The position numbers and the translations under genes are program-made. The notes below the pieces were generated by a model. It was not told where the DNA came from. It worked only from the letters and a program-made list of their open reading frames with translations, and searched no databases. Below are positions 1-64,000 of a DNA stretch of 64,000 bases, piece after piece. The DNA is from Salvelinus alpinus (taxonomy: Eukaryota; Chordata; Actinopteri; Salmoniformes; Salmonidae): the NCBI RefSeq assembly GCF_045679555.1, contig NC_092094.1, forward strand, positions 37,278,430 to 37,342,429, written 5' to 3'. The stretch's first letter is position 1. Every line of letters begins with the position of its first letter.

Positions 1-113
1 TTGAGTGGGTGAATAAAGGTTGAAATGTCATTGATCAACGTCTCAATCAAATATTACCCACATTTCCATGTTGAAATTACGTGTGGTGTGCTCAGTGGGA
101 TAAGTCTATGCTT

Positions 114-350
114 GGGCCAAATCAAGGCAGGTCGGAACCAAATCGGAACAAATCTTCGTCCAAATCAAGGCTGGTCCAGACCGGACCAAATCAGATTTTT
201 CTTTGAGCCAAATCAAGGCTGGTCTGGACCGGACCACATCTGATTTTTGGGGGGGCCAAATCAAGGCTGGTCTGGACCAGACCACATCTGAACCAAGTTA
301 GGGCCAAATCAAGGCCGGTTTGGACCTGACCAAAATCACTGTGGATGTTG
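114..350. repeat. 48-bp minisatellite, about five copies
   Basis: The core CCAAATCAAGG recurs at 117, 160, 208, 256 and 304, the last four spaced by exactly 48 bp. Each unit continues with a GGTCTGGACC-like stretch. Short reading frames cross it on both strands only because the period is a multiple of three. I see no gene in it. It lies upstream of the first lipoxygenase exon in the window, presumably in an intron. Confidence 0.85.
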
Positions 351-389
351 AAATCAATGCCAGGGCAGACTGACCAAAGTTCAACCACA

Positions 390-590
390 TTTTTTAAAAC
401 TTTATTTAACTAGGCAAGTCAGTTTAGAACAAATTCTTATTTACAATGAAGGCCTATCGCGGAACAGTAGGTTAACTGCCTTGTTCAGGGGCAGGACAAC
501 AGATTTTTACCTTGTCAGCTCAGGGATTCGATCCAGCAACCTTTCAGCTACTGGCCCAACACTCTAACCACTAGGCTACCTGCCGCCCCA
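390..590 (-). mobile_element. HpaI-type tRNA-derived SINE
   Basis: Read on the minus strand it starts with a tRNA-like head (GGCAGGTAGCCTAGTGG, then a B-box-like GGATCGAATCC) and ends in the shared salmonid SINE tail (TAAATAAGAATTTGTTC... TAGTTAAATAAAG). A GTTAAC site lies in the body, the site for which the salmonid HpaI family is named. It looks full length and moderately diverged. Confidence 0.85.
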
Positions 591-791
591 CTTTTCAAAA
601 CCCATGGAGGTCTTGCGTCAGTCGGTGTTCACTGGGTTTAGTGTTAATAACGTTCTAAAATCGGTGTTAGCATTATGGAGGTGTGAAGGTAGAACATTAA
701 GGCTCATTCACACAAAGCCGCTCTTACACGAGTCAAGTGAGTTTGCCTTTAGTACCAATAGTTTGATGTCATGTGGTGGTCTGCCCTGTAG

Positions 792-14175
<13,384 letters not shown>

Positions 14176-14949
14176 GCTGCTGTGAATACACCCACACAGA
14201 CACGCATGCACACACGTTATGTTCTATCCTCGTAGGGACCTAAAATTAATTTCCATTCAAAGTCCTATTTTCCCTAACCCTCCATTTAAAATAGCCTTTG
14301 TCCTCGTGATTTTAGGTCCCCACAAGGATAGAAGAACCAACCAATCCACACATGCACACACGGACCCCAAGGCGCGCGCACACACACACACTTCCAGCCA
14401 CATGCACAAACATAAATGACAGCTTAAGGTTAAAAAAAAGTGTTAAAACCTGCTCTATAATGATTTAACTCTATTAACCACAATGTTTCTTCAGTTTCTA
14501 TGAATCACGCTTTGACGGTGTTAGTGCTGCACGGGTTTAATGGTTTTGATGAAAAGCAGCTAAACACAGCGATCAGGTAGTTCACTCTCCTCTCCTAATG
14601 TAAACCAGGAATCAACAACAACAGCAGAAAATAATACCGGCTGCATCTCAATAGTATATTGTAGCCTCCTCTCCTATTATCCTGTCCTTTTCTCCTCCAT
14701 CTTTGCTGAGCGAGAGGTTGACTAGGACTTAGCTTCCACCTGTTATGTTTAAAATGATTTCTTTAACATGTCTCCTCCCCTGCATATACACTGATTGAAG
14801 TGAATTTAACAAGTGACATCAATAAAAGATCATAGCTTTCACCTGGATTAACCTGGTCAGTCTGTCATGGAAAGAGCAGGTGTTCCTAATGTTTTGTACA
14901 CAGTACACAGTACAAAACACACACACACACACACACACACATATATGTA
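14176..14949. other. Lipoxygenase 3' flank, shared with unit C; small repeat remnants
   Basis: 14501-14740 matches 53450-53685 (TAGTTCACTCTCCTCTCCTA, ACCGGCTGCATCTCAATA, GCTGAGCGAGAGG), so the segmental copy extends past both lipoxygenase ends. 14230-14335 is a small inverted repeat (GGGACCTAAAATTA against ATTTTAGGTCCCC), probably a MITE. 14785-14900 resembles a transposon end (CAGGTGTTCCTAATGTTTTG). No gene seen. Confidence 0.7.
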
Positions 14950-16554
<1,605 letters not shown>

Positions 16555-16619
16555 TATATATATATACACATATATATATACACATACACACATATATGTG
16601 TATATATATATGTGTGTGT

Positions 16620-17014
16620 ATATGTATAGTGTCTAGTTTGAGAAACAGACGCCTCACAAGTCCTCAACTGGCAGCTTCATTAAATAGTACCCGCAAAACA
16701 CCAGTCTCAACGTCAACAGTGAAGAGGCGACTCCGGGATGATGGCCTTCTAGGCAGTGTTCCTCTGTCCAGTGTCTGTGTGCTTTTGCCCATCTTAATCT
16801 TTTTTTATTGGCCAGTCTGAGATATGGCTTTTTCTTTGCAACTCTGCCTAGAAGGCCAGCATCCCGGAGTCGCCTCTTCACTGTTGACGTTGAGACTGGT
16901 GTTTTGCGGGTACTATTTAATGAAGCTGCCAGTTGAGGACTTGTGACCCCAAAAGAATGGTCTTTTCTTTCAAAAGCAAGGACATTTCTAAGTGACCCCA
17001 AACTTTTGAACGAT
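16620..17014. mobile_element. Palindromic Tc1-derived MITE
   Basis: Two facing copies of the same transposase N-terminal stretch (TSPQLAASLNSTRKTPVSTS, plus strand near 16655-16735 and minus strand near 16850-16940) are joined head to head. The end ACTTTTGAACGATA near 17000 is a Tc1-type terminus. It is likely a fold-back derivative of a Tc1 element. AT-rich dinucleotide runs flank it. Confidence 0.8.
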
Positions 17015-17038
17015 AATATATATATATATACATACACA

Positions 17039-17118
17039 CAGTACCAGTCAAAAGTTTAGACACACCTACTCATTCAAGGGTTTTCTTTATTTGTACTATT
17101 TTCTACATTGTAGAATAA
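17039..17118. mobile_element. Single Tc1 terminal repeat (CAGTACCAGTCAAA family)
   Basis: CAGTACCAGTCAAAAGTTTA to TTGTAGAATAAT matches the left end of the element at 1879. Only one end is left. Just after it, 17123-17330 matches 54410-54640 beyond the intact TRAPPC14, so this remnant marks a rearranged point in unit A. Confidence 0.8.
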
Positions 17119-17514
17119 TCACCTCACAGAAGGCCACATGGTTTCACATGGGTTCTCTTCACACCCCAACAGGTTTGTTGTTCTGACCATAGAAATAGAA
17201 TAAACTACTTCTATGGTTCACACATCAGTAGCAGCATGAGTGTTACAGATCAAATCAGTGACATTTAGATAATACTGTGGCTTCTGCCTCATCCTCAGTT
17301 TAGATCTTAGGCCCTCATCTTCACACTCATTTCTCTCAATCTGCATCTTTCGCTCTCTTTTTCTCCTCTCCAATTGTCAACACTCCCTCCATTCAGTCAC
17401 CTTATCTATCTCCTATTCTCTCTGCTGTAAACTGCAGCTTCATATGTTGACTCAGCTATAGAGAGAGAAAGGATGACAATAATAATGATTATTACTACAA
17501 AAAATGTATCACCA

Positions 17515-17561
<47 letters not shown>

Positions 17562-17799
17562 GGTGTGTGTCCCCATCCAGTGTGTACCGTATCTCACAGA
17601 GTCCTCCTGCCTTGAATATCTGGAAGGTGACAGTGAAGGAGAGAGTGCAACCTTTCCAACAGTGGCCCAGGTTACAGAGGGGGGAGTGACACACTACAGC
17701 CCCCAATGCTGCACCCTCGACCTGGAGGAGTGGGGAGGTGAAGAAGGGGAAAGGGATGGGGGAGGAGGGTAGAGAAAATGGAAAGGTGTTTGAAAACTG

Positions 17800-18077
17800 T
17801 TCTTCCCAGAAATAAGATAGGGCTGCCTGTCACCATTACTGCTCAGAGGGAGACAGCAGGGTATTCCTTTTGAGTCAGGAACCAACTCCTCCATAGTAAC
17901 CCGTGAATGTATTGTCTGCAACATTTGCTCGCATGACAGCTTGATCAGCTGTTTGATTTCACTTACCGGCATGTCAACTGAGCCAGGATCGTGTCTTATG
18001 TGTGGACACCAACTTATAATGTAGGGTACTAACATTGTCCAGTCAACACAATGCACAAATAAAACAGTTACACACAT
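17800..18077 (-). other. Open segment shared by TRAPPC14 copies A and B only
   Basis: The minus strand reads DPGSVDMPVSEIKQLI, then LQTIHSRVTMEE, from about 17990 down to 17880. The same peptide, with a few changes, occurs at 34110-33990 in copy B. CCGGTAAGT in it looks like a splice donor. In the intact copy C the flanks are joined directly near 57550 (CACTAT to GTGTGGACACC), so this is an insert. I do not recognise the peptide; it may belong to the hAT remnant next to it in copy B. Confidence 0.5.
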
Positions 18078-18078
18078 A

Positions 18079-19716
<1,638 letters not shown>

Positions 19717-20126
19717 GAAACAGCCCCCTCCCAAAACGCAGTCGTACCACACATTGTCGACAAGCATCACATATCCTCCTGGCATCATGGGCAGGTAGGA
19801 GGAGTCGATGTTTGGCAGAATCCTCACATCCTTCACAGTCACCTCCTCCAGAGAACACTAATTTAATACTGGAAAAGTGGAGAGAAGAGAGGGGGAAAGA
19901 AAAGAGTTGAAATGGGAAAAGGAAGAGAAGGCGAGAGAGAAGAGAAATAAGGTCAAGAGGCAGCAGTTTAGGTAACATTAATCTATCTATCTAATCCAAT
20001 TATTGTGTCAGTGGAACTAGTATTGACTCTCAAATGAGTTGTCAGTACTGGCCATCTGGCCCTCATACCTTTGAGCATGGTGAGGTGCTTCCCAAAGACA
20101 GTCATCTGCTTACAGCAAACAGGGTC

Positions 20127-20345
20127 TCCATGATGGCGCAGCAGTCTAAGGCACTGCATCTCACTGCTAGAGGCATCACTACAGACCCTGGATCGATTCC
20201 AGGCTGCATCACAACTGGCCGTGATTGGGAGTCCCATAGGGCGGTGCACAATTGGCCCAGCGTCGCCCGGGTTAGGGTTTGGCTGGGGTAGGCAGTCATT
20301 GTAAATAAGAATTTGTTCTTAACAGACTTGCAGTTAAAAAAATAA
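20127..20345 (+). mobile_element. SmaI-type SINE inside TRAPPC14 pseudo-exon 4
   Basis: ATGGCGCAGCAGTCTAAGGC, GGATCGATTCCAGG, GGGAGTCCCATAGGGCG and a CCCGGG (SmaI) site are followed by TAAATAAGAATTTGTTC and an A-rich tail. It lies between TCATCTGCTTACAGCAAACA and GGTGGTAGCACTGTCAGAGC, which are contiguous in the intact exon 4 (58009-58095), so it interrupts former coding sequence. Confidence 0.92.
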
Positions 20346-20829
20346 AAAATAAACATTTGGGGTGGTAGCACTGTCAGAGCAGTGCTCACTGAGGAAGAGA
20401 GGGGGTGCTGAGTTAAGTCTGAGATGCTTTAAATCAATTAACATAGATAACTGATTCATATCCATATCTAATATGGCCAAAGAGAGTGTAGCATGGCTTT
20501 GTCAATGATGTGGTGTTGACAAGTGTGGGTGTGTGTACACTGTGCTTTGAAGGTGTTCAGGTCTTGTCTGCAGGTGTGTGTGTGTGTGGGGACTCACTGC
20601 TGTAGGATGCTAAGGTAGCCATTTTCCTGAACCACCGCCTCTCTCTTCCACACCCTCACCATCACCTGGACAAACACACACAATATGCAGATAATGAGCC
20701 CCGAAAAGATGTCATTGTTCACACTTCTTTTAAAACCTTCCAAGGGTAATCTATGAATCGCTTATCTCTATGAAAAATGTGAAGACCTTGTTCACGAGAC
20801 TGAAGTTTTGCCCAGCCCCTAACTCACAC

Positions 20830-21300
20830 AATTGACAAGTCACATTTATTTACATTTATTTATTGTGCAGTTTATTTTACAAACATGTATTAATCAAGGC
20901 AGAGCCCCCCAGTTACCCATGTGGGACCCCTATCTCCTCTCCTACCCCATCTGATGAGTAGCAGAGCTGCATTAGACAGAGGCAGGCTGTCTACACTCAT
21001 TGTGAGTGGGCTCCTGAGTCATCCTGAGGTTGGCTGTTGCAGTAAAAAAAAAAATATATATATATATACTACATATAATATATACAATATATATTTTATT
21101 TTTGTAAAAAATTAAAAAAAGTTTTACATTTGCTTCCTCTTGGTGCCCCCCATGGGCCTGGCCCCAGGGGCTTCAGCCCTGGTAAGCCCCTGCATTAATC
21201 TGGCACTGGACATATAGAAAAGAAATACACAGATAAATAGATTCCTAGGACACCAAAGTTACACAACCAACACACACAATATCAAATAACCCATAATGAT
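20830..21300. repeat. Interspersed repeat shared by TRAPPC14 copies A and B
   Basis: 20830-21270 matches 35410-35850 almost base for base (AATCAAGGCAGAGCCCCCCA, GTGGGCTCCTGAGTCATCCT, GGTGCCCCCCATGGGCC). It is absent at this position in copy C, where intron 2 runs on into unrelated sequence. It is an insertion older than the split of A and B; an AT-rich, TATA-like core lies in the middle. It may be a hAT-type fragment, but that is weakly supported. Confidence 0.7.
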
Positions 21301-21746
21301 CTCCATACCCGCCCTACGGAACTCCTGACCCCCACTCCCCATGGTGTTATGGATGAGAAGTGGATTGCAGTCCCTTAAGCCCTAGGATCTCGCATTCACC
21401 CAGCCTGTCATAGCCGGAACCCCATACTCATCCCTGCTGCTCTGGTAGTCGTGGTGGAGATGATGAGACCAGTACCTGCTCTATCCGGGGCTTACGCTGG
21501 CCACGGCGCACAGAGACTCGGCCAGCTCCCTCCATACCCGGCTACTCTGAGTCTCCGAGCCGAATCCAGCAACACATCCCTCACCTCCCACTGTCCCGTT
21601 CCCCATCGGTGTCGCTCTGCTGGAAGTGAACCCTGCACCGGAGCACCAGGAGGAAGCGGTCCGTCGAGCCCAGGTATAGGTGACTGCGCTGGGGTAGGGT
21701 TCTGTAATGGGCCGGGTCCGACAGGTCGGAGATTGGCACCGCAGGA

Positions 21747-22172
21747 AAAGTATGTGGACACCTACTCGTCGAACATCTCATTCCAAAATCCTGGGCATTA
21801 ATATGGAGTTTGTCCCCCCTTTGCTGCTCTAACAGCCTCCACTCTTCTGGGAAGACTTTCCACTACATGTTGAAACATTGTTGTGGGGACTTGCTTCCTT
21901 GCTGACGATTTTTAGGTGCTTTAGTACTCGGCGGTCCTGTTCTGTGAGCTTGTGCGGCCTACCACTTCGCGGCTGAGCCGTTGTTGCTCCTAGACGTTTC
22001 CACTTCACAATTACAGCACTTACAGTTGACCGGGGCAGCTCTTCAGTACAGGCCATTCTACTGTCAATGTTTGTATATGGAGATTGCATGGCTGTGTGCT
22101 TGATTTTATACACCTGTCAGAAACGGGTGTTGCTGAAATAGCCAAATCCACTCCTTTGGCCATGTAGTGTAG
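21747..22172 (-). mobile_element. Internally deleted Tc1 (AAGTATGTGGACACC family) replacing the TRAPPC14 5' end
   Basis: Both ends are recognisable (AAGTATGTGGACACCTACT, and CTCCTTTGGCCATGTAGTG inverted). The minus strand keeps only the N-terminal DNA-binding part (VIVKWKRLGATTAQPRSGRP). To the left, pseudo-exon 1 stops at GGCACCGCAGG; to the right, GTAGCTGCTACTGCAGATGG equals 60557 onward in unit C. The element therefore sits on a deletion that removed the start codon region. Confidence 0.88.
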
Positions 22173-22552
22173 CTGCTACTGCAGATGGGCTAGCAGCCTC
22201 CGAAGCGATGTTCAATTATGCGAAGAAGCCACGGGCAAAAGTAAATCAGCATAGACAATGCTGCAACAATAACAAATGGGTTTTCAGATACAGTTATCAA
22301 CGATAACGTGCCCTGCCCTGTGAGTGTGTGTGGTTGACCCTGAAATTCCTGAAATTAATTCAAATGACTTTGCCATGGAACTCACTGCCCATTCCAAACT
22401 TTTGCCCTTCCTTACTGCCGTTGAACTATTTTATTTAGTTTGTCATCTCTGGCCATACTGTGTGTTCAATTTCCATAGGGTTCAGTATCCCGCTTGTCTA
22501 TTATGGGTGGTGGGGTTGTGGCCACGATCATTCTTTGCTACTACTTCTGCTT

Positions 22553-22583
22553 GTTTCCGTACTGTAGTAGTTATCACGTTCCT
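22553..22583 (+). repeat. Partial duplicate of the tRNA-Val 5' half
   Basis: GTTTCCGTACTGTAGTAGTT then ATCACGTTCCT repeats the first 31 bases of the tRNA-Val that starts at 22597, with three or so changes, including its A-box. The sister locus at 36811 lacks it: there CGCTACTTAAAACA leads straight into the tRNA. Confidence 0.8.
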
Positions 22584-22596
22584 ACAACTTCTAACA

Positions 22597-22669
22597 GTTT
22601 CCGTAGTGTAGTGGTTATCACGTTCGCCTAACACGCGAAAGGTCCCCGGTTCGAGACCGGGCGGAAACA
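22597..22669 (+). tRNA. tRNA-Val (anticodon AAC)
   Basis: A 73-base cloverleaf. The acceptor arms GTTTCCG and CGGAAAC pair fully, with discriminator A. The D-arm region TAGTGTAGTGGTTATCA holds the A-box. The anticodon stem TTCGC/GCGAA closes the loop CTAACAC (anticodon AAC), and the T arm CCCCGGTTCGAGACCGGG holds the B-box. No intron and no encoded CCA, as in eukaryotes. Expected RNA polymerase III transcript; a downstream T run (ATATTTTC) lies within 10 bases. Sister copy at 36811. Confidence 0.97.
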
Positions 22670-22962
22670 TATTTTCATGCCATTAGGTAGTTATCAATAA
22701 AACGTCACAATGCGGTGCATTGGCTATGTGCATTTTTCAAGGTATTGTTAATTAAATACATTTTAACTGTTTGGTTTTAATATCATTACTTCTTGAAGAA
22801 CATAGTCAGAACTACACATTTCCGATTATTCCACATTTAGCTATATCAGAGTTATACAGCAAGCAACTGCATGTTTTTCATGATCAGTAAACATCAATTA
22901 TGTATTTTCAGATACATGAGGGTAGCCTATCCATTTGGCATGTAGCTAGCTTTATCTATCTC

Positions 22963-23875
22963 AATGTGAGCAAGACAAAGGAGCTGATCGTGGACTATAG
23001 GAAAAGGAGGGGCGAACAGGCCCCCTTTAACATCGACAGGACTAAAGTGGAGAGGGTCGACAGTTTCAAGTTTCTTGGTGTCCACATCGCCAACAAACTA
23101 TCATGGTCCAAACACACCAAGACAGTTGTGAAAAGGGCACGACAACACCTTTTCCCCCTCAGGAGACTGAAAAGATTTGGCATGGGTCCCTAGATCCTCA
23201 AAAAGTTATACAGTTGCACCATCAAGAGCATCCTGACCGGTTGCATTACCGCCTGGTATGGCAACTGCTTGGCATCTGACCACAAGGCACTACAGAGGGT
23301 AGTGTGTACGGCCCAGTACATCACTGGGGCTAAGTTTCCTGACATCCATGACCTATATACTAGACGGTGTCAGAGGAAGGTCCGAAAATTTTCTTAAGAC
23401 TCCAGTCACCCTCCAGTCATAGACTGTTCTCTCTGCTACCACACAGCAAGAGGTACCGGAGCACCAAATCTAGGATCAAAAGACTCCTTAACAGCTTCTA
23501 CCCCCAAGCAATAAGACTGCTGAACAACTAAACTAATCAAATGGCCACCCAGACTATTTAGATTGAACCCCCCCTTTTTGTTTTTACACTGCTGCTACTC
23601 TCTGTTTATTATCTTGCATAGTCACTTTACAAATTACCTCGGTTACCCTGTACCCCGGCACATTGACTCGGTACCCCCTGTATGTAGCCTCGTTATTGTT
23701 ATGTACATTTATTGTGTTACCTTTTGATTGATTTGATTTGATTTTAAACTTTAGTTTATATAGTAAATATTTTATTAACTCTATTTCTTGAACTACATTG
23801 TTGGTTAAGGTCTTGCAAGTATATCAAGGTAGTGTTGTATTTGGCGCATGTGACAAATAAAATGTTATTTGATTT
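22963..23875 (+). mobile_element. 5'-truncated LINE (Rex-like), reverse transcriptase C-terminal part
   Basis: The plus strand encodes NVSKTKELIVDYRKRRGEQA and RVDSFKFLGVHIANKLSW, typical of the region after the catalytic core of non-LTR reverse transcriptases, then thumb and C-terminal remains (LTGCITAWYG-like near 23240) broken by stops. It ends in GACAAATAAAATGTTATTTG. The same 3' tail, without coding sequence, lies at 34700-35032. It splits the unit A sequence that is contiguous at 47095-47165 in unit B. Confidence 0.85.
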
Positions 23876-24502
23876 TGGAAAGCACTTGAAATCAGCAAGT
23901 CCTTATCCTGGTAAAGTTGTCAGTCTGACTACTGTCAGCACCACTATAGATGGCAAGCAAATATAGCCATCTTGTTTATCCCCCGAATGTTAGCTTGTTA
24001 ACTAGCCATATTGATGTGATCTGTTATTAGCTAGCCAATTTGACATGGTTCATCAATCAGTGTAGCCTATCAGCAGCAATTGTGATTAAACACTAAAAAG
24101 CAATGTTGAAAAGGGGACCATGTTTGCTCACTTCGCTAGGTTGGGTTGGAGAAAAAAGTGCATTAGGTCTACTTATCACTATGTTTAGCCAACTGTACAA
24201 AGTTTCTGCCAGTAGCTTGCAGGGTAAACATCAGCTAAAAGTAACTTGACTGAGCCCACAAAGGATGGGGAAATTTACCTAAACCACTCATACTTGTCAG
24301 GTATAGTTCACTTTTTTAAATGTTATATCACTAAAATATCCAAATTACGGTGGCCATTATTGAGATATCATGAGGCTACACTTACGTGACCATTTGACAT
24401 TGCGAGTTTAAAAAAAAGATTGGTCCCATCGGTGTAAGCTACCATTTCACTAATGGTTTTGTTGAAAATTGAGTAGATATAATTCTACTAGGCACAAAAA
24501 TG
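23876..24502. other. tRNA-flanking sequence shared with unit B, no gene
   Basis: 23880-24500 matches 47150-47840 (GATGGCAAGCAAATATAGCC, CATATTGATGTGATCTGTTA, GAGCCCACAAAGGATGGGGA) with substitutions and small indels. No open frame or RNA gene seen. Confidence 0.8.
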
Positions 24503-24575
24503 TGTTTCCGCCCGGTTTCGAACCGGGGACCTTTCGCGTGTGAGGCGAACGTGATAACCACTACACTACGGAAAC
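24503..24575 (-). tRNA. tRNA-Val (anticodon CAC)
   Basis: Minus-strand cloverleaf of 73 bases: GTTTCCG/CGGAAAC acceptor pair, the same D arm as the Val-AAC gene, anticodon loop CTCACAC (anticodon CAC) closed by TTCGC/GCGAA, T arm CCCCGGTTCGAAACCGGG, discriminator A. It differs from the Val-AAC gene in only two positions, so the two isoacceptors derive from one another. It faces the Val-AAC gene 1.8 kb away. Sister copy at 47844. Confidence 0.97.
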
Positions 24576-25019
24576 CGGTGATTACCCTACACTCTGATCT
24601 CGATTGTCTTGGTATATTTATTTGTTTTTCTCTATAGTATCACGGACTAACATTTTCCTATCCCATTCCTGTGTCGTGATTTTCCCCACATATAGTGGTT
24701 TCCTTTGGAAAATATAAATAATTTACATACTGATTGCCTTTTACTTTAAGCAAATTTGAAAGTTAAACACTTTATCTGTTCTTTTCTGTGTGGCTGATTT
24801 TATTTATATTCCCAACCCACACACTTTGTGTTAACCTCCTAAAATCGTTGTCCGTGCCTAATTAGCAAAATAAAAAAATCCCCAACAAAAATCTGTCAAA
24901 AAACACAAAGGGGATGTATTTGTATATGGTTTGGTCTTGTGAAGCTTGGCTGAATTCTGGCTGAATTCTGGCAAAGAATATGTTATTTTATCTCAGCATG
25001 TCTACAGATTCTCCCTTCT

Positions 25020-25560
25020 CCCTGTTTCTGTTTGCTTGGAAATGTTGATACTGGAGACTGTTATCTGAAGAAACTCTGTAACCAAGCATTTATAGCGGCT
25101 AAGAAATGCACTGCCTTTCATTGGAAGGTTGGTTATCCTCCCACAATGTCAAGTTATGTATCACTAGATTTGATTTATTACAAGATTAAGGGTATACTGG
25201 CCAACCTTCATAAGGTCTGGATGCCTTATATGGAATACAGTAAGATTAAAGGAGTCTGCATTGAAAACCATCCCACGTCAAGGGAGATGCCTATTTAGGC
25301 CATCTCTACCTGCTGGGCTGCTCAGTTCTGGCCCTGGGGGTCTGTCATCCTGTGGGTTGTCACTCTGGCCTCACACCTGAAACCAATAAATGAATGTTTC
25401 ACTAAGATCCTAAAGATGAATGGGGTGTGTTGGGTTGGGGCGCTGCAGGGTGGTGGACCCCTAAGGACAGGACAGGGTGACCCAGCTATATTATGTGCAA
25501 GTAAAAAGAGCTCTACAGTACTATTAGGCCTATGAAATTAATTATATGGAGGATTTGCGG
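25020..25560 (+). mobile_element. L1-type LINE fragment, ORF2 C-terminus and 3' end
   Basis: The frame at 25032-25298 reads CNQAFIAAKKCTAFHWK...PPT, then YVSLDLIYYKIKG and WMPYMEYSKIKG, the C-terminal pattern of L1-clade ORF2 (AAKKCI..W...PPT, ..W.P.LEY). The rest of the element is missing. The following 270 bases to about 25560 probably are its 3' UTR. Confidence 0.75.
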
Positions 25561-25635
25561 TTTCTGTGTGTTAATGTATATATGAGGTATATGTGGGTGT
25601 ATATATGTATATATGAGGTATATGTGGTGATTGTT

Positions 25636-25870
25636 TAGTAACTATTACTAAACAATCACAATGCAGTAACTATTACTAAACAATCACAATGCAGTAACTA
25701 TTACTAAACAATCACAATGCAGTAACTATTACTAAACAATCACAATGCAGTAACTATTACTAAACAATCACAATGCAGTAACTATTACTAAACAATCACA
25801 ATGCAGTAACTATTACTAAACAATCACAATGCAGTAACTATTACTAAACAATCACAATGCAGTAACTATT
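25636..25870. repeat. 28-bp tandem repeat, about eight copies
   Basis: The unit GTAACTATTACTAAACAATC+ACAATGCA is repeated from about 25639 to 25869 with almost no variation. The paralogous stretch at 30280-30320 (CAGTCACAATACATTAACTA) has a single unit, so the array grew locally and recently. There are no spacers, so it is not a CRISPR array. Confidence 0.95.
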
Positions 25871-26060
25871 GATCACTCTATTATGTATTATTCTAATATG
25901 TATTCATTATAGAATTGTATAGAATTGATAAACCTTTAAACTGCACTCTTCCTCCCTATCTCTCCGCATCTCTCTATTTTTCAGCTCCAGATGACAAAAC
26001 CTGCACAGTCCAATGGTTGCAGGTCTTCCGACTTCCTTCTGGTCACACATTGTATTAGGA
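25870..26060 (+). repeat. Segment paralogous to 30320-30480, with an acceptor-like site
   Basis: TTATGTATTATTCTAATATG to the region AAACTGCACTCTTCCTCC, then a pyrimidine tract and CAG followed by CTCCAGATGACAAAACCTGC, matches 30318-30475. The junction looks like a splice acceptor in both copies. The downstream frame soon stops, and I do not recognise a protein. Confidence 0.6.
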
Positions 26061-26422
26061 GAAATATCCAATAAACCAAAGACATTGCTTTAACTGTGAA
26101 TGTACTTTATTGCAGATATTTTCCTCAAATAAAATGGAGCATACATAAAATAAACAAGTTATTGCAATTTATTTACATTGGGTCTAGTGTGTGTGTGTGA
26201 GAGGGAGGCATGTTTTTCAACTCAGAAAAAAGTACACAGAATTTCCTAAAACTGTACACATAGTCTTTTACAATATTATCAATCACACTTTGATTTGATA
26301 GATATTTAGAGTAATTATGCAGATATTGATAATGGATATATAGGAGTAGATATCTCCAATACTAAAATATAATAGAGCAAACATTAAATAAACAATTACA
26401 ACTTATTTACATTGTGGATAAC

Positions 26423-26453
<31 letters not shown>

Positions 26454-27460
26454 TGTATGTGTGTGTGTGTGTGTGCATGTTGTTTTGTTTTTCCTTTTCA
26501 GCCACCCATCTCTGCTTTGTCAGTCTTGATAGGCCCAGTGTATGCACTTCTAGGTGAGGCTGTCAGCCAGTGGTGGAGTGCATGACAGATCTGAAAGAGA
26601 GATGCACAAAGTGACAGTAAGTATACTTATCAACAACATGTCTGTGTGTACATCTGTTGGTGTGAGTGAGCATATGCAATATAATTCTGAATTACCTGTA
26701 TTCATCTGGGAATCCTCAAAAGTTTCTCCCTTTAACGGCCAGTGTAGTAGGAACTGGTACAGCCGGTAAATTAAATACCACAGCAGAGGACTGCTGTGAC
26801 TGCAGCTGAACTGCTGGGGGTGGCAGATCTAAAAGAGGCACAATTTTCTTAACTGACAATAATCATACAACTAAATAGACTAAATAAATGACTGTAAGGC
26901 CTAGATTCAATCAGATCAAGTGTTAACCGGTGATAGCCGACACCACATAGCGGATGTTTTGGCCGTGTCGGAGGTGTAACTGTGTTGGATCTGTCAAATC
27001 AGTAAGCAGCAGCTCTTGATCATTGTCACAAAACTACACCCGTCCTACTCGCGTTACAAGTTCAGAACAAGAAAGTGTAGGTTATTAGAAATAATGAAGC
27101 TCATTAAACAAAATCATTAAGCTAATGGGGACCCATAATAAATATAATATAACAAATTAATTCCCAACTGCTCATTGTACTTGCCCTTGCAATCTGATGT
27201 GTGTGTGTGTGTTCTGTGTTATTATGACTTAGAAGTGTCAACCTGACCACATCCTTTTAGTATGTGGTAGGCCATTCAGTGATTCGCTTGGGGAAAATGA
27301 CTATCAACAGTGTACAGTAAAAAGGATATCAAATATTAAGATCTGGATTGACAACTAGGCTAAATCATGTGAAGTTACAAACCTCTATGGCTTAGTCTAC
27401 ACTCAAGTTAAATAAAGGATGCAGGACATGAGCTCTAGGACCATGCCTCAGGACTACCTG
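26061..27460. other. No recognised gene; GT repeat
   Basis: It holds a (GT)n tract at 26424-26477 and AT-rich unique sequence. On the minus strand 26830-26697 could be read as an exon (PPPAVQLQSQQSSAVVFNLP) between AG and GT sites, but a stop lies in it and I cannot assign it. 27000-27460 shows nothing. Confidence 0.5.
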
Positions 27461-27464
27461 GCCT

Positions 27465-28014
27465 GACGACTCCTGGCTGTCCCTGTATCCAGTCCACCTA
27501 GTCATGCTGCTGATCCAGTCTGCTATTTCTGTCTGCAGCTATGGAACCCTGACCTGCTCAAGGCTCACCGGAGGTACTAACTTGTCCCAGACCCGCTGTT
27601 AGATCCTGTCTCTCTCTACCGGACCTACTGTCTCTCTCAACCTCTAAATGCTCAGCTATGAAGAGCCAACTGGCATTTACTCCTGAGGTGCTGAACTATT
27701 GCACCCTCTATAACCCTCTATTATTTGACACTGCTGGTCATCTATGAACGTTTAAACATCTTGAAGAATAATCTAGCTAAATGGCTGTCCTCTTTTATAA
27801 TCTCCACCAGCACAGCCAGAAGAGGACTGGCCACCCCTCAAAGTCAGGTACCTCTAGGTTTCTTCCTAGGTTCCTACCTTTCTAGGGAGTTTTTCCTAGC
27901 CACTGTGCTTCTACGTCTGCATTGCTTGCTCTTTGGGGATTTAGGCTGGGTATCTGTATAAGCACTTTGTGACAACTGCTGATGTAAATTGGGCTTTATA
28001 AAATACATTTGATA
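27465..28014 (+). mobile_element. LINE 3' untranslated region fragment (L2-like)
   Basis: TAGGTTTCTTCCTAGGTTCC, TAGGGAGTTTTTCCTAGCCA and TGCTGATGTAAATTGGGCTT are the inverse of 3' UTR blocks in the LINE at 38015-38300 (CTAGAAAGGCCAAAACCTAG, ATATAGCCCTTCG). Only the 3' end is present; no reverse transcriptase. Confidence 0.75.
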
Positions 28015-28654
28015 GATTGCTTGTATATGCATCTATTCATGTCAGTAACTCTAAATATGACACGGAGTTGTCTTACATTTCCTCAATAGGAAGTTGTACC
28101 TTAGCCAACACTATAGCCAACACTTTTTCCTGGTCTTTCCTGCTGGGGACAGGGGGCTTCAGGTTTGTGATTGGACGGCCTAGAGAATTGGAACTTGCCA
28201 ACTAGTAGTGACAAGGCTATATTGTTGTTGTTCAGTAATACTGTAACGTTACTGTAGCCTCCTGTACATCACATTAGTATCCATCTAACTAGCTAGTGAT
28301 AACTTAGCTAGTTCCAAAGAAACAACAAAGGAATGACAACAGGCTTTTTAACAAAATATCTATCTATCTAGCTTGTACGATTGCATGTAAAACAACTTTA
28401 AAGATGATTACAAAGTTGACTTACCAGTATGCTGCTCTCTCGGGAACTAGAGTGAGGCATCCAGGTATGAGGCTAATTAGCTAGCTAGCATCGCCAGTAT
28501 GTTAGATATGAAAGTATCTATCCAGCAACAATGTCGAGGTCATAAACGAAAGAAACTATGTTAAGCCATGCTGACTTCGTAAAATAAGTCAAATCGGACT
28601 GAAATAATTAAGAGGCTTAACGTACATTTCTCTAACTAGGTAACTTTGTATTTT

Positions 28655-29905
28655 TTTTCCTCCCATCCTGAACATATTAACTTTTACTTGGTACTCATCC
28701 CGGATCCGGGAGCACCCCCCACAGTAAAAAAGCTGACTAGCATAGCCTAGCATAGCGTCACAAGTAAATACTAGCATCTAAATATCATTAAATCACAAGT
28801 CCAAGACACCAGATGAAAGATACACATCTTGTGAATACAGCCATCATTTCTGATTTTTAAAATGTTTTACAGGGAAGACACAATATGTAAATCTATTAGC
28901 TAACCACGTTAGCAAAAGACACTTGAGACACAATGAGAATAGTGGCCAAAACATAGAGCAATCTGTCCGGCGCCATCTTGGAGAAGCACCTATTCTAATC
29001 GAAAACTATTCATAAACTTGACTAAAAAATACAAGTTGGACAGCAAATGAAAGATAAATTAGTTCTTAATGCAATCGCTGTGTTAGATTTTTAAAATTAA
29101 CGTTACTGCGCAATACAGCGTGCGCTAAAGCGAGACCGCACCATAATTCATGGCGGAATTATTATTTGACATTTGTCAACATAAATACGAATTAACAGCA
29201 TAAAGACTGCTTACTATTAGCTGAGCTTCCATCAGAATCTTGGGCAAGGTGTCCTTTCTCCAGAACAATCGTCTTTGGGTTGAAAGATGTCCTCTTGTCC
29301 TGTCGAAATAGCCGCTAACGTTAGCCACCCACTGGAGAGGTGTCCAACTCGTGAAAGCGAATCACAAAGAAATCCAGGAAAATCGCAATAAACTGCTATA
29401 AGTCGGTTTAAATTAACTACCTTAAGAAGTTTTTAAGACAAAAAACAAATTAAATCAGAGCCGGAGATAAAGAACTGCTAAACCGAAAGCTTTTGAAGAA
29501 GCCATGCAGATGTCCTTCATGCGTCAGGCGCCCGGTTGAAAAGGTCGATACTTCCGTTCCAAGAGGTTTTATACTCCCCCAGATGGTGCTATCCGCTCCA
29601 TTCAAAGTCTCACCGCTTACTGACATCTAGGGGAAGGCGTATGCAGTGCATGTAGCCCCATACCTTATAAGGGAATTTATAAACCGACCCTGGAACAGAG
29701 ACCTCAATTTCAGAAATCTCACTTCTTGACAGGAAGTGAGCTGCAAAATGACTTCTGTTTCACTCAGAGAAATAATTCAAACGGTTTTAGAAACTAGAGA
29801 GTGTTTTCTATCCAATAGTAATAATAATATGCATATTGTACGAGCAAGAATTGAGTACGAGGCAGTTTAATTTGGGAACGCTAAATGTCGAAGTTGAAAC
29901 AGCAC
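28655..29905. repeat. Long non-coding interspersed repeat, copy 1
   Basis: It shares order and many words with 30777-32150: a head with an inverted repeat (TCATCCCGGATCCGGGAGCA here, GATCCCGTTAACGGGATCGA there), repeats of GATACACATCTTGTGAATAC-like text, CTGTGTTAGATTT(C/T) motifs, and the tail TTTCACTCAGAGAAATAATT, AAACGGTTTTAGAAACTAGA, AATATGCATAT. No open frame. It occupies the place where the tRNA-Asp stands in unit B. Confidence 0.7.
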
Positions 29906-30560
29906 CCCCTGTAGTGACAAGAGGCATATTAACCACAAGTTGTGCATTTTCCTCTCAGTATTTCATCAATTGTCAGCTTTAAAAAATATATATTTCCTTT
30001 GATGGAAAATTATGATATTGAGCATCGCCATCTAGTGGTGGAATATTACACTGCAACTACATGATTACAATTACAGGTTAAACGTTTACTTCTCCTACTA
30101 CTACTAAAATTCAGTTTATTACCAATTTGTAAAACATTGCTTAAGTTTAGTAATATCATTTGTTTCATCCAGTCAGCAGCCATAAGTGTATAGCCGTAAA
30201 GGACATTTTGGTGACCTTATTTTACATTTTCTGCTTCTTTTGAAACACTATTCGATCCCACCTTGGGGCACTACTTGTTGAGTAATTAAAACACTAACCA
30301 GTCACAATACATTAACTATTATGTATTATTCTAATATGTATTCATTATATAATTGTGTCAGTTATTAATGATAAACCTTTAAACTGCACTCTTCCTCCCC
30401 TCTCTCCATGTTTCAGCTCCAGATGAAAAAACGTGCACACGCTACGAGGTTTGCAGGTCTGCCGACTTCCTTTTAGCTTGCATTGATGCATGCTTCAAAA
30501 TATGTACAAACAGAGTACGCTTTCGAGAAGTGCCCTCCGTGCTCCGTTTCAAATACATTG
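29906..30560. other. Unit A sequence paralogous to 48225-48515, no gene
   Basis: TATGATATTGAGCATCGCCA, TAGTGGTGGAATATTACACT, ACATTGCTTAAGTTTAG and CATTTGTTTCATCCAGTCAG match unit B at 48358-48510 and, after a LINE insertion there, 49435-49470. It fixes the order of the units. No gene seen. Confidence 0.7.
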
Positions 30561-30568
30561 ATTTGGAC

Positions 30569-32540
30569 TAGGGCTGTCCCCGAAAGCAGTCTGTTCTTTC
30601 GACCAATTGACTGCTCAAAATGTTTTGACTTTCCATATATAGACACTCCCTATGTGTTTTAGTAAAATCAAACATATACATTGAGCTTGTCTGATGCTTT
30701 AAGCTTACGGTTTGATGAAATAAGACACAAATGACTCAAGACAAAGCCAGAGATCTAGATAACCAGAAGAAAATACCTTAAAACTTCTTACGGCTGAGAT
30801 CCCGTTAACGGGATCGATATGACAACAGCCAGTGAAAGTGCAGGGCGCCAAATTCAAAAACAGAAATCTCATAATTAAAATTCCTCAGACAAACAAGTAT
30901 TTTACACCTTTTTAAAGATACACTTCTTGTTAATCCCACCACAGTGTCCGATTTCAAATAGGCTTTTCGGCGAAAGCACCACAAACGATTATGTTAGGTC
31001 AGAGCCAAGTCACAGAAAAACACAGCCATTTTTCCAGCCAAAGAGAGGAGTCACAAAAATCAGAAATAGAGATAGAATTAATCACTAACCTTTGATGATC
31101 TTCATCAGATGATACTCACAGGACTTCATGTTACACAATACATGTATGCTTTGTTCGATAAAGTTCATATTTATATCCAAAACTCTTAGTTTACATTGGC
31201 GCGTTATGTTCAGTAATGTTTTGCCTCCAAAACATCCGGTGATTTTGCAGAGAGCCACATCAATTTACAGAAATACTCATAATAAACATTGATAAAAGAT
31301 ACAAGTATTAAACATGGAACTTTAGATAAACTTCTCCCTAATGCAACCGCTGTGTCAGATTTCAGAAAAACTTTACGGAAGAGGCACACCATGCTATAAT
31401 CTGAGTACAGCGCTCAGAGCCCAAATAAGCCATAGATATCTGCCATTTTTTGGAGTCAACAGAAGTCAGAAATAGCATTATAAATATTCACTTACCTTTG
31501 ATGATCTTCATCAGAATGCACTCCCAGGAATCACAGTTCCACAATAAATGTTTGTTTTGTTCGATATAGTCCATAATTTATGTCCAAATACCTTCATTTT
31601 GTTCGCGCGTTCAGTCCAGTAATCCACATTCATGACGCGCAGGTCAGACGAAAAGTCAAACAATTCCATTACAGTTCGTAGAAACATGTCAAACGATGTA
31701 TAGAATCAATCTTTAGGATGTTTTTAACATAAATCTTCAATAATGTTTCAACCGGAGAATTCCTTTGTCTTCCGAATGCGATGGAATGCAGGTCGCTCTC
31801 ACGTGACTGCGCATGTTCAGCTCGTGCCAGACACCTGACTCAAAGAGCTCTCCTTCCCTCATTCTTCACAGTAGAAGCATCAAACAAGGTTCTAAAGACT
31901 TTTGACATCTAGTGGAAGCCTTAGGAAGTGCAAAATGACCAATATCTCACTGTATATTGGATAGGCAAACCTACAACCTCAGATTTCCCACTTACTGGTT
32001 GAATTTTTTTCTCAGGTTTTTGCCTGCCATATGAGTTCTGTTATACTCACAGACATCATTCAAACAGTTTTAGAAACTTCAGAGTGTTAATATATAATAT
32101 GCATATCTTAGCCTCTGAGCCTGAGTAGCAGGCAGTTTACTCTGGGCACATTTTCATCCAAGCTACTCAATACTGCCACCCAACCATTCTCCTCCCGCTC
32201 CTGCTGGCTTTCGCAGATTCTGCAATTACTCTCCTAAAGTTGCTGGTAATAGGCTACATGAGGAGTCTGCAACTTTCTTGTGTAGAATAACCAATTTATT
32301 TGACAATTTCTACCAATCTGCTTGCCAGTTATGGTTTTCCTATGCACATTTTCGTGGAACAGTTTAATTTTATTTATAATAATGTCTTCATATCTCAAAA
32401 TCATTGCCATCCGGTTAATCAAAATGTAATCCAAATCTAAATGAAAATGATACAAACCTGAAAAGTTACGTATATTTTCATTGACAACTATATAAAAATA
32501 GCATACATAAAGCCAACAAATAAAAACTGCACTCCTCAGT
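30569..32540. mobile_element. Probable hAT element remnant split by non-coding repeat copy 2
   Basis: TAGGGCTGTCCCCGAAAG at 30569 is a hAT-like terminus. The left part (to about 30776) and right part (about 32160-32540, GCTGGTAATAGGCTACATGA) appear separated by the long non-coding repeat at 30777-32150 (ATCCCGTTAACGGGATCGAT ... GCAGGCAGTTTACTCTGGGC). I found no transposase frame and no clear target duplication, so the assignment is tentative. Confidence 0.42.
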
Positions 32541-32544
32541 AAAA

Positions 32545-32686
32545 GCACATGACAGCATGCTTGGAGGTTGCCAAAAGGCACCTAAAAGACTCTAAGACCA
32601 TGAGAAACATTCTCTGGTCTGATGAAACCAAGATAGAACACTTTGGCCTGAATGCCAAGCGTCATGTCTGGAGGAAACGTAATGGA
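32545..32686 (+). mobile_element. Tc1 transposase fragment at the left edge of unit B
   Basis: The plus frame reads MTACLEVAKRHLKDSKTM, then [20 protein letters not shown], the first catalytic Asp region of a Tc1 transposase. It stops abruptly at about 32686, where TRAPPC14-flank sequence begins (GAGAAGAAACCGAGAAAATG, equal to 56600-56620). The unit B breakpoint is therefore at a transposon. Confidence 0.82.
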
Positions 32687-33386
32687 GGGAAAGGGCAAGA
32701 GAGTAGAGAAAAGAGAGAAGAAACCGAGAAAATGGAAAGGTGTTTGAAAACTGTTCTTCACAGAAATAAGATAGCCTGCCACAAGTGTCAAAAACAATTC
32801 AACGACTTAATAAACTAATTGGTCACAATGATGGTACGTTTGTCTAGATACCTTCCTTCCTCAGCTGTCCAGAACCTCCACTTCCACACATCCCTCACCC
32901 TCGGGTTTCCAGACGAGGCGTAAAAGCTGCTGGTGGCACCTTAATTGGGGCGGACAGGCTCAGTAATGTATCTCTCTTTCTCACACACACCTCTTTGGAG
33001 TCGTCCGGTGGCAAGTTGATGAGCTGCAGCTAGAACAGGAAGTCTTGTTCCTCCAGGGTGCTGACCATGCTGGGTGACAGGCCACACTCTATCCTGCAGA
33101 ACAATGCCATGGCAACCTCTGGTGGCTGGGAGGATAGACAAGATATGACATCACGGATGTGAGGAAGACAAGTTAGATGTACTAGCGAAGACACTATAGG
33201 CCATTTCACACTGTATTGTTCTTAGCCCCAGACTAGCTTATCCTGTGTTCATACAGCATTTGGTCACCCTGGGCAAAGCTTTAGCCCTGGGCTAAGGATT
33301 CACACTTGTATTCCAAAGCTCCCGGCTAACGGGCAAACACATACGACCAACATTCCATCTCTGCAGCGCGATCAATGTTAGAAGCC

Positions 33387-33770
33387 AGGGGTTCCCAACA
33401 TTTTTTGGACCACGACCCCATTTTGATATCTGAAAATGATTGCGACCCCCAACAATGTGCATTTTTTCAATTAACAGCCAGTGTTAACTTTTTTTATGTG
33501 GGGCTATGACAGTCATTTGCAAATTTGTCTGACATAATGTATTTTATCTCACCATCCCTAATAAGATGGGTGTGCTTGATGCATGTCGCGTTAGAGCTTC
33601 TCAAAGTCAGGGGGCGTGGTCGACAGTGCACACCTCATCTCTGCTGTCACATCCAACCTGGATCGATATTTGGTTTTAATGCAGACGAGAGCACTGAATC
33701 CAGCTTCACACAGATATGAGCTGGCAAAGGGTACCATGAGTTTTATGGTGATTTCAAGACTACTAGTAAC
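33387..33770 (-). mobile_element. hAT (Charlie-like) transposon remnant
   Basis: The left end CAGGGGTTCCCAACATTTTT plus GGACCACGACCCCATTTTGA is the classic hAT-Charlie terminus. The minus strand at 33760-33525 encodes SSYLCEAGFSALVCIKTKYR then SRLDVTAEMRCALSTTPPDF, the C-terminal dimerisation region of hAT transposases (ZBED5/FAM200-like). The other end and the catalytic part are missing. Confidence 0.82.
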
Positions 33771-34699
33771 TCAGAAAAAAACGAGGTCACATCATGACGT
33801 CAGTGATCTTCAGGTCGGAATGTCGGAGCGCTAGAAAAAGGCCAGTTCCCAAGTTGGATGACCGTTCAAAACGATTTTTCAGTCTGAGCTCGTTTTTCCA
33901 AGTTCCCAGTTGTCTTGAACGCTCTGAAGAAGGAGTTCCCAGTTTTGAACGCTACATTACTGCTCAGAGAGAGACAGCAGGGTATTCCCTTTGAGTCAGG
34001 AACCAAAACTCCTCCATAGTGACCCGTGAATGTATTGTCTGCAGAATTAGGTCACATGACAGCTCAATCAGCTGTTTGATTTCACTTACCGGCATGTCAA
34101 CTGAGCCAGGATCGTGCCTTATGTGTGGACACCAACTTATAATGTAGGGTACTAACATTGTCCAGTCAACACAATGCACAAATAAAAGTTACTCCCCTCA
34201 GCCCACACACACACACAGTCGTACCACACGTTGTCAACAAGCATCACATATCCATCTGGCATCATGGGCAGGTAGGAGGAGTTGAAGTTTGGCAGAATCC
34301 TCACATCCTTCAGTCACCTCCTCCAGAGAACACTCATTTAATACTGAGAAAGGGGGGAGGAGAGGGGGAAAGAAAAGGGTTGAAATGGGAATAGGTGGAT
34401 ATGGAGAGAGAGGAGAAATATGGTCAGGAGGCAGCAGTTTAAGTAACATCAATCTAATCCATCTATCTAATCCAATTATTGCGTCAGTGGAACTAGTATT
34501 GACTCTCAAATGAGTTGTCAGTACTGGCCATCTGGCCCTCATACCTTTGAGCACAGTGAGATGCTTCCCAGAGACAGTCATCTGCTTACAGCGAACAGTA
34601 GGGGGCGGTAGCACTGTTAGAGTGGTGCTAACTGAGGAGGAGAGAGGGGGTGCTGAGTTAAATTTGAGATGCTTTAAGTCAATAAACATAGATAACTGA

Positions 34700-35032
34700 T
34701 TCATAAATGTATCACTAGCCACTTTAAACAATGCCACTTTATATAATGTTTACATACCCTACATTACTCATCTCATATGTATATACTGTACTCTATACCA
34801 TCTACTGCATCTTGCCTATGCCGTTCGGCCATCACTCATTCATATATTTTTATGTACATATTCTTATTCATTCCTTTACACTTGTGTGTATAAGGTAGTT
34901 GTTGTGGAATTGTTAGGTTAGATTACTTGTTAGATATTACTGCATGGTCGGAACTAGAAGCACAAGCATTTCGCTACACTCGCATTAACATCTGCTAACC
35001 ATGTGTATGTGACAAATAAAATTTGATTTGAT
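34700..35032 (+). mobile_element. LINE 3' tail (same family as 22963-23875)
   Basis: It ends in TATGTGACAAATAAAATTTG+ATTTGAT, as the LINE at 22963-23875 does, and is preceded by CACAAGCATTTCGCTACACT. It separates CATAGATAACTGATTCAT from CCATAGCTAATATGACC, which are contiguous in unit C (58155-58185). It is 5'-truncated to about 330 bases and inserted only in copy B. Confidence 0.85.
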
Positions 35033-35098
35033 ATCCATAGCTAATATGACCAAAGAGAGTGTAGCATGGCTTTGTCAGTGATGCGGTGTTGACAAGTG

Positions 35099-35129
<31 letters not shown>

Positions 35130-36119
35130 ACCCTGTGCTTTGAAGGTGTTAGTTAAGGTCTTGTCTGAAGGTGTGTGTGTGGGGACTCACTGCTGTAGGA
35201 TGCTAAGGTAGCCATTTTCCTGAACCACCGCCTCTCTCTTCCACACCCTCACCATCACCTGGACAAACACACACAATAATGCAGATAATGAGCCCCTCAA
35301 AGATGTCATTGTTCACACTTCTTTTAAAACCTTCCAAGGGTACTCTATGAATCGCTTATCTCTATGAAAAATGTGAAGACCTTGTTCACGAGACTGAAGT
35401 TTTGCCCAGCCCCTAACTCACACAATTGACAAGTCACATTTATTTACATTTATTTATTATGCAGTTTATTTTACAAACATGTATTAATCAAGGCAGAGCC
35501 CCCCAGTTACCCATGTGGGACCCCTATCTCCTATCCCATCTGATGATTAGCAGAGCTGCATTAGACAGCAGCAGGCTGTCTACACTCATTGAGAGTGGGC
35601 TCCTGAGTCATCCTGTGGTTGGCAGTTGCAGTAAAAAAAGTACATAATATATACTACATATAATATATACAGTATATATTTCCTTTTTGTTAAAACATTT
35701 TTTACATTTGCTTCCTCTTGGTGCCCCCCATGGGCCTGGGCCCAGGGGCTTCAGCCCTGGTAAACCCCTGCATTAATCTGGCACTGGACATATAGAAAAG
35801 AAAGACACAGATAAATAAATTCCTAGGACACCAAAGTTCCACAACCAACACACACAACAGGTGAACAAGGAAATTGTATGTAAAATGTAACAAATTAAAA
35901 CTTTCTTTTTACATTTTGGTACTAAACAAACAGAGTTGTGCTGACGGTTCGTCATCTTGCCCAGAAAAAGTCTAGTTCATCTAGCTAGCTGTGTAGCTCA
36001 CATGTTAACACATCCCTTCGTCAGAAGAGCACCGTTTATAAACAGTTGTGACGATTGTCTAAATGATCCACGTAGTTACGGCCCCATTGTATAATCGCTT
36101 GTTAGTATACATTTTTCTT

Positions 36120-36230
36120 ACCTATTGAGTGAGTTAACTAGGCATTGCTATGGCCAAGTGTTGTGGCAACTGTCTCACGCAACGGCCCGCAGGAGCCCGG
36201 GGTTCAATTCTCCGACAGTGGTACAACTTC
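36120..36230 (+). pseudogene. tRNA-Asp-like 3' half, decayed
   Basis: CCGCAGGAGCCCGGGGTTCA then ATTCTCCGACAGT resembles the anticodon-arm and T-arm part of the tRNA-Asp at 48131 (CGCGGGAGACCGGGGTTCAA). The 5' half does not fold. A tRNA-derived SINE head is another possibility. Confidence 0.45.
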
Positions 36231-36810
36231 CCCGCCCTATAATGTTTCGCTCAAGATGCACGGAGCCTGTATTCTCCTGTTTTGCGCCTACTACCCCGGT
36301 CCGAGGTCTTTCAGAAAAATCATTAGACATATCATGGTCATGTTCAGGGCACATAACATAAAACACTTTAAAATGTTTTGTGTTTCTTATTGGGCAATCT
36401 TCCCAGTTTCGACTTGTTTTGTTTCCAGTGTATATCACCCAGATGAACGTCTTCAAAGTTGTTGAAGGACACCTAACATGCAATAGTAGCCAAAATTGTA
36501 ATCATATTCAGTTGTGGTTTTGTTTGAAGGTTACACCTCAATATCAAAGCAACCTGAAAGGCTTCGGAACTGGCCAATTTAATTCCAGTCCACTCAACCT
36601 TGTCTGTATCCATGCCTGTCACACTGGTGTTCTATTCCCCGACGGAGAGGCCAGACTTTTGCCCTTCCTTACTAGCGTTTAACCATTTTATATATTTAAA
36701 AAATGGTCATACTTACAATATGTTCAATTTCTATAGGGTTTAGTATCTCACCTGACTATTAAGGGTAGTGGGGTTGTGACCAGAATCATTATGTGTCGCT
36801 ACTTAAAACA

Positions 36811-36883
36811 GTTTCCGTAGTGTAGTGGTTATCACGTTCGCCTAACACGCGAAAGGTCCCCGGTTCGAGACCGGGCGGAAACA
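36811..36883 (+). tRNA. tRNA-Val (anticodon AAC), unit B copy
   Basis: All 73 bases are identical to the gene at 22597, including the AAC anticodon loop and both internal promoter boxes, while the flanks differ at many positions (compare 22400-22590 with 36650-36805). The downstream T run (ATTTTC) begins at once. Presumably functional and under selection or conversion. Confidence 0.97.
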
Positions 36884-36949
36884 TTTTCTCATTCCGTTAG
36901 GTGGATATCAATTAAAACGTCACATTGCGGTCCACATGAGGTTTCCACA

Positions 36950-38013
36950 TTTTTATTATTTAATTTTTTGTATTTATTTAAATAGGCAAGTCAGTTAATT
37001 TAAGAACACATTTTTATTTACAATGACTGCCTACCAAAAGGCAAAAGGCCTCCTGCGGGGAAGGGGCCTGGGATTTAAAAAATAAATACAATATATATAT
37101 ATGGGACAAAAAACACATCAAAACAAGAGAGACACACAACACTACATAAAGAGAGACCTAAGACAACAACTTGACAAGGCAGCAACACATGACAACACAG
37201 CATGACAACAACATGTTAGCAACTCAACATGGTAGCAGCACAAAAACATGGTACAAACATTATTGGGAAAAGTCAACAGCACAAAGGTCAAGAAGGTAGA
37301 GACAACAATACATCATACAAAGCAGCCACAACTGTCAGTAAGAGTGCCCATGCTTGAGTTTTTGAATGAAGAGATTGAGATAAAACTGTCCAGTTTGAGT
37401 GTTTGTTGCAGCTCATTCCAGTCTAGCTGCAGTGAACTAAAAAGAGGAGCAACCCAGGGATGTGTGCGCTTTGGGGACCTATAACAGAATGTGACTGGCA
37501 GAACGGGTGTTGTATGTGGAGAATGAGGGCTGCAGTAGATATCTCAGATAGGGGGAGTGAGGCCTAAGAGGGTTTTATAAATAAGCATCAACCAGTGGGT
37601 CTTGCAATGGGTATACAGAGATGACCAGTTTACAGAAGAGTATAGAGTGCAGTGACGCGTCCTATAAGGAGCATTGGTAGCAAATTTGATGGCCGAATGG
37701 TAAAGAACATCTAGCCGCTAGAGAGCACCCTTACCTGCAGATCTATAAATTATGTCTCCGTAATCTAGCATGGGTAGGATGGTCATCTGAATCAAAGTTA
37801 GTTTGGCAGCTGGGGTGAAAGAGGAGCGATTACGATAGAGGAAACCAAGTCTAGATTTAACTTTAGCCTGCAGCTTTGATATGTGCTGAGAGAAGGACAG
37901 TGCACCGTCTAGCCATACTCCCAAGTACTTGTAAGCGGTGACTACCTCAAGCTCTAAACCCTCAGAGGTAGTAATAACACCTGTGGGAAGAGGGGCATTC
38001 TTCTTACCAAACC
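36950..38013 (-). mobile_element. Outer LINE, 3' part (continues at 43399-43690)
   Basis: The minus strand 38013-37730 encodes MWFGKKNAPLPTGV, AYKYLGVWLDGALSFSQHIS and LQAKVKSRLGFLYRNRSSFT, the region after the reverse transcriptase core. A 3' UTR with CA-rich text follows, and a tail (TTTAAATAGGCAAGTCAGTT inverted) ends near 36950. The frame is cut at 38013 by another LINE; its upstream part ([11 protein letters not shown]) is at 43399-43507. The LINE at 48517-49440 is a relative (SRIGFLYRNKASFTHAAKHT). Confidence 0.85.
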
Positions 38014-39146
38014 ACATCAAATCAAATCAAATCAAGTTTATTTTATATAGCCCTTCGTACATCAGCTAATATCTCGAAGTGCTGTACAGAAACCCAGCCT
38101 AAAACCCCAAACAGCAAGCAATGCAGGTGTAGAAGCGCGGCGGCTAGGAAAAACTCCCTAGAAAGGCCAAAACCTAGGAAGAAACCTAGAGAGGAACCAG
38201 GCTATGAGGGGTGGCCAGTCCTCTTCTGGCTGTGCCGGGTGGAGATTATAACAGAACATGGCCAAGATGTTCAAATGTTCATAAATGACCAGCATGGTCA
38301 AATAATAATCAGGAGTAAATGTCAGTTGGCTTTTCATAGCCGATCATTAAGAGTATCTCTACCGCTCCTGCGGTCTCTAGGGAGTTGAAAACAGCAGGTC
38401 TGGGACAGGTAGCACGTCCGGTGGACAGGTCAGGGTTCCATAGCCGCAGGCAGAACAGTTGAAACTGGAACAGCAGCAAGGCCAGGTGGACTGGGGACAG
38501 CAAGGAGTCATCATGCCCGGTAGTCCTGACGCATGGTCCTATGGCTCAGGTCCTCGAAGAGAGAGAAAGAAAGAGAGAAGGAGAGAATTAGAGAGAGCAT
38601 ACTTAAATTCACACAGGACACCGGATAAGACAGGAGAATTACTCCAGATATAGCCAACTGACCCTAGCCCCCCAACACATAAACTACTGCAGCATAAATA
38701 CTGGAGGCTGAGACAGGAGGGGTCAGGAGACACTGTGGCCCCATCCGAAGATACCCCCGGACAGGGCCAAACAGGAAGGATATAACCCCACCCACTTTGC
38801 CAAAGCACAGCCCCCACACCACCAGAGGGATATCTTCAACCACCAACTTACCATCCTGAGACAAGGCCGAGTATAGCCCACAAAGATCTCCACCACAGCA
38901 CAAACCAAGGGGGGGCGCCAACCCAGACAGGAAGATCACCTCAATAACTCAACCCACTCAAGTGACGCACCCCTCCTAGGGACGGCATGAAAGAGCACCA
39001 GTAAGCCAGTGACTCAGCCCCTGTAATAGGGTTAGAGGCAGAGAATCCCAGTGGAGAGAGGGGAACCGGCCAGGCAGAGACAGCAAGGGCGGTTCGTTGC
39101 TCCAGAGCCTTTCCGTTCACCTTCACACTCCTGGGCCAGACTACAC

Positions 39147-42100
39147 TCAATCATATGACCTACTGAAGAGATAAGTCTTCAGTAAAGACTTAAAGGTTGA
39201 GACCGAGTCTGCGTCTCTCACATGGGTAGGCAGACTATTCCATAAAACTGGAGATCTATAGGAGAAAGCCCTGCCTCCAGCTGTTTGCTTAGAAATTCTA
39301 GGGACAATTAGGAGGCCTGCGTCTTGTGACCGTAGCGTACGTGTAGGTATGTACGGCAGGACCAACTCGGAAAGATAGGTAGGAGCAAGCCCATGTAACG
39401 CTTTATAGGTTAACAGTAAAACTTTGAAATCAGCCCTTGCCTTTAACAGGAAGCCAGTGTAGGGAAGCTAGCACTGGAGTAATATGATCAAATTTCTTGG
39501 TTGTAGTCAGAATTCTAGCAGCCGTATTTAGCACTAACTGAAGTTTATTTAGTGCTTTATCCGGGTAGCCGGAAAGTAGAGCATTGCAGTAGTCTAACCT
39601 AGAAGTAACAAAAGCATGGATTAATTTTTCTGCATCATTTTTGGACAGAAAATTTCAGATTTTTGCAATGTTACGTAGATGGAAAAAAGCTGTCCTTGAA
39701 ACAGTCTTGATATGTTCGTCAAAAGAGAGATCAGGGTCCAGAGTAATGCCGAGGTCCTTCACAGTTTTATTTGAGACGACTTTACAACCATCAAGATCAA
39801 TTGTCAGATTTAACAGAATATCTCTTTGTTTCTTGGGACCTAGAACAAGCATCTCTGTTTTGTCTGAGTTTAAAAGTAGAACGTTTTCAGCCATCCACTT
39901 CCTTATGTCTGAAACACAGGCTTCTAGCGAGGGCAATTTTGGGGCTTCACCATGTTTCATTGAAATGTACAGCTGTGTGTCATCCGCATAGCAGTGAAAG
40001 TTAACATTATGTTTTCGAATGACATCCCCAAGAGGTAAAATATATAGTGAAAACAATAGTGGTCCTAAAACGGAACCTTGAGGAACACCGAAATGTACAG
40101 TTGATTTGTCAGAGGACAAACCATTCACAGAGACAAACTGATATCTTTCCGACAGATAAGATCTAAACCAGGCCAGAACTTGTCCGTGTAGACCAATTTG
40201 GGTTTCCAGTCTCTCCAAAAGAATGTGGTGATCGATGGTATCAAAGGCAGCACTAAGGTCTAGTAGCACGAGGACAGATGCAGAGCCTCGGTCTGACGCC
40301 ATTAAAAGGTCATTTACCACCTTCACAAGTGCAGTCTCAGTGCTATGATGGGGTCTAAAACCAGACTGAAGCATTTCGTATACATTGTTTGTCTTCAGGA
40401 AGGCAGTGAGTTGCTGCGCAACAGCTTTTTCTAAAGATTTTGAGAGGAATGGAAGATTCGATATAGGCCGATAGTTTATTATATTTTCTGGGTCAAGGTT
40501 TGGCTTTTTCAAGAGAGGCTTTATTACTGCCACTTTTAGTGAGTTTGGTACACATCCGGTGGATAGAGAGCCGTTTATTATGTTCAACATAGGAGGGCCA
40601 AGCACATGAAGCAGCTCTTTCAGTAGTTTAGTTGGAATAGGATCCAGTATGCAGCTTGAAGGTTTAGAGGCCATGATTATTTTCATCATTGTGTCAAGAG
40701 ATATAGTACTAAAACACTTAAGTGTCTCTCTTGATCCTAGGTCCTGGCAGAGTTGTGCAGACTCAGGACAGCTAAGCTTTGGAGGATACGCAGATTTAAA
40801 GAGGAGTCCGTAATTTGCTTTCTAATGATCATGATCTTTTCCTCAAAGAAGTTCATGAATTTATTACTGCTGAAGTGAAAGCCATCCTCACTTGGGGAAT
40901 GCTGATTTTTAGTTAGCTTTGCAACAGTATCAAAAATAAATTTTGGATTGTTCTTATTTTCCTCAATTAAGTTGGAAAAGTAGGATGATCGAGCAGCAGT
41001 GAGGGCTCTTCGATACTGCACGGTACTGTCTTTCCAAGCTAGTCGGAAGACTTCCAGTTTGGTGTGGCGCCATTTCCGTTCCAATTTTCTGGAAGCTTGC
41101 TTCAGAGCTCGGGTATTTTCTGTATACCAGGGAGCTAGTTTCTTATGACAAATGTTTTTAGTTTTTAGGGGTGCAACTGCATCTAGGGTATTGCGCAAGG
41201 TTAAATTGAGTTCCTCAGTTAGGTGGTTAACTGATTTTTGTCCTCTGACGTCCTTGGGTAAGCAGAAGGAGTCTGGAAGGGCATCAAGAAATCTTTGTGT
41301 TGTCTGAGAATTTATAGCACGACTTTTGATGCTCCTTGGTTGGGGTCTGAGCAGATTATTTGTTGCGATTGCAAACGTAATAAAATGGTGGTCCGATAGT
41401 CCAGGATTATGAGGAAAAACATTAAGATCCACAACATTTATTCCATGGGACAAAACTAGGTCCAGAGTATGACTGTGGCAGTGAGTAGGTCCAGAGACAT
41501 GTTGGACAAAACCCACTGAGTCGATGATGGCTCCAAAAGCCTTTTGGAGTGGGTCTGTGGACTTTTCCATATGAATATTAAAATCACCAAAAATTAGAAT
41601 ATTATCTGCTATGACTACAAGGTCCGATAGGAATTCAGGGAACTCAGTGAGGAACGCTGTATATGGCCCAGGTGGCCTGTCAACAGTAGCTATAAAAAGT
41701 GATTGAGTAGGCTGCATAGATTTCATGACTAGAAGCTCAAAAGACGAAAACGTCATTTTTTTTTTGTAAATTGAAATTTGCTATCGTAAATGTTAGCAAC
41801 ACCTCCGCCTTTGCGGGATGCACGGGGGATATGGTCACTAGTGTAACCAGGAGGTGAGGCCTCATTTAACACAGTAAATTCATCAGGCTTAAGCCATGTT
41901 TCAGTCAGGCCAATCACATCAAGATTATGATCAGTGATTAGTTCATTGACTATAACTGCCTTTGAAGAGAGGGATCTAACATTAAGTAGCCCTATTTTGA
42001 GATGTGAGGTATCACGATCTCTTTCAATAATGGCAGGAATGGAGGAGGTCTTTATCCTAGTGAGATTGCTAAGGCGAACACCGCCATGTTTAGTTTTGCC

Positions 42101-42223
42101 CAACCTAGGTCGAGGCACAGACACAGTCTCAATGGGGATAGCTGAGCTGACTACACTGACTATGCTAGTGGCAGACTCCACTAAGCTGGCAGGTTGGCTA
42201 ACAGCCTGCTGCCTGGCCTGCAC
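39147..42223 (-). pseudogene. LINE ORF2: endonuclease and reverse transcriptase
   Basis: The N-terminal part (42223-41756) has LLNVRSLSSKAVIVNELI and GLTETWL, the apurinic-type endonuclease core. 41756-40737 continues it (NILIFGDFNIHME, LSDHHFITFAI with the catalytic Asp-His), then a linker. 40689-39655 is the reverse transcriptase, with [50 protein letters not shown] and YADDTQLYI (catalytic Asp pair). The C-terminus at 39365-39147 has ISKQTAGGRAFSYRSPVLWN. It is interrupted at a run of eight or more T (plus strand, near 41757), near 40700, and between 39655 and 39365. L2/CR1 clade by motif order. Confidence 0.9.
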
Positions 42224-42229
42224 CCTATT

Positions 42230-43219
42230 TCATTGTGGAGCTAGAGGAGTTAGAGCCCTGTCTATGTTGGTAGATAAGATGAGAGCATCCCTCCAGCTAG
42301 GATGGAGTCCGTCACTCCTCAGCAGGCCAGGCTTGGTCCTGTTTGTGGGTGAGTCCCAGAAAGAGGGCCAATTATCTACAAATTCTATCATTTGGGAGGG
42401 GCAGAAAACAGTTTTCAACCAGCGATTGAGTTGTGAGACTCTGCTGTAGAGCTCATCACTCCCCCTAACTGGGAGGGGGCCAGAGACAATTACTCGATGC
42501 CGACACATCTTTCTAGCTGATTTACATGCTGAAGCTATGTTGCGCTTGGTGACCTCTGACTGTTTCATCCTAACATCGTTGGTACCGACGTGGATAACAA
42601 TATCTCTATACTCTCTACACTCGCCAGTTTTAGCTTTAGCCAGCACCATCTTCAGATTAGCCTTAACGTCGGTAGCCCTGCCCCCTGGTAAACAGTGTAT
42701 GATCGCTGGGTGATTCGTTTTAAGTCTAATACTGCGGGTAATGGAGTCGCCAATGACTAGGGTTTTCAATTTGTCAGAGCTAATGGTGGGAAGCTTCGGC
42801 GTCTCAGACCCCGTAACGGGAGGAGTAGAGACAAGAGAAGACTCGGCCTCAGACTCCGACTCGCTACTTAATGGGGAAAACCGGTTGAAAATTTCTGTCG
42901 GCTGAATGAGCGACACCAGTTGAGCATTCCTACAGCATTTCCCTCCAGAAGCCATGAGAAAGTTGTCCGGCTGCGGGGACTGTGCGGGGGGATTTATACT
43001 ACTATCTGTACTTACTGGTGGCACAGACGCTGTTTCATCCTTTCCTACACTGAAATTACCCTTGCCTAACGATTGCGTCTGAAACTGGGCTTGCAGCACA
43101 GCTATCCTCGCCGTAAGGCGATCGTTCTCCTGTATATTATAAGTACAGCGACTGCAATTAGAAGGCATCATGTTAATGTTACTACTTAGCTTCGGCTGTT
43201 GAAGGTGCTGACGAACCAT
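42230..43219 (-). CDS. LINE ORF1 with SGNH-hydrolase (esterase) domain, open
   Basis: 329 codons without a stop. Residues 1-60 hold a short Cys pair (CSRCTYNI) and a helical, probably coiled-coil segment (NDRLTARIAVLQAQFQTQ). 60-140 are Ser/Pro-rich. From about 150 the esterase domain shows VIGDSITRSIR (block I, nucleophile Ser), PGGRATDVKANL (block II Gly), IHVGTNDVRMKQSE (block III, Asn) and SDGLHPSWRDA (block V, Asp and His). All catalytic blocks are present. ORF1 proteins with this domain are known from CR1/L2 LINEs, where they are thought to bind RNA or lipid; the role here is inferred. It ends seven bases before the first ORF2 frame. Confidence 0.9.
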   Translation of the reverse strand: MVRQHLQQPKLSSNINMMPSNCSRCTYNIQENDRLTARIAVLQAQFQTQSLGKGNFSVGKDETASVPPVSTDSSINPPAQSPQPDNFLMASGGKCCRNAQLVSLIQPTEIFNRFSPLSSESESEAESSLVSTPPVTGSETPKLPTISSDKLKTLVIGDSITRSIRLKTNHPAIIHCLPGGRATDVKANLKMVLAKAKTGECREYRDIVIHVGTNDVRMKQSEVTKRNIASACKSARKMCRHRVIVSGPLPVRGSDELYSRVSQLNRWLKTVFCPSQMIEFVDNWPSFWDSPTNRTKPGLLRSDGLHPSWRDALILSTNIDRALTPLAPQ

Positions 43220-43398
43220 GTCCAGATAAAGCGTCCGGAGTGAAAAAGTTGAATGAGGGAAAAAAGTTGTGAGGGAAAAACTAAAAATATAAACGGTAAT
43301 TAAAAACCGTAAAGTTGTCAGCTAGCAAAGTAAGGTTGGCAACAAAACGCACAGCAACACGTCTGCAAGTTCAAGAGGAAGTGACGTCAGAAGAAAAT

Positions 43399-43690
43399 GT
43401 GAATGTTGTGAAAACATGACCTTTGTTTTGGAGGTGTTCAGAACAAGGTTAAGGGTAGAGAAAGCTTGTTGGACACTAAGAAAGCCCTGTTGTAGAGCAT
43501 TTAACACAATATCCGGGGAGGGGCCAGCTGAGTATAAGACTGTATCATCTGCATATAAATGGATGAGAGAGCTTCCTACTGCCTGAGCTATGTTGTTGGT
43601 GTAAATTGAGAAGAGCGTGGGGCCTAGGATTGAGCCTTGGGGTACTCCCTAGGTGTCAGGCAGTGGCTGAGACAGCAGATTTTATACACT
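43399..43690 (-). mobile_element. Outer LINE, upstream part
   Basis: The minus strand reads [11 protein letters not shown] at 43440-43400, which joins the frame resuming at 38013, and upstream ADDTVLYS-like text (43570-43530). It stops near 43690, where unit B tRNA flank resumes (TAGCTCTATCAAAGTTATAC, equal to 22845 on). Confidence 0.82.
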
Positions 43691-44854
43691 GCATTTAGCT
43701 CTATCAAAGTTATACAGCAAGTAACTGCATGTTTTTCATGATCAGTAAACATCAATAATGTATTTGGGTTAATGACGTATAAGGTTTTCAAAAGTGAAAA
43801 CATTTGAAAAGGGAAAACTATTTAATTTGAGATACGTTTAATGTACCCTTGAGTGCACATTCACATTCAGAGCTTGTCGCAAAACACGTTTTTTTATGCT
43901 ATTGTTAAATTGACCTCCTAAAAAGTCATTCGGTGCCACCATGAAATAAAAATATATATAAATTATACTGTATCTTTGTTTTTTCACTTTTCACTGGACC
44001 ACCCCTCATTTTGAATGACTGTCAACTACAACTTCTGTTAAATAAATGAGAAAACCATAACATTTTACAGAAATTAATTTTTCTCTTATAGACTGAGCTT
44101 CTTTCTGGATTTTTTAAACAATAACATATTTGAATAGTTTTTTAAACATTAATAACACTAGTTATACCGAATGATCATTGCCGGTCACACCGCATGAGTA
44201 TTTTGTTATGGTGTAATTTTTTGGGCAGATCTCTCTCTATTTCCCTCTTAATCAAACACACACACATAACAAGTAAACATGGTTTCTTATTCAACAACAA
44301 TGATGCCTTTAATGCTTAGTGAAATATCACAAAGGTGACTCAAATGAGTATCACACAGAAACATTTAATCATGAACATGACAATGAACTTCTAAAAACAG
44401 GATTAAAATGGTGCTTTATGATGATTTTTTCAAACAATGTTAAAAATAGTGTTAAGAATCATTGTAATAAATGTATATTAAAGATACTGAAATACAGTAA
44501 TTCAACATTCAAACATTAAAATATAAAATGCATAAAAAAGTGTTATTCTACATTACAATATTAAGAAAAAGTTAAATGTTTGCGCAATATCTTCTAAAAA
44601 CATACATTGCGTGGACAATAAAGTTTTTATATTTCTAATATTAAAACATAAACAGATGTGATTAAGTTTGTGCAGAACAGTGCAAGATTAAAAATGAGAA
44701 TTAAAAAAGTTTGTGTAAACAATTCATAAGATTCAAACATTAAAGACAAAGAAATTATAACTTTGTAGCAAAGGTTGTAACACTAACTCATTGAAGTTGA
44801 AAATAATAAAACTTGCATTCTTAAAACAGTGTGTTTGATGTTGTTGCACTAGTG

Positions 44855-45870
44855 TGACATGAAAGCAGCCCAGTCTGTGTCAGACAGCCGAGATGCTCTT
44901 GAGCTGAAGGGCTCGGGCTCACTGATCATTGAATTCACATCTCCTTCATATAGTAGAAGGTAATGTCTGGCACAGGGGGCCAGACAAAAACATTCCTCAC
45001 TCCATGCTCCTGCATACAAGTGATTTGCACTTCCTCCCAATCACCTTCAGCACCTGGCCTACAAAGGGGCGGTCTTCATAGCTGACAATGACAAAACTGC
45101 CTAGACTTTCAGCGTTGACTTGGCCAAAGCTGCAGCTTCATCTTGCTGTTCATCAGTGATGGTTTTCTCCTTATGTTGTTCTTCATTGAAGTTCACTTCT
45201 ACAGCACTGAAACAGGTGTTGCTTGGTCTGCTGCAGAAGCAAGACACTTCACTGTGTTTTATTTTCCCTGCCACTGTGGAGGTGACCTCAATCAATCAAT
45301 AAATCAATAAAACGTATTTATAAAGCCCTTTTCATGGTTCCTTTAACTCCAGCGAAGTTGTTTGGCACAGCTTCACCGCAATTAGTGACATCTGTAATCC
45401 AAAATAACTTAATGCTCGATCCACTCTTCTTGAGTAGTTCGAAGAGCTCCTTGGGAGTCTGCACATCCTCCCCCGTTGAATGTGTTTGTCTGCACAACGT
45501 TTCACAGCCCCACCCACGCCATCTGGTGCCCCCTTCTCCTGGAATTTTCAGAAAAGTTCCAGTTGATTTGTTTGAAACTGTGAATATACGGCAGAGTGCT
45601 GAGTAGGTACATGTTCTCCTTGTTTCTGTATTGGCTGACGGGACCATCACTCATCATGTGGAGTGTCATGATTTGTGGATTCTTGTTCTTGACATCTCTT
45701 AGGACAGGCTCCAGGTTAGCCCATACTGCTCTCTTATCATGTCTAAGGGAGACAGATATGGTGGCGTAGGACTGGCTTCCCTCTGATTTGTACACCACAA
45801 TTGTATGGATTGTAGCCTGCTGTCCACTCCCCCCAAAGTAGAACACCTGGATTTCTGTGGCCAATTTACA
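44855..45870 (-). pseudogene. Putative transposase of the 43766-47085 element, broken
   Basis: Minus-strand pieces in order: EIQVFYFGGSGQQATIHTIV and ITLHMMSDGPVSQYRNKENM-like text (45860-45600), KGAPDGVGGAVKRCADKHIQ (about 45530-45470), TPKELFELLKKSGSSIKLFW (about 45450-45390), GSFVIVSYEDRPFVGQVLKV (near 45095-45035), then a WPP...YYMKEM-like end (about 44990-44940). The order SDG..QYRNK / HGKGAPDGVGG / F.V..YE...F.G matches a large, mostly uncharacterised protein family seen in fish, insects and cnidarians, consistent with an RNase-H-like DDE enzyme (inference). Several frame changes and stops break it. No N-terminal third could be found. Confidence 0.72.
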
Positions 45871-45918
45871 ACTGAGTCAGCAGTAATCTGTGTCCTGACG
45901 ATAAAGGCATCTGCAAAT

Positions 45919-46107
45919 TGAGAATGTCAAGAATGTGCAAAGCTGTCATCAAAGCAAAGATTAACACTTTATTGGTTACTACGTGATTCCATATGTGTTA
46001 TTTCATAGTTTTGATATCTTCACTATTATTCTACGATGTAGAAAATAGTAAAAATAAAGAAAAACCCTTGAATGAATAGTTGTGTCCAAACTTTTGACTG
46101 GTACTGT
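45919..46107. mobile_element. Tc1 right-end fragment (CAGTACCAGTCAAA family)
   Basis: AATGTGCAAAGCTGTCATCA ... AACTTTTGACTGGTACTG, followed by TA, equals the right end of the element at 1879-3624. It lies inside the 43766-47085 transposon, between its protein gene and right subterminal region. Confidence 0.85.
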
Positions 46108-47089
46108 ATATATAGATAGGATAGTAGTTATTTACTTAAACATATTTTCAGTATTAGCTGCTTGATGTGCACTACAATACATAAAATAAACTGACAACTC
46201 CTTTATCCTACAAACACTTGTGTTTTTACTTAAAAGGAGATGTGTATATAGATGAATATATAGATTAATAGATAACTTAATACAAAGACAAACATATTGA
46301 CATCATTCAGTGAAACCGTTTAGTCATATGGTGTAACCGGAATTTCTGGTGACTTGAATGATCATTTTGGTTACACATATGATTTTTCTTACATAAACAT
46401 GTATTAGAGGCAACTGCTTTTGCACCCATGTGAACACTTGACTTTGACATCAAGTATGTATCTTGAGTATCGAAATAAAATAGACGATTTTCAGATAATC
46501 CCCCCCCAAAAAAATGTTTTCACCGGTCCTCACCGAATGATCAGATTTTTGGGGTAAACCTGACAGGGAGTGGAAATAACCTTTATTCTTCACCAAAGGG
46601 AAGCTCACAGGCATCTTCATGATGTCACACGAGTACCATCATGTGATTTGATGCAAAATTGTGACTTTATGACCGTCGCACCGAATGATAATCATGAAGG
46701 CTATTTTTCCGGACAAAAGTATTTAAAGTATTTAAAACCTTTCTGCCTAAACTGTCTTACCCATACAGACGTATAGTGCAATAGCCCCTAAAAAAAAGTC
46801 AGAATAATCGTTTGACAGTTGTGTTATGATTTTAGATGTTTTATTAACATTTATATAGATTGTATTTGTCTTCGGACAGTATAAAAAATAAAATAAAAAG
46901 TATAACTTTTTTCTAAACTTTAGAACACCGAAAGTTAGTTTTTTCACATTTAACCATTAACTCTTTTAAGACTCAATAAAAGAGAAAGGGCATAGTTACA
47001 TAACATAACATGTGTATAAATTGGTTGTTGATTTTGGAAAATATTTAAATCAGACACCAAAATATGCATATCACGTTATTGACCCATTT

Positions 47090-47843
47090 TCAGATACACA
47101 GGGTAGCCTATCCATTTGGCATGTAGCTAGTTTCATCAGAGATTAGGATTTTGGAAAGCGCTTGACGTCAACAAATCCTCCTCCTGATAAATGGTCAGTC
47201 GGACTACTGTCATCGCCACTATAGATGGCAAGCAAATATAGCCATCTTGTTTATCCGCTGAAAGTTAGGTTGTTAACTAGCCATATTGATGTGATCTGTT
47301 ATTAGCTAGCCAATTTGACATGGTTCATCAATCAATGTATCCTATCATGTCTGTCAGCAGCAATCGCGATTAAACACTATTAAAAACAATGTTGAAAAAA
47401 GGGCAATGTTTGCTAACTTTGTTAGGTAGGTTACGTTGGGTTGGAGAAAATAGTACATTGGGTCTACTTATTACTATGTTTAGTCAACTGTACAATTTTC
47501 TGCCAGTAGCTTGCAGGGTAAACATCAGCTAAAAGTACATCGGCAAATGCGCCCTTCTACTACTTGACTGAGCCCACAAAGGATGGGGAAATGAACCTAA
47601 ACCACTCATACTTGTCAGTTATAGTTATATATATCACAAAAATATAAAATGTATGGTGGCCAATATTGAAAGATATCACGAGGCTACCCTCACGTGGGCA
47701 TCTAGTCGCATTTTGTGACCCTTTGACATTGCGAGTAAAAATGTGAATTGGTCGCATCGGTGCAAGCTGCCATTTCCAGCTAGTCACTTCACTAATAGTT
47801 TCGTTAAAAATGTAATAGATATAAATCGACTGATCAACAATAT
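47090..47843. other. Unit B tRNA flank, no gene
   Basis: It matches 22908-22955 and, across the LINE in unit A, 23876-24500. There are no open frames beyond shadows and no RNA fold other than the tRNA that follows. Confidence 0.75.
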
Positions 47844-47916
47844 TGTTTCCGCCCGGTTTCGAACCGGGGACCTTTCGCGTGTGAGGCGAACGTGATAACC
47901 ACTACACTACGGAAAC
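47844..47916 (-). tRNA. tRNA-Val (anticodon CAC), unit B copy
   Basis: All 73 bases are identical to 24503-24575, with loop CTCACAC. Flanks have diverged by substitutions and indels. In unit B it is 11 kb from the Val-AAC gene because two LINEs and a transposon lie between them. Confidence 0.97.
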
Positions 47917-48130
47917 TAGTTATTATAGCTTTGGCCACACACTGTCTTATGCGTCATTGTTGTACATTTACGTGTTTTGTCCTCCAGGATCATGGACCCG
48001 CATTTTTGTATCCCATTCCATATATAATGGTTTTATTTGGAGAATGACAAATATAAATTATTTACATACTAAACGCCTTTTACTTTATGCAAATTTAAAA
48101 AGTCAACTAATCTGAATGGAGATAGGTCAC

Positions 48131-48202
48131 TCCTCGTTAGTATAGTGGTCAGTATCCCCGCCTGTCACGCGGGAGACCGGGGTTCAATTCCCCGACGGGG
48201 AG
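48131..48202 (+). tRNA. tRNA-Asp (anticodon GTC)
   Basis: A 72-base cloverleaf: acceptor arms TCCTCGT/ACGGGGA, discriminator G, A-box TAGTATAGTGGTCAGTA, anticodon stem CCCGC/GCGGG around CTGTCAC (GTC), and T arm CCGGGGTTCAATTCCCCG. A termination T run follows (TTTCTTTTT). Its place in unit A is taken by a non-coding repeat. A decayed copy lies at 49667. Confidence 0.97.
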
Positions 48203-48516
48203 GAATTTCTTTTTCCCTAACATCCTTATCATATTACCCACAAGTTACCCGTTACGCAGTTTGCTAGACCCTTATCACTTTCAATCAATTACCTTTTCTT
48301 CTTAGTACTTCATCAATGAAATCTCAGCATTAAAATGTTATTCCTTTAATGAAAATTATGATATTGAGCATCGCCATTTAGTGCTGGAATAAATTCCCTG
48401 CAACTACAGGATTAGATGTATAGGTTAACTGTTTATTTCTAATACTACTACTGTTTATTTCTACTACTACTACAATTCTGTTTAAACCAATTGTAAAACA
48501 TTGCTTACTAATATAA

Positions 48517-49440
48517 TTAAAATTCAATCTAGAATCGGCTTCCTATATCGCAACAAAGCATCCTTCACTCATGCTGCCAAACATACCCTCGTAAAACTGA
48601 CCATCCTACCGATCCTCGACTTCGGTGATGTCATCTATAATATAGCCTCCAACACTCTACTCAACAAACTGGATGCAGTCTATCACAGTGCCATCCGTTT
48701 TGTCACCAAAGCCCCATACACTACCCACCATTGCGACCAGTATGCTCTCGTTGGTTGGCCCTCGCTTCATACTCGTCGCCAAACCCACTGGCTCTAGGTG
48801 ATCTACAATTCTCTGCTAGGTAAAGCTCCGCCTTCTCAGCTCACTGGTCACCATAGCAGCACCCACTCGTAGCACGCGCTCCAGCAGGTATATCTCACTG
48901 GTCTTTCCTTCCAGTTCTCTGCTGCCAATGACTGGAACGAACTGCAAAAATCTCTGAAGCTGGAGACTCCTATCTCCCTCACTAGCTTTACGCGCCAGCT
49001 GTCAGAGCAGCTCACAGATCACTGCACCTGTACATAGCCCATCTGTAAACAGCCCATCTATCTACCTACCTCATCCCATACTGTATTTATTTATCTTGCT
49101 CCTTTGCACCCCAGTATCTCTACTTGCACATTCATCTTCTGCACATCTACCATTCCAGTGTGTAATTGCTATATTGTAATTACTTCGCCATCATTGCCTA
49201 TTTATTGCCTTAACTCCCTTATCTTACCTCATTTGCACTTACTGTATATAGACTTTTTGTTTTCTTTTGTTCTTACTGTATTATTGACTATGTTTTGTTT
49301 ATTCCATGTGTAACTCTGTGTTGTTGTATGTGTCGAATTGCTATGCTTTATCTTGGCCAGGTCGCAGTTGCAAATGCGAACTTGTTCTCAACTAGCCTAC
49401 CTGGTTAAATAAAGGTTAAATAAATAAATTAAATAAAAAA
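48517..49440 (+). mobile_element. 5'-truncated LINE, same family as the outer LINE
   Basis: The frame at 48501-48797 reads IQSRIGFLYRNKASFTHAAK, TILPILDFGDVIYNIAS and LDAVYHSAIRFVTKAPYTTH. The 3' UTR ends CTACCTGGTTAAATAAAGGT plus (TAAA)n. The unit B flank is split by it (ACATTGCTTACT before, AATTTGCTTCATACAGGC after). Confidence 0.88.
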
Positions 49441-49666
49441 TAATTTGCTTCATACAGGCAGCTAATATATTTACCTTATTTAGTGTACTTACACTGAAGT
49501 TACAAAAATACATATATAAAATGTATGGAAGAAGAACTCTTCCTAATTCAGGTGGGGAGATACGTGATGTCAGACTTTCTATTATAAATTGTAATTCCCA
49601 TTGGTTCTGCCTCTCTGACTGAGCGGTGTCAGAATAATTTTTGGTTATTTGATTGCGAGGGGCCAA

Positions 49667-49738
49667 TCCGTGTTAGTATAGTGGTCAGTATCTCTGTCTG
49701 GCCGCGGTAGACCTGGTTTCAATTCTCCTCTTTCCTTT
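49667..49738 (+). pseudogene. tRNA-Asp pseudogene
   Basis: TGTTAGTATAGTGGTCAGTA keeps the A-box perfectly, but the anticodon stem (TCTCTGTCTGGCCGCGGTAG) and the T arm (CTGGTTTCAATTCTCC) no longer pair and the acceptor end is lost. It lies 1.5 kb downstream of the good tRNA-Asp on the same strand, so it is a decayed tandem copy. Confidence 0.8.
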
Positions 49739-49739
49739 G

Positions 49740-50880
49740 TTGTTATGGAGTTTGTCATCCACTGTGCTGTATTTGGATTCATGATTTGCAATGTAGTAGT
49801 GGCAGCACTATGAATGACAATTGGCACAGTTTTATATCTCCAATATACACTGTAAAAATATTTCTTTTGTAACTAGTTCCACAGCCTTGTCGCGTGAAAT
49901 TCACATTTTGAGTTGGCCAAAACTTTGTTCTGACTCAATGAGACAAGTTGGGGAGAAGTTAATTTAACTTAGAATGAATTATAAAAAATGTGTTCATATG
50001 GAAATTATTTTGATATTGATATATGTTGTAAAATTGTTTTGTTAAAGGATAATACATTTTTTTACAACAAAATCTCAATTTTTCCTTCCAAACTTTATCC
50101 ACAACGTTATATTGTAGTGATGGGGAATAAAATGTATAGTTACATATCGGGAGATAATTTTTGAAGCTATATTGAATCCAAGACCGGACCCACCCATTAG
50201 GCAGATTGATGCGGGCGGCTGACCAAGACGCACCTCCAACATATAAAAACTCACAGACTAATTCTGCCCTAAAACAATAACAATTTCTCTCAACCAGTGA
50301 CATATTGGCTTTTTATGTGAGTGCTGAAGCCGCCCTGTGATAACCAGTGCCCACTATGTCAAAGGCAGGGGCGCAAAATATTGCCAATTCCCAGCGCGCC
50401 TCTCCAGGGTGCTGTTGAAAAAACTCATTGCTATGGCGCTCCAGAATTATCTAACAAATCATGTAGCAGATCTAGCCTATGGTAGAAAGACAATGTAGCC
50501 TTTTCTGTAGCCTACAGGCTGGAGATAAAATTACACATTTTACATCGTGCAAGTTTCTCAGATCAAATAGCCTAACCTAAATGGCGCCCAATCAAATAAA
50601 AAACGGGCTGACATGTTAACAAACACCATATCCTAAAAACAGGACAGGTCAAAGTAAAATTGACTATATGCAATGGACAATCAGGCTACTCACAACTGCT
50701 GTCCAGGAGTTTCAACCGTGGGCTAAATTGACGTGATCAGAGGCTTCAAGTTTGTATTCATACATTTTTGATGAGCTGATCATAGCGAAAAATAAAATAC
50801 TTCTGCATTTCCCGCTGTGTAAACACATTGATTCTCATTCCAAATAGACAGATAAAGTTGGACGTAGCTGATATTCATAG
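49740..50880. other. Unassigned intergenic sequence
   Basis: AT-rich, without a credible frame, fold or known repeat. Small runs resemble transposon text but cannot be assigned. Confidence 0.5.
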
Positions 50881-50884
50881 CTTA

Positions 50885-51915
50885 ACAGGAAACTTCACCG
50901 CTATACACTCTGAGGTGTTGTTCAAGTCTCCCTACATAATTATGAGTGATGAGAGGGTGTTTCACTCCACTCCACTTCAATGGCTGTGAGAAGTTGCTTG
51001 ATATTGGCGGGAACTGGAACACGCTGTTGTACACGTCTATCCAGAGCTTCTCAAACATGCTTAATGGGTGACATGTCTGAGTATGCAGACCATGGAAAAA
51101 CTGGGACATTTTCAGCTCCCAGGAATTATGTACAGATTTTTGCATTATCATGCTGAAACATGAGGTGATGGCAGATGATGACTGACACTACAAAGGGCCT
51201 CAGGATCTCATCATGGTATCTCTGTGCATTCAAATTGCCATGAATAAAATGCAATTGTGTTTGTTGTCCGTAGTTTATGCCTACCCGTACCATAACCCCA
51301 CCGCAACCATGGGGCACGCTGTTCACAACATTGACATCACCAAACCGCTCGCCCGCATGACGCTATACACGCTATCTGCCCAGTACAGTTGAAACCGGGA
51401 CTCATCCGTGAAGGGCACACTTCTCCATTGAAGGTGAGCATTTGCCCACTGAAGTTGGTTACCACACCGAACTGCAGTCAGGTCATGACCCTCCTGAGGA
51501 CGACGAGCACACAGATGAGCTTCCCTGAGACAATTTCTGCACAAATTGTCGGAAACTATTTGGTTGTCCAAACCCCCAGTTTCATTAGCTGTTTGGGTGA
51601 CTGGTCTCAGACGATCCTGCAGATGAAGAAGCCAGATGTGGAGATCCTGTGGCCTTTTATTGTCCCCAGTGCAAGGTGCACCTTTGTAATGACCATGCTG
51701 TTTAATCATCTTCTTGATATGCCACACCTGTCAGGTGGATGGATATTATCTTGGCAATGGAGAAATGCTTACTAACAGGGATGTAAACAAATTTGTGCAC
51801 ACAATTTAAGAGAAATAAGCTTTCTGTGGATTTTGGAAAATTTATGGGATGTTTTATTTCAGCTCATGGAACATGGGACCAACACTTTACCTGTTGTGTT
51901 GATATTTTTGTTCAG
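50885..51915 (-). mobile_element. Tc1/mariner element with CTGAACAAAAATATCAACAC end, broken
   Basis: The right end TTGATATTTTTGTTCAG is followed by TA. The minus strand carries decayed transposase pieces: WHIKKMIKQHGHYKG near 51720, SVPFTDESRFQLYWADS near 51400 (first Asp), NSVPHGCGGVMVRVGINYG near 51315, and MFQHDNAKICT near 51130 (second Asp). The left end is lost. The unit C lipoxygenase copy starts directly behind the right end. A MITE with the same ends lies at 56104-56354. Confidence 0.85.
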
Positions 51916-51947
51916 TATATGACTGAATACCTTTTTACCCCTCTCAG

Positions 51948-52646
51948 GTTGCCCACAGTAATTCCAAACCAAACCAAACCAAACCAAACCAGAACTCTTG
52001 TCAGTTTGTTACCATGGTGATATACAGCTGCTCAGCCATCAACTTCACTTAGGTAATCCATACATCAACATGATTTACCAATAAACTGTATCAATCAATA
52101 CAGTACTTATGGCTAAATCTTCACTTGAGACACATATGGGCTCTGGTGAAAAGTAGTGAGCTATAAAAGTAGTGAGCTTGTTCCCAGGTAGATATTGACA
52201 TGTGGATGCCTAACTGCCCAGCCTCCATGATGCACCCCCCTCCCCAGACCAAAGTCACGTTGACCGAAGATGAGATTCTCTCCATCCTCCCGGACATCAA
52301 CTCCACATCACTGTCCCTACTGTCCCAGCCCGCAGCAGACTACGTAAGACACACACAGTTTCTGATGACTGATGTCCCAGCCCTCTGCCGACTATGTACA
52401 ATCCACACACACATCTTGTCTCTTATCCACTAAAATCTTGTCTTTTACCTCCATCCCCTCTTTCCTCTCCTAGGTGCCTCTGTGTGTAAGTATTGTGAGC
52501 CTGTGTTCAGCAGTGGCGCTCCTTGCAGGCTGGTGGAGAAGGTGCAGGCTGAGCTCAGGGCCATTTCTGATGAGATCACAGACAGGAACAAGAAGCTGGA
52601 GATGCCCTACGACTACATGTCACCCGAGAACAGTGTGGCCATCTGA
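51948..52646 (+). pseudogene. aloxe3-like: Lipoxygenase 3'-end pseudogene, unit C
   Basis: Three exons correspond to 7180-7280, 7469-7639 and 13996-14175. The first (51948-52052) has a TAA in the fourth codon, an expanded ACCAA repeat and has lost the iron-ligand stretch around LHAAVN. The second (52188-52343) stays in frame but lacks five codons (VDIDMWMPNCPASMMHPPPQ is kept). The third (52474-52646) is frameshifted at its start by two extra bases, then keeps EITDRNKKLEMPYDYMSPEN and ends NSVAI. Introns are short and free of the transposons that fill unit A. Everything upstream is missing. Confidence 0.92.
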
Positions 52647-52867
52647 GCTGCTGTAATACACACTCACGTAGACAGACACACACACTTCCAGACCAACAGA
52701 CACACATTTATAGCCACATGCACACACTAGCATAATGATTTTACTCTATCAACCACAATGTTTGTTCAGTTTATAATAATCATGATTACAAAAATATTTT
52801 TAAACACTGAAACGTAACTGCTTTGATGGTGTTATTGTCTTTTTACATAGTCATTTTTAAGACTGCA

Positions 52868-53425
52868 CTCTAGTTCTCATTACACTATTGACCTCGAAGC
52901 CAGTTTTTTAATTGTTACCCTTTAAATCAGGGACTGATGTACAACTGGGACACCAGGTGTGTGCAATTAGGTAAAACAGAAAACCAGCAGGCTCTGGACC
53001 TCGTAGGGTAAGAGTTCAGTACCCCTGCACTATTGTATAGCCTATACCACGTGTCAAACTCATTTCACGGAGGGCCGAGTGTCCGCGGGTTTTCGAGCAT
53101 CACTTATACTTGATTGATGAATTAAGGTCACTAATTAGTAAGGAACTCCCCTCAGCTGGTTGTCTAGGGCTTAATTGAAATGAAAAAACAAAAACCAGCA
53201 GACACTAGGTGTGAGTTTGACACCCCTGGCCTATACACTACACCAGGGGTATTCAACTCTTACCTTACGAGGTCCGGAGCCTGTTGTTTTTCTTTTCTAC
53301 CTGATAATTAATTGCACACACCTGGTGTTCCAGGTCAAGATCAGTCCCTGATTAGAGGGGAACGATGAAAAAATGCAGTGGAACTGGCTTCGAGGTCCAG
53401 AGTTGAGTTTGAAGGCACTACATAC
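52868..53425. mobile_element. Cluster of three hAT-like MITEs
   Basis: 52868-53030 and 53244-53425 are inverted copies of one another (GGACCTCGTAGGGTAAGAGT against ACTCTTACCTTACGAGGTCC). Between them 53045-53232 has its own inverted ends (GTGTCAAACTCATTTCACGG, GTGAGTTTGACACCCCTGG). Ends of the CAGGGGT type suggest hAT-derived miniature elements. None is coding. Confidence 0.72.
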
Positions 53426-53439
53426 TCGCCTCAGTTTAA

Positions 53440-54164
53440 AATGACACAGTGTAGTGCTGCTGATGGGATTTAATGATATTGATGAGATGCAGCGATACAC
53501 AGAGATCAGGTAGTTCACTCTCCTCTCCTAATGTAAACCAGGAATCAACAATAGCAGAAAAGAATACCGGCTGCATCTCAATAGGATATAGTGGCCTCCT
53601 CTCCTATTATCCTGTCCTTTTCTCCTCCATCTTTGCTGAGCGAGAGGCAGACTAGGACTTAGCTTCCACCTTTCCAGTTTCTTAATGTCAGTGTACTTAG
53701 ATGGAGGAAAGAAGATGGGCGCACACCCCCTAAGACTATTGAGATGCATCCCACAGAGTTTCCACAACAGGGAGCAGCATTGATTCACTGTAAAGCGACT
53801 TCAATTAAAGTGCCTGAGCATTTTAAACTGTCAATATTAACAAAAGTCTTTAAAAACAATCAAAACATGCTTTCACAAGCAGCAGCTTAAAAAGTATGAC
53901 ATTGCTGATATTACTATACTGACACTGAGCCAAGAAAGGGGGAGGAAAGAGTAAGAGATCAGAATAATAAATAAATAGAGCTGAACACTGTAAAAGGCAT
54001 CATGGACAGTGAAGTTTGTACAGTGCAATAATGTTCTGTATATCTTGCATAACTGGCAGCATTTAGCAAAGTATAACATACAGTATTTGAGATAACTGTA
54101 CAGTAGTATTTCTCCTTAAAAAGGATAGTTCTATCTAAATAAGAAATGAATCAAGGGAAAAGTC
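53440..54164. other. Spacer between lipoxygenase copy and TRAPPC14, no gene
   Basis: 53450-53685 equals 14501-14740 in unit A. 53690-54164 is unique AT-rich sequence; it may include the TRAPPC14 3' UTR, though no clear polyadenylation signal stands out. Confidence 0.5.
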
Positions 54165-54303
54165 TAAACGGGATCCTTGGGACATCACAATTCTGACGTC
54201 ACCCCATTGAAGTTTAAATTTAAAACAGTTAAGGTGAGAGTTAAGATTAGAGTTAGGTAAGGGTGGGGGTTATGGTTAGGGCAGGGACGTCCCAAGGATA
54301 CCA
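54165..54303. mobile_element. Small fold-back MITE
   Basis: ACGGGATCCTTGGGACATCA at the left pairs with GGGACGTCCCAAGGATACC at the right. Non-coding. It lies downstream of TRAPPC14. Confidence 0.65.
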
Positions 54304-54793
54304 GATAGAACTAACCATAAAGAAAGGCTAAATTACAAATGTTCTCATGTTGTTTTTCATTCGACCCAAAGAGAGGAGTCTGTTCTAATGTCATCAAAAT
54401 GACCACTGTGACCTCACAGAAGGCGACATGGTTTCACATGGGTTCTCTTCACACCCCAACAGGTTTGTTGTTCTGACCATAGAAATAGAATAAACTACTT
54501 CTATGGTTCACACATCAGTAGCAGCATGAGTGTTAGAGATCAAATCAGTTACATTTAGATAATACTGTGGCTTCTGCCTCATCCTCAGTTTAGATCTTAG
54601 GCCCTCATCGTCACACAAATTTTTCTCTATCTGCATCTTTCGCTCACCTACCATTGTCAACATTCTTCTCTCTCCATTCATCTTATCTATCTCTTATTCT
54701 CTCTCCACCCTATCCTCTCTCTCCCCCCCATCCTCCCTCACCCCACATCTTGTATCTTCCCTTCCCTCTTCACCTCTCATCTCCCTCCCTCTC

Positions 54794-57700
54794 CTAGCTG
54801 ATTGGGTCCAGCACCAGGACTTTGCACTCCCTCTTAGCGATCTTGTCCAATGAAAGCACAGCTTTCTCCTGGGGGGGCAGGTAGAGGGGCCGACCTACAG
54901 GAGAGCCCACCGGAGGGGTGATGGCTCGCCTTTCCATCGCACTGCCAGTCCTGAAACACAGACACACCAGTATGAGCTTAAAGATGCATGTGATACAATA
55001 AATAAGTGTACAGAGGACACATAATGACTGTGTGTGTGTGTGTGTATCCTCCCTGCTAACCTCATGATGTGAGAGCGTGACGGTTGTTGATGAGAGAAGC
55101 TCTGTGATCGTCCCAGACTGGCCTGGTGTCTATCCAGTAGGTCTCTGACTGCAGGGCTGGATGGACTGTTCTTACCTAGAAACACAGATACAGTTGCTCT
55201 TTGTTTTCCTTCAGTTCATGTTAAAAAAGGATTTGTCATTTACTAATAATAGTAAAAAATGTGTATAATTTCTATAGCGCTTTTCATTAAAGTTATCTCA
55301 GAGCTCTACTGAGGATTTTTTTTAAACATACAATAAAAACAACAGTGCCTTTGGAAAGAATTCAGACCCCTTGACTTTTTCCAAATTTTGTTAGGTTACA
55401 GCATTATTCTAAAATGGATTCAATTGGTTTTCCACCCTCATCAATCTACACACAATACCCCATAATGACAAAGCAAAAACAGGTTTTTCGTAATTTTTGC
55501 TAATTTATAAAAAAAAATTAAAAAAATGGAAACATCACATTTACATAAGTATTTGCAAATATTTCAAAAAAAATTATTCGCTCTGTCATTATGGGGTATT
55601 GTGTGTAGATTGCTGAGATTTTTATTTATTTAATCATTTTAGAATAAGGCTGTAACATAACAAAATTTGGAAAAAGTCAAGGGGTCTGAATATTTTCCGA
55701 AGGCACTGTACATTTAGAATCATGCAGATACAATAGCAATAGTAGTCTAGCAACATGCATGGCAACATAACAAGCAAAAATAGAACAGAAAAATCTAGTT
55801 TTCACAATTTCTGATTAACATTATCGATATGCATATTTAAAGGTGTCTCCAAAAATGACGCATTAATGTATCATAGCCTATTGTCCTTCATTAACATGTC
55901 ATAGTGTATAGATTGTCCTTCATGCCATTCTATAGGCTCTGTAGATTCTCTAGGTTCTTACGGGAGAGAGGGCGGGCGTCGGGAGGAGGGTTGGAGACAG
56001 ATGCTGTGAACTGCAGCTTCAGCTTCATATGTTGACTCAGCTATAGAGCGAGAGAAGGATGTAGAGGAGAAAGGATAAGATAATAATAATGATTATTACT
56101 ACACTGAACAAAAATTGTAAAAACACAACATGTAAAGTGTTGATCCCATGTTTCATGAGCTGAAATAAAAGATCCCAGAAATGTTCCAGATGCACAAAAA
56201 GCTTATTTTGTCCACAAATTTGTTTACACACCTGCTAGTTAGAACTTTTGAAAAATAAGCTTTTTGTGCATATGTCAAATTTTGGGGATCTTTTATTTCA
56301 GCTCATGACACATGAGGCCAGCACTTAACATGTTGACTTCACATATTTGTTCAGTATACAATGTTTTTTTATCATCAGACACACCCGAATAGTGTATCCC
56401 CATCCAGTGTGTATTGTACCTCGTAGAGTCCTGCCTTGAGTATCTGGAAGGCGACAGTGAAGGAGAGAGTGCAGCCTTTCCGACAGTGGCCCAGGTTACT
56501 GAGGGGGGAGTGACACACTACAGCCCCCAACGCTGCATCCTCACTCTGCCCACGACCTGGAGGGGGAGGTGAAGGAGGGGAAAGGGGGTAGAGAAAGGAG
56601 AGAAGAAACTGAGAAAATGGAAAGGTGCTTGAAAACTGTTCTTCACAGAAATAAGACACCCGTCACCATTGGCAAAAACAACTTAATAAACTAATTGGTC
56701 ACAATGATTGTACATTTGTCAAGGAATCTTCCTTCCTCGGCTGTCCAGAGCCTCCACACACACCCCCCTCACCCTCAGGTGTCCAGACCAGACGTACAGC
56801 CAGGAAGTCTTGCAGGTTGTTGAGCAGAGTGTATCTGACCCTAAACTGGTCCTTGGTCTGCACGGTGCTGGGGCTACTGGCGGTCATCACAAACCTGGGA
56901 CGGTCCAACCGGATACTGGGCAGTCTGGAGGGAAAGTGGGATGGATGGAGGAGAGAAAAGGGAAGGGAAGGAGAGTTAATAAACTAATCTAAGAAAACTG
57001 ACGTTTCTGGGTGGATGGTAGCAACATCATAAACAGTTGTAGGCCAGACAGAGATGAGTAGTGAAGTGACATTGTGCACATGCAACAAACATGCAATTCA
57101 GTGGCACCTGTAGTGTGTGTAGATGCAGTTGGTGAAGGGCATCTTGGGAGTTGACCACTGAAGCACTGCTACTAGAGGAACTTCAAGACCCTGAATAAAC
57201 ACATAGTGACACATCACACTCTGAGGTGACAAAAGTTACTTTTTGGGGAACTGACCAAATTCACTCACTCACTCACTCACTCACTCACTCACTCACTCAC
57301 TCACTCACTCACTCACTCACTCACACACCTCTTTGGAGTCATCCTGGGGCATGTCGCTGAGCTGCAGCTGGAACAGGAAGTCGTATTCCTCCAGGGCGCT
57401 GAGCATGCTGGGTAGTCGACAGGCTACACTCTCCATCCTGCAGAACGACTCCATGGCAACCTCTCCTGACTGGTGGCTGGAAGGATAGACAAAATATAAC
57501 ATCACGGATGTGAGGAAGACAATAATTAGATGTACCAGTAAAGACACTATGTGTGGACACCAATTTACAATGTAGGGTACAAACATTGTCCAGTCAACAC
57601 AATGCACAAATAAAACAGTTACACACATACACAGACCCCCCTCCCGCCCCCCTTTCCCTCTCACACACACAGTCGTACCACACGTTGTCAACAAGCATCA

Positions 57701-60312
57701 CAGATCCATCTGGCATCATGGGCAGGTAGGAGGCATTGAAGTTTGGCAGAATCCTGATGTCCCTCACAGTCACCTCCTCCTGAGAACACTCATTTAATAC
57801 TGGAAAGTGGGGAGAGAAGAGAAGAGAGGGGGAAAGAAAAGTGTTGAAATGGGAATAGGTGGATACGGAGAGAGAGGAGAAATATGGTCAGGAGGCAGCA
57901 GTTTAAGTAACATCAATCTAATCCATCTATCTAATCCAATTATTGTGTCAGTGGAACTAGTATTGACTCTCAAATGAGTTGTCAGTACTGGCCATCTGGC
58001 CCTCATACCTTTGAGCACAGTGAGATGCTTCCCAGAGACAGTCATCTGCTTACAGCGAACAGTAGGGGGCGGTAGCACTGTCAGAGTGGTGCTCACTGAG
58101 GAGAGGGGGGGTGCTGAGTTAAATCTGAGATGCTTTATTAAGTCAATAAACATAGATAACTGATTCATATCCATATCTAATATGGTCAAAGAGAGTGTAG
58201 GATGGCTTTGTCAGTGATGAGGTGTTGACAAGTGTGTGTGTATGTGTGTTTTTGTGTACCCTGTGCTTTGAAGGTGTTAAGGTCTTGTCTGAAGGTGTGT
58301 GTGGGGACTCGCTGCTGTAGGATGCTAAGGTAGCCATGTTCCTGAACCTCCGCTTTCTCTGCCTCTCTCTTCCACACTGTCACCATCACCTGGACACACA
58401 CACACACACAAACACACACACAATATGCAGATAATGAGCCCCTTAAAAGCTGTCATTGTTCACTTTTCACACTTGATTTAAAACCAAGCCTTCCAAGGGT
58501 ACTGTATGAATGCAATTTCTTTACGCAAAATGTAAAGCATTAATGGAACACTGAGGCTGCATCCCAAATTGAATATTCCCTATATAGTGCAATAAAAAGT
58601 AGTGCACTACATAGGGAAAAGAGTGCCATTTGGCACACACAGAATTAGTCTGACCTCTCACCTTGACTTTGAGGGTGTTGACGGGAAGTTTGTCTAATGA
58701 CACGGTCAGGGGGAAGATGACCTCATCAGTCAACACAACAGGTTCGTCCAATGGAGACTAGAGGAGAAAGAGGGGGGAGTGAGGGGGAGAAAGGGGGAGG
58801 GAGAGGGAGAGAGACAGACAGCAGAGTGAGAGGTAGGGAGGAAGTAAGAGGGGAAAAGAAAGACAAAAAAAGAGAGATGGAAGAAGACAAGAGGCAGAGA
58901 AAGAGACAGAGGGTGAATATTACCCATGCTCTATTTACTGCAGTCACAGAGAGAGGTCCCTGTGTTGTCTCTTAATGACTGACTGAAGATGGAGAGGCAT
59001 TTTGTCTCTCCAAAATGCCTCTCCATCTTCAGTCAGTCATTAAGAGACAACACAGGGAGTTCCTATTGTTCTCCTCTCACACACACACACACACTATTGT
59101 CACGGGGTCAACAAAAGACAGAGGCAGACACAAATACTGTAGATGTTTTCTGATCTCCATGCCTATGATACAACAGTACAGTAGTGGATTTAGTTAGTGT
59201 GATCTGTGATGTTGCTGCTGATACTTTACTAGCTAGCTACAACTCTATGATACTCATTCAAACGAAGGGACTTTACCTATAGAAATCACACATCTCCACA
59301 GGCCAGTAGGAAAGACTCTTGACTGACCAACCAACCAACCAACCCCTTATGATGTCATGTTAGGTTCTATCATAGAAGTAGAAAATAGAAATAATTTCTA
59401 TACTGACACTAATATGGGGTGTATAAGAAAGTTCCCAGTATGTCAGCCAATATACAGTGCGGATGCTGCTGGGTGTTGATGTTATGATGCAGATTACAGA
59501 ATAGAGATGAGAGGCCATCCGTTAAAAAAAACTGTCAGTTTGCATTCTGAGGTGACTTGTGAGAGCAGGTCAGAGTAAATATAGCTAAGGTAAGGGGTTA
59601 GTGCAGAATAGACCGATAGGGGCAGATACAGAGATGAATTCCCTTAGAAGGGCATATAGAAAGAAAGAAAGAAAGAAAGAAAGACATAAGTAGATTCCTA
59701 TCAAAAATGTTCATATCAAAATCTAGGACACCAAAGTTACACAACAAACACACACAATACCAAATAACCCATAACGATCCCCATAACCCATAATGATCTC
59801 CATACCTGCAACGGCGCCCTGCGGAACTCCCGAACCCCACTCCCCGTGCTGTTGTGGATGAGAAGCGGCCTGCAGTCCCTGAAGCCCCGGCATCTCGCAT
59901 CCACCCTGCCTGTCAAAGCCGGAGCCCCGTACTCATCCTCGGCCTCCTCCGTGCCCTCGTCACCGCTGCTCTGGTAATCGTGGTGGAGATGATGCGACCG
60001 GTGCCTGCTCTCTCCGGGGCTGACGCTGGCCACCGCGCACAAAGAACCCGCCAGCTCCCTCCATGCCCGGACACTTGGGGTCTCCGAGCCGAACCCAGCA
60101 ACACCTCCCCCACATCCCACTATCCCAATCCCCGGGCCTGTCGGTGTCTCTCCGCTGGACGCGTCCCTGCACCGGAGCACCAGGAGGAAGCGGACCGTCT
60201 CACCGAGGTAGAGGTGACTGCGCCGGGGTAGGGTTCTGTAACGGGCCGGGTCCGAAAGGTCGGAGATTGGCACCGCGGGGAAATACATGAAATACTCGCA
60301 CTGAGACTCCAT
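54794..60312 (-). CDS. trappc14: TRAPPC14 (C7orf43/MAP11), TRAPP II subunit, complete
   Basis: Twelve exons, 5' to 3': 60312-59806, 58757-58662, 58389-58260, 58095-58009, 57799-57679, 57476-57329, 57190-57108, 56924-56773, 56556-56420, 56040-55962, 55175-55061, 54950-54794. The total is 1812 bases, 603 codons plus stop (human about 580), with all GT/AG sites and phases consistent. Start chosen at ATG 60312 (MESQCEYFMYFPAVP), as in mammals; in-frame ATGs at 60315 and 60351 also exist. Conserved blocks: YRTLPRRSHLYLGETVRFLL, TDEVIFPLTVSLDKLP, RILPNFNASYLPMMPDG, RYTLLNNLQDFLAVRLVWTP, SLGRSQSFSHQQPSRSH and the end LSLDKIAKRECKVLV. The protein belongs to the TRAPP II tethering complex and helps deliver Rabin8 for ciliogenesis (family knowledge). 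Two dead copies lie at 17434 and 32687. Confidence 0.97.
55343..55708. mobile_element. Tc1-derived MITE (CAGTGCCTTTGGAAA ends)
   Basis: 366 bp with long inverted repeats (CAGTGCCTTTGGAAAGAATT and TTTTCCGAAGGCACTG, TA on the right) and the ACCCCATAATGACAAAGCAA block of the 7857-9465 element, but no transposase. It sits in TRAPPC14 intron 11-10 (55176-55961). Confidence 0.92.
56104..56354. mobile_element. Tc1-derived MITE (CTGAACAAAAAT ends)
   Basis: 251 bp; inverted halves CTGAACAAAAATTGTAAAAA ... GAGCTGAAATAAAAGATCCC and GGGATCTTTTATTTCAGCTC ... TTGTTCAG. The ends match the broken Tc1 at 50885-51915. It sits in the TRAPPC14 intron between exons 10 and 9. Confidence 0.9.
57262..57326. repeat. 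(ACTC)n microsatellite next to a TRAPPC14 donor
   Basis: About sixteen ACTC units end two bases before the GT donor of exon 6 (57328-57327, minus strand). In copy B the same spot is CTTTCTCACACACACC without expansion, so the array grew in unit C. Confidence 0.95.
58757..58925. repeat. Purine-rich (GA) low-complexity tract
   Basis: GAGG/GGGA/GAGA text on the plus strand, hence a long pyrimidine tract just upstream of the minus-strand acceptor of TRAPPC14 exon 2 (58758-58759). It serves as, or extends, the polypyrimidine tract of that acceptor. Confidence 0.8.
58958..59057. repeat. Perfect palindrome, 46-bp arms, 8-bp spacer
   Basis: 58958-59003 is the exact inverse complement of 59012-59057 (CCCTGTGTTGTCTCTTAATG... 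and ...CATTAAGAGACAACACAGGG); the spacer is GTCTCTCC. It lies in TRAPPC14 intron 1 and shows no transposon end signature or flanking duplication that I can see. Confidence 0.97.
59659..59684. repeat. (GAAA)n microsatellite
   Basis: About six AAAG units within the first TRAPPC14 intron; copy A has only AGAAAAGAAA here (21215-21226). Confidence 0.9.
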
Positions 60313-60330
60313 CATCCGAACCATCGCAGC
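59700..60330 (-). promoter_or_regulatory. GC/CpG-rich region over TRAPPC14 exon 1
   Basis: 59810-60300 is far richer in C, G and CG dinucleotides than the rest of the window (GGCACCGCGGGG, CGGTCCGCTTCC inverted, CTCCGGGGCTGACG) and spans the start codon. It resembles a promoter-associated CpG island. No TATA box seen. The decayed copy A has lost many of the CG dinucleotides to TG/CA. Confidence 0.6.
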
Positions 60331-60871
60331 AAACAAGCACCTGCCTGTCAAATATAGGCTATAGAGATTGTATATTCTACAGACGCTCCTGATGTAGCCT
60401 ACACAAACAGATTATCAAGCAATGCTCTGATATCAAACCGAATAAGATCCAGCATCCTATCTATTTGGTGATCAAAAGGTTAACACCATTCTTGATTTAA
60501 AGACAGTAGCCTAGTCATTGCATAGGTCCTGCATCATCATCGTTCCTCTACATACATGTAGCTGCTACTGCAGATGGGCTAGCAGCCTCCGAAGCGATGT
60601 TCAAAAGCGCAAGTAGCCACCGGCAAAAGTAAATCAGCATAGAGGATGCTGCAACAATAACAAATGGGTTTTCAGAATCATTTATCAACGATGACGTGCC
60701 CTGCCCTGTGTGTGTGTGTGTGTATGTATGTGTGGTTGACCCTGGAATGTATTCAAATGACTTTGCCATGGAAATCACATCACATTAAAACATAATATAG
60801 CCTATTTCTAACCACGTTGAAATAAGTTGGTATATCACATTTTAGCCACACAAACATACAAGGTTATCACT

Positions 60872-61030
60872 AGTTAACACAGCCACAAAAATCATAATTA
60901 TGGCTAAACCCCGCCCATTTCTACAATTGATTTTAAACCTAACCTTAACCACACTGCTCACCTTATGCTTAACCCCAACCTTAAATGAATACCAAAAAGC
61001 TAATTTGTATAGCTTCGTGGCTGTGTTATT
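60872..61030. mobile_element. Fold-back MITE
   Basis: GTTAACACAGCCACAAAAAT against TTCGTGGCTGTGTTATTTGG; the inside (CTAACCTTAACCACACTGCT) is a common teleost MITE text. It lies directly after the point (about 60780) where unit C stops resembling unit A. Confidence 0.72.
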
Positions 61031-61179
61031 TGGTGGGAACCAACATATGGTTTTAGCTAGCAGATTGTAACCGAGGTAAAGACAGTTTCAGATTGGATAT
61101 TCGCCTTTAGTTTTCTTTACGTCCACCAACAGCAGTTAGGGACCGTCAACATAGTGACAAATCAAAATGTTCAAATTTC

Positions 61180-62060
61180 AATAGCTATTTAACCACTACT
61201 CCTAAAACTTTCAAAACTGGTTCTAGCTAACCCGATGGCATAGACACACATTGCACACATTTTTTTTTTTTTACATCTCGCACTATTTTAAATTATTTAT
61301 TTACATTTTTTAATTTCAATAGCTCATTGGTCATATGACCTACTGGACTCAAACAAGTTTCATAATGTCCACCTACTACCCTTTTATATTGCACACCCTT
61401 TAGTTTGTCCAGTTTCATCTCACACGTTTTTACATGAATTTTACCAAATTTAAAATTTCAATCGCTCCTTGGTCATGTGACCTAATGACTTCAAACAAGG
61501 TTCAGTATGTCCACTGATTACCCTTCTATATTGCACACCCTTTAGTTTGTCCATTTTCATCTCACAAGACTTTACATAAATTTTTCAAAATGTAAAATTT
61601 CAATAGCTCCTTGGTCATGTGACCTAATGACTTCAATCAAGGTTCAGAATGTCCACTCAGTGGGTCTACATATTGCACATCCTTTAGTTAGTCCATTTTC
61701 ATCTCACACGTTTTTACATTAATTTTTCCAAATGTAAAATTCCAATAGCTCCTTGGTCATGTGACCTGATGACTTCAAACAAGGTTCAGTATGTTCACTG
61801 ACTACCCTTCTATATTGCACACCCTTTAGTTAGTCCATTTTCATCTCACAAGATTTTACATGAATTAAAAAAAAAAAAAAATGAATTTCAATCACTCCTT
61901 GGTCATGTGACCTACTGACTTCAAACATGGTGCAGAATGTACCCTTCTATATTGCACACTCTTGCTTGTGAACTGTAAAATCACACGGTTTAACGTACAT
62001 TTTTCATAGTTTTACATTTCAATAGCTCCTTGGTCATGTCAATTACACACCTAAGAAGCT
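61180..62060. repeat. 142-bp tandem array, about six units
   Basis: AATTTCAATAGCTC-like starts at 61312, 61454, 61596, 61738 and 61884, then at 62016 (spacing 142, 142, 142, 146, 132), with a decayed unit before. Each good unit has CTCCTTGGTCATGTGACC, then TTCAAACAAGGTTCA, ATATTGCACACCCTTTAG and TCCATTTTCATCTCACA. No frame runs through it. Confidence 0.93.
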
Positions 62061-62690
62061 GCCGTGGATATACACCCACATTGCATAACCTCTAGTTATG
62101 TCTCTTCTATATTGTTGTACATTAATATTAGTTTGACAATTAGGGGGTTCAGTCCAGTGTTGTGTTTACCCTTTTCTTTAATATTTATCCATAATAATTA
62201 CTTATTTTCCCAGTTTTTTTCCCCCACAGTATTTAACACCGGTACACAGTAGGAGAGAGACAGATAATATCTCCTTTCGTCGTTAATATCAACCATAAAG
62301 GAAAAGGGCAAAGTACGAGAGTCATGCTATTAATTGTCCAAAGCAGGGATGGAGAGTGAGCTAGTGAGGTAGGCTGCAGTGGGTTTGCTGGTCAATACAT
62401 ATCCTGAACATGTAACCACAGTAATGGTGGCCAGTAAATCAATGAATAAAAATATAATATTGACAAATTCAACAGAATTTGTAGACCTTTAATATTTTCC
62501 AACATGTCAACAGACACTTAACTTCAAATAAGTATGAAACATTTCACAGTGACATTTCACAGTGTTAACTTTCTCTTTATCCCAGAGCCTCTTCAGTGTG
62601 GATGGGGTATAGCATACATTTTCAACAACAAAGACTGCACTTCCAGTTTGTGTTCTTTACTCTGTTGAACTATTTTGTCTTCATTCCTAG
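62061..62690. other. Unassigned sequence
   Basis: AT-rich; no gene, RNA fold or known element recognised. It may hold the 3' UTR of the gene that ends at 62691. Confidence 0.5.
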
Positions 62691-63392
62691 TTACAGCACA
62701 TGGAACCACCGTTGGCATGCAAAACATTCAATCTAAAACAAAACAAAGCATAACACGTTATAAATCATATCAAATATCAATGTAGTATGACGAATGACGA
62801 ATTAGCCATCCATTGTGTTATATCATAAATTGTCTTACATGCCGTCACTGTTGTCAAAAGATTATTAACATGTTAAATAAAGTTACTAACCCAGTCAGTC
62901 TTTGGGCCACATACAGGTTCTTTATCAGTGGCACACATGAAGCAGTTGTTGGCTTTGTTGAACTCTGAAATCATAGGCATGAACTGAACATATGGCTGTC
63001 CGACACAACTACATACAAATAAAGAATTGACATTTACTTTGAATTAAATGTCATTACATTCCAGACATTTTTGGTATATCCTCAGTCATTTCTTTTCACA
63101 GTTGCTCCATGTGTTTTTGAAGGTTCCATATTAATTTGGGAGGGGATGTTGGGGAAGTTCTGTGCAACTTCCTTGGCCATCTACACCAAAAACTAAAATA
63201 TAATTTTTGACCTAATTGTCACATAACAGTTAACCATTCATTATTGAAAATATAACTATCAAACCTGCATTACAAAGACCCCGCAGCTGAAGGTGTCCTG
63301 CTGCATGGTGTGAGTTATTTCCCCTCCTTTCCACTTTATGTCCACCCAGTCGTCTTTTCCATGGCAGGATCTTCTCATTTTGAAATATTCTC
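62691..63392 (-). pseudogene. C48 (ULP1/SENP-like) peptidase with PHD-like finger, 3' exons, probably broken
   Basis: Minus-strand exons: 63392-63265 (approximate start), 63180 to about 63055, 63008-62891 and 62732-62691 (stop TAA). The first reads DDWVDIKWKGGEITHTMQQD then TFSCGVFVMQ, where Gln and Cys match the end of a ULP1 catalytic core. The second starts MAKEVAQNFPNIPSQINMEP; its second half is readable only after a one-base frame change and holds a TGA, so the copy is probably dead. The third and fourth read NCFMCATDKEPVCGPKTDW and IECFACQRWFHVL, a Cys-x2-Cys ... Cys-x2-Cys-x3-Trp-Phe-His pattern like a PHD finger. Phases between exons three and four, and two and three (in the shifted frame), agree. 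The exons with catalytic His and Asp must lie to the right. Host gene or domesticated transposon gene cannot be told apart here. Confidence 0.62.
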
Positions 63393-63399
63393 TTTTTTA

Positions 63400-64000
63400 T
63401 GTAAGCATAATGGAATTCGGATTAGTTATAGGCAAATGAATACACAAGCCAAATGTGTATGCTGTTTTCCTTATCACTATAATCTAGTAGTAATTTAGTA
63501 ATAGAGGTCATTTCCTTTATGCCCCATTCTACACACACAGCCTAAATTATAGGCACTGAACCATTTACAGGACAATAATAAAAGTAGCATATAGGATCCA
63601 ACCCTATCACAGAGTGAATAAATGTAGAGCGTTTGTAGACTTTAAAAAATATATATTAAGTGACAGTTTCATCAGTACGTGCTTAAAGAAAGTCATATCA
63701 CAAAGATCACAGATGACAGTGCCCACCAAATCTATGACAATAGAGAATGAAATGTAAGCACCAAAGTGCTGGCCATATAGAGTGGAATCAGGGTGTGATG
63801 AGAACCGGCATTCACTGTACATTATTAAGTTTGCAGATTGATCAGTTTTATTATATAGCACTTCAAAATAACAATGGACTTCAGTGGCTTCTTCAATGTA
63901 TAAGTGGCTCAAGTTACAGTGGAGCGAGGTTTAATTAGACTTGAGATTAAATACTTTAAGAATGAATAGATACAGTGCTAATAGAAACAAATTATATGTA
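63400..64000. other. Unassigned right edge
   Basis: The minus strand is open from 63912 to 63607 (YIEEATEVHCYFEVLYNKTD...). It might include an upstream exon of the C48 gene, but I see no ULP1 motif in it. Confidence 0.35.

Follow-up and report, generated by a model that had tools for sequence, protein, structure and literature searches.

The window, the 64,000-nucleotide stretch analysed here (C9:37278430-37342429 of a 2.37-Gb genome), holds a 3320-bp transposon at 43766-47085, flanked by two copies of ATTT, and a paralogous copy of the same site without it. Its ends (GGGTYAATRACGT) pair as inverted repeats at 11 of 13 positions, and its minus strand carries remnants of a gene of an uncharacterized animal protein family. 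Feature coordinates, numbered from the first base of the window, are reported in Table 1.

Table 1. Features of the transposon and its empty site
Feature	Position	Strand	Basis
Transposon, broken (non-autonomous) copy	43766-47085		Ends, duplication, empty site
Left ATTT target duplication	43762-43765		Direct reading of sequence; 4 bp is the longest direct repeat in 7/7 elements
Right ATTT target duplication	47086-47089		Direct reading of sequence
Left terminal inverted repeat, GGGTTAATGACGT	43766-43778	+	Pairing with right end at 11/13
Right terminal inverted repeat, ACGTTATTGACCC (minus strand GGGTCAATAACGT)	47073-47085	-	Pairing with left end
Empty paralogous site, ATGTATTTTCAGATAC	22900-22915		Flank alignment; single ATTT at 22904-22907
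Putative transposase pseudogene, catalytic region	45505-45888	-	Peptide blocks; tblastn of P0143, E 2e-30
Putative transposase pseudogene, fragments of the C-terminal part across several frames (SCFC and F.V.YE...F.GQV blocks)	44852-45300	-	Peptide blocks
Other interspersed repeat nested in element, upstream of catalytic region	45961-46113		Also at 1872-2023 and 3478-3629

Element ends and empty site

The two flanks, joined with one ATTT dropped, match 22834-22956 at 115 of 123 columns (93.5%, blastn E 1.5e-48), and the alignment runs unbroken over the junction of the empty site. It picks up again at 23871-24010 (87.9% identity), past another insertion, this one within the empty unit. Among 277 other window pieces scored as a control, the best reached 157, against 203 for the flanks. 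That piece is probably the second half of the empty-site unit, since 23871-24010 is the sole other strong place. Coordinates and flank alignment thus confirm the ends, the 3320-bp length and the 4-bp ATTT duplication claimed in an earlier note on this DNA. The empty site it described is real, but begins at 22900, one base before the 22901 given there.

In the window copy alone, 4 bp followed by GGGT is indistinguishable from 2 bp followed by TGGGT. In two sister elements, L014 and L015, the bases directly outside the GGGT..ACCC ends are unpaired and the direct repeat is 4 bp, so the element starts at GGGT with a 4-bp duplication.

Sister elements in the same genome

A search of the genome used the 19 leftmost bases of the element as its pattern, allowing ≤2 mismatches. 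The pattern matched 19 places and its reversed control 22; the count carries no proof alone, and the argument rests on elements with both ends. Sixteen of the 18 further places were taken with 6 kb each; the remaining two, which share one variant and lie 88 bases from each other, were omitted. Six of these 16 loci (L010, L011, L014, L015, L016, and L023) have both ends and an exact 4-bp duplication. At the other 10, strict and looser right-end scans found no both-ended element. The stricter scan gave seven right-end candidates across the 16 loci, five with an exact duplication. L010 has an altered right end (GTGT) that was caught in the looser scan only, and blastn of the window element puts it at the identical spot. 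At L023 the looser scan gave a second right-end candidate with an exact ATAT 63 bases earlier, and the end matching the sister ends was chosen.

None of the seven both-ended elements (the window copy and these six) has a direct repeat longer than 4 bp, and each has one of exactly that length. The duplications are ATTT, ATTT, ATAT, TTAT, ATAA, ATCT, and ATAT. Mispaired left and right flanks carry equal 4-mers in 4 of 42 pairings, as expected from the recurrence of ATTT and ATAT among the duplications. Terminal inverted repeats pair at 9 to 12 of 13 positions, and the element has at least two subfamilies, GGGTYAATGACG.. and GGGTCAAAGACG... The earlier note had named different ends or other duplication lengths as evidence against its reading; 4 bp was found in 7/7. 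Aligned pieces >150 bases from L009 and L010 are 69–78% identical to the window copy, and the element is therefore old. Nested within the L014 element is a 340-aa open frame (L014:1514-2536, minus strand), which we take to resemble a Tc1-like transposase.

Gene remnants

The minus strand of the window copy encodes SDGPVSQYRNK, KGAPDGVGG and C-terminal pieces spread over several frames. The broken gene read there before (SDG..QYRNK, KGAPDGVGG, F.V.YE...F.GQV) is thus borne out. Codons for the three putative catalytic Asp residues lie at 45888-45886, 45648-45646, and 45523-45521, and a Glu codon at 45549-45547. A stop lies three codons past the first Asp codon, and the third Asp codon is in a different frame from the second. 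The first ~178 residues of five long relatives were not found in the window copy by tblastn. The N-terminal part of the family is encoded in L014 (41% identity to P0143 over 75 residues, E 9e-18) and L015 (P0152, E 2e-8). Gene orientation relative to the ends is identical in the window, L014, and L015 elements, all with 4-bp duplications.

Searching the genome in six frames yielded 69 matches out of 117 scored candidates, 19 of the 69 with internal stops. None of the both-ended elements or fetched gene copies was found to hold a complete gene between intact ends. Six close gene copies (L055-L060) were taken with 8 kb each, and three have a recognizable right end: L055 (..GACCC then ATTT), L057 (..GTCTC then ATTT), and L058 (..GACCC then AAGT). 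The long left-end pattern matched 0/6. With a shorter pattern a single weak candidate appeared, at L055 (ATTT + GAGTCA, 4920 bp), and was not counted. Two more distant family genes, L061 and L062, gave 7 and 4 poor end candidates, none GGGT-like, in a weak scan whose search bounds overlapped the genes; L061 has <700 bases upstream of its first match, which weakens the scan further. Regular occurrence of the protein family outside such ends had also been named as contrary evidence; gene parts lie inside three both-ended elements, and L061 and L062 showed no such ends in the weak scan. Three copies of one broken family gene lie ~8.3 kb apart on contig C2 (L043, L044, and L045), apparently by tandem duplication.

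Relatives and domain searches

Searches of 5.8 billion proteins, the last two by profile, found 7/9, 778/2493, and 509/2217 candidates to be relatives. Names among the best 120 of the 778 and the best 120 of the 509 are solely "uncharacterized," "hypothetical" or "unnamed." Hosts named among the matches listed include fishes, bivalves, beetles, moths, butterflies, a psyllid, a leafhopper, a spider, and a hagfish. Relatives reach 537 aa, longer proteins being outside the reach of the search. Across 124 relatives (P0009 numbering), conserved residues are Asp23 (95/103), Asp105 (115/123), Glu138 (112/118), and Asp147 (115/120). The counterpart of Asp147, Asp322, is invariant in 82 sequences, mostly longer relatives.

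Pfam gave nothing convincing on the core in four window pieces, the L014 N-terminus, 96 relatives, or 10 long relatives. No integrase-type domain was found in the 10 long relatives (E 0.01) or the four window pieces (E 1). A C-terminal PHD finger at residues 477–519 of P0129 exceeds the Pfam cut-off. Among 25 of the 35 families weakly matched in the 96-relative scan, DUF7869 aligned to 1/96 relatives (E 0.0022), an E-value equalled by plainly unrelated families in the same scan, and may be a chance match; DUF7869 was not found in the literature searched. A sequence search of solved structures with alignment A3 returned a single chance-level match (E 0.13). No relative was confirmed in viral contigs (3 and 67 pattern stretches), plasmids, or prokaryote genome contigs (196 pattern stretches), searches that needed exact short patterns and that distant relatives could escape. 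In the literature searched, one of four family motif strings occurred, in one unrelated paper.

Predicted fold and catalytic residues

The AlphaFold2 model of the family core (pLDDT 89.2) has an RNase H-like core in which three near-invariant Asp residues (Asp23, Asp105, and Asp147) are sited as in integrases and transposases. VIA-align places retroviral integrases, IstA, Mos1, and TnsB high. Foldseek alone ranks NurA and Argonaute first, not transposases, with no E-value ≤0.001; with a longer model, a terminase nuclease and NurA come on top. Given the three integrase-placed Asp residues in this predicted core and the high VIA-align places of integrases and transposases, the SDG..QYRNK / KGAPDGVGG family most likely consists of DDD transposases. 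The third catalytic acid is most likely Asp rather than Glu, with some uncertainty because Glu138 is conserved as well as the Asp residues. Sequence identity to retroviral integrases, IstA (IS21), Mos1, and TnsB is 7–15%. The family differs from these in its likely third Asp, its N-terminal region, and the lack of a Pfam integrase match. The relation is one of similar working, not membership.

Proposed transposase and mechanism

The ends, the 4-bp duplication, the empty site, and the family gene within the ends are observed directly. Terminal inverted repeats, a duplication of fixed length (7/7), and an empty site are the marks of cut-and-paste transposition, and the predicted core supplies an RNase H-like fold with three acidic residues. 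The window element is a well-delimited, dead transposon, very probably an old one of the cut-and-paste kind, and the family gene very probably encodes its transposase. This would be a DDD enzyme, RNase H-like at its core, with a Cys-rich region toward the N-terminus and a Tudor/SH3-like barrel toward the C-terminus. The earlier proposal of this family as the transposase behind a transposon with 4-bp duplications gains support from three both-ended elements (window, L014, and L015) that hold parts of the gene, and from the integrase-like predicted core.

In the proposed mechanism, the transposase would bind the ~13-bp ends, pair both, and cut the element out. The 3′ ends would then be transferred to the target at points offset by 4 bp between its strands, presumably at AT-rich sites, and gap repair would leave the 4-bp duplication. 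Contact with DNA or chromatin may fall to the Tudor-like barrel. Many animal proteins now labeled "uncharacterized" would be linked both to transposon ends that are defined and to a catalytic core that is predicted, and could be re-annotated as transposase-derived. The Tudor- and PHD-like modules may have a bearing on target choice of such transposons.

Superfamily and alternative explanations

The superfamily, unclear in the earlier note, was narrowed by duplication and ends. Kolobok, piggyBac, and Sola3 make TTAA duplications and are ruled out, as TTAA occurs in 0/7. Tc1/mariner, with its TA duplication, is ruled out by the longest repeat of 4 bp in 7/7. Ginger1/Ginger2 and IS481EU share the 4-bp class of duplication with the element, their duplications being given as 4-bp, 4–5-bp or ~4-bp in the available part of PMC10045372. 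Ginger and IS481EU are unlikely, with no integrase-domain match in 10 long relatives and ends that read GGGT, not TGT.

The element most likely belongs to Sola2 or lies near it. Sola2 fits both duplication and ends, a match by description and not by protein sequence. In the accessible text of PMC3627910, Sola2 has AWWT duplications (ATAT, AAAT, and ATTT) and ends of 12–13 bp or an imperfect 21 bp. The duplications of the seven elements are likewise AT-rich and 4 bp long, and their ends are likewise short and inverted (9–12 of 13 positions pairing). As far as that text describes them, Sola2 elements also share eukaryotic hosts. Those of Dictyostelium differ in carrying Fanzor1 as well (PMC3627910). 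Sola2 has one large transposase, 888 aa in Dictyostelium; relatives here reach 537 aa in a search limited to such lengths. Sola is listed in fish genomes in a table that includes grayling (PMC6505133, in part), and is reported from zebrafish, medaka, and stickleback but not tetraodon (PMC4746887, in part). No Sola2 protein sequence was found in the accessible parts of PMC3627910, PMC4455052, PMC10294476, PMC6505133, PMC4746887, or PMC10045372. Judged by duplications and ends, placement of the element and family in Sola2 itself is somewhat favored. Should the family prove to be the Sola2 of Repbase, what is added is a clean filled/empty pair plus a structural model; otherwise it would be a new superfamily.

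The latter case, a transposase from outside Sola whose own eukaryotic superfamily likewise leaves 4-bp duplications, is unlikely, yet draws on the lack of a name or curated family among the matches listed and of the family motifs in the literature searched. Against it, duplication and ends agree with Sola2 as described in the accessible sources, and a missing name means little with the Repbase Sola2 proteins lying outside the databases compared. Its specific form is a doubtful proposition as well: the KGAPDGVGG family would be the transposase of an undescribed superfamily in fishes, bivalves, insects, a spider, and hagfish, an integrase-fold DDD enzyme making 4-bp duplications, with a C-terminal Tudor-like chromatin-reader module (plus PHD in one relative).

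Considerably less probable is a genuine element in which the family gene came along as a passenger or was captured from the host, with another, unseen transposase having moved the elements. The want of an intact gene between intact ends, the two distant genes without such ends in the weak scan, and the other transposon-like repeat nested in the element would all suit such a history. It is opposed by three both-ended elements of two subfamilies that hold parts of one gene in a shared orientation, by the integrase-like predicted core with three conserved Asp residues, and by hundreds of relatives in unrelated animals, the spread expected of a transposase family. Simple deletion or rearrangement between the tandem units, suggested by two paralogous units that carry other insertions, is next to impossible given the exact 4-bp duplication, the inverted ends, and six other loci at unrelated insertion sites with the same end type and their own 4-bp duplications.

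Neighboring features

The repeat nested in the window element is ~150 bp long and presumably resembles a Tc1-type end piece. In the empty unit, ~0.9 kb is inserted at 22957-23870, ~40 bp right of the empty site, and contains a reading frame that we liken to the terminal part of a reverse transcriptase from a non-LTR retrotransposon. The duplicated units that hold the filled and empty sites contain five tRNA genes (four Val and one Asp) at 22597-24575, 36811-36883, and 47844-48203. Self-comparison of the window also revealed tandem arrays of self-overlapping direct repeats at 25637-25870 and 61269-62039.
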